DNA of 64,000 bases from Methanonatronarchaeales archaeon. Lineage in GTDB: Archaea > Halobacteriota > Methanonatronarchaeia > JAANXF01. The stretch covers positions 1-64,000 of the forward strand of contig JAANXF010000013.1 in the NCBI GenBank assembly GCA_018263395.1. Reading direction: 5' to 3'. The notes under the pieces are model-generated. The model had not been told where the DNA came from. It ran no database searches and saw only the letters and a program-made list of their open reading frames with translations. This document shows, piece by piece, positions 1 through 64,000 of this stretch. The position numbers and the translations under genes are program-made. Position 1 is the first letter of the stretch, and each line of letters starts with the position of its first letter.

Positions 1-55
1 GGAAAATGCCTCGGGAAAGACTAATGTTTACCGCTTACCAACAGGCAGGCCGGTG

Positions 56-126
56 GCGCCGATGGTCTAGCGGTATGACTCAGCCTTGCCAAGGCTGTAG
101 CCCGGGTTCAAATCCCGGTCGGCGCA
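56..126 (+). tRNA. tRNA-Gly (GCC)
   Basis: Cloverleaf: acceptor GCGCCGA/TCGGCGC, anticodon arm CAGCC-TTGCCAA-GGCTG (GCC), T arm CCGGGTTCAAATCCCGG. Confidence 0.95.
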
Positions 127-304
127 TGCCCATAAAAGGTTTTATTCGTAAAATCCGTATTAGATGGTGGAAACCCCGCTCGTCGTCTGATACCTTCATA
201 TTCTCTTCACCTCTTCAATTTTTGGGTAACGAAGATCTTCTTCGTTTGCTGCATAATTTTCAAAGACTGAGATTCCGATACCGACCTAGAGGTTCCTGCC
301 TTTT

Positions 305-883
305 TTACTTAATAACTATCTCGTCTGGGAGATCTATGTAGTCCAGTAATCCTTTCTTCCTGTTTTCCTTCAGGTATTTCAGTATTACCTCCATCCTCTC
401 AGTTGAGAGCTCCCCGTTTACTACGAGGCTGGCTAGGTGGGCGCGGGCCTTTTCCGGGTCCGTTGGGATAGTTCCGCGCCGGGTCTGTTCCTCCAGTTGC
501 TTTATCTCCTCTCTGAGCCTCCCTAGCTCAAGTCTGTGGGAGAATTTCCACTGTTGCTTCCCTATTTCTCCGTCCGGATTTCTTTCTCTTGCTGCGTAGA
601 TGTAGCCCGACTTGAGCTGGATGGGCAGTTTTTTGAAGCTCTCCTCTGAAACGGGTTTTTCGAGGTCGGAGAAGCCTTTCACGGTCTTCCAGGACCGGGT
701 TCCCTGTTTCCGGTGCACTACCTCGTACCTCACGCTTGACGACTCACGTATTCTCCGCTTCAACCCTTTGATCGCTCTGGTGACCGGTCCTTGGGATCTG
801 CTGCATCCCTTCCTGCGATGCCCTCCCAGTGCCTGCTTGGAGTCGAACCCATCACCGCAATCTTTGCAGGTGTACCCTGTCAT
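305..883 (-). CDS. Hypothetical protein with N-terminal C2H2-like zinc finger (CKDCGDGFDSKQALGGHRRKGC)
   Basis: ORF with internal Met start MTGYTCKDCGDGF; C-x2-C and QALGGH motif. Confidence 0.75.
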   Translation of the reverse strand: MTGYTCKDCGDGFDSKQALGGHRRKGCSRSQGPVTRAIKGLKRRIRESSSVRYEVVHRKQGTRSWKTVKGFSDLEKPVSEESFKKLPIQLKSGYIYAARERNPDGEIGKQQWKFSHRLELGRLREEIKQLEEQTRRGTIPTDPEKARAHLASLVVNGELSTERMEVILKYLKENRKKGLLDYIDLPDEIVIK

Positions 884-1468
884 CCGGTAGTAGAGGTACA
901 CAGGGAAAGAAGTTAAAATGTTTCCTGGGTCTTCCCCTCTCCCCGAACCTTGTAACCCGGGTCTTGGTGTGTGGAGGCGGGTCGCCATGTGGTGCTCGTA
1001 GCACCGCTTCGCCGCTAACTAAGCACCACTAACCCATCGGCTCTCCGCCGCTTCCCTCCCGGTTAAGCACCACTACCCCGCCACCGGCTTACCACCTCCA
1101 AGAAGGCCTAAGCCTTCCAGCTCCTGAAAGGCCTAAACCACTCTAGATTCGGCGAATCAATTCAAGGTCCGAACTCCTCATCACGGGTCCATAGCGACAG
1201 CAGCCTCATAGTCTCCGTCCCCGGCAGTCGGTCCAAGGAGATTTTTCGCATGAATTTCGGAGCAGCCGAGTCTCGTGAAGAGGCAGTGTACGGGGCGAGT
1301 AGGCCGGGGTACCCCTCGCCATCGATGATCAGCCAGCGAGAGGTCGAGGTGTGGATACGACGCACGAAAGAGCTCGGTATCCGTCGGGTGTGACCGCTTC
1401 GAAATACTCTCGGCCAGTCTATTGCCAATTAGATATCTCACTGCTAAGCGATAGGGAGCTTATAAGTG

Positions 1469-3343
1469 CTAACCGATAGGGAAAGTATATTCAATTTTTT
1501 TCTCTTTTCCATTTCCGTAGAACACGCGATATTTGGCCCTCGCTTCGCCGTCGCTATTTATCGAATTAGCATCGTCGTATCCTATAGTAAACTCTACATG
1601 TTCGGTTGAACGTTCACCAGATCCAAGATCGCCAACACTTTTCTCTAAATAGTTGTGGCCGTTGATTTCAATCCGCTCTCCCCCTAATGTAAAGAGCTCA
1701 AGCCTGACCTGGACATCCTCCGCCGTCTGCTCCCCTGTATTCGTAATTGAGGATTCCCCCCATACTGAAACTGAAAAGACGTTTAAGCTGTAATCTACAT
1801 TGTTTATGCCTAGGTCGAAGTCTGGAGGTTTCGGGGTTCTGCTCGCTTCTGCCTCTTCTTTCTCTTCCTTTTTTATTTCTGCGGCTGGTACTTTGGCTGA
1901 AAGTCCCTCGAATTCTAGTGGTTCGATATCCGGGTTCTGGGGAGGTTTATAGGAGAGACTGACTTCACGGATATCTATTTGAGCAGGGCTTGAGATGGAG
2001 ACACTGGATGGGGCACCATTTTTGTTGCTGGTAGCTGATTTGAATTTATCGTAGAGAAAACTTGAGATGCGGAGTAAGGGGTTTGACTGTATCTTCTCCT
2101 GAATCCTTTTCGCCTCATCTTGGGCCTCTATTTGTGCCTCTTCCGATAGCTGTATAGACTCGCTGTACTCTCCTGTCTGTAGTTTTTCCTTGGCTAGTTG
2201 AAGGGTGTTCGCCGGTTTCGAGATGTCGGCATCTACGAAAAGTGTTGATTCAGATTCCGCTTTGGCTATTTCGGATTCCGCACTAGTTATGCTATCCAGA
2301 GCGTCTAGAGCTGCATCTACTTCCTCTGACGCCTGCTCTAGCTCTTTTTTAGGGCTTCTGTCATGGGTGAGGTCTTCGGATGCCTTATCGAGGGTTTCTT
2401 CGAGGGATACGAGCGTCAGGTTGTACTTGTTGGATACGGTTTGAGTGAATCCACGGTACTTGGATATCTGTTCGGTCTGTTGTGCCTGTAGAAGGGATTG
2501 TTCGACGGCTCCGTACTCTCCGATATTTAGGCTTTGATGGGCTTTGTCGATGAAAGGTTTGGATGGTGCGGAGGTCAATCGGCTTTCAATCGTTTCAATC
2601 TCGTTTCTGGCCTCGGCATTCTTCCCTGCTGTAACGGCCTTCTCCTGGATGTTTCCAGATTTCTCGATTACTTTTTTGGCTTCATTACTTACCGTGTCGA
2701 ATTGGCGGTTCTGTAGGGAGTCTAAACCGTTATCAATCCCTTCTTTCGCTACCTGAAGCTGGTTTTGGAGGGTAGTGGTATCGGCCCCTGCCTGTTTAGC
2801 AGAGGAGACGTAGGCCGCAGCGATTTGGTACTCTTCGTTTGATTTTTGGAGTTCCTGCTTCGCCTCCTCGATGGCCGTTTCGTACGCCTGCTCCAGCTCT
2901 TGTTTGGATTTCGTGAGGGACCTGTTTACGGAGTTGGCTTTACTTATGACGTCTTCTGATAGTGATAGGGCGCTTAGGTAATCTCCTCTGGAGAGTGAGC
3001 TGTTGATTTTGGTAACTTTTCCTTCGAGTTGTTTAAGGTTCTCCGATGCTGCACCTAGGGTGCTGGAGGGAGTTGAGATATCGACTCCTCTACTGTCGGC
3101 TATCTCGACCTCTCTCACGAGGTGGTCTGCCCTCTGGTTGAGTGTGTATAGGAGGTCTTTCGCTTCCTTTGCACTCTCCTTCGCATCGTCTTTGTAGGGG
3201 CTAGGTGTGGGGCTGGGGGTAGGAGTGGGAGTGAAGGTCTGGTTCTCGTCGACCCCTCCGTCCCCAACACATCCCGAAGTCGATAGGAGTCCGGATATTA
3301 AAAGAAGGGCTAATGCCCATTCTTTCTTCAGTAGTCTACCCAT
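1469..3343 (-). CDS. Predicted lipoprotein with long helical/coiled-coil region and Pro/Thr/Ser-rich stalk
   Basis: Signal peptide with lipobox LSTSGC, then TPTPTPSPTPSP linker and long E/K/Q/A-rich heptad-like segments. Confidence 0.75.
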   Translation of the reverse strand: MGRLLKKEWALALLLISGLLSTSGCVGDGGVDENQTFTPTPTPSPTPSPYKDDAKESAKEAKDLLYTLNQRADHLVREVEIADSRGVDISTPSSTLGAASENLKQLEGKVTKINSSLSRGDYLSALSLSEDVISKANSVNRSLTKSKQELEQAYETAIEEAKQELQKSNEEYQIAAAYVSSAKQAGADTTTLQNQLQVAKEGIDNGLDSLQNRQFDTVSNEAKKVIEKSGNIQEKAVTAGKNAEARNEIETIESRLTSAPSKPFIDKAHQSLNIGEYGAVEQSLLQAQQTEQISKYRGFTQTVSNKYNLTLVSLEETLDKASEDLTHDRSPKKELEQASEEVDAALDALDSITSAESEIAKAESESTLFVDADISKPANTLQLAKEKLQTGEYSESIQLSEEAQIEAQDEAKRIQEKIQSNPLLRISSFLYDKFKSATSNKNGAPSSVSISSPAQIDIREVSLSYKPPQNPDIEPLEFEGLSAKVPAAEIKKEEKEEAEASRTPKPPDFDLGINNVDYSLNVFSVSVWGESSITNTGEQTAEDVQVRLELFTLGGERIEINGHNYLEKSVGDLGSGERSTEHVEFTIGYDDANSINSDGEARAKYRVFYGNGKEKKIEYTFPIG

Positions 3344-3371
3344 CCATGGGTTAGATTCGATCCTTGGGCGT

Positions 3372-4061
3372 TTATTTAAATCTCTCCCTTAAGAGGTAGG
3401 CAAGCCCGATTAGTGCGGTGGAGCTGGTTATACCTAGGAATCCGGGGCTTTGTAGTTCCTCCAGCAGTACTCTTAGGACTACTTTTGTAACTGCCACAAT
3501 TACTTCTTCCTCCCAGCCCTGGGGACTGATTTCGCCAGGTCTTCCTCCGTTAACAGGTGCTTTGGCTTTAATCTCTGTGGTGTAGGTGGTTGGAGGTGCG
3601 TTCTCCGGTACCCGGAAGGTTATTGGGGCTTCTATCGGGGGAACCATGTCCTCCGTGATGAAGTAGTCGTAACTGGATGTTCTTGACTGTCCTAGTCCTT
3701 CCGCTTTGAGCTCTATTTTGACTGGGCCGGTCCAATCAACTGGTTCCCAGTCCAGCGTAACGTGGTACGTGACCTGTTCGCCGCCGATGGCCTCTATCTC
3801 CTTTGGCTCAACTGTGATGTCGAGTTCTTGAAGTTTCGAAATGGGTTTAGGAACTTCAGGGGTGTTAGTCGGAACCCTAATTGTGGGAACCTCTGTAGGA
3901 ACTTCAGGGGTGTTAGTCGGAACCCTGAATGAGGGTGATGTCGTCATGTCGACTTTCTGGCCAGCTTCCAGGACGGAGGGTACCTGGATCTCTCTGGTGG
4001 TCTGTGCTCCGGTGGCTGGTGTTATCCTTATTATGGCGGGGTCGCCGGGGGTTTTCTGCAC
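3372..4061 (-). CDS. Hypothetical protein with C-terminal TM helix and Ig-like/NEW3-like region
   Basis: ORF; repeated RVPTNTPEVP segment; C-terminal hydrophobic helix; no convincing signal peptide. Confidence 0.55.
   Translation of the reverse strand: MQKTPGDPAIIRITPATGAQTTREIQVPSVLEAGQKVDMTTSPSFRVPTNTPEVPTEVPTIRVPTNTPEVPKPISKLQELDITVEPKEIEAIGGEQVTYHVTLDWEPVDWTGPVKIELKAEGLGQSRTSSYDYFITEDMVPPIEAPITFRVPENAPPTTYTTEIKAKAPVNGGRPGEISPQGWEEEVIVAVTKVVLRVLLEELQSPGFLGITSSTALIGLAYLLRERFK
3850..3926. repeat. 29-bp perfect direct repeat (ggaacttcaggggtgttagtcggaaccct) at 3850-3878 and 3898-3926
   Basis: Identical copies read directly; encodes duplicated RVPTNTPEVP. Confidence 0.95.
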
Positions 4062-4288
4062 CTACACCCCTCTTTCGGGGCGGCGAAACACCGGGTGACC
4101 CAGGTTTTATCGCTGTGCGGCGCCGCGTTTTTTCGGGAAAAGCTCCCGCGCGTCGTAATATAAGCTATGTGTCAAATTCTTCAATTTCCCTGTTTTCCTT
4201 GATTTTCCTCGATACATAGGGTCACGCGTGAGACTATAAGGTACGTGTCCAGGTCTTCCAAACCTTTCAAACCTTCCGTGATCGTCAA

Positions 4289-4728
4289 AGGATGAGCTGG
4301 ACGAGCTGGATATACTGAACAGCACCCTGGCGGACTACGAGGACCTCAGGGAGGAGGTCCGCGGCATGGAGGCGGGGAGGGAGAAGGCGGAGCTGCGTAT
4401 GGAGCTGACGGAGAAGGAGCTGCAGAGGCAGTACCAGCGCGAGCTCTCCTCGAAGCAACAGATGAGCGACTACGCCACGGTCGAGGTCCGGATAAGGCAG
4501 CGAAAGTCCGTCGCCGTCACGCCCGACAACGTCTGGAACCGCGTGAAGGAGCGCGTTAAGCGGATGCTCGACAACCTCGTCACCATTGCCATAGAGACCT
4601 TCGCCGGAGGAATCGAGCTACTCTTCCGAACAGTCCAGGCCATAATCTACCTCGCCATAATCGCCGTACCGGTCGCCGCGGCCTACAGGCTCGGGCGGGA
4701 GGTCTACAGGCGGTACGGGGAGGGGTGA
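4289..4728 (+). pseudogene. Probable 5'-truncated membrane protein, coiled coil plus TM (DUF4349-like C-terminus)
   Basis: In-frame coding-like DELDELDILNSTLADYEDLREEVRG extends upstream of the first ATG (4366) and meets a stop with no ATG start; VEVRIRQR and terminal TM resemble DUF4349 C-termini. Confidence 0.5.
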
Positions 4729-4734
4729 GTCGGG

Positions 4735-5388
4735 TTGGGCGAACTCGTCGTGTACTGTGCGGATGTCGGGTCGATAAAAAGCGGTAATTTCGGGTGGGCA
4801 AGAGAGGGACCGGATACTTCTGGACAAAGCGAAATCGAGGATAATTCCAGTGACATCGACACCCTTGTTGAAGGTGTCGTAAGCGACCTGAACGAGGGTC
4901 GAAAGGTCGCGCTCGGGTTCGAGTGCCCGCTCTACGTCCCGGTGCGTGATGAGCCTGAGGACCTTACATCCCAGCGTGAGGAGGAAGAGGGGTCAGGGAG
5001 GCCTTGGTCTGCTGGAGCAGGGGCCGCGGTCCTCGGAGTTGGTCTCGTCGAGGCGAGGTATGTTCTTGATAAGGTTTGGAATGCTGTACCTGATGATGTC
5101 GAGCCGCACCTGAAATTAGAGCTGTTCCAAGATTCTGAGGGTCCGAGCATGTTGCTTTGGGAAGCGATGGTCACTGGAGATGCGAAGTCCGGTTCGGAAG
5201 AACATGGGCACGTGGAGGATGCCCGTACCGCTGTCGATGAATTCCTCAACACTTACCCTGACTTAGACCTATCCGAGGAGGATGCGAGGGAAGGTGTCCA
5301 CTCTCTCATTGGGAGCGTTCTAATGCGAACAGGGTGGACACAGAATCAGCGCTTTCTGGAGCAGCCCTGTCCGTTCGTCAAACCTTGA
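4735..5388 (+). CDS. Hypothetical protein, possibly RNase H-fold/DUF429-like
   Basis: ORF; YCADVGSIKSGNFGWA and ALGFECPLYVPV motif layout. Confidence 0.55.
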   Translation: MGELVVYCADVGSIKSGNFGWAREGPDTSGQSEIEDNSSDIDTLVEGVVSDLNEGRKVALGFECPLYVPVRDEPEDLTSQREEEEGSGRPWSAGAGAAVLGVGLVEARYVLDKVWNAVPDDVEPHLKLELFQDSEGPSMLLWEAMVTGDAKSGSEEHGHVEDARTAVDEFLNTYPDLDLSEEDAREGVHSLIGSVLMRTGWTQNQRFLEQPCPFVKP

Positions 5389-5397
5389 CCTGGGCGA

Positions 5398-6345
5398 CTA
5401 GACGAACTCCGGCGCCACCTCGTCGATGAACCGCTCGATGGTCTCCCCATCGTTCCCCGGGACGCGGAAGATGTAGAGGTCCGCGCCGAGGTCCCGGAAA
5501 TCCTCGACGGTGGCGGCCACGTGCTCCGGTGTACCTACGGCTCCGCGGTACTCGTCCCTCGCCGGAACCGGAGCGGCTCTGTCGCTCATCATAGCCTCGT
5601 AGGCGTCGTGTGCCTCGTCCTCGGTGTCCCGTATCACCGCGACGTTGGCGACGGTCTTCTCGATGTCGTCGTAGTTCCGACCCACGTCGTCGCAGTGCTC
5701 CTGCAGTACGGAGAGCTTGTGGGCGTACTCCTCCGGGTGCGAGAAGACGTTCCACGCGTCCGCCTCTTTGGCCGTCGCTTTTAGGGTCAGCTGCTCCCCT
5801 CCACCGCCCACGAGGACCGGGGGGTGCGGGTCCTGCACCGGTTTCGGGGAGAGCACCAGGTCCTCGACGGAGTAGTGCTCCCCGTCGTAGCTCACCGGGT
5901 TCTCCGCGGTCCACGTCTCTTTGATGAGGCGGACGGCGTCCTCCATCTGCGATATGCGGGTGGCGTCGTCGGGGTACTCTATGCCGTAGCCCTCGTACTC
6001 GTCCTGGAACCAGCCCGCGCCGATGCCGAGGACGGCCCGGCCACCCGAGATGTGGTCGAGGTCGGTGACGAGCTTGCCGAGCAGCGCCGGGTTGCGGTAG
6101 TGGACGCAGGTGACGAGGGCCCCGAGCCTCATCTCCTGCGTCAGGGCGGCGACGGCGGGAAGCATCGAGTAGCAGGTGAAGAAGTGGTCATCAGGCTGCC
6201 CGACGTACGGAATCTGCCAGAGGTGGTCCATGAGGCTGAACCAGTCGAAGCCGGCGGCCTCGACGCGGTGCGCCGTCTCTCTCACCGACTCCAGCATATC
6301 CGTCCCGGTGTCCTCGAAGGAGGTGTAGTGGTAGCCGAAGTTCAT
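5398..6345 (-). CDS. LLM-class F420-dependent oxidoreductase
   Basis: Luciferase-like TIM barrel sequence (DWFSLMDHLWQIP, VTCVHYRNPALLGKLVTDLDHISGGRAVLGIGAGW). Confidence 0.9.
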   Translation of the reverse strand: MNFGYHYTSFEDTGTDMLESVRETAHRVEAAGFDWFSLMDHLWQIPYVGQPDDHFFTCYSMLPAVAALTQEMRLGALVTCVHYRNPALLGKLVTDLDHISGGRAVLGIGAGWFQDEYEGYGIEYPDDATRISQMEDAVRLIKETWTAENPVSYDGEHYSVEDLVLSPKPVQDPHPPVLVGGGGEQLTLKATAKEADAWNVFSHPEEYAHKLSVLQEHCDDVGRNYDDIEKTVANVAVIRDTEDEAHDAYEAMMSDRAAPVPARDEYRGAVGTPEHVAATVEDFRDLGADLYIFRVPGNDGETIERFIDEVAPEFV

Positions 6346-6383
6346 CGCGGCAATGAATCTAGCCGGGCCCAATACAAGGGTTC

Positions 6384-6539
6384 TGGGTCCGACCGGTCGA
6401 AGCCTTCAGCTTCTTGTCTGCAGGCCCCTGAGTGGGTCCGACCGGATTACGAACTGCCCCGGGCCGAGCGTAAGCGAGGGCCGAGGGGTGTAGAATCCGG
6501 AGGACGCACGGAGCGAAGCGGAGTGGGTCCGACCGGATT
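6384..6539. repeat. Three copies of the tRNA-Val(UAC) 3' end (tgggtccgaccgg...) at 6384-6396, 6433-6448 and 6524-6539
   Basis: Direct reading; only the third copy belongs to an intact tRNA. Confidence 0.85.
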
Positions 6540-6597
6540 CGAACCGGTGATCCTCGCCGTGTAAAGGCGATGTCATGACCGACTAGACCACGGACCC
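6524..6597 (-). tRNA. tRNA-Val (UAC)
   Basis: Acceptor GGGTCCG/CGGACCC, anticodon arm CGCC-TTTACAC-GGCG, T arm CCGGTTCGAATCCGG. Confidence 0.93.
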
Positions 6598-6639
6598 CGT
6601 GTACCATATTCTCCGTCGGTCGGTAAAGTCTGTTCCGGG

Positions 6640-6798
6640 TCAGGGCTCCAGGTAGTTCGCGGTGTGTCCGCAGACGGTGCAGCGGGACGTCTTCTTGTCC
6701 TCGCAGACGTGTACGACGTGCAGCGTCTCGTCTCCGCAGTCCGGGCAGTGCGCGACCACCTCCTCCTCTCTGCAGGTATCAGTACCGTGCTTATCCAT
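6640..6798 (-). CDS. Small zinc-ribbon protein, 52 aa (two CxxC pairs)
   Basis: MDKHGTDTCREEEVVAHCPDCGDETLHVVHVCEDKKTSRCTVCGHTANYLEP; directly upstream of the TrxB-like gene. Confidence 0.7.
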   Translation of the reverse strand: MDKHGTDTCREEEVVAHCPDCGDETLHVVHVCEDKKTSRCTVCGHTANYLEP

Positions 6799-6800
6799 CC

Positions 6801-7700
6801 TCACTCCTCCAGGTAGTTCATGGCCGAAATTGCGGCGGATGCTCCGTCCCCGACGGCGGTGGCGGCCTGCTTCATTCCTCCGGCGACGTCCCCGGCGGCG
6901 AAGAACCCGTCGACCGGGGTCTCCATCGAGGGCCTATCGACGCAGACGTAGCCTCTGCCCGTCAGCTCCGCGCCGACGTCGTCGGCGAGCTTGCCCCTGG
7001 GCTCCCTGCCGAACTCCACGAAGACGCCGTCCACCTCGACGCTCCGGTTCTCGCCTCCCGCCTCGAAGTCGAACGCCTCCAGCGAGTCCTCGCCCCTTAG
7101 CGCGGTCGGCTCGACGCCGAGGAACACCTCCACGTTTCCGGCCTCCTCCAGCCGCCTCTCGTATACCCTCTCCGAGCGAAGGGACTCCTCGGTCGATAGC
7201 AGGTATACCCTGGACGCGACCTCCTTCAGCTGGATGGCGGCCTTGGCGGCCCCGTTTCCGAAGCCGACCACCGCTACCGGCTCGTCCCTGTGGGTGGGGC
7301 CGTCGCAGTAGGCGCATAAGGAGAGCCCCCTGTGCTCGAACCGCTCCTCTCCCTCTATCCCTATCGAGCGCGGCTCCGCCCCCGTCGCCAGTATCACCGC
7401 CCGGGCGTCACGGCTCCCCGTCTCCGTATCCAGCGTGAATCCGTCTTCCCTCGACAGCCCCTCGACCCTCGTATCCACGGTCTCAGCACCGTATTGCCGG
7501 GCCTGCTCCAGCATCTCCTCGGCGAGGTCCAGACCCAGCACGCCGTCAGGGTACCCCGGAAAGTTATCGAAGGTCCCTCCCCTCGCCAGCTGGGAGTCGT
7601 ACGCGTCGCCGAAGACCGCCGTCTCCCGGTTTCCCCTGGCCGCGTATACCGCTGCGGTGAGTCCGGCGGGGCCGGCGCCGATGATGGCGACGTCCAGCAC
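6801..7700 (-). CDS. Thioredoxin reductase-like FAD/NAD(P) disulfide oxidoreductase
   Basis: FAD motif GAGPAGLTAAVYAARG, redox CAYC, C-terminal GYVCVDRPSMETPVDGFFAAGDVAGG. Confidence 0.9.
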   Translation of the reverse strand: MLDVAIIGAGPAGLTAAVYAARGNRETAVFGDAYDSQLARGGTFDNFPGYPDGVLGLDLAEEMLEQARQYGAETVDTRVEGLSREDGFTLDTETGSRDARAVILATGAEPRSIGIEGEERFEHRGLSLCAYCDGPTHRDEPVAVVGFGNGAAKAAIQLKEVASRVYLLSTEESLRSERVYERRLEEAGNVEVFLGVEPTALRGEDSLEAFDFEAGGENRSVEVDGVFVEFGREPRGKLADDVGAELTGRGYVCVDRPSMETPVDGFFAAGDVAGGMKQAATAVGDGASAAISAMNYLEE

Positions 7701-7772
7701 GCTTCGAGTTATCTTCGTGGAGGGGAAAAGGTTTGCGGCAGCCTTTTAGAACTGTGGAGGTATAAGACTCCG

Positions 7773-7846
<74 letters not shown>

Positions 7847-7917
7847 CTCCGCGGTGTAGGGAGGTAATGCGTGGTGCGTGGGGCCGTACGGCTGGACAAA
7901 CGCTTTACCCGTGTGGT

Positions 7918-8438
7918 GTAAGAATCTCTATCGTGATAGTAGGGGACGTTCTCTCGGGGCTCTACGCCGGTGCCGTCGCTGCGTTTCCCAGACTGTTGGC
8001 GGCACTCGCGGTGCTCGCCGTCTCCTACCCCCTGGTCCTCCTCGCCTCGTCGTCGGTTAGGAGGGGACTGGTCACGGCGGGGCGGCACGAGGACGTCGCG
8101 GGTCTCGCCGCACTCCTCGTCAGGCTGTTCCTGTTCCACTCGGCTGCGCTGGCGGTTCTGGCGGTTCTCGGATCTCGCCGCTTCTCTTGGCACCGCCGTC
8201 GGCTTCGTGGGGCTGGGGGTATCATTATGCCCTGAAGGGCGTGATAGGTGACGTTGTGGCGGGTGTCTACCTGCTCAGAGACCCGGACTTCTCAGTGGGT
8301 GACCGCATCGTCACGGGGGAGGGCTTCGGCGAGGTGGTGGACGTGGACCTGAGGAAGACCCGCATCCGCACGGAGGACGGGGACCTGCTCGTCGTTTCGA
8401 ACTCGTCGGTCGACAAGAAGTGGACACGGAAGGAGTAA
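7918..8438 (+). pseudogene. Frameshifted MscS-family mechanosensitive channel
   Basis: Coding-like sequence passes through three frames: ...FHSAALAVLAVLG / DLAASLGTAVGFVGLGVS / ALKGVIGDVVAGVYLLRDPDFSVGDRIVTGEGFGEVVDVDLRKTRIRTEDGDLLVVSNS. Confidence 0.75.
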
Positions 8439-8475
8439 TCGCCCAGTTTTTAAGCGCTGAGGGTAAGTTACACGT

Positions 8476-8745
8476 ATGCCTCGCATCAGAATCGAGTACG
8501 ACAGGGAGACCTGCATCGGTGCCTTTGTCTGCGTAGACCAGGACCCTGACCACTTCGAGCCGGATAACGGAAAGGCCGTCCTCGTCGGGGGTAAACGGGA
8601 TGACGGGGTGTACGTGCTGGAGAACGACGTGGACGGTGACGGGATGGAGAGGGCGGTCATGGCCGCAAAAGGCTGCCCGGTGGACGCGATAAACGTCAGG
8701 GACGTGGATTCCGGAGAGGACCTGTACTGGGGCTTCGAGCACTGA
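8476..8745 (+). CDS. Ferredoxin-like protein with reduced Cys set (C-x5-C ... CP)
   Basis: CIGAFVCVDQDPDHF and KGCPVDAI motifs. Confidence 0.85.
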   Translation: MPRIRIEYDRETCIGAFVCVDQDPDHFEPDNGKAVLVGGKRDDGVYVLENDVDGDGMERAVMAAKGCPVDAINVRDVDSGEDLYWGFEH

Positions 8746-8862
8746 GAGGGCGACCTGAGTCCCGGTCCCCCGCCGCAAACCGCCCCCGGCAGACCTCTAA
8801 GGATAACTCTCGGTGCCACCCGTTTCGACGGCTTCGCGGCGTCCCCGAGAAGGCCAACTAAG

Positions 8863-10215
8863 CTAGTTACCCAGCCCTTTAAGCGGCGCAGGTATCCGTC
8901 CGCCCCTGCCCACGAACTTTCCGGGAGAGGCGTGGGCGACCTCCATCACCGGCGCTCCACCCAGAAGCCCCCCTACCTCTACACGGTCGCCGGGTTCCCT
9001 CCCGGGAACCGGGATCAGGCGGGCTGCGGTGGTCTTCCCGTTGACCACCCCTATGGCGCATTCGTCCGCTATGATTCCGCTGAGGGTGTCGGGCGACGTG
9101 TCGCCGGGTAGGGGAACCATGTCGAGACCCACGCTGCAGACCGAGGTCATCGCCTCCAGCTTCTCGACCGAGAGAACACCCCTCTCCACTGCTCGAGCCA
9201 TGCCGGAGTCCTCGCTAACCGGGATGAAGCTGCCTGACAGCCCTCCCACCGACGAACTGGCCATCGCGCCCCCTCTCTTGACGGCGTCCGTCAGAAGGGC
9301 GAGTGCGGCCGTGCTTCCGGGGCAGCCCACGCTCTCGAGCCCCATTGCCTCTAGGATCTCCGCGACCGAGTCCCCCGCCGCGGGAGTCGGTGCGAGGGAG
9401 AGGTCGACAATCCCGAACTCCACGCCCAGCCCCTTCGCAACCTCCCTGCCGACGAGCTCGCCCGCCCTCGTTATCTTGAATGCGGTCCTCTTCACTGACT
9501 CCGCCATCCCCTGGAGGGAGGCGTCCTCCCCTATCGCCGACATGATTGTGCCGGGCCCGGAGACCCCGACGTTAATCACCGTCGAGGGCTCGGCATGTCC
9601 GTGGAAGGCCCCCGCCATAAACGGGTTGTCCTGGGGCGCGTTCGCGAAGACCACGAGCCGGGCGCACGCGGTCCAGTCCAGCTCCGAGACCTCCTTCACC
9701 ACGTCGCCTGCCCTGCTAACGGCGTCCACGTTCACACCCGAGGCCGTGGAGGCCACGTTGAGCGAGGAGCAGAGCCTCTCCGTGGCCTCCAGGGCCCGGG
9801 GCACGGCCCTGAACAGCAGTTCGTCTCCGCTGGAAAAACCTTTCTCCACCTGGGCCGTGAAGCCGCCGATGAAGTCCACGCCCACCTCCGATGCCGCGGA
9901 GTCCACCGCCTCCGCGAGCGCCACGGCGTCGTCGACGGAGGGGTCGCTCCAGGCCTCCATCACCTCGGAGAGGGGGGTAACGGCTATCCGTCTGTTGACT
10001 ATCGGGACGCCGTACCGCATCTCCGCGGCGTCGGATTCATTCACCAGCCCGGAGGCGGCTTCAATCAGGAGCTCCCGGGCACTCTCGCGGGTCCTCTCCG
10101 GGTCCCGTGACGCGCATCCGCCCAGGTCCACCCCGAGAGTCACCGTCCTGACGTCGAGGTTCTCCACCTCCAGCATCCTCAGTGTCTCAAGGACCTCCTC
10201 TTCGGTGTAAATCAT
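8863..10215 (-). CDS. UPF0210/DUF711 (PFL-like) family protein
   Basis: Characteristic sequence (GVDLGGCASRDPERTRE, FNAFANAPQDNPFMAGAFHG-type region, VGLDMVPLPGDT). Confidence 0.9.
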   Translation of the reverse strand: MIYTEEEVLETLRMLEVENLDVRTVTLGVDLGGCASRDPERTRESARELLIEAASGLVNESDAAEMRYGVPIVNRRIAVTPLSEVMEAWSDPSVDDAVALAEAVDSAASEVGVDFIGGFTAQVEKGFSSGDELLFRAVPRALEATERLCSSLNVASTASGVNVDAVSRAGDVVKEVSELDWTACARLVVFANAPQDNPFMAGAFHGHAEPSTVINVGVSGPGTIMSAIGEDASLQGMAESVKRTAFKITRAGELVGREVAKGLGVEFGIVDLSLAPTPAAGDSVAEILEAMGLESVGCPGSTAALALLTDAVKRGGAMASSSVGGLSGSFIPVSEDSGMARAVERGVLSVEKLEAMTSVCSVGLDMVPLPGDTSPDTLSGIIADECAIGVVNGKTTAARLIPVPGREPGDRVEVGGLLGGAPVMEVAHASPGKFVGRGGRIPAPLKGLGN

Positions 10216-10328
10216 GCCTGAAACCATTCTCCTTCCGTGGCCTAAGTTTTCCCCTGGAAAGTGGGAGTTCTGCCACGAGGGAGGGTATTTATAAGCCTTA
10301 AGGACCTTTTAAGTACTCGTGATAAGGC

Positions 10329-10886
10329 ATGGCGGGGACTGAAAGCACAATCAAGATTGAGAACGTCGTCGCGTCCACGTCGCTCGACATGGACCTCGAC
10401 CTGGAGAGACTGAACGCTGAGCTGGTCGGAGCGGAGTACAAGCAGGAGAAGTTCCCGGGGGTGGTGTACAGGTTGACGGAGCCCAAGACCGCCGCGCTAA
10501 TTTTCGCATCGGGCAAGGTCGTTTTCACGGGCGCAAAGAGCGTCGACGACGTCGAAACCGCCGTAGGCAAGGTCCTCGACAAGATGAGGGGCGCCGGCGT
10601 AGACATCGAGGGGAAACCCGAGATTACGGTCCAGAACATCGTGGCCTCCGCGGACCTCGGGAGACCTCTCGACCTGAACGCAATAGCGATCGGACTGGGC
10701 CTGGAGAACGTGGAGTACGAGCCGGAGCAGTTCCCCGGACTCGTCTACAGGCTCCAGGACCCGAAGGTCGTGCTCCTGCTCTTCGGCAGCGGCAAGGTCG
10801 TGTGCACGGGCGGAAAGACTCCCGAGGACAGCCGCAGGGGAGTGGAAAAGGTCAGGGGAGAACTGGAGGACCTCCGACTCCTGTAA
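10329..10886 (+). CDS. tbp: TATA-box-binding protein
   Basis: Two TBP repeats: [18 protein letters not shown]...[32 protein letters not shown] and [19 protein letters not shown]...[13 protein letters not shown]. Confidence 0.98.
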
Positions 10887-10898
10887 TTCCCGTAATAG

Positions 10899-11891
10899 TT
10901 GGAGCGCGGAAGCAGGGAGCCTCGGGAAAGCGGCGAGTGCGGCGGCACGTACGTATTCGAGCTCTCCGGCGAGAACGAGGAGCTGGCGGCAGCGGAGGTC
11001 AGGGCGGTAGCAGAGGCGGAGGGACTTCCCTTCGAACCGGTCGCGAGGTACCCGGGGCTACTCCTCGCAGAGACGGGGCCGGCGGAGCCGTTCCGGCGCC
11101 TCGGGACGGGCCACAGGGTGCTCCGCCTCGTGGACTCGGTGGAGAGACCGGAGGAGTTCGAGACCGGGCTGGAGCTTTCCGAGAGCTTCAGTGTACGGGC
11201 GAAAAGGATGAGGGGAGGCCGGAGGGACCTGTCCCCGATAGACGTGGAGCGCGAGATCGGGTCCGTGCTGGTGGACGCGGGGGGAACGGTGGACCTGGAG
11301 TCCCCGGAGAGAAAGTTCCGCGCGGTCCTCAGCAGGGAGGAGCTATTCGTGGGGGAGGAGCTGCTCGAGTTGGACCGCTCCTTCGCCGGAAAGCGCCCCC
11401 ACCAGAGACCCTTCTTCCACCCCGGCGCCGTGGAGCCCGTCACCGCGAGGGCCATGGTAAACCTCGCGAGGGCAGGAGGGGACCTCCTTAACCCCATGTG
11501 CGGAAACGGCTCCCTCCTGATAGAGGCCGCCAAGGTGGGCGCCAAGCCGTTCGGCCTGGACGCGGACCCGGCGATGGTTAACGGCACGCTACTGAACGTG
11601 GAGGAGGAGGGATTCGCCGCCGCGGTCGTCACCGGCGACGCCCGGAGCCTGCCGTTCCGTGACGACCGCTTCGACTCGGCGGTGGCGGACCCGCCCTACG
11701 GCCGCTCAGTAAAGGTCTACGGCGAGGACGTATACGGGCGCTCAATGGAGGGGATGGAAAGGGTGTTAAGGCCGGGGGGTTATATGGTTGTCGCCGCACC
11801 GCGCCCCCTGGACGGCGCGGACGAGCGCTACGAGCAGAGGGTTCACCGAAGCCTGACCAGGTACGTAAACGTTTTCAGGTGTCACGAATGA
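10899..11891 (+). CDS. THUMP-domain tRNA (guanine-N2)-methyltransferase, Trm-G10/Trm11-like
   Basis: [31 protein letters not shown] motifs; likely TTG start. Confidence 0.88.
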
Positions 11892-12163
11892 GCGACGTCG
11901 TCGTCATAACGGTAACGGGGTCGGACCACCCGGGTATAGTCGCAGGGTTCACTGTTGTCCTGGCAGAGGTGGACGCCAACATCCTCGACATCGCACAGAC
12001 CGTGGAGCGCGGCATATTCACCATGCTTCTCTTCGCCGACCTCGGGGAGGCCGACGTGTCCCTCGAGGAGCTTCAGGACGCGCTTCGCGAGGAGGCGGAG
12101 CGCCAGGGGGTCAGGGCGACCGCTCAGCACGAGGACCTTTTCAGGGAGATGCACCGTGTGTGA
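11888..12163 (+). CDS. UPF0237 ACT-domain protein
   Basis: [45 protein letters not shown]. Confidence 0.92.
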
Positions 12164-12308
12164 CCCCGGCACCGCACACCCCCTGCAGCGCCAGCCCGCA
12201 GCCTCCGACGTTGTTCCTCCCTCGCCGGCGTGGACGAATTTTGGCACCGAGGTAACCGTTTTTCTTCCGGGAAAAGGGCTTCAATACATGGAAACACAAT
12301 AAGAGGCG

Positions 12309-13502
12309 ATGGCCTTCCTGCGCTGCACTGGATGCGACGGGGTATTCGACGCGGACCGGCCGCTCCACACCTGTCCGGAGTGCGACTCGCTGCTCGAGGT
12401 GCGGTACGGGGAGCTGCCGGCCCTGGACCTTTCCGACCCCTCCCCCGAATCGGTGTGGAGGTACCGCGACCACCTTCCGGTGGAGCCACTGGTAACCCTG
12501 GATGAGGGCGGCACCCCGCTGTACAGTGCCGAAGGGCTCGCGGAATGGGTAGGACTCGAGAACCTGCACGTGAAACACGAGGGGATGAACCCCACGGGCT
12601 CGTTCAAGGACCGCGGAATGACCGTCGGGGTCTCCAAGGCCCTTCAGCTCGGGGTCCCGAGGATCGCCTGTGCATCCACGGGCAACACGAGCGCTGCGAT
12701 GGCCGCTTACGGCGCGAGGGCCGGCGTCGACAGCTACGTCCTGCTTCCCGCGGGAAAGGTGGCCCTCGGAAAGGTCTCCCAGGCGCTTATTCACGGCGCT
12801 AGAGTCGTGGCCGTAAGGGGCAACTTCGACGACGCGCTCCGGCTCGTCAGAGAGGTCTGCTCCTCCGACGAAATGTACCTGCTGAACTCGGTCAACCCGT
12901 TCAGGCTCGAGGGGCAGAAAACCGTCGCATTCGAATCCGTCTCCGAACTCGGAAAGGCCCCGGACCGCTTCGTGTTCCCGGTGGGCAACGCGGGAAACAT
13001 CTCGGCAGCCTTCAAGGGGCTCAGGGAGTGGCTCGACCTGGGCATGATAGAGGAACTCCCGAGAATGACCGGTGTCCAGACCGAGGGGGCCAGACCACTG
13101 GTCGACGCCTACGAATCGGGAGCCGACGACGTCACTCCGGAGACCGACCCCGAGACCCTGGCAACCGCCATAAGGATAGGTAACCCGGTTAACGGCAGGA
13201 GGGCCCTCCAGGCTATCAGGGAGAGCGGGGGCACTGCCCTCGCGGTCACGGACGACGAGACCGTTGAGGCCCAGAGGAAGCTGGCATCCCTCGAGGGCAT
13301 CGGCGCCGAGCCGGCTTCCGCCGCAAGCGTCGCGGGGCTGAAGAAGATGGTGGAGCGGGGCGTGGTGGAAACCGACGAAACCGTCGTCTGCGTCGCGACC
13401 GGGAACCTCCTGAAGGACCCCGAAGAGGCCGTCGAGGTATCCCCCGCACCTGTGGAGACGGCGGCAGAGCTCGGCGCGGTGAAGCACGCAGTAGGTCTGT
13501 AG
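12309..13502 (+). CDS. thrC: Threonine synthase
   Basis: N-terminal zinc-ribbon-like CTGCDGVFD...CPEC, PLP site HEGMNPTGSFKDRGM, STGNTSAAMAAYGAR. Confidence 0.95.
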   Translation: MAFLRCTGCDGVFDADRPLHTCPECDSLLEVRYGELPALDLSDPSPESVWRYRDHLPVEPLVTLDEGGTPLYSAEGLAEWVGLENLHVKHEGMNPTGSFKDRGMTVGVSKALQLGVPRIACASTGNTSAAMAAYGARAGVDSYVLLPAGKVALGKVSQALIHGARVVAVRGNFDDALRLVREVCSSDEMYLLNSVNPFRLEGQKTVAFESVSELGKAPDRFVFPVGNAGNISAAFKGLREWLDLGMIEELPRMTGVQTEGARPLVDAYESGADDVTPETDPETLATAIRIGNPVNGRRALQAIRESGGTALAVTDDETVEAQRKLASLEGIGAEPASAASVAGLKKMVERGVVETDETVVCVATGNLLKDPEEAVEVSPAPVETAAELGAVKHAVGL

Positions 13503-13543
13503 GGCAGGCGGGCGTGGCCGGTGCGGTTCGGCCGCAGGTGCAG

Positions 13544-14161
13544 CTAGGGGTTCACCGTCGCGGACTCCCACCCACCGTCGCCCAGCATGGTTGCAGCTCC
13601 GCAGACGGGGTGCTCGAAGTCCAGCGGTTCCTCGAAAAGCGCCTCAGCTGCCTCGGCCGCGCTCTCGACCTCCATTTCGTAAACGTCTCCTGGGAGGTCG
13701 TTCCTCCCGTACGTGGCGACCATCGCTGCCTCGCCGTGCGAACCCTCGAACTCCCTCACGATTACGGCGTCTCTCCGGGCGATGCCGAGGTAAACAGAGC
13801 CACGGCTCACGGCCGCGGCCACCCGTGGCGTGTCGTATTCGTCCTTCTCGTAGTCGAGGCTCAGCAGCGACAGGGCGAGGGCGTCTCTTGGAGGGTACCC
13901 CATCCCGATTTTCTCCGCGGCCGGGTCTGTGTGGGAGCCGTTCGCCAGCACCGCGGTGTCTCCGGCGATGCGGACGCAGTTATAGGATACGTAGGGGTTC
14001 CTGAAGACGTCCTCCCCGTGTCCACTCCTCGGCACGACGCTTATCCCCCTCTCCGTCTCCACGGCCCTCCTGTCGGGGAACGAGCGGGAGGAGACGCGAT
14101 ACGCCCCGAAGGGCCTTCCCCCGGGGGAGACGCCCGCGACCACGAACCTTCCGACGTACAT
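13544..14161 (-). CDS. purO: Archaeal IMP cyclohydrolase
   Basis: MYVGRFVVAGVSPGGRPFGAYRVSSRSFPDR, NPYVSYNCVRI, ANGSHTDP. Confidence 0.93.
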   Translation of the reverse strand: MYVGRFVVAGVSPGGRPFGAYRVSSRSFPDRRAVETERGISVVPRSGHGEDVFRNPYVSYNCVRIAGDTAVLANGSHTDPAAEKIGMGYPPRDALALSLLSLDYEKDEYDTPRVAAAVSRGSVYLGIARRDAVIVREFEGSHGEAAMVATYGRNDLPGDVYEMEVESAAEAAEALFEEPLDFEHPVCGAATMLGDGGWESATVNP

Positions 14162-14235
14162 AATGTCTCTATCTCGTCCCCCGAAAAAGGATTTGCCGAT
14201 AAACGCTTTTGTGCGAACGACGCAATATTCTAGCT

Positions 14236-14643
14236 ATGCGAAGGGGTTACGTGCTCATATCTGCGGCGCTGCTGCTCTTCATAGGGTACTCGGCCTTCCA
14301 GTACTCTGAGGTCGGCCCAGCCGGCTACGGGGACGTGACGCCCGAGAAGGCGTACGGTATAATTCAGGAGCAGGACCCGGTGGTACTGGACGTAAGGACC
14401 CGTGCCGAGTACCGGCGGGGCCACGTACCGGGAGCGATCAACGTACCGGTGGAGAGCCCGAACGAGCTGAAGGAGAGGTGGAGCGAGGTCCCAGAGGGAC
14501 GCCCCGTAGTCGTTTACTGCCGCTCCGGGCGCCGCAGCGCCGTCGCCTCGGAGCTGCTCACGGAGAAGGGGTACGGTCAGGTCTACAACATCCTGGGCGG
14601 AATCGACCGCTGGGCCGCGGAGGGGTACCCGATCAGGAGGTGA
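14236..14643 (+). CDS. Rhodanese-domain protein with N-terminal TM/signal
   Basis: DPVVLDVRTRAEYRRGHVPGAINVP; active-site CRSGRRS. Confidence 0.9.
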   Translation: MRRGYVLISAALLLFIGYSAFQYSEVGPAGYGDVTPEKAYGIIQEQDPVVLDVRTRAEYRRGHVPGAINVPVESPNELKERWSEVPEGRPVVVYCRSGRRSAVASELLTEKGYGQVYNILGGIDRWAAEGYPIRR

Positions 14644-15310
14644 CCAGCCGCGCCTCCTTCACCACCAGCTCCGAGGACGAACCGCTCTCGACGACGCGGC
14701 TCTCGACGACGTGCAGCCGTCCGTCGAAAATGGGCGACTCGAGCACGAGTGTCTCGTACTCCCCTCCTTCCCCCGCGACGTGGACCCCGTACTTCTCGTT
14801 GAGTTCCACGAGTTCCGCGATCGTTTCCCCGTCTATCTCCCTGCCGAGCCACTCCTCTCCTAGACCCATGGCGGCGACCTTCACCACGACGACGTGCATA
14901 CCGGAGTCCACCATATCCCTCAGGAGGCCGGGTCCCTCTCTGCCCCAGAGAGGGTTGATGGACTCCAGCCCCAGCTCTCCGCACAGCTCCTCGACCCTGG
15001 ACCTCTGGTACTCGCTTTCCACCGCGCCCGTTACGACCCCCTCGACCCCGAGCTCGAGCAGCCGCTCGAGCAGGAAACGAAGGTCCCCCAGCTCCTCCTC
15101 CCTCGCGGCCCCGGTTTCCCTGACCACGAGTGCCCGGTCTGTCGCCCTTGCGAAGAGCCCCAGCAGTGCCCGGCTGGGCCTGTGAAACATCCAGGAGTCC
15201 CGCCTCCGAGGAACCACGGCTCCCAGTGCAATCACGTCGTGCTCCTCCGACGCCAGCTGCATCGCGTAGGTCGAGTCCTTCCCGGTACTGATCAGGGCCG
15301 CCACCCTCAA
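14633..15310 (-). CDS. dph6: Diphthine--ammonia ligase
   Basis: LISTGKDSTYAM PP-loop, GVVTGAVESEYQRSRVE, NPLWGRE, GEGGEYETLVLESP; likely TTG start. Confidence 0.9.
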   Translation of the reverse strand: MRVAALISTGKDSTYAMQLASEEHDVIALGAVVPRRRDSWMFHRPSRALLGLFARATDRALVVRETGAAREEELGDLRFLLERLLELGVEGVVTGAVESEYQRSRVEELCGELGLESINPLWGREGPGLLRDMVDSGMHVVVVKVAAMGLGEEWLGREIDGETIAELVELNEKYGVHVAGEGGEYETLVLESPIFDGRLHVVESRVVESGSSSELVVKEARLVTS

Positions 15311-15584
15311 ACCGACCCAGCCTCCGTTACACCGGGAGAAACCCCGCCGGGTGCCATCCCCACCGTCGACGCCGGTATCCCGGGGACTCGATGGGTCCCG
15401 GCCACAACCCCGTACACAAAGCCGCTCACGGTTCCCCACGCCATCGGGGTAACACGTTTAAGCACGGGTTCACCGGCAACGTTGCCCTCACCCATGCCGC
15501 GTGGATACCGCGCCCGCCCCCTGTCATCGTCGCCGCGTGGCCCCGGCTCCGGTTGAGAGGCGTTCGCAGGAGACGGAGCGGTCC

Positions 15585-17156
15585 TCAGCGGTCCCCCCTC
15601 TTCCTGAAGAGCTTCCCGATCAGGCCGCCGCCCTCCCGGGAGCTGCCGTCTGAGCCCGCGTCGCCCCTGGAGCCCCTATCGACGCGCTTCCCTTCCCCAC
15701 CGCCTCCACTTCCCCCCTGGGGCTCGTCGGGCAGATCGAGCCCACCGTCGCCGTGAAGGCTGCGCCTCACCCTCACGTCGACGAGGACCGGACGCTCCAC
15801 GTTCGTGGACACCATCAGGGCCGACCCGGACGGCAGCCTGCTCACCTCGTCCTCCATGTCGGCAGTCAGGCCCTCGACCCCGCTGGCCAGTGCCTTCAGG
15901 TCGTTCGGGTTCGTCACCTTCAGTATTATCTGCGTGTTGCACTGCGACAGCACGTTCTTGTCCACCTTTGCGGGACGCTGGGAAACCACGCACAGTCCCA
16001 TTCCGAACTTCCTTCCCTCGGATGCGACCGTCCTGAGTACGTCGCTGCTTGCCACCTTGCCGAAACCCCTCTCCGGCACGAAGTTGTGTGCCTCCTCGAG
16101 AAACATCATCACCGGGGGAACCTCGCCCCTCTTCCGGGCCTCGAAAACGTTTCTCGCGGTCCTGGCGACGATTATCGGCTGCATCTCGGGCTCCACCCCC
16201 CTCATGTCCAGGACCGAGCACCTCCCCTCGCGGACGAGCTCCTCCACCGGCGTGGGAGAAGCAGAGAGCACGTCGAGGTCGCGGAGGTACTCCAGCGAGT
16301 TTATGAGGTTCCACTTGGACTTGGAGCGGTTATCCTCCGCCCGCTCAATCACGTCCTCCACGTCGTACTCCAGCCCCTCCTCCCGTAGCTCCTTTATCGC
16401 CTTGTACAGCACCCCGACCTGCGTATTGGTGAGGCTCGTCGGCACCAGCTCCTTCAGTTCTCTGGGCCCAAGGTTCAAACCGTTCATGCGGAACGTCTCT
16501 CCCTCCAGGCCGGTCGGCGAGAAGACGTGCACCCCGGGATACCCCCTCGGTTCCACGCCGTACCGCTCCATCAGGTCCCTCTCTCCCTTTCTGCTATTTG
16601 GACTTCGCAGGGAGCCGTACTCGCCGTGGGGGTCGATGACGAGAATCGGCACTCCGCTCTCCATCAGCTCCTCCATGAGGACCCCGGCGGCGTAGGACTT
16701 CCCGCTCCCGGTTCTGGCCAGTATGGAGCAGTGCTTCTTTACGAGGGAGGCTGCTTCCAGCCTGACCGGGATATCCGTGTTCTCCAGGAGGCCGAGGTAC
16801 AGGGAGCCCTCCCCCAGCCCCAGAACCCCCTCCAGAAGCTCTTCGTCAGCCGGGTACACCCTGTCGCCTGGACTGAGCGGGGACCTCGGGGGCCTCAGTA
16901 CGCCCCTCTCGTCCCTGCTTCCTATCGTGACCGCTGATGCACTCACCACCTCCTCGGACGTCTCGATGCTCAGGTCGTCGAGGCTCTGCGAGTCGTTCTT
17001 GCGCTCCACGTCCGTGACCCTCGCCAGCACCCAGTAACCCTCCGGGTGCCACGCCTTCACGTAGTCCGTTCCGTGTACCTTCGACGGCTCCGTAACGACG
17101 AAGTCGAATCTAGCCGTGGAGCTAACGCCGAAAACGACGCCGACGGAGCCCTTCAT
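15585..17156 (-). CDS. HerA-like ATPase (DUF87)
   Basis: Walker A ARTGSGKSYAAGVLMEEL, VIDPHGEYGSL, EEAHNFVP, SQCNTQIILKV. Confidence 0.9.
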   Translation of the reverse strand: MKGSVGVVFGVSSTARFDFVVTEPSKVHGTDYVKAWHPEGYWVLARVTDVERKNDSQSLDDLSIETSEEVVSASAVTIGSRDERGVLRPPRSPLSPGDRVYPADEELLEGVLGLGEGSLYLGLLENTDIPVRLEAASLVKKHCSILARTGSGKSYAAGVLMEELMESGVPILVIDPHGEYGSLRSPNSRKGERDLMERYGVEPRGYPGVHVFSPTGLEGETFRMNGLNLGPRELKELVPTSLTNTQVGVLYKAIKELREEGLEYDVEDVIERAEDNRSKSKWNLINSLEYLRDLDVLSASPTPVEELVREGRCSVLDMRGVEPEMQPIIVARTARNVFEARKRGEVPPVMMFLEEAHNFVPERGFGKVASSDVLRTVASEGRKFGMGLCVVSQRPAKVDKNVLSQCNTQIILKVTNPNDLKALASGVEGLTADMEDEVSRLPSGSALMVSTNVERPVLVDVRVRRSLHGDGGLDLPDEPQGGSGGGGEGKRVDRGSRGDAGSDGSSREGGGLIGKLFRKRGDR

Positions 17157-18661
17157 TATAACCTGCCACTCTCCTCGAACCGCTCCAGGACCATCCCCTT
17201 CAGCCGGTACGGCGGTTTAGTCTTGAAAAGCCTCCTGGCCTCCTCGAGCTTGACCTCCGACTCGGAGAAGATGGTTACGACTGACTCGCCGGCGTCCACC
17301 TCGTCCCCGACCTTCTTGTGGAGCAGCAGCCCCGCGCCGCTGTCCCTCGGGGCTCCGGCGGCCCTTGCGACGCCGACTATCTGCCTGTTGTCCAGGGAGG
17401 TGACGTAGCCTCCCTTCTCGGCCTCGGCCGCCCACCTGTGCTCCCCGGGCTCCAGTTCCTCCGAGGAGACCTCCGGGTCTCCCCCCTGGGCACGGATTAT
17501 GTCCCGGAGTTTGTCCAGGGCCGCTCCACTCCTCAATGCCTCCTCTGCGGAGTTGCTGCCCCTCCCGTTCACCGCGATTCCGGCCATCTCCAGCAGCACC
17601 CCGGCGACTTCGCAGCTCTTCTCGACCAGGCTCCTCGGGTGCTCCCCGCCCTCGAGCACGCGAAGCGCCTCCCGGGCCTCAAGGACCGGCCCCACCGCCC
17701 TTCCGACCGGAGAGGCCCCGTAGCTGGTCACGCACTGAACGTCCATCCCCATGCGTCTGCCGAGCTGTATGAAGTCCATGGCCAGAGTGGGGGCATCGTC
17801 CTCGTTCTCCAGCTTGGTGCCGGAGCCGACCGGGAGGTCGATAACCACCTTGTCGGCACCCACTGCCATCTTCTTGGAAAGGACGCTGGCCAGCAGCTGG
17901 GGTCTCGGGTCAAGCGACAGGGGGTACTCGATTTCTATAATGTTGTCGTCCGCCGGCGCTATACTGGTGGCGCCTCCCCACGCTATCGTTCCCCCGACCT
18001 CCGTAGCGATCCTCTTTATGTCGTCCACGCCGAACCCGACCGGCGCCAGGACCTCCATGACGTCCGCCGTGCCCGCGGCACCCGTGATGGCGCGCGAAGA
18101 GGTTTTCGGAATCGTCAGTCCTGCCGAGGCCACTATCGGTACCACGAGCAGAGTTATCTTGTTGCCGGGAACCCCCCCTATCGAGTGCTTATCGACGATC
18201 GGGCCCTCTTCGAACTCGATTCGTTCACCGGACTCGACCATCGCCTCCACCATCCACTGCACCTCGTCGTAATCCATGTCCCGCATGTAGGACGAGCAGA
18301 CGAATGCTGTTGTCTCTATTCGGGAGAGCCTGTTGAGGGAAACGTCCTCGATTATGGCCTTCACCTCCCCTCGCTCCAGCTTGAAGCCGTCCATCTTTTT
18401 CCGAATGTAGTCGACGCTCCTGGGTCTGGATACCGGCTTGACGTCGACCTCCCGGGGCAGTTCCGCCCCGCCGACCACACCGACCTCTCCCGGACTGACC
18501 ATTCCCCGGGTAACCTCGGCCACGGCGACTACCGACTCTCCGTCCCCCCTGAGCATCAGACGGTCCCCCGGCCTGACCAGCAGGTCCCTCGCGTCCTCCT
18601 CGTTCAGGATTGCCTCGAGCCCCTGCACCTCCAGGTCGAAAAACCTCGTATTAAGCCTCAA
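17156..18661 (-). CDS. deoA: AMP phosphorylase (thymidine phosphorylase family)
   Basis: KHSIGGVPGNKITLLVVPIVASAGLTIPKTSSRAITGAAGTADVMEVL. Confidence 0.95.
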   Translation of the reverse strand: MRLNTRFFDLEVQGLEAILNEEDARDLLVRPGDRLMLRGDGESVVAVAEVTRGMVSPGEVGVVGGAELPREVDVKPVSRPRSVDYIRKKMDGFKLERGEVKAIIEDVSLNRLSRIETTAFVCSSYMRDMDYDEVQWMVEAMVESGERIEFEEGPIVDKHSIGGVPGNKITLLVVPIVASAGLTIPKTSSRAITGAAGTADVMEVLAPVGFGVDDIKRIATEVGGTIAWGGATSIAPADDNIIEIEYPLSLDPRPQLLASVLSKKMAVGADKVVIDLPVGSGTKLENEDDAPTLAMDFIQLGRRMGMDVQCVTSYGASPVGRAVGPVLEAREALRVLEGGEHPRSLVEKSCEVAGVLLEMAGIAVNGRGSNSAEEALRSGAALDKLRDIIRAQGGDPEVSSEELEPGEHRWAAEAEKGGYVTSLDNRQIVGVARAAGAPRDSGAGLLLHKKVGDEVDAGESVVTIFSESEVKLEEARRLFKTKPPYRLKGMVLERFEESGRL

Positions 18662-18858
18662 ACCACCCCCGCCTCCTGCCCGCCCCCGAACCTTCCGCCG
18701 CAGCCATCCGACATGTAAACGTCCGACCAGTAACTGAGTTGGGCCTCCCCTTCCTTAGTAATATCGACAGGGCCCGTGGGAGCTCCTGTGTCCCCTCGCA
18801 GGGGCAGACAGTTTACCCAACCGTCCAGGGCCATCAGAATCGTGACCGGCACGTCCGG

Positions 18859-19638
18859 TTAACGCTTCCTCCTGAACATGAAGGACAGCAGGATTATCAG
18901 CACGCCCGCCGTGGTCATGGCTGCTGTAAAAATCGCGGCCGGCCCGTCCACGTATCTATCTGCCTCCGGGGTCTGGTACTGATTAAGCGAAGAGAAGACC
19001 ACGTTGACGTTGCCCTGGGTATCCTCGAAAATCGAGGAGACCTTCCCCGTAAGAATCGTGTACTCGGTGCCCTTTACGACCCGGCTGTACACGATTACGT
19101 CACCCTCGGCGACCTCGTAACGCCCCAGGGGAATGGAGCTCTTCACCAGCGATACCTTCACCGCGTCCCCGGACCTCGACGACTTCAGGGAGTAACCATC
19201 TTCGAGCTCCCGTGGCTCCCCGCTTCCGACCCTGAACCCTTCCTCCTGCAGCAGCGGGCTCGGGTACGGCCGGATCGGGTCCCGGTACTGCTCCACCTCT
19301 ATTCCGGCTACGTAGACGCCGCGATCCGACTCCCGGATGTATCTCAGGGAGATCCTGAGCACGACGTCGTCCCCCCTCTCGACTGTGCGCTCCTCCCCCT
19401 CCTCCATGATGAGTTCATCCAGTGGCCTGAACGAGTCGTCATGAACCATTACGCCGGCGGCGTCGAGGTCCTTCTTGATCCAGCCGAGCTCGATGGAGTA
19501 CCCCTGCTGTAACTCGATGCTGTCCCCGCTCTTCAGGCTGCGGTCCCTGTAATCTATCAGCTCATCCGCCTGGACGGGGACAGCGAGCACCAGCACCAGC
19601 AGCAGGACCGGCAGCGCCTTACGCATCCGTCTATCCAT
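18859..19638 (-). CDS. Predicted exported, C-terminally membrane-anchored protein
   Basis: N-terminal signal peptide and C-terminal TM plus RRKR. Confidence 0.7.
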   Translation of the reverse strand: MDRRMRKALPVLLLVLVLAVPVQADELIDYRDRSLKSGDSIELQQGYSIELGWIKKDLDAAGVMVHDDSFRPLDELIMEEGEERTVERGDDVVLRISLRYIRESDRGVYVAGIEVEQYRDPIRPYPSPLLQEEGFRVGSGEPRELEDGYSLKSSRSGDAVKVSLVKSSIPLGRYEVAEGDVIVYSRVVKGTEYTILTGKVSSIFEDTQGNVNVVFSSLNQYQTPEADRYVDGPAAIFTAAMTTAGVLIILLSFMFRRKR

Positions 19639-19663
19639 CTCTCCCAGAATATTTACGCTTGAC

Positions 19664-20725
19664 TTAAATTAGCATTAGCGGGGCCCCGATGTACAGGGAC
19701 GCGGCGACGTACCCCGCAATTGCGCCCCCGTTGAGGGACGGAAGGCCGGCCTGGGGCTTACCACTCGACACGAAGTAAGAGAGAACGAGGAAGCCCACCG
19801 TGCTCCCCACCAGGGAACCCACAGCCTGGGCCGGAAGGCCGAACGTGTAACCGCTCACTGTGAGTATCCCCGGCATTATTACGTCCCCCAGGCCCATGAA
19901 GTAAGCCCCCCGGTCGTCCTCAGCCACGGCCTCCGCCGTCAGGAAGGAGTAACCCCTCTTCGCCGGAACCACGAACATGACGGGCAGCTTCATCTTCATC
20001 GCCGAGTCCGCCAGACTCAACATGTGCCTGGTTCGGTAGACCGCGATTGCGTCGTAAACCGCCAGCCCCGCGAGCAGCAGAAGCACAGGAAAAACCTCCA
20101 GCGAGACACCGAGAATCGCCGTGATCCCTATGGCAACCAGCAGCCCCACCGAGTCGATGACGTACCACTCCGGGTAGAGCATGGCTGCCGAGGTGCATAG
20201 GGCCGCCAGGACTAGTGCCCCGATACCCGGTGCTGCGAACCCTGCTAGCAGGAGAAGCCCCCACCCTGCGTAGTAGATTGCGGATAACAATGCTATCCCA
20301 AAAATTTCCTTGAGGAGTATACTATTCAGGTCTTCTGGATGGAGAACTGCCCCTACTGCGAATCCTATAAAAATCACGACAGAAATCGAGACCGCTGCGA
20401 GAGATGAGAGACTGCCGAAAAATGCCGGAAGTAATGTTGAAAGCGATATGAGTGAGATGGTGGAGGGAATCAGCGCGATTACAAAAATGAAGATGGCTTT
20501 TGTAATTAGGCGTTGGGGGTTTAGTCGGGCGATTACCAGCAGGAACGCGGTGAACAGCAGTATCAGTCCGAGGTAAATCGCGGAGTTAACCGGAGACGAC
20601 GGGTCCTCCACGGCCTGCACTCCGGCGGAGTGCAGCGGCCCCGCGGCCGCCAGCGCACCCAGCTGGCACGCCACCAGGATCACGCCCATCGCGAGGAAGG
20701 AGTAACGGCGTTCCACGGCCTTCAA
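19664..20725 (-). CDS. Presenilin/signal peptide peptidase-family intramembrane aspartyl protease
   Basis: Multi-TM; VYDAIAVYRTRHM (YD) and GLGDVIMPG (GLGD); C-terminal LPSLNGG at the PAL-equivalent position. Confidence 0.85.
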   Translation of the reverse strand: MKAVERRYSFLAMGVILVACQLGALAAAGPLHSAGVQAVEDPSSPVNSAIYLGLILLFTAFLLVIARLNPQRLITKAIFIFVIALIPSTISLISLSTLLPAFFGSLSSLAAVSISVVIFIGFAVGAVLHPEDLNSILLKEIFGIALLSAIYYAGWGLLLLAGFAAPGIGALVLAALCTSAAMLYPEWYVIDSVGLLVAIGITAILGVSLEVFPVLLLLAGLAVYDAIAVYRTRHMLSLADSAMKMKLPVMFVVPAKRGYSFLTAEAVAEDDRGAYFMGLGDVIMPGILTVSGYTFGLPAQAVGSLVGSTVGFLVLSYFVSSGKPQAGLPSLNGGAIAGYVAASLYIGAPLMLI

Positions 20726-20797
20726 TGAGCCGCCGCGCTGTTAGCTTTTCCGGGTCTGGGGAACCTTTTTAACTCGGCCAGTCAAAATGCAGGCAGT

Positions 20798-21148
20798 ATG
20801 GCGGGCCTGATGGAGACGAGGGACCTCATCTTTGCCGCCGTCATGGTTCTCTCGGTCGTGGTGTTCTCCTACTCCTGGCTCGCGGAGTTCTGGGGAAGCT
20901 TCAACACCCTCGTGATGCTGTCCGCCGTCCTCATGATGGGCAGCCTCGCCCTCCTGCTTCTCAGCCTGACGGTCCAGCTACACCAGTTCAGGAACAGCAT
21001 AGAGGACAGGGAGCGCTCCCTCCGCGTCTCCGTTCAGAGCGTGGAGAGGACCGTTGACGAGCGGCTGAACACGATGAACAGGAGCGTCGAGAGGCAGCTG
21101 GAGAGACTGTCGGAGCAGGCCTCAAAGCTGGAGAGGAGACGCTTCTAG
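20798..21148 (+). CDS. Two-TM protein with C-terminal coiled coil
   Basis: Two TM segments then RSVERQLERLSEQASKLERRR. Confidence 0.65.
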   Translation: MAGLMETRDLIFAAVMVLSVVVFSYSWLAEFWGSFNTLVMLSAVLMMGSLALLLLSLTVQLHQFRNSIEDRERSLRVSVQSVERTVDERLNTMNRSVERQLERLSEQASKLERRRF

Positions 21149-21417
21149 AGGGAGACTAGGTCCGTTAGCTCCTCGACCAGCCGCTCCGCCTCGTCCATGT
21201 CCCTGACCCCCCTTGCGTCGAAGTCGCCGTCGCCGTAAAGGGTGACCTCAACTTCGCCTATCTTGAGCCTCGCGACGCCGAGGCCCGGTGAGCAGGTCGC
21301 GTTTTCCGGAAGTTCGTCGGCCAGCCGACCGAGGTCGACCTCCGACCCGAGCTCCCCGTGAACGGTGTAGCGGTCCGGCTCGTCGACGCAGGGCCTGATC
21401 ATCTCCACCACCGCCAT
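21145..21417 (-). CDS. Hypothetical protein, 90 aa
   Basis: ORF overlapping the convergent neighbour; coherent sequence IGEVEVTLYGDGDFDARGVRDMDEAERLVEEL. Confidence 0.6.
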   Translation of the reverse strand: MAVVEMIRPCVDEPDRYTVHGELGSEVDLGRLADELPENATCSPGLGVARLKIGEVEVTLYGDGDFDARGVRDMDEAERLVEELTDLVSL

Positions 21418-21667
21418 GGCCCGGTATTGCGCTCGACCAAAGTTATCCCTGTCGGGAGGGCGTGTGACGTCCCCTCAGCCCCGTCGTCGCCCTGCCAGAC
21501 TCTACCCGGTTACGCCTCTACGGCCCCGCACCAAACCCGCCGCCCCCGTCCCGCTCGGCCACTCGCTGGCACGGCCGAGGTGGTGTGGCACTGCCAGTAC
21601 AGATTAAAAAAATTTTGTATAAAATAGTCCAAGCAAAGTGCGGCGGTGGCCGGAACGGTCTGCGACC

Positions 21668-22834
21668 CTACCTATACAGGTGCTCGTCCAGCTGTTTTTC
21701 GAGAAACTCGGCCGGTACGTCCGGCAGCGACAGCAGCGTCGTGGTCCCCCGCTCACCCTCCCCGGAGAGGTCTGCGTCCACCGCGCCCACCCTGTCCAAA
21801 TCCTTAACGTAGTGCCAGAACTGCGTGTGCTTCCTCGGCTTCACGCCGTGATTCTCACACTCCCGGCTGTAAGCCTCCTTTACCTCCCCGGTGGTGAGGT
21901 ACGCCCTGTCACTCCTCCGGAGGAGTCTCGCGACGGCGAGGAGAACCAGCAGCCTGTTGTCGTCCAGACCGTCCAGCACCTCCTTGCGAAACTCCGGATG
22001 GGTCTCGCCCTTGGCGTACCTCGCGTGTTCCGGGACGACTCGCTCCGCCACCTCGTCGTCCGCCTTCTTGCCCGACTTCCACAGAAGCTCTATGGCGAAC
22101 CTGGCGTTTCCCCAGTCCGACGCCACGTCGGAAATGAGCTCTACGGCCTCAGGGGACACCCTGTCCGGATAGAAGGCGAGCTCGACCCTCTGCCCCAGTA
22201 TGTCACGCAGCTCGTCCCTCGAGTACGGCCCCAGCTCCACGACGTTGCTGCGCAGGGTGCTCCTCGTCGACTCGTCCAGCTGGTCCCGGAAGGACAGGTC
22301 CCTCGTGACGTAGATGAGGGATATCCGGCTCTCCGACGTGTCGTCGGCCATGCGGGACAGGCTGTAGATGAGGTCTCCCCCGTTCTTCCCCATCAGGCAA
22401 TCCACCTCGTCGAGCGCGAGGAAGAGGTAGCGATCCCTGCGCCGAAGTATGCGCGAAAGGGAGTCGATCATCTCCTCCACCGAGTACCCCCTCTTGGGGT
22501 GCCCGGAGTCGAAACTCTGGAGGACCCTGTAAACCGCGAGACTCGCCGTGTTGTGCCTGCGGCAGTTAACGTGGACGTAATCGAACTCCCTCCTCTCCCG
22601 CACCATCACGCCGAACCTGCGTGTCACGGCCGTCTTTCCTGAGCCCACCCGCCCGGTGACCAGGGCGCTCTGAGAGGCCCCGACCCGGTTCTCCAAGACG
22701 GTCCTGAATATCCTCGCGAGTCGGCGGAGGTGCTCCTCCCTGTGAGGAAGCTTCGAGGGAACGTAGTCGAAATCGAGCTTCGACTCGTCTCTGAAAACAG
22801 AGGGCCTCCCAAGCTCCTCGTCCAGGAGACTCAT
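21668..22834 (-). CDS. Orc1/Cdc6-type replication initiator
   Basis: TGRVGSGKTAVTRRF, YVHVNCRRHNTASLAVYRVLQSF, ALDEVDCL, sensor/WH-like C-terminus. Confidence 0.93.
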   Translation of the reverse strand: MSLLDEELGRPSVFRDESKLDFDYVPSKLPHREEHLRRLARIFRTVLENRVGASQSALVTGRVGSGKTAVTRRFGVMVRERREFDYVHVNCRRHNTASLAVYRVLQSFDSGHPKRGYSVEEMIDSLSRILRRRDRYLFLALDEVDCLMGKNGGDLIYSLSRMADDTSESRISLIYVTRDLSFRDQLDESTRSTLRSNVVELGPYSRDELRDILGQRVELAFYPDRVSPEAVELISDVASDWGNARFAIELLWKSGKKADDEVAERVVPEHARYAKGETHPEFRKEVLDGLDDNRLLVLLAVARLLRRSDRAYLTTGEVKEAYSRECENHGVKPRKHTQFWHYVKDLDRVGAVDADLSGEGERGTTTLLSLPDVPAEFLEKQLDEHLYR

Positions 22835-22990
22835 CGACAGTACTTTCGGTCACCGCGGCCTAAATACTTTCGGCCACCGACTTCAGAGGTTAGAGGGGGT
22901 TATCTATCTCTGGGTAATCGCCTCACCGTTTTACCCTCCCCTGTACAGGTGGTCCCCGATGCACTGTCCGATTTTTGGAAGAGAAAAGGG
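22835..22990. promoter_or_regulatory. Candidate replication-origin region upstream of orc1/cdc6
   Basis: Direct repeats tactttcggtcaccg (22841-22855) and tactttcggccaccg (22865-22879) next to the orc1 start, plus a G-run (gagggggtt). Confidence 0.35.
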
Positions 22991-23033
22991 TGAATCAAAC
23001 CGTGGCTAAATCTGACGGTCTGACGGGTCGAAG

Positions 23034-23231
23034 CTACCCGAAGGCCGTTATGAACCTGTACATCGTGTAACCGCTCAGGGCCACGAGAACCGCCCCCGCT
23101 CCGAGGGGCAGAGCGCCCCTCTCGCTCCCTCTCCTGCGGAGGACGAAGCCCGTGACCAGAAGCACCACCCCCGCGAGGAGGAGTGCCAGAGACGTCAGCA
23201 CCGTTCCGAACGTCAGTGAGAGCACCGGCAC
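23034..23231 (-). CDS. Small two-TM membrane protein
   Basis: Two hydrophobic helices separated by RRRGSERG. Confidence 0.5.
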   Translation of the reverse strand: MPVLSLTFGTVLTSLALLLAGVVLLVTGFVLRRRGSERGALPLGAGAVLVALSGYTMYRFITAFG

Positions 23232-23313
23232 GGGAGAGGCTTATCCGCGGCACCTATTAACGTCTGCCCGGTAAACCGTAAAGGCCCTCTTGCCTCGACT
23301 ATAATGTACGCCG

Positions 23314-23979
23314 GTGCTAAAGGCCGACCTCCACATCCACTCCACGTTCTCCAGGGACTCCGACAGCACCCCCCGCGAGATAGTGGATGCGGCGCTAGAG
23401 CGCTCGCTGGACGCAATCGCGGTGACGGACCACGACTCGCTGGAGGGGAGCAGGGCGACAGCGACCGCGGCGGAGGAGGCCGGGGCTGACCTCCTCGTCG
23501 TGCCGGGGCAGGAGGCCTCTACGATGAGGGGGCACGTGCTGGTCCTCGGACCCGACGAGCCCACGCCCCGGAAGAGCAGAGTGGACCGGCTTATCGAGTG
23601 GACCCACGAGAGGGGAGGAATCTGCGTGGCTCCCCACCCCTTTCAGCGGTACAGGCACGGGATAGGGAAAGGCCTCCTCTACGCCGCGGAACCCATGGAC
23701 GGCGTGGAGGTCTGCAACTCCCGGCACATCCTGCCGCTGGGTGACAGGCGCGCTGAGAAGCTCGCGAACCGGTACGGCTACCCCCGTCTCGGTGGAAGCG
23801 ACGCCCACATACCGGAGATGGTGGGCAGGGTGTACACCCTCGTGGACGCCGAGCCCTCGATAGAGGGAGTGCTGGACGCCGTGCGGGAAGGCAGGACCGA
23901 GGTTAGGCGGGGACGCACGCCGACAGTTCTTTTCGCCAAACAGCTGCTGGGGACGCTGAGGAGCCGATTCACGGCCTGA
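23314..23979 (+). CDS. PHP-domain metal-dependent phosphoesterase
   Basis: LKADLHIHSTFSRDSDSTP, DAIAVTDHDSLEGS, APHPFQRYRHG. Confidence 0.92.
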   Translation: MLKADLHIHSTFSRDSDSTPREIVDAALERSLDAIAVTDHDSLEGSRATATAAEEAGADLLVVPGQEASTMRGHVLVLGPDEPTPRKSRVDRLIEWTHERGGICVAPHPFQRYRHGIGKGLLYAAEPMDGVEVCNSRHILPLGDRRAEKLANRYGYPRLGGSDAHIPEMVGRVYTLVDAEPSIEGVLDAVREGRTEVRRGRTPTVLFAKQLLGTLRSRFTA

Positions 23980-24709
23980 AGTCGGCCGGCTCCTCGATTA
24001 CCTTCACGCCCTCGAAACCGGCGACGATTTCCGCGTTCTCCCTGTCGACCCCCCGGACGTAGGTCCTCACCTCCTGCCCACCCACGACTGCTCCGTATCC
24101 ACAGGGCCGGACCTCCCCTACGTCCTTGACGACGCTCTCACCCGGAGCCACGGGCTCCACGCACAGGCCGCACGCCGTGCACCTCTCGAGGACTATCTGC
24201 GTCCCGGCGGACCTGTCGAAGGCGTCCACCGGGCACACATCGGCGGGTGGACAGTCCTCGCACTCGACGCAGAGCTCCCGCCTGACGCGGTAGGGCGTCT
24301 CCGACACCGAGTCCTCCAGGTCCACCGGAACCACGAATGCCGGGACGCGGGACTTCCCGGCCTGTGCGAAGCAGTTCGTCACCAGCGAGTCGGATACGCC
24401 GTGCGCCATCTTCGCCAGCGTGTTGGACGTGCAGGGCGAGACGACCAGGAGGTCGTACTTCCCCAGGGCTAACCTCCCGGCCTTCGAGTGGCTCCTCCCC
24501 GCCTCGCTCTCACGAAGTAGCTCGTTCAGATAACCCCCTCCGAGGACGGAATCCAGCCTCTCCCCCAATCCGTACATCTTCAGCACCTCCTCCGCGGCAC
24601 CCGAGAGAAAAACCGTCACGTCGTGGTTCACCGAGAGCTCCTCAATACGTTCCACGGACTCCTCCAGCAGGTGTCCCGCGCCGGTGATGCCCCAGGCGAC
24701 GCTGCTCAT
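23969..24709 (-). CDS. Flavoprotein with ferredoxin-like domain, dihydromethanopterin reductase (acceptor) DmrX-like
   Basis: Flavoprotein SPCTSNTLAKMAHGVSDSLVTNCF plus Cys-rich C-terminal ferredoxin-like domain CVECEDCPPADVCPVDAF...CTACGLCVEP. Confidence 0.82.
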   Translation of the reverse strand: MSSVAWGITGAGHLLEESVERIEELSVNHDVTVFLSGAAEEVLKMYGLGERLDSVLGGGYLNELLRESEAGRSHSKAGRLALGKYDLLVVSPCTSNTLAKMAHGVSDSLVTNCFAQAGKSRVPAFVVPVDLEDSVSETPYRVRRELCVECEDCPPADVCPVDAFDRSAGTQIVLERCTACGLCVEPVAPGESVVKDVGEVRPCGYGAVVGGQEVRTYVRGVDRENAEIVAGFEGVKVIEEPADFRP

Positions 24710-25299
24710 CGCAGCGCCTCCCTGATTATTTCGACGGCCTCCCTGGCCCGGTCACCGCCCAGCCTCTCGACGCGGGACGCCTCCAGCTCCAACCTCCTCC
24801 GCAGCTCGGCCGCCTTTTCGTCCAGGCCGCGCTCCTCCGCCACCGCTGCCCGTGACGCGTGAACGGCCGCCGAAATCGCGGCGCAGGCCCCACGGGAGAG
24901 TGTCACGGGCTCACCGCTCCCCTCGAAGGCTTCCCCTATCTCCACGGTGAAAACGGTCAGCTCCGACTCCCCGAGCTCGTCGTCCACCGACGAATCCCGC
25001 TGATCCAAAACCTCGAAGGGCGCGTACCACTCGGCCGACGCCAGCCTGGTCGGCCGCTCCCGAAGCTCGACCCCTTCTCCCAGAGACGCCACGGCGATGG
25101 TGACGGGGTCCCTCGTCACGTTCAGGACGCCCTCACCGGTTCTCTTCAGGTTCCTCCTCGTCGAGCCCTCGAAGACCCTGAGCAAGAACGCCCCGTCCCT
25201 CTCGATCAGCCCCATGGGGGCAGCGTTTCCGCCGCCCGGACCGTCCGTGGTGACCACGACCTCCGACACCCCGTTCTGCACGAACCTCACGGTCTCCAC
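24706..25299 (-). CDS. DUF447-family protein (flavin reductase-like fold)
   Basis: VVVTTDGPGGGNAAPMGLIERDGAFLLRVFEGSTRRNL...GVLNVTRDP. Confidence 0.85.
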   Translation of the reverse strand: METVRFVQNGVSEVVVTTDGPGGGNAAPMGLIERDGAFLLRVFEGSTRRNLKRTGEGVLNVTRDPVTIAVASLGEGVELRERPTRLASAEWYAPFEVLDQRDSSVDDELGESELTVFTVEIGEAFEGSGEPVTLSRGACAAISAAVHASRAAVAEERGLDEKAAELRRRLELEASRVERLGGDRAREAVEIIREALR

Positions 25300-26123
25300 C
25301 CCTCGAGCAGGTTAACGAAAATTGCGGCACCGAGTATGTCCGCCGAACTCCCCGGGTTCACGCCCGCGTAATTCATCTCCCTGTCCAGCTCCCGGACGAA
25401 CTCCGCGTCGAACCCGGAGTCCGCCACCTCCCCGAACCTCTCCCTGTACCTCCTGTACGCCTCCTCGCCGTGTCTCTTCCGGATGAAGGAGTCCCCCTTC
25501 GCAGCGACCTTCACGAAGGTATTCACCGCCGCCTCGTTAAATCCCCTGTCCTCCAGCTGCTCCGAGAGGAACCTCGACGCACCCCTGGTCCTGGGAAACC
25601 CGTCGACCAGTTCGCGCGCCACGTCGTCCCCTCTCGACGTTTCCATGAGCTCCGAAAAACGTAGCCCTCTACCCCTTATCTCCTCCTCCACCCCCTCAGA
25701 GTAGACGTCCAGCGACGCCCTCTCCCCCAGACCACCGACCCCGGCCTCCCGCAGAGCCCTCACGTACAGCACGGAGTCCTCTACACCGGCCTCCTCCACC
25801 GCCCGGGACGCGCCCCCGAAACCGGTCCCCGGAAACCCCGTCGCCAGCGGGACGAGGAGCGTGAGGGCACCAAAGTGCGTGTTGCCTCCGGACTGCGCCC
25901 CGGTGAAGCTCCTCACGCCCATCAGGACCGCCTCCCCGAGGGACAGCTTTCCGGAAGCCGCTCCCTCCACCGCCGGACCCACCGCCACTGCCGACGCCAG
26001 GAAGTGCTCGAACCCGGTGTCGGGAAAGTCGTGGCACCTGTCGACGGAGCCGGGCTTCGGAGTAACGGATACCTCCAGTGCCAGCGCCGTCTGAGCCAGT
26101 CCACCGACCCCGTCACGACCCAT
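25287..26123 (-). CDS. CitG-like (triphosphoribosyl-dephospho-CoA synthase family) protein
   Basis: ALEVSVTPKPGSVDRCHDFPDTGFEHFLASAVAVGPAVE; GANTHFGALTLLVPLA-type motif (GGNTHFGALTLLVPLA). Confidence 0.88.
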   Translation of the reverse strand: MGRDGVGGLAQTALALEVSVTPKPGSVDRCHDFPDTGFEHFLASAVAVGPAVEGAASGKLSLGEAVLMGVRSFTGAQSGGNTHFGALTLLVPLATGFPGTGFGGASRAVEEAGVEDSVLYVRALREAGVGGLGERASLDVYSEGVEEEIRGRGLRFSELMETSRGDDVARELVDGFPRTRGASRFLSEQLEDRGFNEAAVNTFVKVAAKGDSFIRKRHGEEAYRRYRERFGEVADSGFDAEFVRELDREMNYAGVNPGSSADILGAAIFVNLLEGWRP

Positions 26124-26841
26124 CGATAACCACCTCCCCCCTGGGCTCCAGCGCCTCGGCCAGCTTCGCGAAGAGCGACGGCTCCGTGAGTGCGGGTCTC
26201 GCGGCCGAAACCACGTCGGCCCCGGCATCCATCATCGCCTCTGCGTCCTCCACTCCCCTTACGGAGTTGTTACCGAGGATTACGCCGTCGAAGTTCTCCC
26301 TCGTGACTCTGATGGCGTCCAGGTCGTAACCCCCAGGGCCCACGGCGTCGACGTGCAGGAAGTGCGGCTCCACGGACGCGGCGAGCTCGCCGTCGTCCAC
26401 GACGTTGGCCCTCGTCTTCACCCCCACGACACCTCCAGCCACCTTCACCGAATCGACCCAGGAGGACAGCCCCTCCGGGTCCAGGAGAAGGGCCTCGCCC
26501 GCCCCCACCTCCACCATCTCGGGTTGCCGGCAGTGCGCGTTAATCTCCACCGCGACCCCCCCGTCGGCCAGACGGAGCAGCGGCTCGACGGAGACGGAGC
26601 GAGCGTTCACGACGCACGGAACCCCACTGGACGAGGCCTCATCGGCCAACCCCTCGATAGTGACCCCGCCGAACTCGTCGCGGCCGCGCTTCGCTATCTC
26701 CCTCGACGCCCTCCGGGTCGGTCCGTCGAGGGAGTACCCCCCGACGCAGGCCATCCCGATGCCCGGAACGGTCTCCGCGAACCCGGGATCCGTCACACCG
26801 GCAACTGAGGCCAGCGCGACCCTCCCCACCCTCATAGCCAT
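26113..26841 (-). CDS. Dus/dihydroorotate dehydrogenase-like TIM-barrel protein (MJ0144-like)
   Basis: AGVTDPGFAETVPGIGMACVGGYSLDGPT, VVGVKTRANV, GVILGNNSVRGVEDAEAMMDAGADVVSAARP. Confidence 0.78.
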   Translation of the reverse strand: MAMRVGRVALASVAGVTDPGFAETVPGIGMACVGGYSLDGPTRRASREIAKRGRDEFGGVTIEGLADEASSSGVPCVVNARSVSVEPLLRLADGGVAVEINAHCRQPEMVEVGAGEALLLDPEGLSSWVDSVKVAGGVVGVKTRANVVDDGELAASVEPHFLHVDAVGPGGYDLDAIRVTRENFDGVILGNNSVRGVEDAEAMMDAGADVVSAARPALTEPSLFAKLAEALEPRGEVVIDGS

Positions 26842-27722
26842 CCCTCGCCCTCCAGCAGCTCCATCAGCTCCGAGGCGAACCGCTCCTCGTCCTCCCCGAC
26901 CCGCATCAGGGTATCCAGCCCCACGTCGCCGTACCCGTCCCTCACGTCCGTCACGAAGAGGTTCAGCAGGCCGCCGTAGAACTCCTCCACCCCGCGGCTC
27001 GTCGCCCCGAACCCCTCCACCTCCAGGAGCCTCCCCGCCGGACCGCTCACCGGCCCGTCACCGATAATCGGGGACACCGCCGCGACCCGCTTGTCAGAAA
27101 GCGCGTCCCGGACACCCTCCAGCCCGAGGACGGGTCCGATGCTCGTGACCGGGTTGCTGGGCCCGATGACGACGACACTCTCCCGCTCCAGGTTCCTGAG
27201 TAAACCCGGGGACGGGTCCGCACACTCCAGGCCCTCGAACTCCACCCCCTCCACCTCCGGCTCCCCTCCCTCCCTGACCCAGAACTCTTGGAAGTGAAGC
27301 GTGCCCGAGGGCGTCCGCACGAGCGTCGCCACCTCGTCGTCCGTCATCGGCACCACGTCAGTCTCGACGCCGAGCCTTCCGCACACCTCGTCAGTTGCCT
27401 CCGAAAGCGTGTGGCCTTCCGACATCAGCTCGGAGCGCAGTACGTGAGTGGCCCGGTCCCTGTCGCCTATCCGCATGTACTCACCTGAACCCAGCTCCCG
27501 CAGCCTATCGTGTGTCTCGAAGGAGTCGCCCCTCACGCCCCACAGGTCGCCGTCCAGCACGCCCGCCAGGCCGTACACGACGGAGTCCAGGTCGGGACAG
27601 ACCAGGTTCCCGGATACCTCCAGGTCGTCCGCCGTGTTCACCGCGACGGAGAAGTCGGCACCGATTGAAGCGAGCCCCCTCACCAGCTTAACGGTCCCGG
27701 TGCCGCCGGAGAGAACCAGCAA
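26832..27722 (-). CDS. cofD: 2-phospho-L-lactate transferase
   Basis: LVLSGGTGTVKLVRGL, VAVNTADDLEVSGNLVCPDLDSVVYGLAGVLD, GPSNPVTSIGPVL. Confidence 0.96.
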   Translation of the reverse strand: MLVLSGGTGTVKLVRGLASIGADFSVAVNTADDLEVSGNLVCPDLDSVVYGLAGVLDGDLWGVRGDSFETHDRLRELGSGEYMRIGDRDRATHVLRSELMSEGHTLSEATDEVCGRLGVETDVVPMTDDEVATLVRTPSGTLHFQEFWVREGGEPEVEGVEFEGLECADPSPGLLRNLERESVVVIGPSNPVTSIGPVLGLEGVRDALSDKRVAAVSPIIGDGPVSGPAGRLLEVEGFGATSRGVEEFYGGLLNLFVTDVRDGYGDVGLDTLMRVGEDEERFASELMELLEGEGWL

Positions 27723-27725
27723 GCG

Positions 27726-28442
27726 TCACCACCTCCCCGGCGAGAAGAGCCTGTCGGCGCGCTGCCTACCTATCGACGATACCGTACCGTCCCCCCCGAA
27801 CTCCAGCCCGCTAACCACCGCGGCTGGAACCCCCCTGGCGGACTCCCCGAAGAGCAGGTTTGCAGCCGAGGCCAGCTCGTCAGCAATGCACTGTACGCTG
27901 CCCTCCAGTTCCCTGCCGAAAAGGTCCTCCTCGCCGACGTGTGACGCCAGGGGCTCTAGGCCCGCGCAGCCGATGGCCACACCCACGGCGCCCTCCCTGA
28001 ACGGCCGCCCGGCGCTGTCCGAGACCACAACGCCGGAGTCGACGCCGAGCGCCTCCCTCAGGCGGCGGGCAGACGCGTCCGGGTCCTCCGGAAGCAGCGT
28101 CACGGTCCCCTCGGGGATATTGGAGGCATCCACCCCGGCGTTGGCGCAGATTCTGCCGTCAACCTCCGTTATGACGGTGTGGGGCGCCGTCGCCAGCACC
28201 TCGCCCTCGTCCAGAATCACCTGACAGAGTGCCGGGTCCTTGCCCGTCTCCCCCGCCAGCTCAACCGCCTCCCCGGAGACCTCCACCCCGGAGAGCTCGA
28301 CGACCCTTCCCTCTGCCCTCGAAACCACGGACTGCGCCACCACCAGGACGTCTCCGCCACCCACCTCGCCCCGCAGCATCTCGCCCAGGTCGTCACCCTC
28401 GTTCACGATGGGAAGCTTGATTCCCAGGACGGAGTACCTCAT
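27726..28442 (-). CDS. cofE: Coenzyme F420-0:L-glutamate ligase
   Basis: LGIKLPIVNEGDDLGEML, ICANAGVDASNIPEGTVTLLPEDPDASARRLR, VVVSDSAGRPFREGAVGVAIG. Confidence 0.96.
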   Translation of the reverse strand: MRYSVLGIKLPIVNEGDDLGEMLRGEVGGGDVLVVAQSVVSRAEGRVVELSGVEVSGEAVELAGETGKDPALCQVILDEGEVLATAPHTVITEVDGRICANAGVDASNIPEGTVTLLPEDPDASARRLREALGVDSGVVVSDSAGRPFREGAVGVAIGCAGLEPLASHVGEEDLFGRELEGSVQCIADELASAANLLFGESARGVPAAVVSGLEFGGDGTVSSIGRQRADRLFSPGRW

Positions 28443-28630
28443 CACGACATCCATCGGTCCGGGAAAAGAAGGGGTTAACGGCGCGGCCGAAACGACGTAA
28501 CCCCCCTCCCACCGGAGTGCGGCGGGACCGGTCGGGGAGGGCGAAGAGGGTACCCGGCACCTTTGCCGACGCAACGACGGGGACGGAGGGCGGCTCAACC
28601 GGGTGGAAGAATACCCGCGCCTCGGGGGCC

Positions 28631-29656
28631 TCATACCCCCGGCAGAAGCGCGGTCACGTCCGCCGCCTCCACCACCAGCCAGAGGACGAAAAGGCCGTAC
28701 AGCGCGAACAGCGCGTAGGCCTCCGCGTGGCTCAGGCTCAGGTCGGTTCGGAGCAGCGCAAACACCACGACGGTGAACAGCACCAGCGCGGCGAACAGCG
28801 GCAGGGAGGAGGAGAAGTTCACCACAGCGCCGCCCGCCACCACGACGCCCGCCGGCACCGCGACCAGAAGGTCGAAGGTGTTGGACCCGAAGACGTTTCC
28901 GAGGGCCGTTACGCCCTCCTCCCGCCGCGCCGCCCTCACAGAGACGAAGGCGTCCGGCAAAGAGGTACCGACCGCCACGACCGTGGCCCCCCACAGGAAC
29001 GCCGCCACGCCGAACAGCTCTCCAAGCGCAATGGCCGATCGGACCAGACCCTCCACCGCCACAAGGATGACGACCAGGGCCACGGCCAGCCAGAACCACG
29101 CCCACAGGACCGACGGCGCCGGCACGCGCTCCACCGTCGCCTCCCGCACGTCCTGGTGCTGCGTGAAGACGTACACGACGTACAGCCCGAGCGGCACCGC
29201 AGCCAGCAGCGGAGACACCTCCCCCAGCAACGCGCCGTCACCCTCCACAGGTCTATAGATGACGGCGAGGGCGAACGTGATGATGAGCGCGGAGACCGCC
29301 AGCAAGTAGAACTGCGCCTCCTTGTACACGATGTCCCGGTTCGCCTCCACCCCTCGCTGCTCCCCCGCCAGCGCGGCGAGAGCCGGGATGACGAGTACGT
29401 TGAAAATCGCCGACCCCACGATGACGCCGACCCCGAGGTCGAACTCGCCGTGGAGCAGCGTCGAAAGTACGGCGGCGGAAAACTCCGGGAAGCTGGAGCC
29501 GATGGCCAGCACCACCGTCCCCCGCACCGCCAGCGGCAGCCCGTAGTGGTCGGAGAGAACCTCGGCGCTACGTTCCAGCCGCTCGCTACCCGTCCACGTC
29601 ACGCCGGTCGCCACGGCGGCCACGGCTAACCAGAAAAACGCATTTGAAAGGCTCAA
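28631..29656 (-). CDS. Sodium/calcium exchanger (CaCA family)
   Basis: Two alpha repeats: GSSFPEFSAAVLSTLLHGEFDLGVGVIVGSAIFN and GTSLPDAFVSVRAARREEGVTALGNVFGSNTFDLL. Confidence 0.93.
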   Translation of the reverse strand: MSLSNAFFWLAVAAVATGVTWTGSERLERSAEVLSDHYGLPLAVRGTVVLAIGSSFPEFSAAVLSTLLHGEFDLGVGVIVGSAIFNVLVIPALAALAGEQRGVEANRDIVYKEAQFYLLAVSALIITFALAVIYRPVEGDGALLGEVSPLLAAVPLGLYVVYVFTQHQDVREATVERVPAPSVLWAWFWLAVALVVILVAVEGLVRSAIALGELFGVAAFLWGATVVAVGTSLPDAFVSVRAARREEGVTALGNVFGSNTFDLLVAVPAGVVVAGGAVVNFSSSLPLFAALVLFTVVVFALLRTDLSLSHAEAYALFALYGLFVLWLVVEAADVTALLPGV

Positions 29657-29800
29657 GTGGACCGGTTATTTAGGCCACACGCTCAAAAACCTTGAGAACC
29701 CGTGAGCCAGGGCGGCAGCCCGTTAACGAGTGAACACCCGTACCGGCACAGGGGCGGAACCACCACCCCTTAAGTCTCCTCGACAGCTATTCCCAACAGA

Positions 29801-30943
29801 ATGGGCCTCGTCAAGGACCCCGTGCACGGCTTCATCGAGCTTTCGTCGCTGGCCGAACGCCTCGTAGACACGCCGGAGGTGCAGCGCCTCCGCAGAATAA
29901 AGCAGCTCGGCCTCGCGAACCTGGTCTACCCGGGAGCGAACCACACCCGCTTTGAGCACTCCCTCGGCACGTACCACCTGGCCGACGTGCTGTGCCGCGG
30001 CCTCGGAATCGACAGCGACGAGGTCAGGGCCGCCGCGGTGCTGCACGACGTCGGCCACGGCCCCCTGTCGCACGTCTCGGACGAGAGCGTGAAGGAGCAC
30101 GGCGGCCCGTCGCACGAGGAGGCCGCCCGGGAAATCGTCACGAGGGGCCGGCTAGCGGAGGTCCTGGAGGAAGAGGGCCTCGACCCGGGAGGCGTCGCCG
30201 ACCTGTTCCACGGCGAGGGCAGGTACGGCGAGGTCGTCTCCAGCGAGCTGGACGTCGACAGGATGGACTACCTCGCCCGCGACGCCCACTACACCGGCGC
30301 GGCCTACGGCGTCACGGACTACGAGCGGCTGATGCACCAGCTCGCACTGGTCGATGACGAGCTGGTGGTAACGGAGGGCGGCTTCGAGGCCGCCGAGTCC
30401 CTGCTGCTGTCCAGGTTCCTGATGCAGCCCACGGTCTACAGGCACCACGTCTCCCGCATAGCGAAGGCGATGGTGAAGGAGGCGGTCTCCGACGCCATCG
30501 AGAACGGCCCGCTCTCGCCCCTGGAGCTTCGCCGTATGGACGACTGCGGGTTCTTCGCGGCGATGACGGAGCTCGGCGGTCTGCAGGGGGACACGGCGCG
30601 ACGCGTGACGGAGAGACGCCTCTACAAGAGGGCGCTCTGGAAACCCCTCTCGGGCCGCCTGGAGGAGGCGCTCGGAGACGCCGGAGAGGTGAGGAGAGAG
30701 GTCGCGTACGCCGCCGACGTCGAGCCCCGCCGCGTACTCCTGGACCCTCCGCCGTCCCCCGAGATGGAGGAGCTGTCGCTCAAGGTTGAGTCGGGCGGCG
30801 ACGTGGTCCCCATGTCTGAGGCCTCCGGCGTCGTGGCTATGCTTAAGGAGGCTCAGAGGGAGAGCTGGATGCTGGGCGTCTACTGCCCGGCGGAGGACGT
30901 GGAAGTTGTCGGAGAAGCGGCGGAGAGAGTCCTCGGGGACTGA
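29801..30943 (+). CDS. HD-domain phosphohydrolase
   Basis: VKDPVHGFIEL, RLRRIKQLGLANLVYPGANHTRFEHSLG, AAVLHDVGHGPLSH. Confidence 0.93.
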   Translation: MGLVKDPVHGFIELSSLAERLVDTPEVQRLRRIKQLGLANLVYPGANHTRFEHSLGTYHLADVLCRGLGIDSDEVRAAAVLHDVGHGPLSHVSDESVKEHGGPSHEEAAREIVTRGRLAEVLEEEGLDPGGVADLFHGEGRYGEVVSSELDVDRMDYLARDAHYTGAAYGVTDYERLMHQLALVDDELVVTEGGFEAAESLLLSRFLMQPTVYRHHVSRIAKAMVKEAVSDAIENGPLSPLELRRMDDCGFFAAMTELGGLQGDTARRVTERRLYKRALWKPLSGRLEEALGDAGEVRREVAYAADVEPRRVLLDPPPSPEMEELSLKVESGGDVVPMSEASGVVAMLKEAQRESWMLGVYCPAEDVEVVGEAAERVLGD

Positions 30944-31493
30944 GCGTTTAATCGTCGCCATCACGGGGGCCAGCGGCATCGCCTACGGAGCCCGTCTCCT
31001 GAAGGTCCTGGAGAACGAGGTCGAGACCCACCTCGTCCTCACCAGGGCCGCGGAGAAGGTCATGGGAATCGAGACCGACCTCGAACCGGACGACCTCGCG
31101 GACCTGGCCGACCAGACCCACTCCCCCGACGACATAGCGGCCCCGATCGCCTCCGGCTCCTTTCCCGGCGACGCCATGGTCGTCGCGCCCTGCAGCATGA
31201 AGACCCTCTCCGCCATCGCCCACGGCTACGCCGACAATCTCGTCACGCGGGCCGCCGACGTAAACCTCAAGGAAAATCGTCCACTCGTACTCGTTCCGCG
31301 GGAGGCCCCGCTGAACGACGTGCACCTCGAAAACATGCTCACCGTTTCCCGGGGCGGCGCCACGGTGCTCCCCGCCTCCCCCGGCTTCTACCACGGACCC
31401 GAGACGGTGGAGGACCTCGTCGACTTCGTCGTCGGACGCGTCCTCGACACCCTCGAAATGCAGCACGACCTCTACGAGAGGTGGAAAGGGTGA
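30906..31493 (+). CDS. ubiX: UbiX-family flavin prenyltransferase
   Basis: LIVAITGASGIAYGARLLKVLE, VVAPCSMKTLSAIAHGYADNLVTRAADV, LVLVPREAPLNDVHLENM; start uncertain (TTG candidate). Confidence 0.95.
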   Translation: MSEKRRRESSGTERLIVAITGASGIAYGARLLKVLENEVETHLVLTRAAEKVMGIETDLEPDDLADLADQTHSPDDIAAPIASGSFPGDAMVVAPCSMKTLSAIAHGYADNLVTRAADVNLKENRPLVLVPREAPLNDVHLENMLTVSRGGATVLPASPGFYHGPETVEDLVDFVVGRVLDTLEMQHDLYERWKG

Positions 31494-31501
31494 CCACGCC
31501 G

Positions 31502-32779
31502 ATGCGCCGCTTCCTGGACAGCGTCGACCACTACGATGTGGAGCGCGAGGTCTCACCGCGCTTCGAGATGCCGGCGGTGGCGGCGGAGGCCGAGAAACCC
31601 GTCGTGTTTCGAAACGTGGAGGGCTCGGACCACGGAGCCGTCTTCAACCTCGCCGGCACCAGGCACCTACTCGCCCACAGCATGGGGTGCGCCCCGGAGG
31701 ACACCACGGAGTGCCTACTCCACGCGATGGAGAAGCCGGGCGAGGTGCACGTCGAGGACCAGAGAGACGGCTGGCGAGAGGACCTCTCCATCCACGACCT
31801 CCCCGTCGCCACGCACTTCGAGAGGGACGGCGGCCCCTACCTAACCGCCGGCGTCGTGGTCGCGGAGCTCGACGGCGAACGCAACGCCTCCATCCACCGC
31901 ATGATGGTCCGGGACGACGGAAATCTGGGGATACGGGTCGTGCCCCGGCACCTCCGCCGCATGTTCGAGGAGTCCGAGCGCCGCGGCGAGGACCTCCGCG
32001 TCGGGGTCGCTCTCGGCCTCGAACCCGCCACCCTGCTCGCCGTCTCCACCCGCGTCCCGTACGGCTTCGACGAGTTCGGACTCGCCGCCGGCCTCCTGGA
32101 CCGCGAGTTCGACCTGGAAAGGACGCCGGGCGGCGCCCACGTCCCGCGGTGCGAGATCGCGCTCGACGCCCGGATACTCGCCGACGTCCGGGAGCCCGAG
32201 GCCCCGTTCGTAGACATCACCGGCACCTACGACGAGGTCCGGCAGGAACCGGTTATCGAGATCGACGCCATCCGCGCCCCGGAGGACGCCCTCTACCAGG
32301 GCATCGTGCCCGCCGGACGGGAGCACGCCCTGCTCATGGGGACGCCGTACGAGTCCGTCATATACCGCAGCGCCTCCAACTCCGGGGACGTGCTGGACGT
32401 CGCCATGACGCCGGGGAGCCGCAACTACCTCGGCTGCGTCGTGAAGATGCGAACCGGCACCGGCGACCCCACCAACGTCGGCATAGCCGCCCTCTCAGCC
32501 CACCCGAGCATGAAGCATGTCACCGTCGTCTCCGAGGACGTCGACGTCTACTCCGCCCAGGACGTGGAGTACAGCGTCTCCACCCGGTTCCGCGCCGACC
32601 GCGATCTCACCGTCATCGACGACGTGAAGGCCTCCAGCCTCGACCCCCGCAAGGACGAAGACGGCAAGACCGGCAAGATGATAGTCGACGCCACCGTCAA
32701 GGGCGACGACCCCAGCAGGTTCAAGGAGGAGAGCATGCCGGGGCAGGGGGATGTTGAGTTGGGGGAGTACGTGGAGTAA
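31502..32779 (+). CDS. UbiD-family decarboxylase; candidate anhydromevalonate phosphate decarboxylase
   Basis: UbiD-like sequence directly downstream of UbiX (genes abut/overlap); PFVDITGTYDEVRQEPVIEIDAI. Confidence 0.9.
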   Translation: MRRFLDSVDHYDVEREVSPRFEMPAVAAEAEKPVVFRNVEGSDHGAVFNLAGTRHLLAHSMGCAPEDTTECLLHAMEKPGEVHVEDQRDGWREDLSIHDLPVATHFERDGGPYLTAGVVVAELDGERNASIHRMMVRDDGNLGIRVVPRHLRRMFEESERRGEDLRVGVALGLEPATLLAVSTRVPYGFDEFGLAAGLLDREFDLERTPGGAHVPRCEIALDARILADVREPEAPFVDITGTYDEVRQEPVIEIDAIRAPEDALYQGIVPAGREHALLMGTPYESVIYRSASNSGDVLDVAMTPGSRNYLGCVVKMRTGTGDPTNVGIAALSAHPSMKHVTVVSEDVDVYSAQDVEYSVSTRFRADRDLTVIDDVKASSLDPRKDEDGKTGKMIVDATVKGDDPSRFKEESMPGQGDVELGEYVE

Positions 32780-32787
32780 GCTGTTAG

Positions 32788-33735
32788 TTAGAGCCTTTGG
32801 ATACGGTCGTAGAATACTTCGTGGAATCTCTCACCGTGTTCTAATAACCAGTTGAGGTACTCTTCCCAATTGTTTTTGTTGGTAATGTCTGCATGCCTAG
32901 TGGCCAAAATTTTACTACGTTCTTTTCCGGACCGTGTTTCTTCTGGCTCGTTCCAAGATAGATTCTCCTTGAATTCCGCATCTATCTCATCCTTTTCCTC
33001 CGCTAACTGCCAATACGCCTCGGCGTCATCAGGAATGATTAGTGAAGTTCGTATTTCTTCATCTCTAGAGTTGATACTGAATGTGAGCTTAAATCCGGTT
33101 TTTCCTATTGGGTTGTTATACCAGTGTTGTGGCTTAGGTTTTCGCGCACTTAATGCTGTACTGCGTTCTTCTATAATATCTCTAAATTCGGTCCAGAACT
33201 CTTCCTGTAACTTTTTTGTTTCAGTAAGTTCGCCCTTAGACCTTTGAGCTTTTTCTTTCCATTCGCTGGGCTCTGCGACAGGATTTAATCGTACGGCTGG
33301 CTTGGACTCGCCTATTCGCCAAACCTCTAAACGGATTGCAAATAAGTCAACACCTTCTCTACTACTCTCGTTCAACCATTGTACAGCATCGCGGTGCTCA
33401 TCGTGAAACCTAGGAGATATCCAAGCAATTATGTCGGCATCAACTCCCGAAGCATACGCTATGGCCTTTCCAAGGTGGTCGTGGTTTGAGGTGTTTAGCT
33501 GGTTTTCGATGACGACTTTACGATTATCATCTACCACTTCAGCCAAGATGTCGACATTGTATCGCCCAACGCTTTTCTCTTCCTCAATAATTTCGAGGTC
33601 TAATCCCAGTGCATCCTCTAGGTCAGATGTGCCCTCTTTACGTATCTCGTCGGCCAGCCAAGGTGTGAAATCTTGAGCTTCATGCTTCCAGTAATTACGG
33701 ACCTCTTGGGATTTGAGGGAGGCGAATTCAGGCAC
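32788..33735 (-). CDS. DUF4268-like protein with putative PD-(D/E)XK nuclease core
   Basis: GRYNVDILAEVVDDNRKVVIENQLNTSNHDHLGKAIAYASG; C-terminal DUF4268-like region; lower GC than its surroundings. Confidence 0.75.
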   Translation of the reverse strand: MPEFASLKSQEVRNYWKHEAQDFTPWLADEIRKEGTSDLEDALGLDLEIIEEEKSVGRYNVDILAEVVDDNRKVVIENQLNTSNHDHLGKAIAYASGVDADIIAWISPRFHDEHRDAVQWLNESSREGVDLFAIRLEVWRIGESKPAVRLNPVAEPSEWKEKAQRSKGELTETKKLQEEFWTEFRDIIEERSTALSARKPKPQHWYNNPIGKTGFKLTFSINSRDEEIRTSLIIPDDAEAYWQLAEEKDEIDAEFKENLSWNEPEETRSGKERSKILATRHADITNKNNWEEYLNWLLEHGERFHEVFYDRIQRL

Positions 33736-33845
33736 TTAAGAAGAATTTAGATATGGTTTTATAAAGATTAGGAGTGTCGTGATGAACCATATCTGATTGG
33801 CTCTCTGGCTTATTAGGAGGTCTCCGTCGACGTAGTCGTGGGTCG

Positions 33846-34100
33846 TCATCGGATCCGTACGACTTCGGGCGATGACCCTACCTTTCGAAGGTAGACATTG
33901 GTTTCGGGCCTTGTGGAGGCTGTCTCCTTTACGACCTCCCGGTGCTCGCCGACGCAGATGACGTCCTCCGCTTCGAGGTCGATGGCGACGACTTCGCCCA
34001 GATGCTCTGCCTCGAGTTCCTCCCGGAATCTCGCGTAGACCTCCTCCCCTTTTTCCCTGTCGTGTTTGAGTTCCTCCGAGGCGTAGAAATCCATCGTCAC
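33846..34100 (-). CDS. Small hypothetical protein (DUF5678-like)
   Basis: EELEAEHLGEVVAIDLEAEDVICVGEHREVVKE. Confidence 0.55.
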   Translation of the reverse strand: MTMDFYASEELKHDREKGEEVYARFREELEAEHLGEVVAIDLEAEDVICVGEHREVVKETASTRPETNVYLRKVGSSPEVVRIR

Positions 34101-34194
34101 TACATGGATGCACCTGATTAATAATGTGGCCTTTCTGAGCTGGACGGGTTAGGGGTTGCTTTCGTCGATCTCTTTCGCCTCGTCGAGGAATCTC

Positions 34195-34857
34195 TCAGCT
34201 TTTCTGTCCATCGAGGACTCCCTGCGTTACGTCGTCGAGGTCTCCTTTCAGGGCGATGCCTTCCATGAGGATGTCGCGCATTTTCGGGCCGTAGTTCTGT
34301 ACGCCTTTCCGGCTCTTGACCATCGTCTGGAACACGTATCTTTCCCCGCCGAACCGCCTGTTTTCCACGTTCTTCCTCGCGTCCTGGACCTCTTGCCGGG
34401 TCGCCGGGTCGACCGTTTCGTAGATCAGCAGGAGGTCGATGTCGCTCCTCCGGTCGGCCGCTCCCCTGGCGACGCTTCCGAAGAGCACGACGGTCTCGGG
34501 CTCGACGTTCCTCTCGGCCAGCTCGTCGAGGAATCCGTACACGGGTGCTCTGTACTCCTCCTGAGGGATTTTGAGGATTGGTTCTCGTGGGCTCTCGACC
34601 CGTTTCTGGTTGATCCGTATCAGCCGCCGCCTGCCCTCCCGCCTTTCCCGGATCAGGTCCAGGTCATTCAGGAGCCTGAGCGCCACATCCACGGTCTCTC
34701 CCCCGTGGCCGGAGATCTCCCGCAGCTCCGTGACCGTGAACTCCTCGTTGAGGTTCTTTACGAGGAGGGTCAGAACGTCCTGCATCGCCTGGTTTCGGAA
34801 CACTCGGTCCGTCGGCAACGGGAGCGTGAGTTCGATCGACACACAGTTTTCGTCAAT
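34195..34857 (-). CDS. wHTH plus MNT-type nucleotidyltransferase
   Basis: VVLFGSVARGAADRRSDIDLLLIYE; N-terminal winged-helix-like region. Confidence 0.88.
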   Translation of the reverse strand: MDENCVSIELTLPLPTDRVFRNQAMQDVLTLLVKNLNEEFTVTELREISGHGGETVDVALRLLNDLDLIRERREGRRRLIRINQKRVESPREPILKIPQEEYRAPVYGFLDELAERNVEPETVVLFGSVARGAADRRSDIDLLLIYETVDPATRQEVQDARKNVENRRFGGERYVFQTMVKSRKGVQNYGPKMRDILMEGIALKGDLDDVTQGVLDGQKS

Positions 34858-35008
34858 CATGCTGACAATAGTCAATAATGATGACGATACTTAACTCTTC
34901 GTCCTGTCGGTTGAGCAGTCGAGTGGCGGATAGATATGTCTCACAAATTCGTGGACGATTTCTCTCCCCTCTTTACTCCTCCTCGACGTGTTCTCCGCAG
35001 ATAACGCA

Positions 35009-35401
35009 TTATTCGAAAGCGGCGTCGATACCGACTTTGTCGAAGTCGGAGTCGTTGGTGTAACTCTTGTCGCAGTCGAGTCGTTCGGCGGTTACGAGGT
35101 GGAGGGCGTCCTCCATGTCGAATCCTGCCTCAGCTACCAGCTCGTCGGCTCGAAGGTAGTCATTCATCGTTAGCTCTGCGACGGTGAGGTGTTTGAGGTC
35201 GTCCAGGAGCTCCAGCATCGTCTCCCGGTCGTAGTTCTCGGCCTCGTTCTTCAGGACGACGTGGATTATCCACGGAGTGAGGGCTGAAGTGGCGGCTCGC
35301 TCCCCTCCCTCGATACGTCCCACGATTTCTCTGGCCGTATCGCCGAACTCCGGGTGGTCGATGAGCCAGTAGATCAGGACGTTTACATCGACGTATTTCA
35401 A
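35009..35401 (-). CDS. PIN-domain ribonuclease toxin (VapC-like)
   Basis: MKYVDVNVLIYWL, acidic residues in MEDALHLVTAERL and TNDSDFDKV. Confidence 0.88.
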   Translation of the reverse strand: MKYVDVNVLIYWLIDHPEFGDTAREIVGRIEGGERAATSALTPWIIHVVLKNEAENYDRETMLELLDDLKHLTVAELTMNDYLRADELVAEAGFDMEDALHLVTAERLDCDKSYTNDSDFDKVGIDAAFE

Positions 35402-35643
35402 GCGTCGGCCTCTTTTTGGGTGTACTCCTCCGTTTTCTCGTCGATCTCCTCCGCCGAGAGCGGTGGCGCCCTGAAGGCGCCTCTGCCTCTTTCCGCGACG
35501 GGCTCTGTTCTCTCGATGACGAGGTGTCCCTCCTCTACGTGGGCCTCTACGAACGCTCCCTCCTCTACGTGGGCCTCCCGACGTAACTCGACCGGGAGGT
35601 AGATTCTCCCCTGCTCGTCAACCTTGACTCTGGCCTTCCCCAT
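35398..35643 (-). CDS. SpoVT-AbrB-like antitoxin
   Basis: MGKARVKVDEQGRIYLPVELRREA; 4-bp overlap with the PIN gene. Confidence 0.88.
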   Translation of the reverse strand: MGKARVKVDEQGRIYLPVELRREAHVEEGAFVEAHVEEGHLVIERTEPVAERGRGAFRAPPLSAEEIDEKTEEYTQKEADA

Positions 35644-35755
35644 GATTCCAAGCATGGATGTTTTTCCATAAACTTATAATTTACCAAAAGTTCTAACTAT
35701 GGTAACGGCCGGGACGCTTGGAAAACTTGTGGCGAACCCGTATTTGTATGTTCCG

Positions 35756-37186
35756 TCACCTCCCCTCAACGAACACCGGCCCCTCCCCGAGCTCCAGCTC
35801 CTCCGCTGTCGTCTCCGTCTCCGTGCCGTCAACCTCCGTCACGGTGACGGGGCCGGAGAGTTCTGCCGGGGCTTCGGAGCTGCCCCACAGGACGTAGACT
35901 TCCCGCCCCTCCACCGTGAATTTGTAGGCGCCCTCCTCCAGCTTCTCCACTGCCGTGAATTCGTCGAGTTTCTCCACCATCGTGCCGTAGGCGTGGTACG
36001 GGACCTGCTTCTCTCCCCGGAGGAGCAGAGAGGTCTCGAGGTCACCGGGGGACTTCGTGAGGCCGACGTAGACTATTTTCTGGGCACCAGCGGCGTAGGC
36101 CCGGACGAAGCTCTTCGTGATGTAGTCCGCCCATTCCTCGGGGGAGAGCCGGTCCCTGCCGAGGGCCCGGGCGGAGTACTGGGCCTCTGTCACCCAGAAC
36201 GGCTTTTCCACGTCGTTCTCGTCGAGGAAGGTGGCGTACTTCGAGGCGTAGAGATCGTAGGACTCCAGGCCGATGGAGTGGACGTTGGCGATGTCGAAAT
36301 ACTGGGCGCCGCCGAGGTCGTAGACCTCTTCCCAGAAGTCGGCGGTCTCGTGCTCGGCGGAGGCGGCGCCGCCCTGCACCACGGTGGCGTCCGGGTCGGC
36401 TGCCTCCACGGCTCCATGGGTGGCGCGAAGAATCTCGAAATAGTCCGGCGGTGTCCCGGTGAAGAATGTTAGCTCTTCCTGCATGGATGGCTCGTTGGAG
36501 ACCTCCCAGTACCTCACCGGGTACTTCAGGCCCGGCATGTCGTCCACGCCATCGCCGTCGTACCGCTCCACCGCCCTGCGTACGAACTCGCGGTAGGCCT
36601 CCAGGTCGCACGGCGGCCCGCGGTATCTGCCTAGCTCCCGGAACTCCCGGGCCCGGTCCTCCGGTAGGGGGGTCCGGCACCGGGACTGGTCCCATTCGGC
36701 GTAGGGCCAGAGCGTGACGATGAGGTTGAAGCCGTGGCCCTGCGCCTCCTTTACAGCGCGGTCCGTCCGGCTCCAGTCGTATTGTCCGGGCTCCCGCTCC
36801 ACCTCGCCCCAAATGAACGCGCCGGGATGGGGCCGGGACCATCGGGCGCCGAGATCAGCGGCCTCTCCGTACGCATCCTCCGGATGCATGAAGCCGAAAT
36901 GAGAGTCCTCACCGGGAAGGGTGGTGCTCACCCCCGAGGGCTGTGTGTCCTCCGGCGGTCTCTCCGTCTCCGGAAGCGGGGAACCGATTGGCGAGCTCTC
37001 CGGAGATGTGTCTCGTTCTCCGGGCGTCACGTCGGGGCCGGAGTCGGTGGTGCATCCCGCCACTAGGACGAGGAGGGCCACCGCGAGAACGACAGCGACG
37101 AGGCGAGAGGTTCGGTGTCTGGCCACGGACACACTTCTAATTAAGCTTACATAAGCGTATCTGAGGTGGTCATGGTCGTCAACCAT
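35756..37186 (-). CDS. Glycoside hydrolase-like lipoprotein (GH39/GH5-type TIM barrel)
   Basis: Lipobox VLVAGC; YWEVSNEPSM and KPFWVTEAQYS candidate acid/base and nucleophile motifs. Confidence 0.78.
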   Translation of the reverse strand: MVDDHDHLRYAYVSLIRSVSVARHRTSRLVAVVLAVALLVLVAGCTTDSGPDVTPGERDTSPESSPIGSPLPETERPPEDTQPSGVSTTLPGEDSHFGFMHPEDAYGEAADLGARWSRPHPGAFIWGEVEREPGQYDWSRTDRAVKEAQGHGFNLIVTLWPYAEWDQSRCRTPLPEDRAREFRELGRYRGPPCDLEAYREFVRRAVERYDGDGVDDMPGLKYPVRYWEVSNEPSMQEELTFFTGTPPDYFEILRATHGAVEAADPDATVVQGGAASAEHETADFWEEVYDLGGAQYFDIANVHSIGLESYDLYASKYATFLDENDVEKPFWVTEAQYSARALGRDRLSPEEWADYITKSFVRAYAAGAQKIVYVGLTKSPGDLETSLLLRGEKQVPYHAYGTMVEKLDEFTAVEKLEEGAYKFTVEGREVYVLWGSSEAPAELSGPVTVTEVDGTETETTAEELELGEGPVFVEGR

Positions 37187-37215
37187 TTACTCCTCAGGGA
37201 AGAGGTAGACGGAAG

Positions 37216-38367
37216 TTGCACCTCACGCGCGAGGAGGAGTCGGTCCTCGACGGAGAGCAGGGTCCCGGGGCCGCAAAGTGCATGGAGATTCTGGCGGCGC
37301 TGGGAGACGTCTACGGAGCGGACCGTTTGATACCGGTGGAGTCGGTACAGGTCGCCGGCGTCTCATACCGAACCGTGGGGGAGGCCGGGCTGGAGTTCCT
37401 CGAGGACCTCGCGGCCAGCGGCGCCTCGGCCACGGTGCCGTCCAGGCTGAACCCTGCCGGGATGGACCTGGAGCGCTGGAGGGAGATGGGGGTCCCGGCG
37501 GGTTTCGCGGAGAGGCAGCTCCGCGTCGTCGAGGCCTACCGCTCCATCGGGGTCGAGCCGGCCTGCACCTGCACCCCCTACTACCTGGAGGAGCCCGGGC
37601 TCGGCGACCACCTCGCGTGGAGCGAGTCCTCCGCAGTCAGCCACTCCAACTCCGTCCTCGGCGCCCGCACGAACAGGGAGGGGGGACCCAGCGCCCTGGC
37701 CGCCGCCGTGGTCGGGAGGACGCCGAACTACGGACTGCACCTCGACGAGAACCGGGTTCCGGACGTCAGGGTCGAGACGGGTTACGAGCCCGAGGGGACG
37801 GCGGGCTACGGGGCGCTCGGCGTGGCGGCCGGCGAGGCCCTGGGAAACCGGGTCCCGGTCCTTGACCTGGGGTCGCCGAGCCGGGACGAGCTGAAGTCAC
37901 TCGGAGCCGCCATGGCGTCCACCGGCTCCGTCGCGCTCTACCACGTCGAGGGCGTCACTCCGGAGGTGGGCTCCATGGAGTACGAGGTCGAGGAGACCAT
38001 CCGCGTGGAGGAGCCGGAGCTGGAGGTCGGGGACGACGTCGACCTCGTCGCCCTAGGATGCCCCCACCTCAGTGGCGAAGAACTGCGGCGCGCCGCGGAG
38101 GGCCTGGAGGAGGTCTCGACGCCCATTTGGCTCTTCGTCTCCGCCGCGGTGAGGGGGCTTAACCCGGAGGCCGCGGAGATGCTGGAGGGGGCCGGGGCCC
38201 GGGTGTTCACAGACACCTGCATGGTGGTGTCGCCGCTGGACGAAATGGGTTACCGCAGGGTACTCGTGGACAGCGGCAAGGCCTACACATATCTCCCCGG
38301 GCTAACCGGCGTCGAGGCCCGGTTCGCGTCGACGGAGAGGTGCCTGGAGGTTGCCGCAGGTGGCTGA
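37216..38367 (+). CDS. Aconitase-X large subunit; candidate phosphomevalonate dehydratase large subunit
   Basis: ACTCTPYYLEEPGLGDHLAWSESSAVSHSNSVLGARTNREGGPSALAAAVVGRTPNYGLHL. Confidence 0.93.
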   Translation: MHLTREEESVLDGEQGPGAAKCMEILAALGDVYGADRLIPVESVQVAGVSYRTVGEAGLEFLEDLAASGASATVPSRLNPAGMDLERWREMGVPAGFAERQLRVVEAYRSIGVEPACTCTPYYLEEPGLGDHLAWSESSAVSHSNSVLGARTNREGGPSALAAAVVGRTPNYGLHLDENRVPDVRVETGYEPEGTAGYGALGVAAGEALGNRVPVLDLGSPSRDELKSLGAAMASTGSVALYHVEGVTPEVGSMEYEVEETIRVEEPELEVGDDVDLVALGCPHLSGEELRRAAEGLEEVSTPIWLFVSAAVRGLNPEAAEMLEGAGARVFTDTCMVVSPLDEMGYRRVLVDSGKAYTYLPGLTGVEARFASTERCLEVAAGG

Positions 38368-38758
38368 AATCCTTAGGGGAAGGGGACTCTCCCGGGGCGT
38401 CGCGAAGGGCGAGCTCCTGCTTGCGACCGATGCCCTCTCATTCCTCGGCGGCGTCGACCCGGAGACCGGCGTCATAGTGGAGAGGGGGCACGACGCGGAG
38501 GGGCGCAGCGTCGCGGACAGGGTACTGGCGTTTCCCCGGGGCAAGGGCTCCACGGTCGGGTCGTACGTCCTGTACCAGCTGGAGAGGAACGGAGTCGCTC
38601 CCGCCGCCGTTATAAACGAGGAGTCCGAGGCCATCGTGGCCGTCGGCGCCGTGATGGCCGGCATCCCGCTCGTGGACGGCGTCGCACTCTCGGACCTGGT
38701 GGACGGCTCGAGCGTGAGGGTCGACGGCTCATCCGGCACCGTCGAGGTCCTGGGTTAG
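38351..38758 (+). CDS. Aconitase-X small (swivel) subunit; candidate phosphomevalonate dehydratase small subunit
   Basis: LSRGVAKGELLLATDALSFLGGVDPETGVI...LAFPRGKGSTVGSYVLYQL; overlaps the large subunit gene. Confidence 0.93.
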   Translation: MPQVAEILRGRGLSRGVAKGELLLATDALSFLGGVDPETGVIVERGHDAEGRSVADRVLAFPRGKGSTVGSYVLYQLERNGVAPAAVINEESEAIVAVGAVMAGIPLVDGVALSDLVDGSSVRVDGSSGTVEVLG

Positions 38759-38797
38759 ATGGGGAACCTTCTTTTCCGGCCGCACTGATTAACCGGC

Positions 38798-39436
38798 ATG
38801 AACCTCCTCCTCCTGACGGACGTCCACGGCGCAGTCGACCGGCTGGAGAGAATCATCGAGACCGCCGGAGAGGTGGATTACGTTCTGCTGGCCGGCGACC
38901 TGACCGACTTCGGGCCTCCCGGGGTGGCGGAGGAGGTCGTAGACGTGCTGCAGGAGGCGGCGCCGGTCCTCGCGGTTCCGGGGAACTGCGACCCGGACGG
39001 GGTGGACGACGTCCTGGAGGAGAGGGGGGTCCAAGTCGACGGCAGAATCGCGCGGATGGACGGGTACCAGGTGGCGGGTCTTGGGGGCTCCAACCCGACG
39101 CCGTTCAACACGGACAGGGAGTTCACGGAGGAGGAGCTCGCGGAGAGGCTGGAGGTAGCGTCGGACGCCGAGGACCCGTGGATACTGGTGACCCACGCGC
39201 CCCCGAAGAACAGCCTCGACCTGACCCAGGGGGCCCACGTCGGCAGCAGCGCCGTCTTCGACGCCGTGGAGAGGAGGGCCCCCGTCCTGGTGGCCACGGG
39301 CCACGTCCACGAGTCGAGGGGCGACATGTTCCTCGGAGGCTCCCTCGTGGTGAACCCCGGTCCGGCGATGAGCGGCAGGGGAGCCGTGGTGACGCTGAAC
39401 GGGGATCCCGAGGTCAGGTACCTTAAGGTAAAGTAG
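38798..39436 (+). CDS. Metallophosphoesterase
   Basis: NLLLLTDVHGAVDRLERI, LLAGDLTDFG, VPGNCD, GHVHESRG. Confidence 0.93.
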   Translation: MNLLLLTDVHGAVDRLERIIETAGEVDYVLLAGDLTDFGPPGVAEEVVDVLQEAAPVLAVPGNCDPDGVDDVLEERGVQVDGRIARMDGYQVAGLGGSNPTPFNTDREFTEEELAERLEVASDAEDPWILVTHAPPKNSLDLTQGAHVGSSAVFDAVERRAPVLVATGHVHESRGDMFLGGSLVVNPGPAMSGRGAVVTLNGDPEVRYLKVK

Positions 39437-39439
39437 GGC

Positions 39440-39946
39440 CTATCCCTCGAACAGGAGCTCCAGGTAGGACCTCCGCTCGAAACGCTCCGCACCCATATCG
39501 ACGAGCAGTTCCCTGAGCCGGTCCCGCAGGTACTCCAGCTCCTCCTCCGGGCCCCCCGTCTCGGCCTCGACGTAGACGGGCAGCCCCTCCACCCGGTCCA
39601 CCGTTACGGTGAACCCCTCGACCTCGAAGACCGCCCTCCTCTTCACGACGGCGGGAAGGGGCTCGAAGCCCAGTCGCTCCAGCACTTCGGCGACTTCGAC
39701 CCCGGCCGGGGTCTCGACCTCCAGTCGGCTCTTGCTCTCCGCGTCAATTTTTGGGCCCTTGTAGGCGAGGAGAAGGGAGCCGTCCTCCTCCCTGACCCTG
39801 AGGGCTTCGTCGGTTTCGCCGAAGTCCCAGCAGGGATGTGCGTAGTACATGTCGACCTGTTTTTTCTCAAAAATCCTCTCTCCCCTCTCCCTGACGTTCC
39901 TCAGCAGCTCGTCGGTCGCCTCGGCCTTCACCTCTATCTCCAGCAT
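39440..39946 (-). CDS. CYTH-domain protein (class IV adenylate cyclase CyaB/thiamine triphosphatase type)
   Basis: MLEIEVKAEA, ALRVREEDGSLLLAYKGPK, VVKRRAVFEVEGFTVTVDRVEGL. Confidence 0.9.
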   Translation of the reverse strand: MLEIEVKAEATDELLRNVRERGERIFEKKQVDMYYAHPCWDFGETDEALRVREEDGSLLLAYKGPKIDAESKSRLEVETPAGVEVAEVLERLGFEPLPAVVKRRAVFEVEGFTVTVDRVEGLPVYVEAETGGPEEELEYLRDRLRELLVDMGAERFERRSYLELLFEG

Positions 39947-40012
39947 CCGGTTTAAGCTGACGCCCCCTTCGGAAAACTATTTGGAGGACCTGACCGAAAG
40001 AGGGCAGCACGC

Positions 40013-40771
40013 ATGGAGAATGGCGACTTCGTGAGGGTTTCGTTTACCGGTAGAGTGAAGGACGGACCCGTTTTCGAGACAACCGACGAGGAGGTGGCCG
40101 AGGAGGAGGGAATCTTCGACGAGGACAAGGAGTACGGCCCCAGGGTCGTGGTCCTGGGCCAGAACACCCTTCTCCCCGGACTGGAGAAGGCCATTCTGGA
40201 GGCGGAGGTGGAGGACTCCGGCGAGGCAGAGATTCCTCCCGAGGAGGCGTTCGGTGAGCGCAGGGAGGCGGCCGTCATCTCCTTATCGAAGCGGGAGTAC
40301 GACTCCAGGTTCGACCAGCCAGCGAGGCGAGGCACCCGGGTCGAGATGGAGGGAAACACCGGCACGATAATATCCACTGTCGGGGGACACGTCAGGATCG
40401 ACTTCAACCACCCCCTCGCCGGGGAGACCGTGGTTTACGAGTACGAGGTTCTCGAGGAGGTGGAGGACCCCGTCGAAAAGGTGGAGTCCGCTCTGGAAAA
40501 CTCCACAGGCAGCCCGGGCAGCGAGTTCGACATCGAGTTCGAGGACGGAGCCCTGGAGATTCGGCCCCCTATGCCGGAGTTTCCAAAACAGGGATGGCTG
40601 CTCGGCAAGGGCCGCATGGCGGACACCATTCTCTCTGCCATCGACGTGGACGAGGTCAGGTTCGTCGAGTCGTTCCGGAGCCCCGAGGCTTCCGGAGATG
40701 CCGAGGAGACGGTGGATGAGCCCGCCGAACCCGAGGCAGAGGCCCCCGACGAGGGCCCCGGAGAGGAATAG
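40013..40771 (+). CDS. FKBP-type peptidyl-prolyl isomerase (SlyD-like)
   Basis: NGDFVRVSFTGRVKDGPVFETT, LLPGLEKAIL, IPPEEAFGER, DFNHPLAGETVVYEYEVLE. Confidence 0.93.
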   Translation: MENGDFVRVSFTGRVKDGPVFETTDEEVAEEEGIFDEDKEYGPRVVVLGQNTLLPGLEKAILEAEVEDSGEAEIPPEEAFGERREAAVISLSKREYDSRFDQPARRGTRVEMEGNTGTIISTVGGHVRIDFNHPLAGETVVYEYEVLEEVEDPVEKVESALENSTGSPGSEFDIEFEDGALEIRPPMPEFPKQGWLLGKGRMADTILSAIDVDEVRFVESFRSPEASGDAEETVDEPAEPEAEAPDEGPGEE

Positions 40772-40775
40772 TCCC

Positions 40776-41213
40776 CTACTCTCCCCGCAGCTTCACGACC
40801 TGGAGGTCGATACCCAGCGGGCAGTCCGATTTGGTTGAACCAACGACGTCCTCGATTACCAGCTTCCGGCCGTCGACGCCGCCAGGGTGACAGATGGTCC
40901 ACACCTCGCAGTCGTCCGTGCACCCGTTCGGCGGAGAGACGGAAACCCTGGAGCCCCTGACGGCCTTCTTTGACGGGACCGCCGCCTCGATCGCGGTCTC
41001 CTCGACCTCAACTGCGTTCACACCGCCCTCGTGCAGTGGGCACTTCTGAACCCTTCCGTCCCTCAGGCCGACCACCCTGTACCGCCTGCCCGCCACGAGG
41101 GCTCCGCACGTCCTGCGCAGGGAACAAGAATAGCACTGCTCCTGTGTGCCCTCGAAAACGAACTCCTCACCCTCTCTCGCGTTCAGCTTTCCTATGAGAG
41201 TAACCCTGGACAT
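40776..41213 (-). CDS. UPF0179-family protein
   Basis: VTLIGKLNAREGEEFVFEGTQEQCYSCSLRRTCGALVAGRRYRVVGLRDGRVQKCPLHEGGV. Confidence 0.88.
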   Translation of the reverse strand: MSRVTLIGKLNAREGEEFVFEGTQEQCYSCSLRRTCGALVAGRRYRVVGLRDGRVQKCPLHEGGVNAVEVEETAIEAAVPSKKAVRGSRVSVSPPNGCTDDCEVWTICHPGGVDGRKLVIEDVVGSTKSDCPLGIDLQVVKLRGE

Positions 41214-42248
41214 CTATATCACACCGGTATCCTCGGCGACCCTCTCGGCCGCCTCCCTCGTTATTCCATCGCTCCCCAATATTGTATACCTCCCGGGCCG
41301 GACGGAGTGGGCGGTGGTCAGGGCATCCAAGAGGACGTCCCCGTCGACCCCGAGTCCCTCGGCGTCCAGCGGGGCTCCCAGTGTCTCCAGGGCGTCCCTG
41401 ATCGTTTCCCAGTCACCGTTGTGGAGGTACATCGTCAGGATCGAGCCCACCCCGCACTGCTCGCCGTGAAGCGCGGCGCCGGGGGCTATGGAATCCAGCA
41501 CGTGACTGAACATGTGCTCCGCCCCGCTCGCAGGCCTCGACGACCCGGCTATCGACATGGCGACACCGCTGCTTATCAATCCCTTCATCACGACCTTGAC
41601 TGATTCCTCCAGCCCGGGCCGAATCGAGGACGCGTTCTCGACCATTATGGTGGCCGTCATCTCGGACAGCGTCGAGGCGTAACCGCTCCTGTAATCACCC
41701 CTGAGGCGCTCAGCCAGGCTCCAGTCCAGCACAGCCGTCTTGTTGGACACTATGTCCGCGCAGCCGGAACACATCAGCCTCTCCGGCGTGTCCGCTATGA
41801 CGGACGTGTCCGCCACGACCGCGAGAGGCGCGTCTGCCGAGACGCTCTTCGACGAACCGCCTCCCCGCAGCGAGGCCCTGTTGGACGCCACGCCGTCGTG
41901 TGAAGCGGCGGTCGGGACGCTGAGGAACGGTACCCCGGTGCGGCTGGCACCGAGCTTCGCGGTGTCGATGGAGCGGCCGCCGCCGACGCCCACCAAGAAG
42001 TCGGCGTCCAGCCCGGAGACGGCCTCCACCGTCGCCTCGTCCACGCTGTCCGAAACCTCGACCTCTACCGAGAAGCCCCCCTCCGAAAGCACCTCCGCGA
42101 CCCGGTCGCCGGCGACGCGACGGGTAGTGGGTCCGGTAACGACGCCCGCCGATCCCTCCAGCCCTATGTCCAGCGCCACGGAGGCCACCCGGTCGAGCGC
42201 GTCCCTGCCTACTACGACGCTTCGGGGAAGCTGCATCTCGCGGGTCAC
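41214..42248 (-). CDS. egsA: sn-glycerol-1-phosphate dehydrogenase
   Basis: MQLPRSVVVGRDAL, VGVGGGRSIDTAKLGASRTGVPFLSVPTAASHDGVASNRASL, ASGAEHMFSHVLD, LHGEQCGVGSIL. Confidence 0.95.
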   Translation of the reverse strand: MTREMQLPRSVVVGRDALDRVASVALDIGLEGSAGVVTGPTTRRVAGDRVAEVLSEGGFSVEVEVSDSVDEATVEAVSGLDADFLVGVGGGRSIDTAKLGASRTGVPFLSVPTAASHDGVASNRASLRGGGSSKSVSADAPLAVVADTSVIADTPERLMCSGCADIVSNKTAVLDWSLAERLRGDYRSGYASTLSEMTATIMVENASSIRPGLEESVKVVMKGLISSGVAMSIAGSSRPASGAEHMFSHVLDSIAPGAALHGEQCGVGSILTMYLHNGDWETIRDALETLGAPLDAEGLGVDGDVLLDALTTAHSVRPGRYTILGSDGITREAAERVAEDTGVI

Positions 42249-42385
42249 CGTAATCGTTTAAAAAGCTACCTCTGAATCCTTATAGGTAGCGCATCCCCCC
42301 GTATGGAGGTCTCGAACGGCGGCCACCTCCCCGCCGGGGGCCTCCCCGTCAACCTTATAGCCCTCACGGACCACTCTACGCAGGT

Positions 42386-42644
42386 GGGGTCGTGGCCTAG
42401 TCCGGAAGGGCGACGGGCTCCAGCGGTACGCACCGCTTCGAAGAAGCGGGTGCTAAACCGGCCTGCCCACGCGGCAGCCCGGGATGATGAAGAACGGGTA
42501 AACCGAGCCGGGTCAGCGCAACCCGAGCGATGACGACCCGTTGGAGCACTGAACCGGTATCGGTTCAGTCCGTAGAAACCGTCAGGTTTCGAACTCTGAA
42601 CCGGAGACACCCGTTAATCGTGGGTTCAAATCCCATCGACCCCA
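42386..42644 (+). tRNA. tRNA-Trp (CCA) with intron 42424-42608
   Basis: Acceptor GGGGTCG/CGACCCC; anticodon arm ACGGG-CTCCAG|A-CCCGT; BHB with central helix CTCC/GGAG, 3-nt bulges AGC and ACA, outer helix GGT/ACC. Confidence 0.95.
42484..42552 (+). ncRNA. Box C/D guide RNA inside the tRNA-Trp intron, predicted to target tRNA-Trp positions 34 and 39
   Basis: C box ATGATGA 42484-42490, D'-like CCGA 42503-42506, C'-like CGATGAC about 42529-42534, D box CTGA 42549-42552; guides TGGAGC and AACGGGT complementary to exons 1 and 2. Confidence 0.88.
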
Positions 42645-43079
42645 TGCCCAAAAAACGCCTGAAACCTCCGTGCTGAGGAACGGATCCACTCCGTAGCTCG
42701 GCCTCCCGTAGAACCGTGTCCCCTGGATTCAGCTATACTCCACTTCGCCTACCGTCCCCCAGAGTGTCTCCACGTCCCTCCACGGGCTCCGTGGCCTTTC
42801 CGTCCCTGACCGTAAGTCTGGGCACACCTCGCCCCCTCTCCGGTTCACGAGGCCCGCCGTGCGGAGGCCCCCGGAGGCGCCCAACCGGCTCCGCCCCCTC
42901 CCCGCGCACCGTCAACCAGCGGACAGGAGCGGGGTACCCCGGAATCCGGGGCCTCCTACGGCTTCGAGGGCCACCCCGATGGGCCGACCCGGCGGGGTCG
43001 CCGGCCCCGCGACCGGACGCGTCCTCGTGCAGATGGACCGGGGCCAGATATAATGTGACGGGCTCCTAATCAGTCGGCA

Positions 43080-43943
43080 GTGATTGTGGCTGATAACCTC
43101 GGCAAGGCCTACGACGGCTTCGCCGCGGTAGACGGCGTATCCTTCTCGGTGGAGGAGGGTGAGATTTTCGGCATCGTTGGGCCGAACGGAGCCGGAAAGA
43201 CCACCACGCTGAAGATGCTCGCGGGCCTCCTCGAGCCGTCCTCGGGCGGGGCGGAGGTCGCCGGCCTGGACATTTCCGACCCCGAGATGAGGCGCCACAT
43301 AGGCTTTCTGCCCGAGGAGACCCCTCTCTACGAGAACATGACGCCCGCCTCCTACCTCGGCTTCTTCGCCGACCTGTACGGCGTCCCTCCCTCCGTGGCG
43401 GCCGAACGGGCAGAGGACCTGCTGGACTCGCTGGACCTCGAGCACAGGGACCGCCGACTGGGCGACATGTCGAAGGGGATGAAGCAGAAGGTCGCCATCG
43501 CCCGCTCCCTCATAAACGACCCGGAAGTACTGATATACGACGAGCCGACGAGCGGACTGGACCCGGTGACGACCAAGGAGGTCCACCGGTTCGTGAGGGA
43601 CCTCGGCGACGGGGGGAGGTCCGTGGTCTTCAGTGCCCACAACCTGTTCCACGTCGAGCACCTGAGCGACCGGGTCGCCGTGATGCGGGAAGGACGGGTG
43701 GCGGCGGAGGACACCGTCGAGGGGTTAAGGGACAGTTTTGGCCAAACCCAGTACCGGGTACACGTGACCGTGGAGCTGCCGGGAGCCGAGCCCGGGGACG
43801 GCGACTACGTACTGGTGGTCGAGGACATGGAGGGCGTGGAGGCCGTCAGGAGCGAGGCGGAGTCCCTCGGAGGGAGGGTGGCGGACATACGGACGATGGA
43901 ACAGTCCCTCGAGGACATCTTCCTCTCGATAATCGAGAGATGA
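43080..43943 (+). CDS. ABC transporter ATP-binding protein
   Basis: VGPNGAGKTTTLKMLAGLL, LGDMSKGMKQKVAIARSL, LIYDEPTSGLDP. Confidence 0.95.
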   Translation: MIVADNLGKAYDGFAAVDGVSFSVEEGEIFGIVGPNGAGKTTTLKMLAGLLEPSSGGAEVAGLDISDPEMRRHIGFLPEETPLYENMTPASYLGFFADLYGVPPSVAAERAEDLLDSLDLEHRDRRLGDMSKGMKQKVAIARSLINDPEVLIYDEPTSGLDPVTTKEVHRFVRDLGDGGRSVVFSAHNLFHVEHLSDRVAVMREGRVAAEDTVEGLRDSFGQTQYRVHVTVELPGAEPGDGDYVLVVEDMEGVEAVRSEAESLGGRVADIRTMEQSLEDIFLSIIER

Positions 43944-45695
43944 ACTGGAGACGGGTCCTCAGGATAGCTCGCTGGGAAATCGGCAGCGTCGCGGGCGAGG
44001 TGGACAGGAAGACCGTTCTGATACTGCTCGCCGTACTGCTGGCCCTCGCACCCGTTACGTCCAACTTGGCACGGGGTCTGGACCATGAGGAAGGGCTCTA
44101 CCGCGTCGGCGTTTCCCGGGACAGTCCCTACCACCCCGTGGTATCCTCCTCGACCACGTTCACAGCCGAGGACCCGAACGAGGCCGCGCTGCGCCGGGGA
44201 GATATTGACCTCCTGGTTACGGACGGGGCTACGGCCCCGGACACCGAGAAGGGAAGGGCCGCCCTCAGGGCTTTCCGGGAGGCCGTCCAGGCTTACAACG
44301 ACGGCTCGATGGCGGGGGAGCCCAATTCGTACGCGGCCTTCCCTGTCAGGGTCGACCTGATATACGTGGAGAGGAGGGGGGTTCAGGAGGTGGTCAGCCC
44401 GGGCGTGGAGCCTCCACCCGGTCCAGAGCAGCGAGAGCGCGTTTCGCCCGGCGACTCCGCCGGGGGGCCAGCCACAGGGACGCCGGAGGACTCGGGGGGG
44501 CGAGGCGGGGTCCTACCCGGCCCTCAGACGGGGGCTCGGCGGGGACCAGGTCGGCCTCAGCTCCCCGGCCTCGATTCAGCCGCCTTTTCCGTTCAAGTCC
44601 CTGGTACTGGCGTTCCTCTTCGTCATTCCAATGAACTTCGTTATGCAGGTATACTCGTCCTCGATAGTGGGGGAAAGGATAGACAGGAGGGGCGAGCTCC
44701 TGCTGGTTTCCCCGGCGTCCAGGGTCGAGATAGTCGCCGGAAAGACTCTGCCCTACGTCGCCACGGTCCTCCTCATCGCGGCTGCAACGGCGGCGCTGGT
44801 CGGCGGCGGAGCCCTGACGCTTGCGGCGGTTCTGCCGATCGCCCTGGCATTCGTCTCCACGTCCTTCGTCGCCGGTCTCCTCGCCCGGTCGTTCAAGGAG
44901 CTGACCTTCGTGATGGTGGCGGTAAGCGTCTTCGTAACGACGTACCTGTTCGTCCCGGCCGTCTTCACCGACATCCACCCTGTGGCCGCGATTTCTCCGG
45001 TGACCATGGTGGTTCACGACCTGAGGGGTGAGGCGGTTCCCCTGGGGGACTACCTGTTCTCCACCGGGCCGCTGTACCTCGTTTCCGCAGTCCTGTTCGC
45101 CCTCGGGACGGAGATCTACAGGGAGGAAGACCTTTTCACACAGAAGCCGCTTCCGGGGAAGGTTATGGACGCCGTGCAGGGCCAGATACGCGGCCGCATC
45201 AGCATGGCCAAGCTCTCGATTCTCTTTATACCGTTCGTATTCGCCACCGAGCTCCTGGGCATCTCGATCCTCTTCGCCATGCCGCTCCGCCTGGCGCTGC
45301 CGGTCCTCCTCGTCGCCCTGGCCATTATCGAGGAGTTCGCGAAGAGCGTACACGTGTACACTGCGCTTTCACGGAACGTGTTCGACTCCTCGTTAAAGAC
45401 AGCACTCTCCCTGGGAGGGCTATCCGGTCTCGGCTTCTTCGCCGGGGAGAAGCTCACCCTAGCCACGACGCTCGTGGGCCTGAACGTCCAGGTGGACCTC
45501 GGCAGGGCGGCGTTCCAGTCCCTCGACTCCCCCCTCGCTCTCCTCGTCCTGGCGCCTCTGGTCCTCCACGTCTCAACGGCCTGTGTATCCGCACTCGGGG
45601 CGCGGGCTGGAAGGACGCGTTACGCCGCCGCGCTGCTGGCGGCCTCTGCTATCCACGCGTCCTACAACTTCGCGGTGGTGGGGCTCATTGGGTAA
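43940..45695 (+). pseudogene. ABC-2-type permease fused to C-terminal PrsW-like domain, disrupted by an apparent frameshift at about 44.49-44.50 kb
   Basis: N-terminal half in frame 2 (43940..), C-terminal half in frame 3 (SPASIQPPFPFKSLVLAFLFVIPMNFVMQ...); PrsW-like EEFAKS, GFFAGEKL, HASYNF; break near a run of seven G. Confidence 0.7.
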
Positions 45696-46743
45696 CCGGC
45701 TCGTGATTTTCAGGAAGGAGCTGAGGTCGGTGCTCGATGAGAAAACCATCGTGCTGGCCATAACGATACAGCTCTTCATCGCCGCGTTCTCCTCGTTCCT
45801 CGTCATCGGGCTCGTGGCCATGTACGACCCGGCGTCGGTAAGGGGGGGAGGCCTCAAGGTCGGCGTGGCGGGGGACGGCTCCCCGGAGACGTCGGAGGTG
45901 GCGGCGTCTCTGGGGGTAGAGGTCGACGGATACGGCTCATACGACGAGGCTGTTGAGGCCTTCCGGGCAGGAGAGGTCGACGCAGTGCTTTACGCCGAGC
46001 GTAACGGCGTGGTGAACGTCACCGCCGTCGCCCCGGAATCGAGCCTGCAGACGACCCGCAGGGTGGTTCAGCTGAGGGAGATTCTACGGGAGCTGGAGCG
46101 GAGAGAGCGGTTGCGGCGATCGGACGGCCTGGACAGTCCCCCGCTACCCGTTCCGGAGGCGCCGAGGTCCAGCCCGTTCTTCGGATTCACGTACACCGTC
46201 CTCATACCCATCCTCATGTTTCTACCTGTTTTTATCAGCGGCTCCATCACCTCGGACTCTGTTACCGAGGAGGTCGAGAGGGGGACCCTGGAGCTGCTCA
46301 GGGTCACGCCCACCTCGGACGTCGAAATCGTCGAGGGGAAGATGCTGGCGTACGGCGTCCTCGCTCCACTGCAGGCCGGTCTCTGGATGGTGCTTCTGAA
46401 CGTCAACGGTGTCCCGGTCCGGGAAGCGCCGGCCGTCCTGTCCCTGGTCGCTGCCCTGACCGTCGTCGCGGTGGTGCTCGGTGCGCTGCTGGCCCTGGTA
46501 TTCGGAGACAGGCGGCGCTCGCAGATGATGTACTCGCTCGTTGTAATACTCGTCTTCGGGGCCGCTGCGGTGGCGGCCAACCCGATGAACGCCGTCGCCC
46601 GTCTCGCCGTGGGGAGCTCCTCGGCGGAGGTGTACCTCGTGGTGGCTGGTTACTTGGTGGCCGCGCTGACGGTAGCCGCGGGCCTGAGGTGGTATATGGG
46701 CAACGGCGTCGCCGGGTTACGGCGATGGGGGCGGACGGGCTGA
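45688..46743 (+). CDS. ABC-2-type permease
   Basis: Multi-TM; LGNRLVIFRKELRSVLDEKTIVLAITIQLF; SITSDSVTEEVERGTLELLRVTPTSDVEIVEGKM; TTG start overlapping the preceding stop. Confidence 0.85.
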   Translation: MGNRLVIFRKELRSVLDEKTIVLAITIQLFIAAFSSFLVIGLVAMYDPASVRGGGLKVGVAGDGSPETSEVAASLGVEVDGYGSYDEAVEAFRAGEVDAVLYAERNGVVNVTAVAPESSLQTTRRVVQLREILRELERRERLRRSDGLDSPPLPVPEAPRSSPFFGFTYTVLIPILMFLPVFISGSITSDSVTEEVERGTLELLRVTPTSDVEIVEGKMLAYGVLAPLQAGLWMVLLNVNGVPVREAPAVLSLVAALTVVAVVLGALLALVFGDRRRSQMMYSLVVILVFGAAAVAANPMNAVARLAVGSSSAEVYLVVAGYLVAALTVAAGLRWYMGNGVAGLRRWGRTG

Positions 46744-46830
46744 AGGCCGCCGAACGGGCCGGGCCGGTGTCGAAGTCCTCGACCGGCGACGGGGCCGGGT
46801 AGCGGTGCCCCATCGCCGACGGTGGGGGAC

Positions 46831-48744
46831 CTATCTCTCGGTCGAGCCGTCCTCCGACCCGGCCCTTCTCAGCTCCACCTCGAAGACGGCTCCCTCAGGT
46901 TCGTTGTCCCTGACCCGGACGTCACCGCCGTACCTCTCCGTCGTCGTGTGTGCGAGGTACAGCCCCACCCCGATTCCAGGGCTCTCCAGGCCTTTCTCGT
47001 CCTTTCCGAATATCTGGTCCTTTTCGTCGTCAGGAACCCCTGGACCGTTATCGGCCACCGAAACGACGACCGTATCCTCTCTCTCCTCCGCAGAGACCTC
47101 CACGATGGGCTCCTCCCTGTCGTTGTGCTGAACCGCGTTGTTCAGCAGGTTCCTGAACACGGATGACAGCATACCGTCGGCCTCCACCTCTAAGTCGGGC
47201 AGTTCCCGTACCTCGAAGTCGGCTATGGCGAATCTGTCCTCCGCCCTTTCGACCTCATCCTCGACGACGCCTCTAACGTTCACGGGGTGAAGCCCCGTCC
47301 GGATGCTCATCATCTCCTCCGCCACGTCCCTGGCGTTCTTCGTCACCTCCAGGATGTCGCAGGTGGTTTCCACTACGTGTTCGAGGGCCTCCTCTCCCTA
47401 CTCCGACACCTCCCCTTCAGCACCTCTCCCCAACCGGTCAGGGACTGGACGTCGTTCCTTATGTCGTGACGTACTATGCGGTTCAGCAGCTCCAGCATCT
47501 CCCTCTCCTACGCCATTCCCTCCAGTCGCCTATGCTCCATAACGACGCCCAACTGCTCCGCGGCACCCGAAACGAGTTCAAGCTGGCGCCTCTGCGCCTC
47601 CGCGGACCGGGACATGAACAAGACGAGAACGGCTACCACCTCTCCTTCCACAGTTATGGGGACCCCTCCTGCGGCCTTTAACCCGGCGACCCGGGCCGCC
47701 GTCGCGCGTGGAGATAGTTCCTCTGGCTCGCTGGAGATATCGGGTATCCACTCCGGCTCCCCTGTGGACCATACCTTCCAGGCAGCCCCTCCCCGGAGCC
47801 AAGGGCGTGGCCCCCCATCCTTACAAAGTCCTCCAGTTCGGTTCCCTCGCAACCCGTCGCGCCGAGCTCGATTACGGATTCACCGGAGGGTAACCAGACT
47901 TCCCCGTAGCGCCAGCCATCAAGTCTGCATACCTCCCGGAGAAACCCCTCAAGAGCCGCGTCGATGTCCGGAGCGGCCACCATCGCCTTCGTGATTCTAG
48001 CAGGGACTGCGTCTCTCTCCGGCCCTCCTTTTGGGACGTGACGTCCCTGAGAACGCCCCTTACACCGACGATCTCACCCTCCCGCAGTATAGGGACGGGT
48101 TTAACCTCCACGTAGACAGTCTCCCCGTCGGCCCTCCTCACCTCTCTCTCGACGCTCTCGGGGAGCGCCTCACCCTTCAACGTCCTCTTGAAACCCACGG
48201 CCACGTCCTCGACCTTATCGATGGGAAGGAATTCCAGGAAGCTCCGGCCCACCAGCTCCTCCGGGGACTCCACGCCGAAGATGTCCGCCAGTGCCCCATT
48301 CGCGAAGGTAATTATACCGTTCCTGTCGTTTTCGAAGACGCCGTCGTTAAGTCCACTGACCAGTTCGCGATACCTCTCCTCGGACCGCCGAAGAGCCTCC
48401 CTCGACTCGCGGAGCGCCTTCTCCCGCCCCCTCATCGGACGGAAGAACAGGATATAGAGCGACGGGAAAACGAGGACGCCCAGCACGAGGCCGTCGAGGA
48501 CGCCGACGGAAATCAGGGGTAAAGGCGGAAGCAGGGGGAGGACCACCGTCATCACGATTACCTCCATGAGGATCGTCGACGCCAGGAGGACCACCAGGAG
48601 GCGAACCGGAGGGGAGAGACTTCTTCTCCCCGGGCCCTTCCCTTCAGCCATAGCTACGCCGCCCTCCGCGCCTTGAGCCAGAAGACGGCTCCCCAGGGCC
48701 CCTCGTACCCCCGTCTTGAGCCTTTCCGCCACTGAGGCCTCCAC
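46831..48744 (-). pseudogene. PAS-GAF sensor histidine kinase split over several frames
   Basis: TM plus PAS (EERYRELVSGLNDGVFENDRNGIITFANGALADIFGV), GAF fragments, H-box RIVRHDIRNDVQSLTGWGEVL at about 47.4-47.5 kb, HATPase (FRNLLNNAVQHND, DNGPGVPDDEKDQIF) each in different minus-strand frames. Confidence 0.75.
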
Positions 48745-48926
48745 CGGTGACCACGGAACCTCCGCGAAGCTTCAGGTAACAACGACCCGGGGAGCTGCGG
48801 CGGCCCGCGCTCCACGGCCGATGAGGGGATTCGGTTATCAATCGATCAGTTCACCCACGTGTTACCGATTTAAGTATAGATAACTAAATACCTCATTATT
48901 CGACGGTTAGGACCGATTAATGAAGT

Positions 48927-49124
48927 TCACCGGGAGAAAATCGTCGGGGGACGCAGCTTCCCCGACGCCAGCATCCGAGGAGTTGCTGCGAAGAAACCCA
49001 GCCGTTGCCTGTCGATTCGGCGGTTAATGGCCAGCGCCAGCGGGGCGTCCGTCGCCAGCACGAGGTCGTGGTCACTGACCTCGGAGTACAGAGAGTCAAT
49101 AGATTTGGCTCGGCGGAGAGGCAC
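48927..49124 (-). pseudogene. N-terminal remnant of a larger haloarchaeal-like protein (RecB/PD-(D/E)XK-type suspected)
   Basis: 65-aa ORF MPLRRAKSIDSLYSEVSDHDLVLATDAPLALAINRRIDRQRLGFFAATPRMLASGK, ends abruptly. Confidence 0.4.
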
Positions 49125-49207
49125 GGGTGGAAATCGGTTAAGGGAGTAAAAGGTGTGTCGAAGCGGAGAGGTTGGAATAGCTCTGATTAATCATCACATA
49201 GTCTGTT

Positions 49208-49675
49208 TTAAAGTTCGTTACGGACGAAGCCCACGATTGCGTTATCGATTATTTTTGTCTCACTCGTGTTCATCCCTTCGCTGAGATAAGTGTTGAAGAA
49301 GCTTTCGCATGCTGATCCGATTTCTACAAAACGTGGGTAAATTTCCATGAATACGGTTTTACCTCCCTGATTTAAGGCGGTTCCTCTGTTGTTGTAGAAG
49401 AACTTTAGGGTGTACTGTCCATCGATTGGAGGCACTAGTTTCGGTAAGAGATGGTGGAGGGCTTTTGAACCGGCCACTATCTTGGTTTCTCCGACGCCGA
49501 TCTCTAAGCTCCTGATTATGTCCCAGAGCTGTTCGGCTATGTCGTTTACTTCGTTTTCCTCTATTTTGCTGATGTGTTGAGTTTGGACCCTTCGCAGTTT
49601 TTCCTCTTGATTCCTGAAACTCTGTTTTATGCTGGAGGTCGTTTCAAAAACCGTGAAGATGGGGGCGTTCCTCAC
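49208..49675 (-). CDS. Hypothetical protein, 155 aa
   Basis: Lower-GC ORF with coherent sequence (GSKALHHLLPKLVPPIDGQYTLKFFYNN). Confidence 0.6.
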   Translation of the reverse strand: MRNAPIFTVFETTSSIKQSFRNQEEKLRRVQTQHISKIEENEVNDIAEQLWDIIRSLEIGVGETKIVAGSKALHHLLPKLVPPIDGQYTLKFFYNNRGTALNQGGKTVFMEIYPRFVEIGSACESFFNTYLSEGMNTSETKIIDNAIVGFVRNEL

Positions 49676-49803
49676 GCCCGGTCAGATGAGAAAGGTTCAC
49701 TGGATTGATCCTCTCAGCCCTTTTTGAAATGAGCTCAAAACATGGAGGAAAAGTGGTTTACGGGAAGACCTGAAAATCTCTACCGAGCCGAAGGGGGGTA
49801 CCG

Positions 49804-50181
49804 ATGTCCAGGATAAACCTGTTCCTGATAGGTGGACGATGGCTCTTCAAACACTACCTCCGAGACGAGGTATTCGAAGAGCTCTCCCACTACTACGTCA
49901 GATCCAGGTACCGGTTCGAGGTGCCGGAGCAGGAACTCGCAGAGGTCAGGGACCTACTGGAACGCGAAGGATACGAACCCGTCCTGATCCGGGACCCGGA
50001 ACCCTTCTCCGTCACCAAACCGGCGTACACCGAAATGAAGGAAATCGTGAAGAAAAGCGTCCACAAAGAGCCAAGGGGAAACCTCGTCCTGTTCGTAATG
50101 AAGGACGAAGCCTCGGTGGAGCAGGCCGAGTACCTGGGCGCGAAACGGGTGAGCGAAAAGGAGGAAACCGGTAACCTCTAG
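49804..50181 (+). CDS. Hypothetical protein, 125 aa
   Basis: ORF with codon-bias-consistent sequence. Confidence 0.6.
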   Translation: MSRINLFLIGGRWLFKHYLRDEVFEELSHYYVRSRYRFEVPEQELAEVRDLLEREGYEPVLIRDPEPFSVTKPAYTEMKEIVKKSVHKEPRGNLVLFVMKDEASVEQAEYLGAKRVSEKEETGNL

Positions 50182-50208
50182 AAGGGCCACCGCTACCTGG
50201 GCCGCTCC

Positions 50209-50876
50209 TTATTCCAGTCCTCTCAGCTCTACGCCGACACCATTCTGTCCACAGACCCATTCCATAGCCGGATCCGGAACATTGCAGAGGGCAACTGACC
50301 GGTCGACTTTGGACCCGTAGTGCCTCTTAAACATGTCTCTCCCGGCGACGACTTGGCCGAAAACGGGGCGGTTGACTTTCCTTTTGGCCTCTATCAGCTC
50401 CACAAACCCTTCTTCAACCACCTCCTTGACCTCGGCCTCGCTCCTGAACGGCACAATGTCGTCCTCATCGTACCCGTTATTCTCAGGGCATCGATGTATC
50501 TTGGCCTGGAACCCGGCGGCCACGTCTCCGGGTCTCCTGAGCCACCTACAGGTACGTCAAGAAAAATTATCCCACCGACTTCCCGCCAGTAGTCATGGAT
50601 GAGGCAGTCTTCAAGGGTGGAGGGCTCCCAATCCGTCTCCCTGTCCCTATCTGGCCGCGAGGTAGGCCTTAAAGGCAGAGAGCGACCGGGCACCTCCACT
50701 GCACCCCAGTCCTCGTCTTTCCTAGAAACGTCCCTCAACCATTTCGTCCTTGAATCGTTTGGAAGCGGGTTTCCGAGACCGCGCCCAACTTTCTCAATCG
50801 CGTCCTCGGCATCTTCGGCCTCAACCTCCCAGGCCACTTTCCAGACCTCCGGCTTCTCAACGACGAACATCGGCAT
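50209..50876 (-). pseudogene. Hypothetical protein apparently split by a frameshift at about 50.5 kb
   Basis: N-terminal ORF 50394-50876 and C-terminal ORF 50209-50523 in different frames; both coding-like. Confidence 0.5.
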
Positions 50877-51086
50877 GGAGAAGCCTCAATACGGGGAAAG
50901 GTCAAATTTTTGGCCCCGATGCAGCCCCCGCAGGGTGCCTCCCAGCACCTCAGGATGGTTATCTATCGATAAAGAGGCCCGTCTCCGGTTAACCTCGGTA
51001 CCGTTGGCTAGCTGTACGAGGAGGACTGGTGCCGGGCCCGTGGCTTATTCCTCGGAAGCGAGAAGTTAGATGGCCTGAAGCTCTTT

Positions 51087-51503
51087 TTATATTAATCTCT
51101 CTCTGTAACGAACGTCCAGAAGTTCGCCCGCGCAATCGGGGCAGTGCAGAGCTATGTCGGTCGTCGACACGACGCCGACCGGTCTCTCGCCCTCCGTGAC
51201 GGCTACGTGCTTAACTCCCTTGCTTCTGACAGTGTTGATAGCTTCACCCACGCTCTGAGAGGACTCGATGGTGACGAGCACCTCCGTCACGTAGGAAGAG
51301 ACGGTTTCCTCCCTCAAATCGCCGTCCCGGTAAACCAGGGCCTCCACTATGTCGTGCCTCGTGATTATGCCCACCGGTCTATCTCCGTCAAAAACCAATA
51401 GGGACCCGACCCCGCTGTCGAGGAGTTTCTTCGCCCCCTCCACCAGCGAAGAGTCTACGGAGATCCTCTCCACCGGGCTACTCATTATGCCTCTCACACT
51501 CAT
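51087..51503 (-). CDS. CBS-domain pair protein
   Basis: MSVRGIMSSPVERISVDSSLVEGAKKLLDSGVGSLLVFDGDRPVGIITRHDIVEAL and second CBS repeat. Confidence 0.93.
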   Translation of the reverse strand: MSVRGIMSSPVERISVDSSLVEGAKKLLDSGVGSLLVFDGDRPVGIITRHDIVEALVYRDGDLREETVSSYVTEVLVTIESSQSVGEAINTVRSKGVKHVAVTEGERPVGVVSTTDIALHCPDCAGELLDVRYRERLI

Positions 51504-51705
51504 CCTAAAACGAGATGTAGAGCGGTGTCCTTAATAAATGTTTGGAAAGGAATGGCCCTAACACCGTATCCTAGGGATGTCGAGGCCTCATCCTACATAT
51601 ACGTAGCTGCAGAGGCTCCCGGGTGAAGCCACCCCCGCCAGTACTTTCGCTCCCCCGCCTCTCCACTTCCCGTTTAAGGTTCCTACCGGTCAAGGATTAA
51701 CCGTC

Positions 51706-51951
51706 TTGCCCGAACGTGGATGCAGCTTCTGCGGCGAAGAGAAGGACGCGGTGAGGAGGATGTACTTCGTGAGGCCCCCGCTTTTCGAGGGCAAAGAGGT
51801 GTACTGCTGCAACTGCACGCCGGAAAACGTGAAGAAGTGGTTGAAGAGGGAGGCCCCTCCCCTATGCGAGACCTGTGGAGAGGTGGAGGCCGAGGTCTCG
51901 ATCCGGGACGGAGCCGTCACCACGAGGTTCTGCCGCAGCTACGTCCCTTGA
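51706..51951 (+). CDS. Small multi-CxxC zinc-binding protein
   Basis: CSFC, CCNC, CETC motifs; TTG start. Confidence 0.6.
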   Translation: MPERGCSFCGEEKDAVRRMYFVRPPLFEGKEVYCCNCTPENVKKWLKREAPPLCETCGEVEAEVSIRDGAVTTRFCRSYVP

Positions 51952-51958
51952 ACCAGTC

Positions 51959-52198
51959 TCACCCTATACCGGGGGCGTAGTGCCACTCTGTCGCGATGAA
52001 CAGCAGGGCAGCGAGCGGTGTGGCGAGGATGGGGCATGGACCGATGCCGAAGACCTCCATGAGGTGCCGCTGGAAAGGGTTGACCTCCGCCTGGAGCCTG
52101 TACGTCTTCACGATGTGTACCGTGGTCGCCACGTCTCCGAGCGACACGGCGACGAGGTAGGTCTCCAGGAGTTCCGGCAGTTGCTTCGGCAGCTTCAC
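51959..52198 (-). CDS. Small membrane protein (DUF5658-like)
   Basis: ETYLVAVSLGDVATTVHIVKTYRLQAEVNPFQRHLMEVFG. Confidence 0.5.
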   Translation of the reverse strand: MKLPKQLPELLETYLVAVSLGDVATTVHIVKTYRLQAEVNPFQRHLMEVFGIGPCPILATPLAALLFIATEWHYAPGIG

Positions 52199-52409
52199 GT
52201 CAAGAGAAGAAAAGGGGGTCGGGGTTGTACAGCCCTATCCGTTCTGCGTGTTTGGTGACGGTGTTGTAAATGCCGTTACCTTGGAGGCGGGTGGAAACGG
52301 TGTTGGAGAACGTGTAGAGGAGAAAAGATTTCTGGACAAAGCCTCTCCTTAGAGATTACACCGCAGGGACACAGGAGGTGGTTACAATGCACCACCCGTT
52401 TTATAGGGG

Positions 52410-54134
52410 GTGAGTTATAAGATGGGTTTGGTGCGTTTCACGATGCGAGGGGCCGGCGATGCAGATGGCCGCAAAGTTGCCCTGGTCGTTTTAGGGTTAT
52501 TTTTATTGGCGGCTTTTTCGTGGGTAGGATACGTCTACTTCGTCGACGTCCAGAAACCCGCCATCGGCGTTATAGAACTACGAGGGGTCATATGGGAGGG
52601 AAAGGCCGATCAGGTCGCCAGTACGGTCAACTATACCATGCAGAACGAGGATATCGAAGGGGTAGTGGTAGTCGTGGACTCCCCTGGAGGTGGGGTCTCT
52701 GCCATCGAACGGATACACGGAAGCTTACTCCGCCTCAAAGAGGAGAAACCCTTGGTGGCATCTGTCGAAGGATTAGCGGCCTCCGGTGGGTACTACAGCG
52801 CGGTTTCCTCGGATTACGTCTTTGCCCAGCCCTCCTCGTTTATAGGAAGCATAGGCGTCATATCCACCGTTCCTCAGGGTGCGGAACCTGCGGAAGGGAT
52901 CCTTGATACGGGGCCCTACAAATCGCAGGGCTTCCCTATATCTGAAACTCCTAAGACGACGGAGAAGGTCCTCGGAAACTTTCTTGACGCCGTCAAGGAC
53001 GGGCGGGGGGAGCGCCTGAACGTCTCGGAAGAGAAGCTGAAACAGGGCTCTCTCCACCTCGCACCCGAGGCCGAAAGGATGGGGTTAGTGGACGAAACCG
53101 GTTTCTCAAAAGACGCCGTAAAGAGGGCCGCCGACCTCGCGGGAGTGGATGACTACCGGGTAGTCTCGGTGAACAAGGCGGTGAAGCAACAGGAGTCAGG
53201 GGATGGTACCCCGCTGCGGAACGACTCCTCTGAACTGACGGAGTGGCCCCATATCACCGAGGAACAGCTTCGAGAGATGGACCCCTCGTCCTACTTTTAC
53301 TATCTATACGTTCCACCCGACCAGAATCCGCTGCAGGATACACCACCTGAACTGGTGCCACCAGGTGAAGACGAGGCAGCGAGCCCGATGCCGGCTCTTG
53401 AGGGAGAGGCACCGGAAAACGTGGCGCTGCTGGATATGGCCCACGGAAACAACTTCGAGCCGGAAGAGCTCCAGCCATTGATCAACAGGCTCGTCTCAAG
53501 GGGATTTGTAGTAAGGGCGTATAACGGAGGCGGTCTGGGCCCGAAACTGGATAAAGTGGACAGCTTCTTCGTAGCCAACACCGCGGAGGGCTTCACTAAT
53601 GAGGAGGTCAACGCCGTAGACGCGTTCGTGAAGGAAGGGGGAAGACTTCTCATGGTAAACGACCCAACGAGGTCTGGACCTACCGAGGTCAACGGCCTCG
53701 CGACGAATTTCAATGTCTCCTTCTCGTCGGGGTACCTCTACGACATGGAGGATAACTACGGAGTCTACAGAAACATCTACGTCACGGAGTTCCAGGGTTC
53801 GCTATCCGGGACCGGGCGTCTGATGCTCCCGACCGCCGCTCACGTAGAGGTCAACGCCAGTTCGGTAGACGCGGCCTTCACCGACACGGAGACCGTTCAC
53901 TCAGCGACCCGGTCCCGGGGAGAGTACTCACCGGTGGTTCGGACCGGCGACGTGATGGCCATAGGTGACTGGTCATTCGCGACTTACCCGTGGCTGAACC
54001 TGGAGAACAACTCGGACCTCCTCGACGAGACTGCGGATTTCCTCGGCGAGCCACTCGAGCGCACCTCCAACCGGACCGGACCCTCTCCTGTACACCCGTC
54101 TCTCAACGATTCGGCTCTCGATGGCGATCAATGA
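52410..54134 (+). CDS. S49-family signal peptide peptidase (SppA-like) with additional C-terminal GATase1/DUF4350-like domain
   Basis: TM then GVIELRGVI, VVVDSPGGGVSA, ASGGYYSAVSSDYVFAQPSSFIGSIGVI; C-terminal VALLDMAHGNNFEPEELQPLINRLVSRGFVV...VDAFVKEGGRLLMVNDP. Confidence 0.85.
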   Translation: MSYKMGLVRFTMRGAGDADGRKVALVVLGLFLLAAFSWVGYVYFVDVQKPAIGVIELRGVIWEGKADQVASTVNYTMQNEDIEGVVVVVDSPGGGVSAIERIHGSLLRLKEEKPLVASVEGLAASGGYYSAVSSDYVFAQPSSFIGSIGVISTVPQGAEPAEGILDTGPYKSQGFPISETPKTTEKVLGNFLDAVKDGRGERLNVSEEKLKQGSLHLAPEAERMGLVDETGFSKDAVKRAADLAGVDDYRVVSVNKAVKQQESGDGTPLRNDSSELTEWPHITEEQLREMDPSSYFYYLYVPPDQNPLQDTPPELVPPGEDEAASPMPALEGEAPENVALLDMAHGNNFEPEELQPLINRLVSRGFVVRAYNGGGLGPKLDKVDSFFVANTAEGFTNEEVNAVDAFVKEGGRLLMVNDPTRSGPTEVNGLATNFNVSFSSGYLYDMEDNYGVYRNIYVTEFQGSLSGTGRLMLPTAAHVEVNASSVDAAFTDTETVHSATRSRGEYSPVVRTGDVMAIGDWSFATYPWLNLENNSDLLDETADFLGEPLERTSNRTGPSPVHPSLNDSALDGDQ

Positions 54135-54552
54135 GGTTATTTCGAAGAGTTTTATAGCGGTTTTCCGTACAAAAAAAGCCCCCCCGAGCCACCTATACCC
54201 ATATTACTCACGACGGGCGTTGTCGTTAGTCAAAGACGACGTCCTCACCTGGGGCATAACCACTTCTGGAGTCCTATGTGGAGCCTTGTGACCCATTATT
54301 TCTCAAGAGGAGCATTGAACCGTTTATAGGTACGCCCGAGCCGGCATTAACCGATGAGAGGGTGACCACAGAACCACCCCGAACGGAGAAATGCATCCAT
54401 ATAGATGTGGAACTAGATAGAAATATTCCTAACAAGCTTCTATATGCGGTTCTACCACACATAACTGATTAACTCCATTAGTTCCGGCGGGGCCTCTTCC
54501 CTCCTCGTTAAGCCGGTCAATCCATGGGGTCAGAACTCTTCTTCGCCCCCTT

Positions 54553-54799
54553 ATGGGTCAAACCGCACCGAGCTACCGACAAACGGTCGAGGAGTTGTCG
54601 AGGGAGCTGAAGGACTTCCGTAACGGCCTCCGCGACCGAGACAGGGAGGCCTTCGACGAGCTGGTGGAGACAGCGAGGGAGTTCAGTCGACGCGGGGCAC
54701 AACGGAGGCCTCCTCGACCCGGCGCAGGCCATACTGCTGTCCATGCTGATCGGAGTCGAGAGACACGTGGAGATTTTGGAGGAGGGGTTTCACGATGGA
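54553..54799 (+). pseudogene. Frameshifted small haloarchaeal-type protein (MGQTAPSYRQTVEELSRELKDFRNGLRDRDREAFDEL...)
   Basis: First frame MGQTAP...TAREFS then continuation AGHNGGLLDPAQAILLSMLIGVERHVEILEEGFHDG in another frame. Confidence 0.65.
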
Positions 54800-55021
54800 T
54801 GAACGCAACACTTAACTAATTCCTCATACGGTATGCCGAGGGATATCACCAAAGTGCCGGACGACCCCGGCCTTCGACCGTAAGCCGTGCTCCTCTTTTA
54901 TACTCGTCGACTTTCTCCCACAGATCCTCCGGAAAGGAAAGGTTGGTCGGATGCATCCCGGAGAAACCTTCGTCTCAGTACCTTGGACTTGGATAACCTT
55001 GTACAGGGCTTGTACAAGATA

Positions 55022-55094
55022 GGCCGGGACCGAGAATCGAACCCGGGTCGCAGCCTCCACAGGGCTGTAGGATAACCACTACCCCACCCCGGCC
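55022..55094 (-). tRNA. tRNA-His (GUG), including encoded G-1
   Basis: GGCCGGGG...TCCCGGCC acceptor with extra 5' G; anticodon arm CAGCC-CTGTGGA-GGCTG. Confidence 0.93.
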
Positions 55095-55219
55095 ACTTCG
55101 GTAGGGATTCCCCTTTCTCGTCGGCGGTAAAGAAGGTTGTGGAGTGAAACAGGTGCGTCGCCGGGGCCTCTACCGCGGAAGTGAAAGGATATGACGGCTC
55201 GGCGACACACTCTTGCGAC

Positions 55220-55933
55220 ATGGAGCTCGACGGCAGTACGGCGCTGGTTACCGGAGGTTCCCGGGGCGTGGGGAGGGCGACCTGTGTCGCTCTCGCGGAG
55301 CGGGGCTGTGACGTGGCGGTGAACGCGAGGAGGGACGGTGCGGGTGCGGAGGAGACCGCCTCGCTCTGCGGGGAGGAGGGAGTGGACGCCTCGGTGCACC
55401 TCTTCGACGTGTCTGACTTCGACGCGGTGGGGAGGGGCGTCGAGGAGGTGGAGCGGTCAGTGGGCCCCCTCGACGTACTGGTCAACAATGCGGGCGTGGC
55501 CTCCTTTCTGTCCCTGGAGGAGACCTCCGAGGAGGACTGGGACCGCTCAATCGCGGTGAACCTGAAGGGCTCGTTCAACCTGTGCAGACGCGTGCTTCCC
55601 GGCATGAAGGAGCGCAGGTCCGGACGAATCGTCAACGTCGCCTCGACGGCGACCAGGGGCTCGGTCTCGCCGGGGTACGCGGCGGCCAAGACGGGGTTGC
55701 TAGGGCTGACCAGGTTCCTCGCCCGGGAGGGCGTCCCGGAGATTCTCGTCAACGCCGTGTCGCCCGGCCCGACCCGGACCGAGATGACCGCCGGCCTCCA
55801 CGAAGAGATGGCGGAGCACGTGCCGGCCGGGAGGATCGCGGAGCCGGGAGAAATCGCGTCAGCTATAGTCTTCGTGGCCGGACACGACTTCATCAGCGGG
55901 GAGAACCTGGTCGTCGGTGGAGGCCTGCGTTGA
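55220..55933 (+). CDS. SDR-family oxidoreductase (FabG-like)
   Basis: ALVTGGSRGVGRATC, NNAGVASF, YAAAKTGLLGLTRFLA. Confidence 0.93.
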   Translation: MELDGSTALVTGGSRGVGRATCVALAERGCDVAVNARRDGAGAEETASLCGEEGVDASVHLFDVSDFDAVGRGVEEVERSVGPLDVLVNNAGVASFLSLEETSEEDWDRSIAVNLKGSFNLCRRVLPGMKERRSGRIVNVASTATRGSVSPGYAAAKTGLLGLTRFLAREGVPEILVNAVSPGPTRTEMTAGLHEEMAEHVPAGRIAEPGEIASAIVFVAGHDFISGENLVVGGGLR

Positions 55934-56033
55934 TTCCTCCCTATCGGCGGTTTGATGCGTCGGCGGGAGGCGGGACATGCTCCGTGAAGCGTCCCGGGAA
56001 GAAATTAAGCCGCTGAAACTCCATCTATGCCCG

Positions 56034-56519
56034 ATGAGCGAGCTCGCAACTGAGGACAAACTCATCCTGGACAGGCTCCAGTCCGATTTTCCACTCACGA
56101 GCAGGCCGTTCGACACGCTGGGCGAGGAGGTGGGCATCGAGGGCCCGGAGGTGCTGAGGCGCGTCAGGAACCTGAGTGAGGAGGGCTACATCCGGCGGCT
56201 CGCACCGGTCCTATCCTCCCGGAAAATAGGATACGGCGCCGCCGCACTCGTGGCCGTCCGCGTGGACGGGGACAGGATCGAGGAAACTGCAGACTTTATC
56301 TCCCGGTACAGCGGCGTAACGCACAACTACGAGCGAGCGGCACCGGGGTACAACCTCTGGTTCACCCTGCACGCCCGAGACGGCGACGAACTGGAGAGGG
56401 TAATAGACGAGGTGAGGGAGAACACTCCAGCAGAGGAGGTTCTGCCGCTCCCCGCCACGAGGGTTTTCGGGATAGGGGTCAGATTCGACATAGAGGGGGG
56501 CGTGGATGACGACCGGTAG
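56034..56519 (+). CDS. ahbA: Lrp/AsnC-like siroheme decarboxylase subunit (AhbA-like)
   Basis: HTH/AsnC-type LILDRLQSDFPLTSRPFDTLGEEVGI, RRLAPVLSSRKIGY, VTHNYERAAPGYNLWFTL; paired with an ahbB-like gene. Confidence 0.85.
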   Translation: MSELATEDKLILDRLQSDFPLTSRPFDTLGEEVGIEGPEVLRRVRNLSEEGYIRRLAPVLSSRKIGYGAAALVAVRVDGDRIEETADFISRYSGVTHNYERAAPGYNLWFTLHARDGDELERVIDEVRENTPAEEVLPLPATRVFGIGVRFDIEGGVDDDR

Positions 56520-57003
56520 CATGACCGATGGCGGCCTGTGCAGGGGGGACGAGGAACTTTTAATGGAGGTTCAGGACGGCATACCCTTGGTGGAAGAACC
56601 CTGGAGGGAGGTCGGGGAACGCCTCGGGATGTCCGAGGGCGACGTTGTCGAGAGGCTGGAGAGACTCATGGACGATGGCGTGATTCGGCGGATAGGTGCC
56701 TCCATCGTTCACCACTCCGTGGGGTACGAGTTCAACGCCATGGGGGTATGGAAGGTGCCGGAGGAGGAGGCCGAGGGGGTAGGGAAAAAGATGACGAGCT
56801 TCGACTTCGTGACCCACTGCTACGAGCGACCGGTTTTCCCCGGCAGGTGGGAGTACAACCTGTTCACGATGGTTCACGGCCGGTCGAGGGAGGAGTGCGA
56901 GGAGAAAATCGAGAAACTTGCCGAGGCGACCGGCGTGGAGGATTACGAAATGATTTACTCGACCCGGGAGTTCAAGAAGACGGGAGTGAAGCTTCCGGAA
57001 TGA
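56506..57003 (+). CDS. ahbB: Lrp/AsnC-like siroheme decarboxylase subunit (AhbB-like)
   Basis: VQDGIPLVEEPWREVGERLGM, IRRIGASIVHHSVGYEFNAMGVWKVP, THCYERPVFPGRWEYNLFTMVHGRS. Confidence 0.87.
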   Translation: MTTGSMTDGGLCRGDEELLMEVQDGIPLVEEPWREVGERLGMSEGDVVERLERLMDDGVIRRIGASIVHHSVGYEFNAMGVWKVPEEEAEGVGKKMTSFDFVTHCYERPVFPGRWEYNLFTMVHGRSREECEEKIEKLAEATGVEDYEMIYSTREFKKTGVKLPE

Positions 57004-57620
57004 TACCCCTGGTGCACGACCTGACCGGTAAAAAGGTCGTTATATTCGGTGGAGGCGACGTCGGTGAGCGCAAGGCCAGGTTCTTCGAGGGAGAGTGCGA
57101 AGTGGTCGTGGTGAGCAGGGACTTCAATGAGGGGCTGATGGACCTGGACGTCGAGCTCCTGAGGGGGGACGTCGAGGGGAGCTACGCGGAGCTCCTGGAC
57201 GGCGCGTTCCTGGCGGTGCCGGCCACCTCGAACAGGGTCCTCAACGCCGAGATAGAGGTGGAGGCAGGGGCGAGGGGCGTCCTCGTCAACAGGGTCGACG
57301 GGCCCGGGGAGGTGATCGTCCCGAGCGTGGTCGACTTCGAAGACTTCGCGGTGTCGATAACGACCTTCGGGGAGAGCCCCGCGACCTCCAAGTTCATAAG
57401 AGAGAGGATAGAGGAAATTCTGGGGGAGGAGTATCGGGGAATGGTAGAGATACAGAGGAGGGCGAGGGACTTACTGAAGGGGGAGGTCGAGGAGCAGATG
57501 GAGAGGGGCCGTGCCCTCGCCGAGGTGATGGAGGACGAGGAGGTCTGGTCACTCCTTAGGGAGGGGAGAACCGAAGACGCGTGGAGAAGGGGCAAGGAGG
57601 TTCTCAGGGTTGCCGTTTGA
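57000..57620 (+). CDS. Precorrin-2 dehydrogenase (siroheme synthase N-domain family)
   Basis: PLVHDLTGKKVVIFGGGDVGERKARFF, AVPATSNRVLNAEI, GVLVNRVDGPGEVIVPSVV. Confidence 0.9.
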   Translation: MIPLVHDLTGKKVVIFGGGDVGERKARFFEGECEVVVVSRDFNEGLMDLDVELLRGDVEGSYAELLDGAFLAVPATSNRVLNAEIEVEAGARGVLVNRVDGPGEVIVPSVVDFEDFAVSITTFGESPATSKFIRERIEEILGEEYRGMVEIQRRARDLLKGEVEEQMERGRALAEVMEDEEVWSLLREGRTEDAWRRGKEVLRVAV

Positions 57621-58881
57621 GAGCGTACTCGGGTTGCACGTGACCCACAAGTGGTGCGAAGTGGACGAGCTGGAGGCAGCGTCAACCGGCGACACCGAGT
57701 CGGCGCTGTCCCACCTGATGGAGCACGACTCTGTGAGGGAGTGCGTCGTGATGGAGACGTGTAACAGGGTGGAGATATACGTCTACGCGGAAGACAAGGA
57801 GGAGGGCAGGAAGGTCCTTCTGGACTTCGCGGAGCACAACATGGACCTGAACGTGGAGCGCTCGATACAGTTCACGAGCGGCGAGGAGGCTCTTCGACAC
57901 CTGATGGAGGTCTCCTCCGGTATAGACTCCATGGTGGTAGGCGAGGACCAGATACTGGGCCAGGTCAGGGAGGCGTACGAGCTCGCGAAAAAGAGAGGCA
58001 CCGTGCACAAGTTTCTGGACCTGGCGTTCACGAAGGCGATAAACGTCGGCAAGAAGGTGCGCACCGAGACGGGTATAAACAGGGGGGCGGTATCCGTGGG
58101 AACGGTCAGCGTGGACATGGCCGAGGAGGTCCTGGGGAGCCTCGAGGGCCGGGACATACTCGTGATAGGGGCGGGCGAGATGGCGACCAGCGTCGTCAAG
58201 TGCCTCGCGGAGAAGGCGCCGGGAAGAATCACTGTCGCAAACAGGACCCTGTCGAGGGCCGAGGAGCTGGCCCGGCAGGCCGCCGGCAGTGGAGTGAAGT
58301 TCTCACGCTTCACGGAGTTCCTCCCCGATGCCGACCTCGTCATAAGCGCCACCGGGGCTCCCCACCCGATAATAGAGAAGGAGGACCTGGAGGGCGTGGA
58401 GCGCACCTTGAAGCTGCTCATACTGGACATCTCCAACCCGAGGGACGTGTCCACGGACGTGGAGGAGCTGCCCGGCATAACCAGAATCGACCTGGACGGC
58501 CTGGAGGCCGTGACCACCGAGAACAGGAGGAGGCGCCGATCAGAGGCCAAGAAGGTGGAGGGAATGATCGAGCAGGAGCTCGACCTCCTCCTCCGGGGGT
58601 TCGAGGAGAAACAGGTGGATAACCTCGTCGGGCACCTGCACATGAGGGCCGCCAGAATCAGAGAGAGGGAGCTGAAGAAGGCCCTTCAGCGACTCGGGGA
58701 AGAGGACGAGCTGAGCGACCGTCAGGTCCGCATAATCGACGACATGTCGAGATCCGTGCTGGGCAGCCTGCTGGCGGACCCCACGGGCGAAATCAAGAGA
58801 GCAGCGAGGGAGGATGACGAGGAGTTCCTGTCCGCCGTCAGGAGGATGTTCCGTCTGGAGCAGCCGGTGATCAGCAGATGA
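57610..58881 (+). CDS. hemA: Glutamyl-tRNA reductase
   Basis: VMETCNRVEIYVY, GIDSMVVGEDQILGQVREAYE, AFTKAINVGKKVRTETGINRGAVSVG; TTG start. Confidence 0.96.
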   Translation: MPFESVLGLHVTHKWCEVDELEAASTGDTESALSHLMEHDSVRECVVMETCNRVEIYVYAEDKEEGRKVLLDFAEHNMDLNVERSIQFTSGEEALRHLMEVSSGIDSMVVGEDQILGQVREAYELAKKRGTVHKFLDLAFTKAINVGKKVRTETGINRGAVSVGTVSVDMAEEVLGSLEGRDILVIGAGEMATSVVKCLAEKAPGRITVANRTLSRAEELARQAAGSGVKFSRFTEFLPDADLVISATGAPHPIIEKEDLEGVERTLKLLILDISNPRDVSTDVEELPGITRIDLDGLEAVTTENRRRRRSEAKKVEGMIEQELDLLLRGFEEKQVDNLVGHLHMRAARIRERELKKALQRLGEEDELSDRQVRIIDDMSRSVLGSLLADPTGEIKRAAREDDEEFLSAVRRMFRLEQPVISR

Positions 58882-59636
58882 GGCTCGCTATCTTTCGGCC
58901 CGAGCGCCTCCTGCGGCGGTCGATCGATTACTGCGAGTCAAGGGGCTTCGAAGTCCTGGCAGCTCCCTCTATAGAGCTCTACCCGCGGAGCGATGCGATG
59001 AGGGAGTTCCTGTCGGAGGTCAGGGAGGGGGACCCGGATATCGTCGTGTTGACGAGCCAGAACTCCATACGAATGCTTCGGGACGAGCTGGGCGACGAGG
59101 TGGTCGACGAGCTGAGGGGAAGGACGGTCGCGGCGATAGGTACGAAGACCCTGAGGTCCCTTGAGGAGAGGGACATCGAGGTGGACATCGTGCCGGAAAC
59201 CTTCTCCTCGACCGGTCTGGTGGAGGCCCTGCGGCCTCACGAGGGTAGCTGCGTCCTGGTGGCGAGGAGCGACAGGGGCGACGAGCGTTTGCTCGAGGCC
59301 GGGGACTTCCTGGAATTGAGGGAGTTCAAGATTTACGAGGTCGGGCTTCCGAGGGACACCTCCCCGATACGGGAGGTCCAGGACCGCGCGGTTCGGGGCG
59401 AGGTGGACGCCTTCGCGTTCACGAGCACCATGACGGTCAGGAACTTTCTGAGGGTCGCGGATGAGGGCGGCAGGGTGGACGAGGTCAGGCGGGCACTCTC
59501 CGACTCGGTCGTGGCGGCGCTCGGCAGACCGACAGAGGAGACACTGGAGTCCCTCGGGGTGGAGGTGGACGTCGTTCCCGAGAGGTACACCTTCGAGGGC
59601 CTCGTGGACGCCATCGAGGGCCTGCCCGCCGCCTGA
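58878..59636 (+). CDS. hemD: Uroporphyrinogen-III synthase
   Basis: FRPERLLRRSIDYCESRGFEVLAAPSIELYP, VVLTSQNSIRML, AFTSTMTVRNFL. Confidence 0.9.
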   Translation: MRLAIFRPERLLRRSIDYCESRGFEVLAAPSIELYPRSDAMREFLSEVREGDPDIVVLTSQNSIRMLRDELGDEVVDELRGRTVAAIGTKTLRSLEERDIEVDIVPETFSSTGLVEALRPHEGSCVLVARSDRGDERLLEAGDFLELREFKIYEVGLPRDTSPIREVQDRAVRGEVDAFAFTSTMTVRNFLRVADEGGRVDEVRRALSDSVVAALGRPTEETLESLGVEVDVVPERYTFEGLVDAIEGLPAA

Positions 59637-59670
59637 AGATTTAACAAGGTTCGAGGGGGAGTCTCTTGTC

Positions 59671-60570
59671 ATGAATCGGCGAAGGCGGAGCCTGGTGGTT
59701 ATCGCGTTGATACTGGGAGGGATAGCGATCTCCCTGGTCGCGGGTTACAGCTACAGCCAGAACGTGGCCTGGGCCGGCGACGAGGTTCACGTGGTATACC
59801 TCCAGGGCCAGATGGCGACGGCGACCGTGCCCGGCGGCCTGGGCGTCGTATCGTCTGAAACCATCTCGGGCCACATCAGGGACTCCGCTGATTCCGGAGC
59901 GGCCGCGATCGTGCTCAGGGTGAATAGCCCCGGGGGGACTCCGGCGGCGGCCCAGGAGGTCGTGGACGCCGTCGAGTACGCCAGGTCGAAGGAGGTGCCC
60001 GTGGTGGCCTCGATGGGGGACATCGGCGCGTCAGCCGCCTACTACGCCGCGTCTGAAACCGACCGCATAGTTGCGAATCCCGACACCATGACCGGGAGCA
60101 TAGGCGTCATCTGGCTCTTCGAGAACTCCTCGGCCAAGTTTCGGAAGGAGGGCACCAACTACACCATCGTGAAGTCGGGTGAATTCAAGGACATGGGTTA
60201 CCCGCAGGTGGGGCTCACGGAGGAAGAGGAGGAGTACGCCCAGGGCGTGGTCGACGCCGCGCACTCCAGGTTCGTCGAGCAGGTCGCGGAGGGGCGAAAC
60301 CTGCCCAGGGACGAGGTGGAGAGCGTGTCGGACGGAAGGGTGTACACGGGCCGTGATGCCCTCGAACTCGGCCTCGTAGACGAGATGGGGACCCTCGACG
60401 CCGCGATAGAGGCGGCCGAGGAGCTCTCGGGCGTCGAGGACGCCGAGGTGAGGTACGTCAACCGCCCCTCCCTCGTGAAGCTGCTCCTGGGCGAGGGCGG
60501 CGGCGTCGGGTTTGCGGAGGTGCTCGGGTACCTGGAGCCCTACGGAAAGCTCCTTTCCGTGGCCGGCTGA
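59671..60570 (+). CDS. sppA: S49-family signal peptide peptidase (SppA)
   Basis: VHVVYLQGQMATA, VLRVNSPGGTPAAAQEVVDAVE, SMGDIGASAAYYAASETDRIVANPDTMTGSIGVI. Confidence 0.93.
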   Translation: MNRRRRSLVVIALILGGIAISLVAGYSYSQNVAWAGDEVHVVYLQGQMATATVPGGLGVVSSETISGHIRDSADSGAAAIVLRVNSPGGTPAAAQEVVDAVEYARSKEVPVVASMGDIGASAAYYAASETDRIVANPDTMTGSIGVIWLFENSSAKFRKEGTNYTIVKSGEFKDMGYPQVGLTEEEEEYAQGVVDAAHSRFVEQVAEGRNLPRDEVESVSDGRVYTGRDALELGLVDEMGTLDAAIEAAEELSGVEDAEVRYVNRPSLVKLLLGEGGGVGFAEVLGYLEPYGKLLSVAG

Positions 60571-60649
60571 GGCAGCCCGGTAACCATAATTATTAATCGT
60601 GATAGATTTCCGAAACCTTTAATACTGTACCGCCTCAACGAAGTCACAG

Positions 60650-61027
60650 GTGACGTGGATGAACAGGTACTTCTCGAGGCGGAGAATCACGAAGGAGGAC
60701 ATGCCGTCTACCACCCGCTTCCAGATCAAGGGCGGAGAGGGGGAACTGCACACTCTCATAGCCAGCGAGCGGGCCCGGGTAAAGAGGAGCGAGGTCACGG
60801 AGATACCCATAGAGCCGGTCTCTGTCCCCCTGAACAGGCTGATCGTGCCCTGCGGATACGTGCGGCACCCCCTGGGCAACACGGTGTCAGTTGGCGAGGA
60901 GGAGGTCAAGGACGTGGATCAGAAGAGGTACATCCAGCACGTGGCGTTCCTGCCCTTCAAGTACGGGGAGGTGCAGGAGGAAGATATCGTGGGGGTGGTC
61001 GACTTCATCCCCATTGAGAGCGCGTAG
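60650..61027 (+). CDS. DUF22-like archaeal protein
   Basis: FQIKGGEGELHTLIASERARVKRSEVTEIPIEPVSVPLNRLIVPCGYVRHPLGNTVSVGEE. Confidence 0.6.
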   Translation: MTWMNRYFSRRRITKEDMPSTTRFQIKGGEGELHTLIASERARVKRSEVTEIPIEPVSVPLNRLIVPCGYVRHPLGNTVSVGEEEVKDVDQKRYIQHVAFLPFKYGEVQEEDIVGVVDFIPIESA

Positions 61028-61435
61028 AGCTCTCTCCCGCCCCTTTATTAACAGGGGGAGAGGGGGCCCAGTCACCGGCGAGATTTACGTGGAGCACGGC
61101 TCACGGTTCCGCTCACGACCGGACCCGCCGGACAGGAAACGCGAACTGGAGAAAAAACACCCCATTTCCCCACGTTCTCTCGAGTACGGCCCCGTAGTGA
61201 AACGGCTCCAAGTCGAGACCGTACACCCCCGCTGGGAACCGCGACGCGGCCCGTGGCCCGGGAGGGGTATCCGTCGCCGCAGCAGAAGCCCCTGTCCGGC
61301 TGACCCGTGTTTCGAAACCTTTCCCGTGACGCGTGCCCGTCTCGCCGGAGCCCCAACGCGTTACTCCTCTCCCTGCTCCCTCGCCACCCTTCTGCCCCCG
61401 GCGCGGCTCGACGCCGTGGTTACTATCCGTATCCC

Positions 61436-62062
61436 CTACACCGATGCCCCGCTCTTGAGAAGTGCCTTCAGGTTTTCCCTGTCGTCCACGCGCGTGACGC
61501 CGAACCTGAGGGTGCCGCCGCCCCGGGTACCCCTCGCGGAGATCGCCGCAGGGATAATCCTCTTCACGTTCGGGTGATGCGCAACCTCGATCAGGAGTTT
61601 CGTGCCGTCGCCTCCACCGACCACTGAGATGTGTGACCCGCCGAACTTGCTTCCTGGCGAGGCCTCGACCTCGTCCAGGGGCGCCGCGCCGGACAGCTCC
61701 GCCTTCACGCCCCCGAAGAGGTCACCGCACAGCCGTACGACTTCGAGGGAGGTTATCGACCTCAGCTCCTTAACCGCGTCCCTCGGTCCCCCGACGTACA
61801 CCCTGTCGGGTCTCCTGCGGTACAGCAGCTCCTCGACCAGTGAGACGTGGTTGCGGAAGGCCACCTGCCGCTCCCTTCTCTCCTCCCTCCGATACGACGC
61901 CGGGACCCTCTCTGCGGCGACCCGCTCCCCGTCCAGGTAGAACCTCACGTCCGCGAGGTCCTCCCCGAAAAGGACGGCCGCCGCCTCCGCGTTCCTCTCC
62001 CCGCAGACGAGGCAGAGGTCCCCGGGCCGCTCCAGCGGAAAGCCGCAGAAGGAACAGTTCAC
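61436..62062 (-). CDS. Archaeal DUF2103-like protein with N-terminal zinc ribbon
   Basis: MNCSFCGFPLERPGDLCLVCGERN; GGSHISVVGGGDGTKLLIEVAHHPNVKRIIPAAIS. Confidence 0.75.
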   Translation of the reverse strand: MNCSFCGFPLERPGDLCLVCGERNAEAAAVLFGEDLADVRFYLDGERVAAERVPASYRREERRERQVAFRNHVSLVEELLYRRRPDRVYVGGPRDAVKELRSITSLEVVRLCGDLFGGVKAELSGAAPLDEVEASPGSKFGGSHISVVGGGDGTKLLIEVAHHPNVKRIIPAAISARGTRGGGTLRFGVTRVDDRENLKALLKSGASV

Positions 62063-62347
62063 CGGCTACACCCCTCGCATACCGTTTCACTGCCGTATCT
62101 CATCTATGTTATCCCGTTGTACGGAGTTCGGGCCTCCCAAGAATCCGCCCCGGCGCCGTGAAACCCACTTTTTTTTCCGGCTGCTCGATTTTCTCCGCGC
62201 CAGACCTCCCAGAGTTCGCGGGGTCCACAACCCGTGGATACGGTCACCTCCCCGAAGCCGGAGTGCTTCCGCCGAGCCGCCCCGTCCAGTTCACGGCGGG
62301 GGTCGTCGGACCCGAGGAGAGCCCGGAAGGGGGGTCCTGACCTTTTG

Positions 62348-62989
62348 CTATCGTCTCTCCGCGCCGTACCTCTCCTTGGGAAGGAGGGCCGTGGCGACGG
62401 CGGAGACCCCGAGCGCCTTTGCGACGTCCACGCCTATAAATGGAAGTACGCCGAGCAGGAAGGCCCTCTCCAGACCCAGGCCCACGCCATATGCCAGCCA
62501 GAGTGCCCCGCAGGCGTAGATCACCGCTACGCCGAGCAGGAAAGTCGGAACGAGGAACCGGGCCCTCCTGGCCTCGACGCTTGAATCGACTATCCATCCG
62601 ATGAGGAACGCGGCCAGCACGAAGCCGACTATGTAGCCGCCGGTTGCCCCGAAAATCACCTCGAGGCCTCCACTCGAGAAAATCGCCTCCCCCTCTCCCG
62701 GCGCGAACCACGGGATCCACGCCGCGCCGACGGCGGTGTAGACCACCTGGCTCAGGCCGCCCCAGGTCCCGCCGAGCACGACGGCACTGAGAAGCACGGC
62801 AAAGACCTGTCCCGTCACCGGGACCGGCGTGAATGGCAGGTAGAGCCTGACCTGTGCCGCCAGGCCCGTCAGGGCGGCGAACCCGACAGCCAGCCCGACC
62901 TTGTGCACCAGCTCAGCCTCGTACCTCCAGCTGTAGAAATCGCGACGCGCCCTCCTGTAACTCTCGACGACTTCTCCCGACATGTACAC
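62348..62989 (-). CDS. bioY: BioY-family biotin transporter substrate-binding subunit
   Basis: RLYLPFTPVPVTGQVFAVLLSAVVLGGTWGGLSQVVYTAVGAAWIPWFA, GATGGYIVGFVLAAFLIGWI. Confidence 0.92.
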   Translation of the reverse strand: MYMSGEVVESYRRARRDFYSWRYEAELVHKVGLAVGFAALTGLAAQVRLYLPFTPVPVTGQVFAVLLSAVVLGGTWGGLSQVVYTAVGAAWIPWFAPGEGEAIFSSGGLEVIFGATGGYIVGFVLAAFLIGWIVDSSVEARRARFLVPTFLLGVAVIYACGALWLAYGVGLGLERAFLLGVLPFIGVDVAKALGVSAVATALLPKERYGAERR

Positions 62990-63016
62990 ACCCGTAAACC
63001 TGGTTGAGATAAAAGT

Positions 63017-63205
63017 TTACGAGAGCGGTATTAAGCCTTTCTCCAGCAGAACCCCACTCGAGACGTAGTACACGATCAGGGCGTAACCGAGCAACAGCAC
63101 GGCGAGGCTTATACGGTACACCCAGGTAAAAAGCGCTATCTGCACCCCCGGTTCACCGAGCCTCTTCCCTGCAGCGCCGGCCAAATCGTCGAGGGACATC
63201 CTCAC
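63017..63205 (-). CDS. Small membrane protein, 62 aa
   Basis: Short ORF with one TM helix. Confidence 0.5.
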   Translation of the reverse strand: MRMSLDDLAGAAGKRLGEPGVQIALFTWVYRISLAVLLLGYALIVYYVSSGVLLEKGLIPLS

Positions 63206-63298
63206 GAAGACGCGTTTCTCCCCGTACTCATAGAGCGTCGAGTTTATTCTCCCGCGTTGCCCGGCTCCCCGCAGCGCCGCTCCACGGGTTACGGGGCC

Positions 63299-63913
63299 TC
63301 ACTCCTTTGCCCTCTTGATTCGGAAGATGGTCTCCCTCTCCATCTCCTCCAGACGGAAGTCGATGTAGTCCCTGGCCCCCTCGAGCTCGGGGATCACGTT
63401 GTACTCCAGGGCGTTCACCCTCCTCTTCGTCTTCTCTATTTCTTCCAGAAGCCGGTTCACCGCGGCGTTGATCTCTGCGGCCTCTATTATAGAGTTCATC
63501 AGGTTCTCGTAGGCCGTCACTGCTTCGTCTATCTTGCTGCTGGTTCCCATGACGCCGTACCCCCTCTCCATCAGGGGCTTCGACACGTCTTCGGCCTCCA
63601 TCTCCGGCACCCGTAGACCCATAACGTTCTTCATCTTCATGAAGAACCTGGGCCTCTTCTGTGCCGCGTAGGCCGTCGACTTCAGCTCTATGTCGCCCTC
63701 AACCGCCCTGGCCACGTTCAGCTTCCTCTGGGCATCCACGTACTCTTCCGTCAGCTGGGAACGCGCTCCCTTCGCCTTATCGAGGATTTTCTGGAACTCC
63801 AGGATCAGGCCGTCCCTCTTCATCTCGAGGAGGCCGTGCCCCCTCTTGGATAGCTCTATGCGGTCCTCGATTTCGAACAGGTTGGACCGGGTCGGCTTGA
63901 CGTCCTGCGTCAT
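63299..63913 (-). CDS. atpD: A/V-type ATP synthase subunit D
   Basis: VKPTRSNLFEIEDRIELSKRGHGLLEMKRDGLILEF, RRVNALEYNVIPELEGARDYIDFRLEEMERE. Confidence 0.96.
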   Translation of the reverse strand: MTQDVKPTRSNLFEIEDRIELSKRGHGLLEMKRDGLILEFQKILDKAKGARSQLTEEYVDAQRKLNVARAVEGDIELKSTAYAAQKRPRFFMKMKNVMGLRVPEMEAEDVSKPLMERGYGVMGTSSKIDEAVTAYENLMNSIIEAAEINAAVNRLLEEIEKTKRRVNALEYNVIPELEGARDYIDFRLEEMERETIFRIKRAKE

Positions 63914-64000
63914 CTGGATTCCGGATGATACCTCTCTATGTGCTCCTCGTCGATTCTGATGAGTTCGTCGACCGGCAGCATGGAGAGGAGGTCCCACCCC
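63910..64000 (-). CDS. atpB: A/V-type ATP synthase subunit B, C-terminal end (partial at window edge)
   Basis: Partial reading GWDLLSMLPVDELIRIDEEHIERYHPESR* overlapping the atpD start. Confidence 0.9.
   Translation of the reverse strand, partial: GWDLLSMLPVDELIRIDEEHIERYHPESR

Follow-up and report, generated by a model that had tools for sequence, protein, structure and literature searches.

A tRNA-Trp intron of a Methanonatronarchaeales archaeon as a predicted box C/D guide for positions 34 and 39 of its own tRNA, with a dispersed palindromic repeat beside the guide core

The tRNA-Trp intron described here, found in a stretch of 64,000 nt from a Methanonatronarchaeales archaeon (the window), is very probably a box C/D guide RNA aimed at C34 and C39 of its own tRNA. 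We assign this reading, including the proposed mechanism as a whole, a probability of about 0.92. The intron belongs to the established intronic guides of euryarchaeal pre-tRNA-Trp, and the guide itself is ordinary.

The gene was located by direct reading and with ARAGORN, which both give a tRNA-Trp(CCA) gene at 42386–42644 with an intron of 185 nt (42424–42608) between positions 37 and 38. With introns allowed, ARAGORN reports tRNA-Trp(cca) with the 185-nt intron, and without this option the gene is missed. An earlier note on this DNA had described an hBHBh motif with the core CTCC/GGAG, the bulges AG^C and AC^A (^ marks the splice site) and exon junctions at 42423/42424 and 42608/42609. Direct reading confirms each of these elements and all other coordinates of the note to the base. 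Exon 1 ends with G42423 (G37) and exon 2 begins with A42609 (A38). The features of the locus are as follows.

42355–42359, + strand: TATA-like TTATA, a possible archaeal promoter about 31 nt 5′ of the tRNA (by reading)
42386–42423, + strand: tRNA-Trp exon 1, positions 1–37, anticodon CCA at 42420–42422 (ARAGORN with intron, direct reading)
42418–42421, + strand: 5′ strand of the BHB helix, CTCC, partner 42603–42606 (direct reading; folds with the cloverleaf under constraint)
42424–42608, + strand: intron, 185 nt, at 37/38 (BHB motif, ARAGORN)
42427–42483, + strand: copy of a two-hairpin palindromic repeat, between the splice site and box C (blastn and repeat model R2; family in this genome only)
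42484–42490, + strand: box C, ATGATGA (TGATGA; overlapped by ATGATGAAGA) (sR3 alignment)
42493–42499, + strand: D′ guide AACGGGT, N+5 nucleotide G42498 to C39 (C42610) (direct reading, pairing analysis)
42503–42506, + strand: box D′, CCGA (sR3 alignment; covaries with C′)
42507–42528, + strand: small hairpin in the D′–C′ spacer (fold; similar D′–C′ hairpin in genomes G001, G002 and others)
42531–42536, + strand: box C′, TGACGA (sR3 alignment; covaries with D′)
42538–42547, + strand: D guide CCGTTGGAGC, N+5 nucleotide G42544 to C34 (C42420) (10 bp with the precursor, 7 bp with the mature tRNA)
42549–42552, + strand: box D, CTGA (sR3 alignment)
42553–42602, + strand: second insertion relative to G001 and G002, a hairpin CGGTTCAG...CTGAACCG with inner GAAACC/GGTTTC, from box D to the BHB (fold, comparison)
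42603–42606, + strand: 3′ strand of the BHB helix, GGAG (direct reading, constrained fold)
42609–42644, + strand: tRNA-Trp exon 2, position 38 to the 3′ end (direct reading, ARAGORN)

The neighbouring genes (40013–43943) encode an FKBP-type isomerase (40013–40771, +), a UPF0179 protein (40776–41213, −), a glycerol-1-phosphate dehydrogenase (41214–42248, −; NF002022 above cut-off) and an ABC transporter ATPase (43080–43943, +), and nothing was found that ties them to the tRNA.

Both guides hold as the earlier note had assigned them. TGGAGC (42542–42547) precedes the D box at 42549–42552 and sets G42544, the N+5 nucleotide, on C42420, which is C34; AACGGGT (42493–42499) precedes CCGA at 42503–42506 and sets G42498 on C42610, which is C39. 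The Rfam search that the note had proposed gave a match to sR3 (RF01133) at 42480–42554 with 47.3 bits (gathering cut-off 41, E 2e-10), and in a stricter whole-genome sR3 search the intron scores 35.9 bits (E 3.3e-9). Against sR-tMet (RF02163), which is likewise a C/D guide for a tRNA wobble C34 but is free-standing and aimed at tRNA-Met, the score is 26.7 bits with a cut-off of 50. Shuffling the intron 200,000 times at constant composition gave the D guide with its box alone 106 times, the D′ guide with its box alone 37 times and both together in no case. Box C (RUGAUGA, 42484–42490) and box D (CUGA, 42549–42552) contain the tandem G.A core. Judged by a sequence test, UGACGA/CCGA should be able to form a kink-loop: its two G.A pairs and its G-C pair are preserved, and its 3b.3n pair is C.C. 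A possible terminal stem CCGG/CCGG (42479–42482 with 42554–42557) competes with the flanking hairpins in the fold.

Sequences similar to sR3 were observed in 59 of 100 relatives and, in a sample of 397 genomes from the whole phylum, in 230. The covariation analysis covers 116 distinct tRNA-Trp introns whose boxes could be parsed; L077, with unparsed boxes that read by eye as CCGA with UGACGA, is outside this set. The N+5 nucleotide of the D guide lies opposite C34 in all 116 introns. That of the D′ guide lies opposite position 39, also in all 116, as G-C (90), A-U (21) or G-U (5), and at the level of sequence the D′ guide tracks the change between C39 and U39. The earlier note had regarded C39 as unusual, but it proves to be the usual base: positions 38–39 are AC in 89 introns and AT in 26, and one is misparsed (L093, with the 3′ splice site misplaced by ARAGORN and CC at 38–39). 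The 26 introns with U39 are all haloarchaeal, while C39 is present in every non-halophile intron sampled and also in Halorutilus-like halophiles. We therefore rejected C39 as an anomaly, since C is the norm among the sampled introns.

The guide of tRNA-Trp is always intronic, and in Haloferax volcanii it modifies positions 34 and 39; Cm34 and Um39 of this tRNA are the experimental precedent for intronic guide machinery (PMC2584109, PMC7994747). The system was described in 2001 (Clouet d'Orval 2001, content via PMC7994747 and PMC2584109). This published picture matches our homologue survey, and the window intron is therefore another case of the known guide type. The earlier note had read it in the same way, and three lines of evidence bear this out: the match to Rfam, the homologues of equal layout in most genomes of the phylum and the guide–target covariation. 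With sR3, the Haloferax volcanii pre-tRNA-Trp and Pyrococcus sR50 (name from PMC7994747), it has the intron at 37/38, the BHB, guides for 34 and 39, the D guide sequence and the box order in common. In contrast to these, it carries C.C instead of U.U in the C′/D′ loop, a D′ pairing of 7 bp that does not cross the splice junction and a dispersed repeat before box C; its 185 nt compare with 103 nt in Haloferax (PMC2584109). The haloarchaeal tRNA-Trp introns (L128–L157) share the intronic guide for 34 and 39, and many have C.C in C′/D′ like the window intron. However, nearly all of them carry U39 and they start with AGG, whereas the window has C39, and in the C/D motif most have C.C where the window intron has U.U.

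The D guide pairs with GCTCCAG^CGG, that is with exon 1 and intron positions +1 to +3, forming 10 bp in the precursor and 7 bp in the mature tRNA (9–11 bp and 7–9 bp, respectively, over the 116 introns). Intron start and guide vary together: CGG/CCG was found 85 times, AGG/CCU 29 times, UGG/CCA once and UGG/CCG by wobble once. The last three pairs of the D guide involve intron bases, and modification of C34 is therefore expected to take place on the unspliced RNA. This covariation pattern in the sequences supports modification ahead of splicing, which has likewise been inferred previously (PMC2584109). In most relatives the D′ guide spans the junction by pairing with AG^ACCCG, whereas that of the window intron is confined to exon 2 and forms 7 bp, fewer than the usual 8. 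The window intron is the only one of the 116 that ends in AC.

The tRNA-Trp gene folds more stably than dinucleotide shuffles (z −5.0). Folding of the pre-tRNA, which the earlier note had suggested as a check, yielded an unconstrained optimum of −122.9 kcal/mol in which the D guide pairs with exon 1 and the BHB is not formed. BHB and cloverleaf form together under constraint at −116.3 kcal/mol, a cost of about 6.6 kcal/mol. As the fold favours the guide–exon pairing over the BHB, splicing would require a rearrangement or a bound protein. In these models, guide pairing and splicing would compete for CUCC, and this fits a model of guiding followed by splicing.

Genes for fibrillarin and Nop5 are adjacent on contig C15 of the same genome (G000:C15:32956–34138; L163, L164, L169), with a copy of the repeat between them; fibrillarin apparently starts at a GTG within the end of this repeat. 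A two-domain EndA and RtcB are also present in this genome. A search for L7Ae (PF01248) gave no match in the assembly, which is 78% complete; this is probably an assembly gap. In the mechanism that we propose, L7Ae would bind the C/D kink-turn and the C′/D′ kink-loop, and Nop5 and fibrillarin would join. Pairing of the D guide with exon 1 and the first three intron bases would lead to 2′-O-methylation of C34, either in cis by the intron or in trans by the intron of another molecule, and pairing of the D′ guide with exon 2 would lead to methylation of C39. EndA would then cut the BHB, and RtcB would join the exons and probably circularise the intron.

Position 3n of a kink-turn is the second base of D′, and it lies opposite 3b, the base at the fourth position of C′. 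With CCGA and UGACGA, the window intron has C.C at this site. Some of the 116 introns came from scans that fixed one box (neither fixed both), and the 3n.3b frequencies are therefore not population estimates: with the D′ base first, we counted U.U 62, U.G 14, C.G 17, C.C 20, U-A 1, G-C 1 and A.C 1. Mixed combinations of U and C did not occur in the 116 introns (Fisher p 1.6e-19 on the U/C subset, with shared ancestry ignored). When 85,462 species, each represented by a single genome, were scanned with C′ set to TGACGA and D′ left free, eight tRNA-Trp introns were obtained, and the D′ box of every one is CCGA. Conversely, 25 introns were found in 397 genomes when D′ was set to CCGA, and their C′ box is UGACGA or UGAGGA, never UGAUGA. 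The earlier note had singled out the D′ box as non-canonical; judged by this covariation, CCGA is a compensated state, matched by the change in C′, and we rejected a decayed D′ box. Going by genus labels and record names, C.C is carried by the window's genome and by G001 of the same class, by Methanosarcina KYL-1, Methanimicrococcus, Methanosaeta UBA114 and several haloarchaeal families, while G002 has U.U. Within the haloarchaeal genus g78, both U.U (L136) and C.C (L138) occur. In the C/D motif, only U.U or C.C was found across the introns. Two haloarchaeal tRNA-Trp introns (L131, L132) carry the rare D′ boxes CGGA and CAGA facing C′ UGACGA, which gives G-C and A.C at 3n/3b. A likely free-standing C/D RNA similar to sR-tMet was seen on contig C22 of the window's genome (L002, 1006–1057, − strand), with the D guide TATGAGTG before CTGA, fitting C34 of elongator tRNA-Met. 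As its C′/D′ pair is U.U, both U.U and C.C are in use in the window's genome.

In Kt-7 variants, C at 3b permits ion-induced folding, which C-G or G-C prevents (PMC4382518), and U:U is the preferred pair in the kink-turns of archaeal box C/D RNAs, which are L7Ae-dependent (PMC5689011). The folding rule has until now come from engineered Kt-7 variants (PMC4382518, PMC5689011), and carrying it over to C′/D′ loops is an assumption. Natural homologues with U.U, C.G or C.C at a fixed site offer a panel for the 3b.3n effect and for L7Ae-dependent versus ion-dependent folding. Boxes such as CCGA/UGACGA should not be discarded as degenerate in searches for archaeal C/D RNAs. A literature search for UGACGA boxes in haloarchaea gave nothing relevant, which is no proof that they are unpublished.

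The earlier note had also stressed the length of 185 nt and the extra stems. The intron is indeed long, but it lies inside the range of 61–211 nt in the sampled set and is no anomaly; its extra 5′ stems correspond to a copy of a genome-specific repeat. The length comes from this repeat, which lies between splice site and box C and explains part of the extra nucleotides, and from a second hairpin between box D and the BHB; neither lies within the guide core. In a blastn search with the tRNA gene, the first hairpin was found at three other loci of the genome (92–96% over 23–30 nt). A model of the two-hairpin unit that includes the intron copy (R1) gave 21 matches in the genome, which is 78% complete, and none in two other genomes of the class; 13 of the matches, the intron copy and 12 others, reach E ≤ 1.1e-6. 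Because R1 contained the intron copy, a second model (R2) was built from the twelve other copies only. R2 detects 42427–42484 at 37.3 bits (E 4.7e-7), compared to 13 bits for the next best match in the window, and detects no copy in 38 loci of other archaea. Copies in the genome (L168–L188) include C8:49888–50002, C15:33561–33619, C12:17878–17933, C7:14436–14495, C19:35182–35370, C13:8978–9095, C18:56207–56266 and C9:19013–19075, among others. On contig C12 (L161, 1437–1544), a tRNA-Arg(CCT) with a predicted 35-nt intron has a repeat copy immediately upstream on the other strand. A tandem array stands, by eye, just upstream of an apparent ribosomal protein L5.

The unit of 57–64 nt, ACCGCACC...GTGCTCGAACAGG...CCTGTGA, often occurs head-to-tail. 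In the tRNA-Trp intron it comes after the conserved CGG of the intron start and before box C; in G002, CGGT is directly followed by ATGATGA, which resembles an empty site of the repeat. Two tandem units lie in frame within a DNA polymerase B ORF, in one clear case only, and this insert is flanked by query residues 490 and 538, both of which align at chain residue 721 of a solved homologue. Rickettsia palindromic elements and MITE/REP are likewise short dispersed palindromic units, some of them in frame in protein genes (PMC10969869), whereas the unit described here is archaeal, has two hairpins and is likened to them by form, not by sequence. It marks where the guide tolerates an insertion and may be an archaeal palindromic element that enters both protein and RNA genes. 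Tentatively, and at slightly less than even odds, we propose two things jointly. One is that a lineage-specific element, inserted precisely between splice site and box C and in frame in DNA polymerase B, is an archaeal parallel of the Rickettsia palindromic elements and leaves functional RNA cores untouched. The other is that the two bases of 3b.3n evolve together throughout Euryarchaeota (U.U, U.G, C.G, C.C), and that as a result guides with C.C may fold more easily with ions alone, in the absence of L7Ae.

One alternative to two active guides is that only the D guide (C34) acts, with the D′ side serving as a structural kink-loop for RNP assembly and C39 left unmethylated. In P. furiosus, a C39 species, methylation of C39 in tRNA-Trp was predicted and was not detected (PMC7668247), and Cm39 is therefore the weaker of the two predicted methylations compared to Cm34; the short D′ pairing, which unlike that of most relatives leaves the junction uncrossed, points in the same direction. 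On the other hand, the invariant fit of the D′ N+5 nucleotide to position 39, its change from G to A in most introns in which C39 has become U39, and Um39 in Haloferax (PMC2584109) all speak for a working D′ guide. We consider the single-guide explanation unlikely, though a serious possibility, and favour guides for both positions.

It is also conceivable that the repeat-invaded intron is decaying, so that it is still spliced but has lost its guide function. Insertions that flank the core on both sides, the unique intron end AC and the shorter D′ pairing would agree with decay. We regard decay as very improbable, since the four boxes and both guides with their N+5 positions are all preserved, neither insertion falls within the core and the D′/C′ change to C.C is compensated. 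A chance likeness of intron-specific hairpins at 42427–42483 to hairpins elsewhere in a GC-rich genome seems a shade less probable still. The second hairpin has diverged from the family consensus in the R2 alignment, which such a likeness could account for, but the 37.3 bits come from a model of 12 other copies, the three loci that match the first hairpin are unrelated, and the repeat is absent from all 38 archaeal loci.

For the second insertion (42553–42602), no other copy was found in the same genome, and neither the genome searches nor R2 support it as a further copy of the repeat. An H/ACA guide at 42553–42608 was rejected on reading, as its ACA would straddle the splice site and the upper stem has no visible kink-turn. 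The D box lies within a near-perfect palindrome, ACTGAACCGGTATCGGTTCAGT (42548–42569), and CTGAACCGG recurs at 42596–42604, which could give the middle segment two alternative pairing partners. This arrangement might allow a conformational switch between masking of the D box and formation of the 3′ hairpin.
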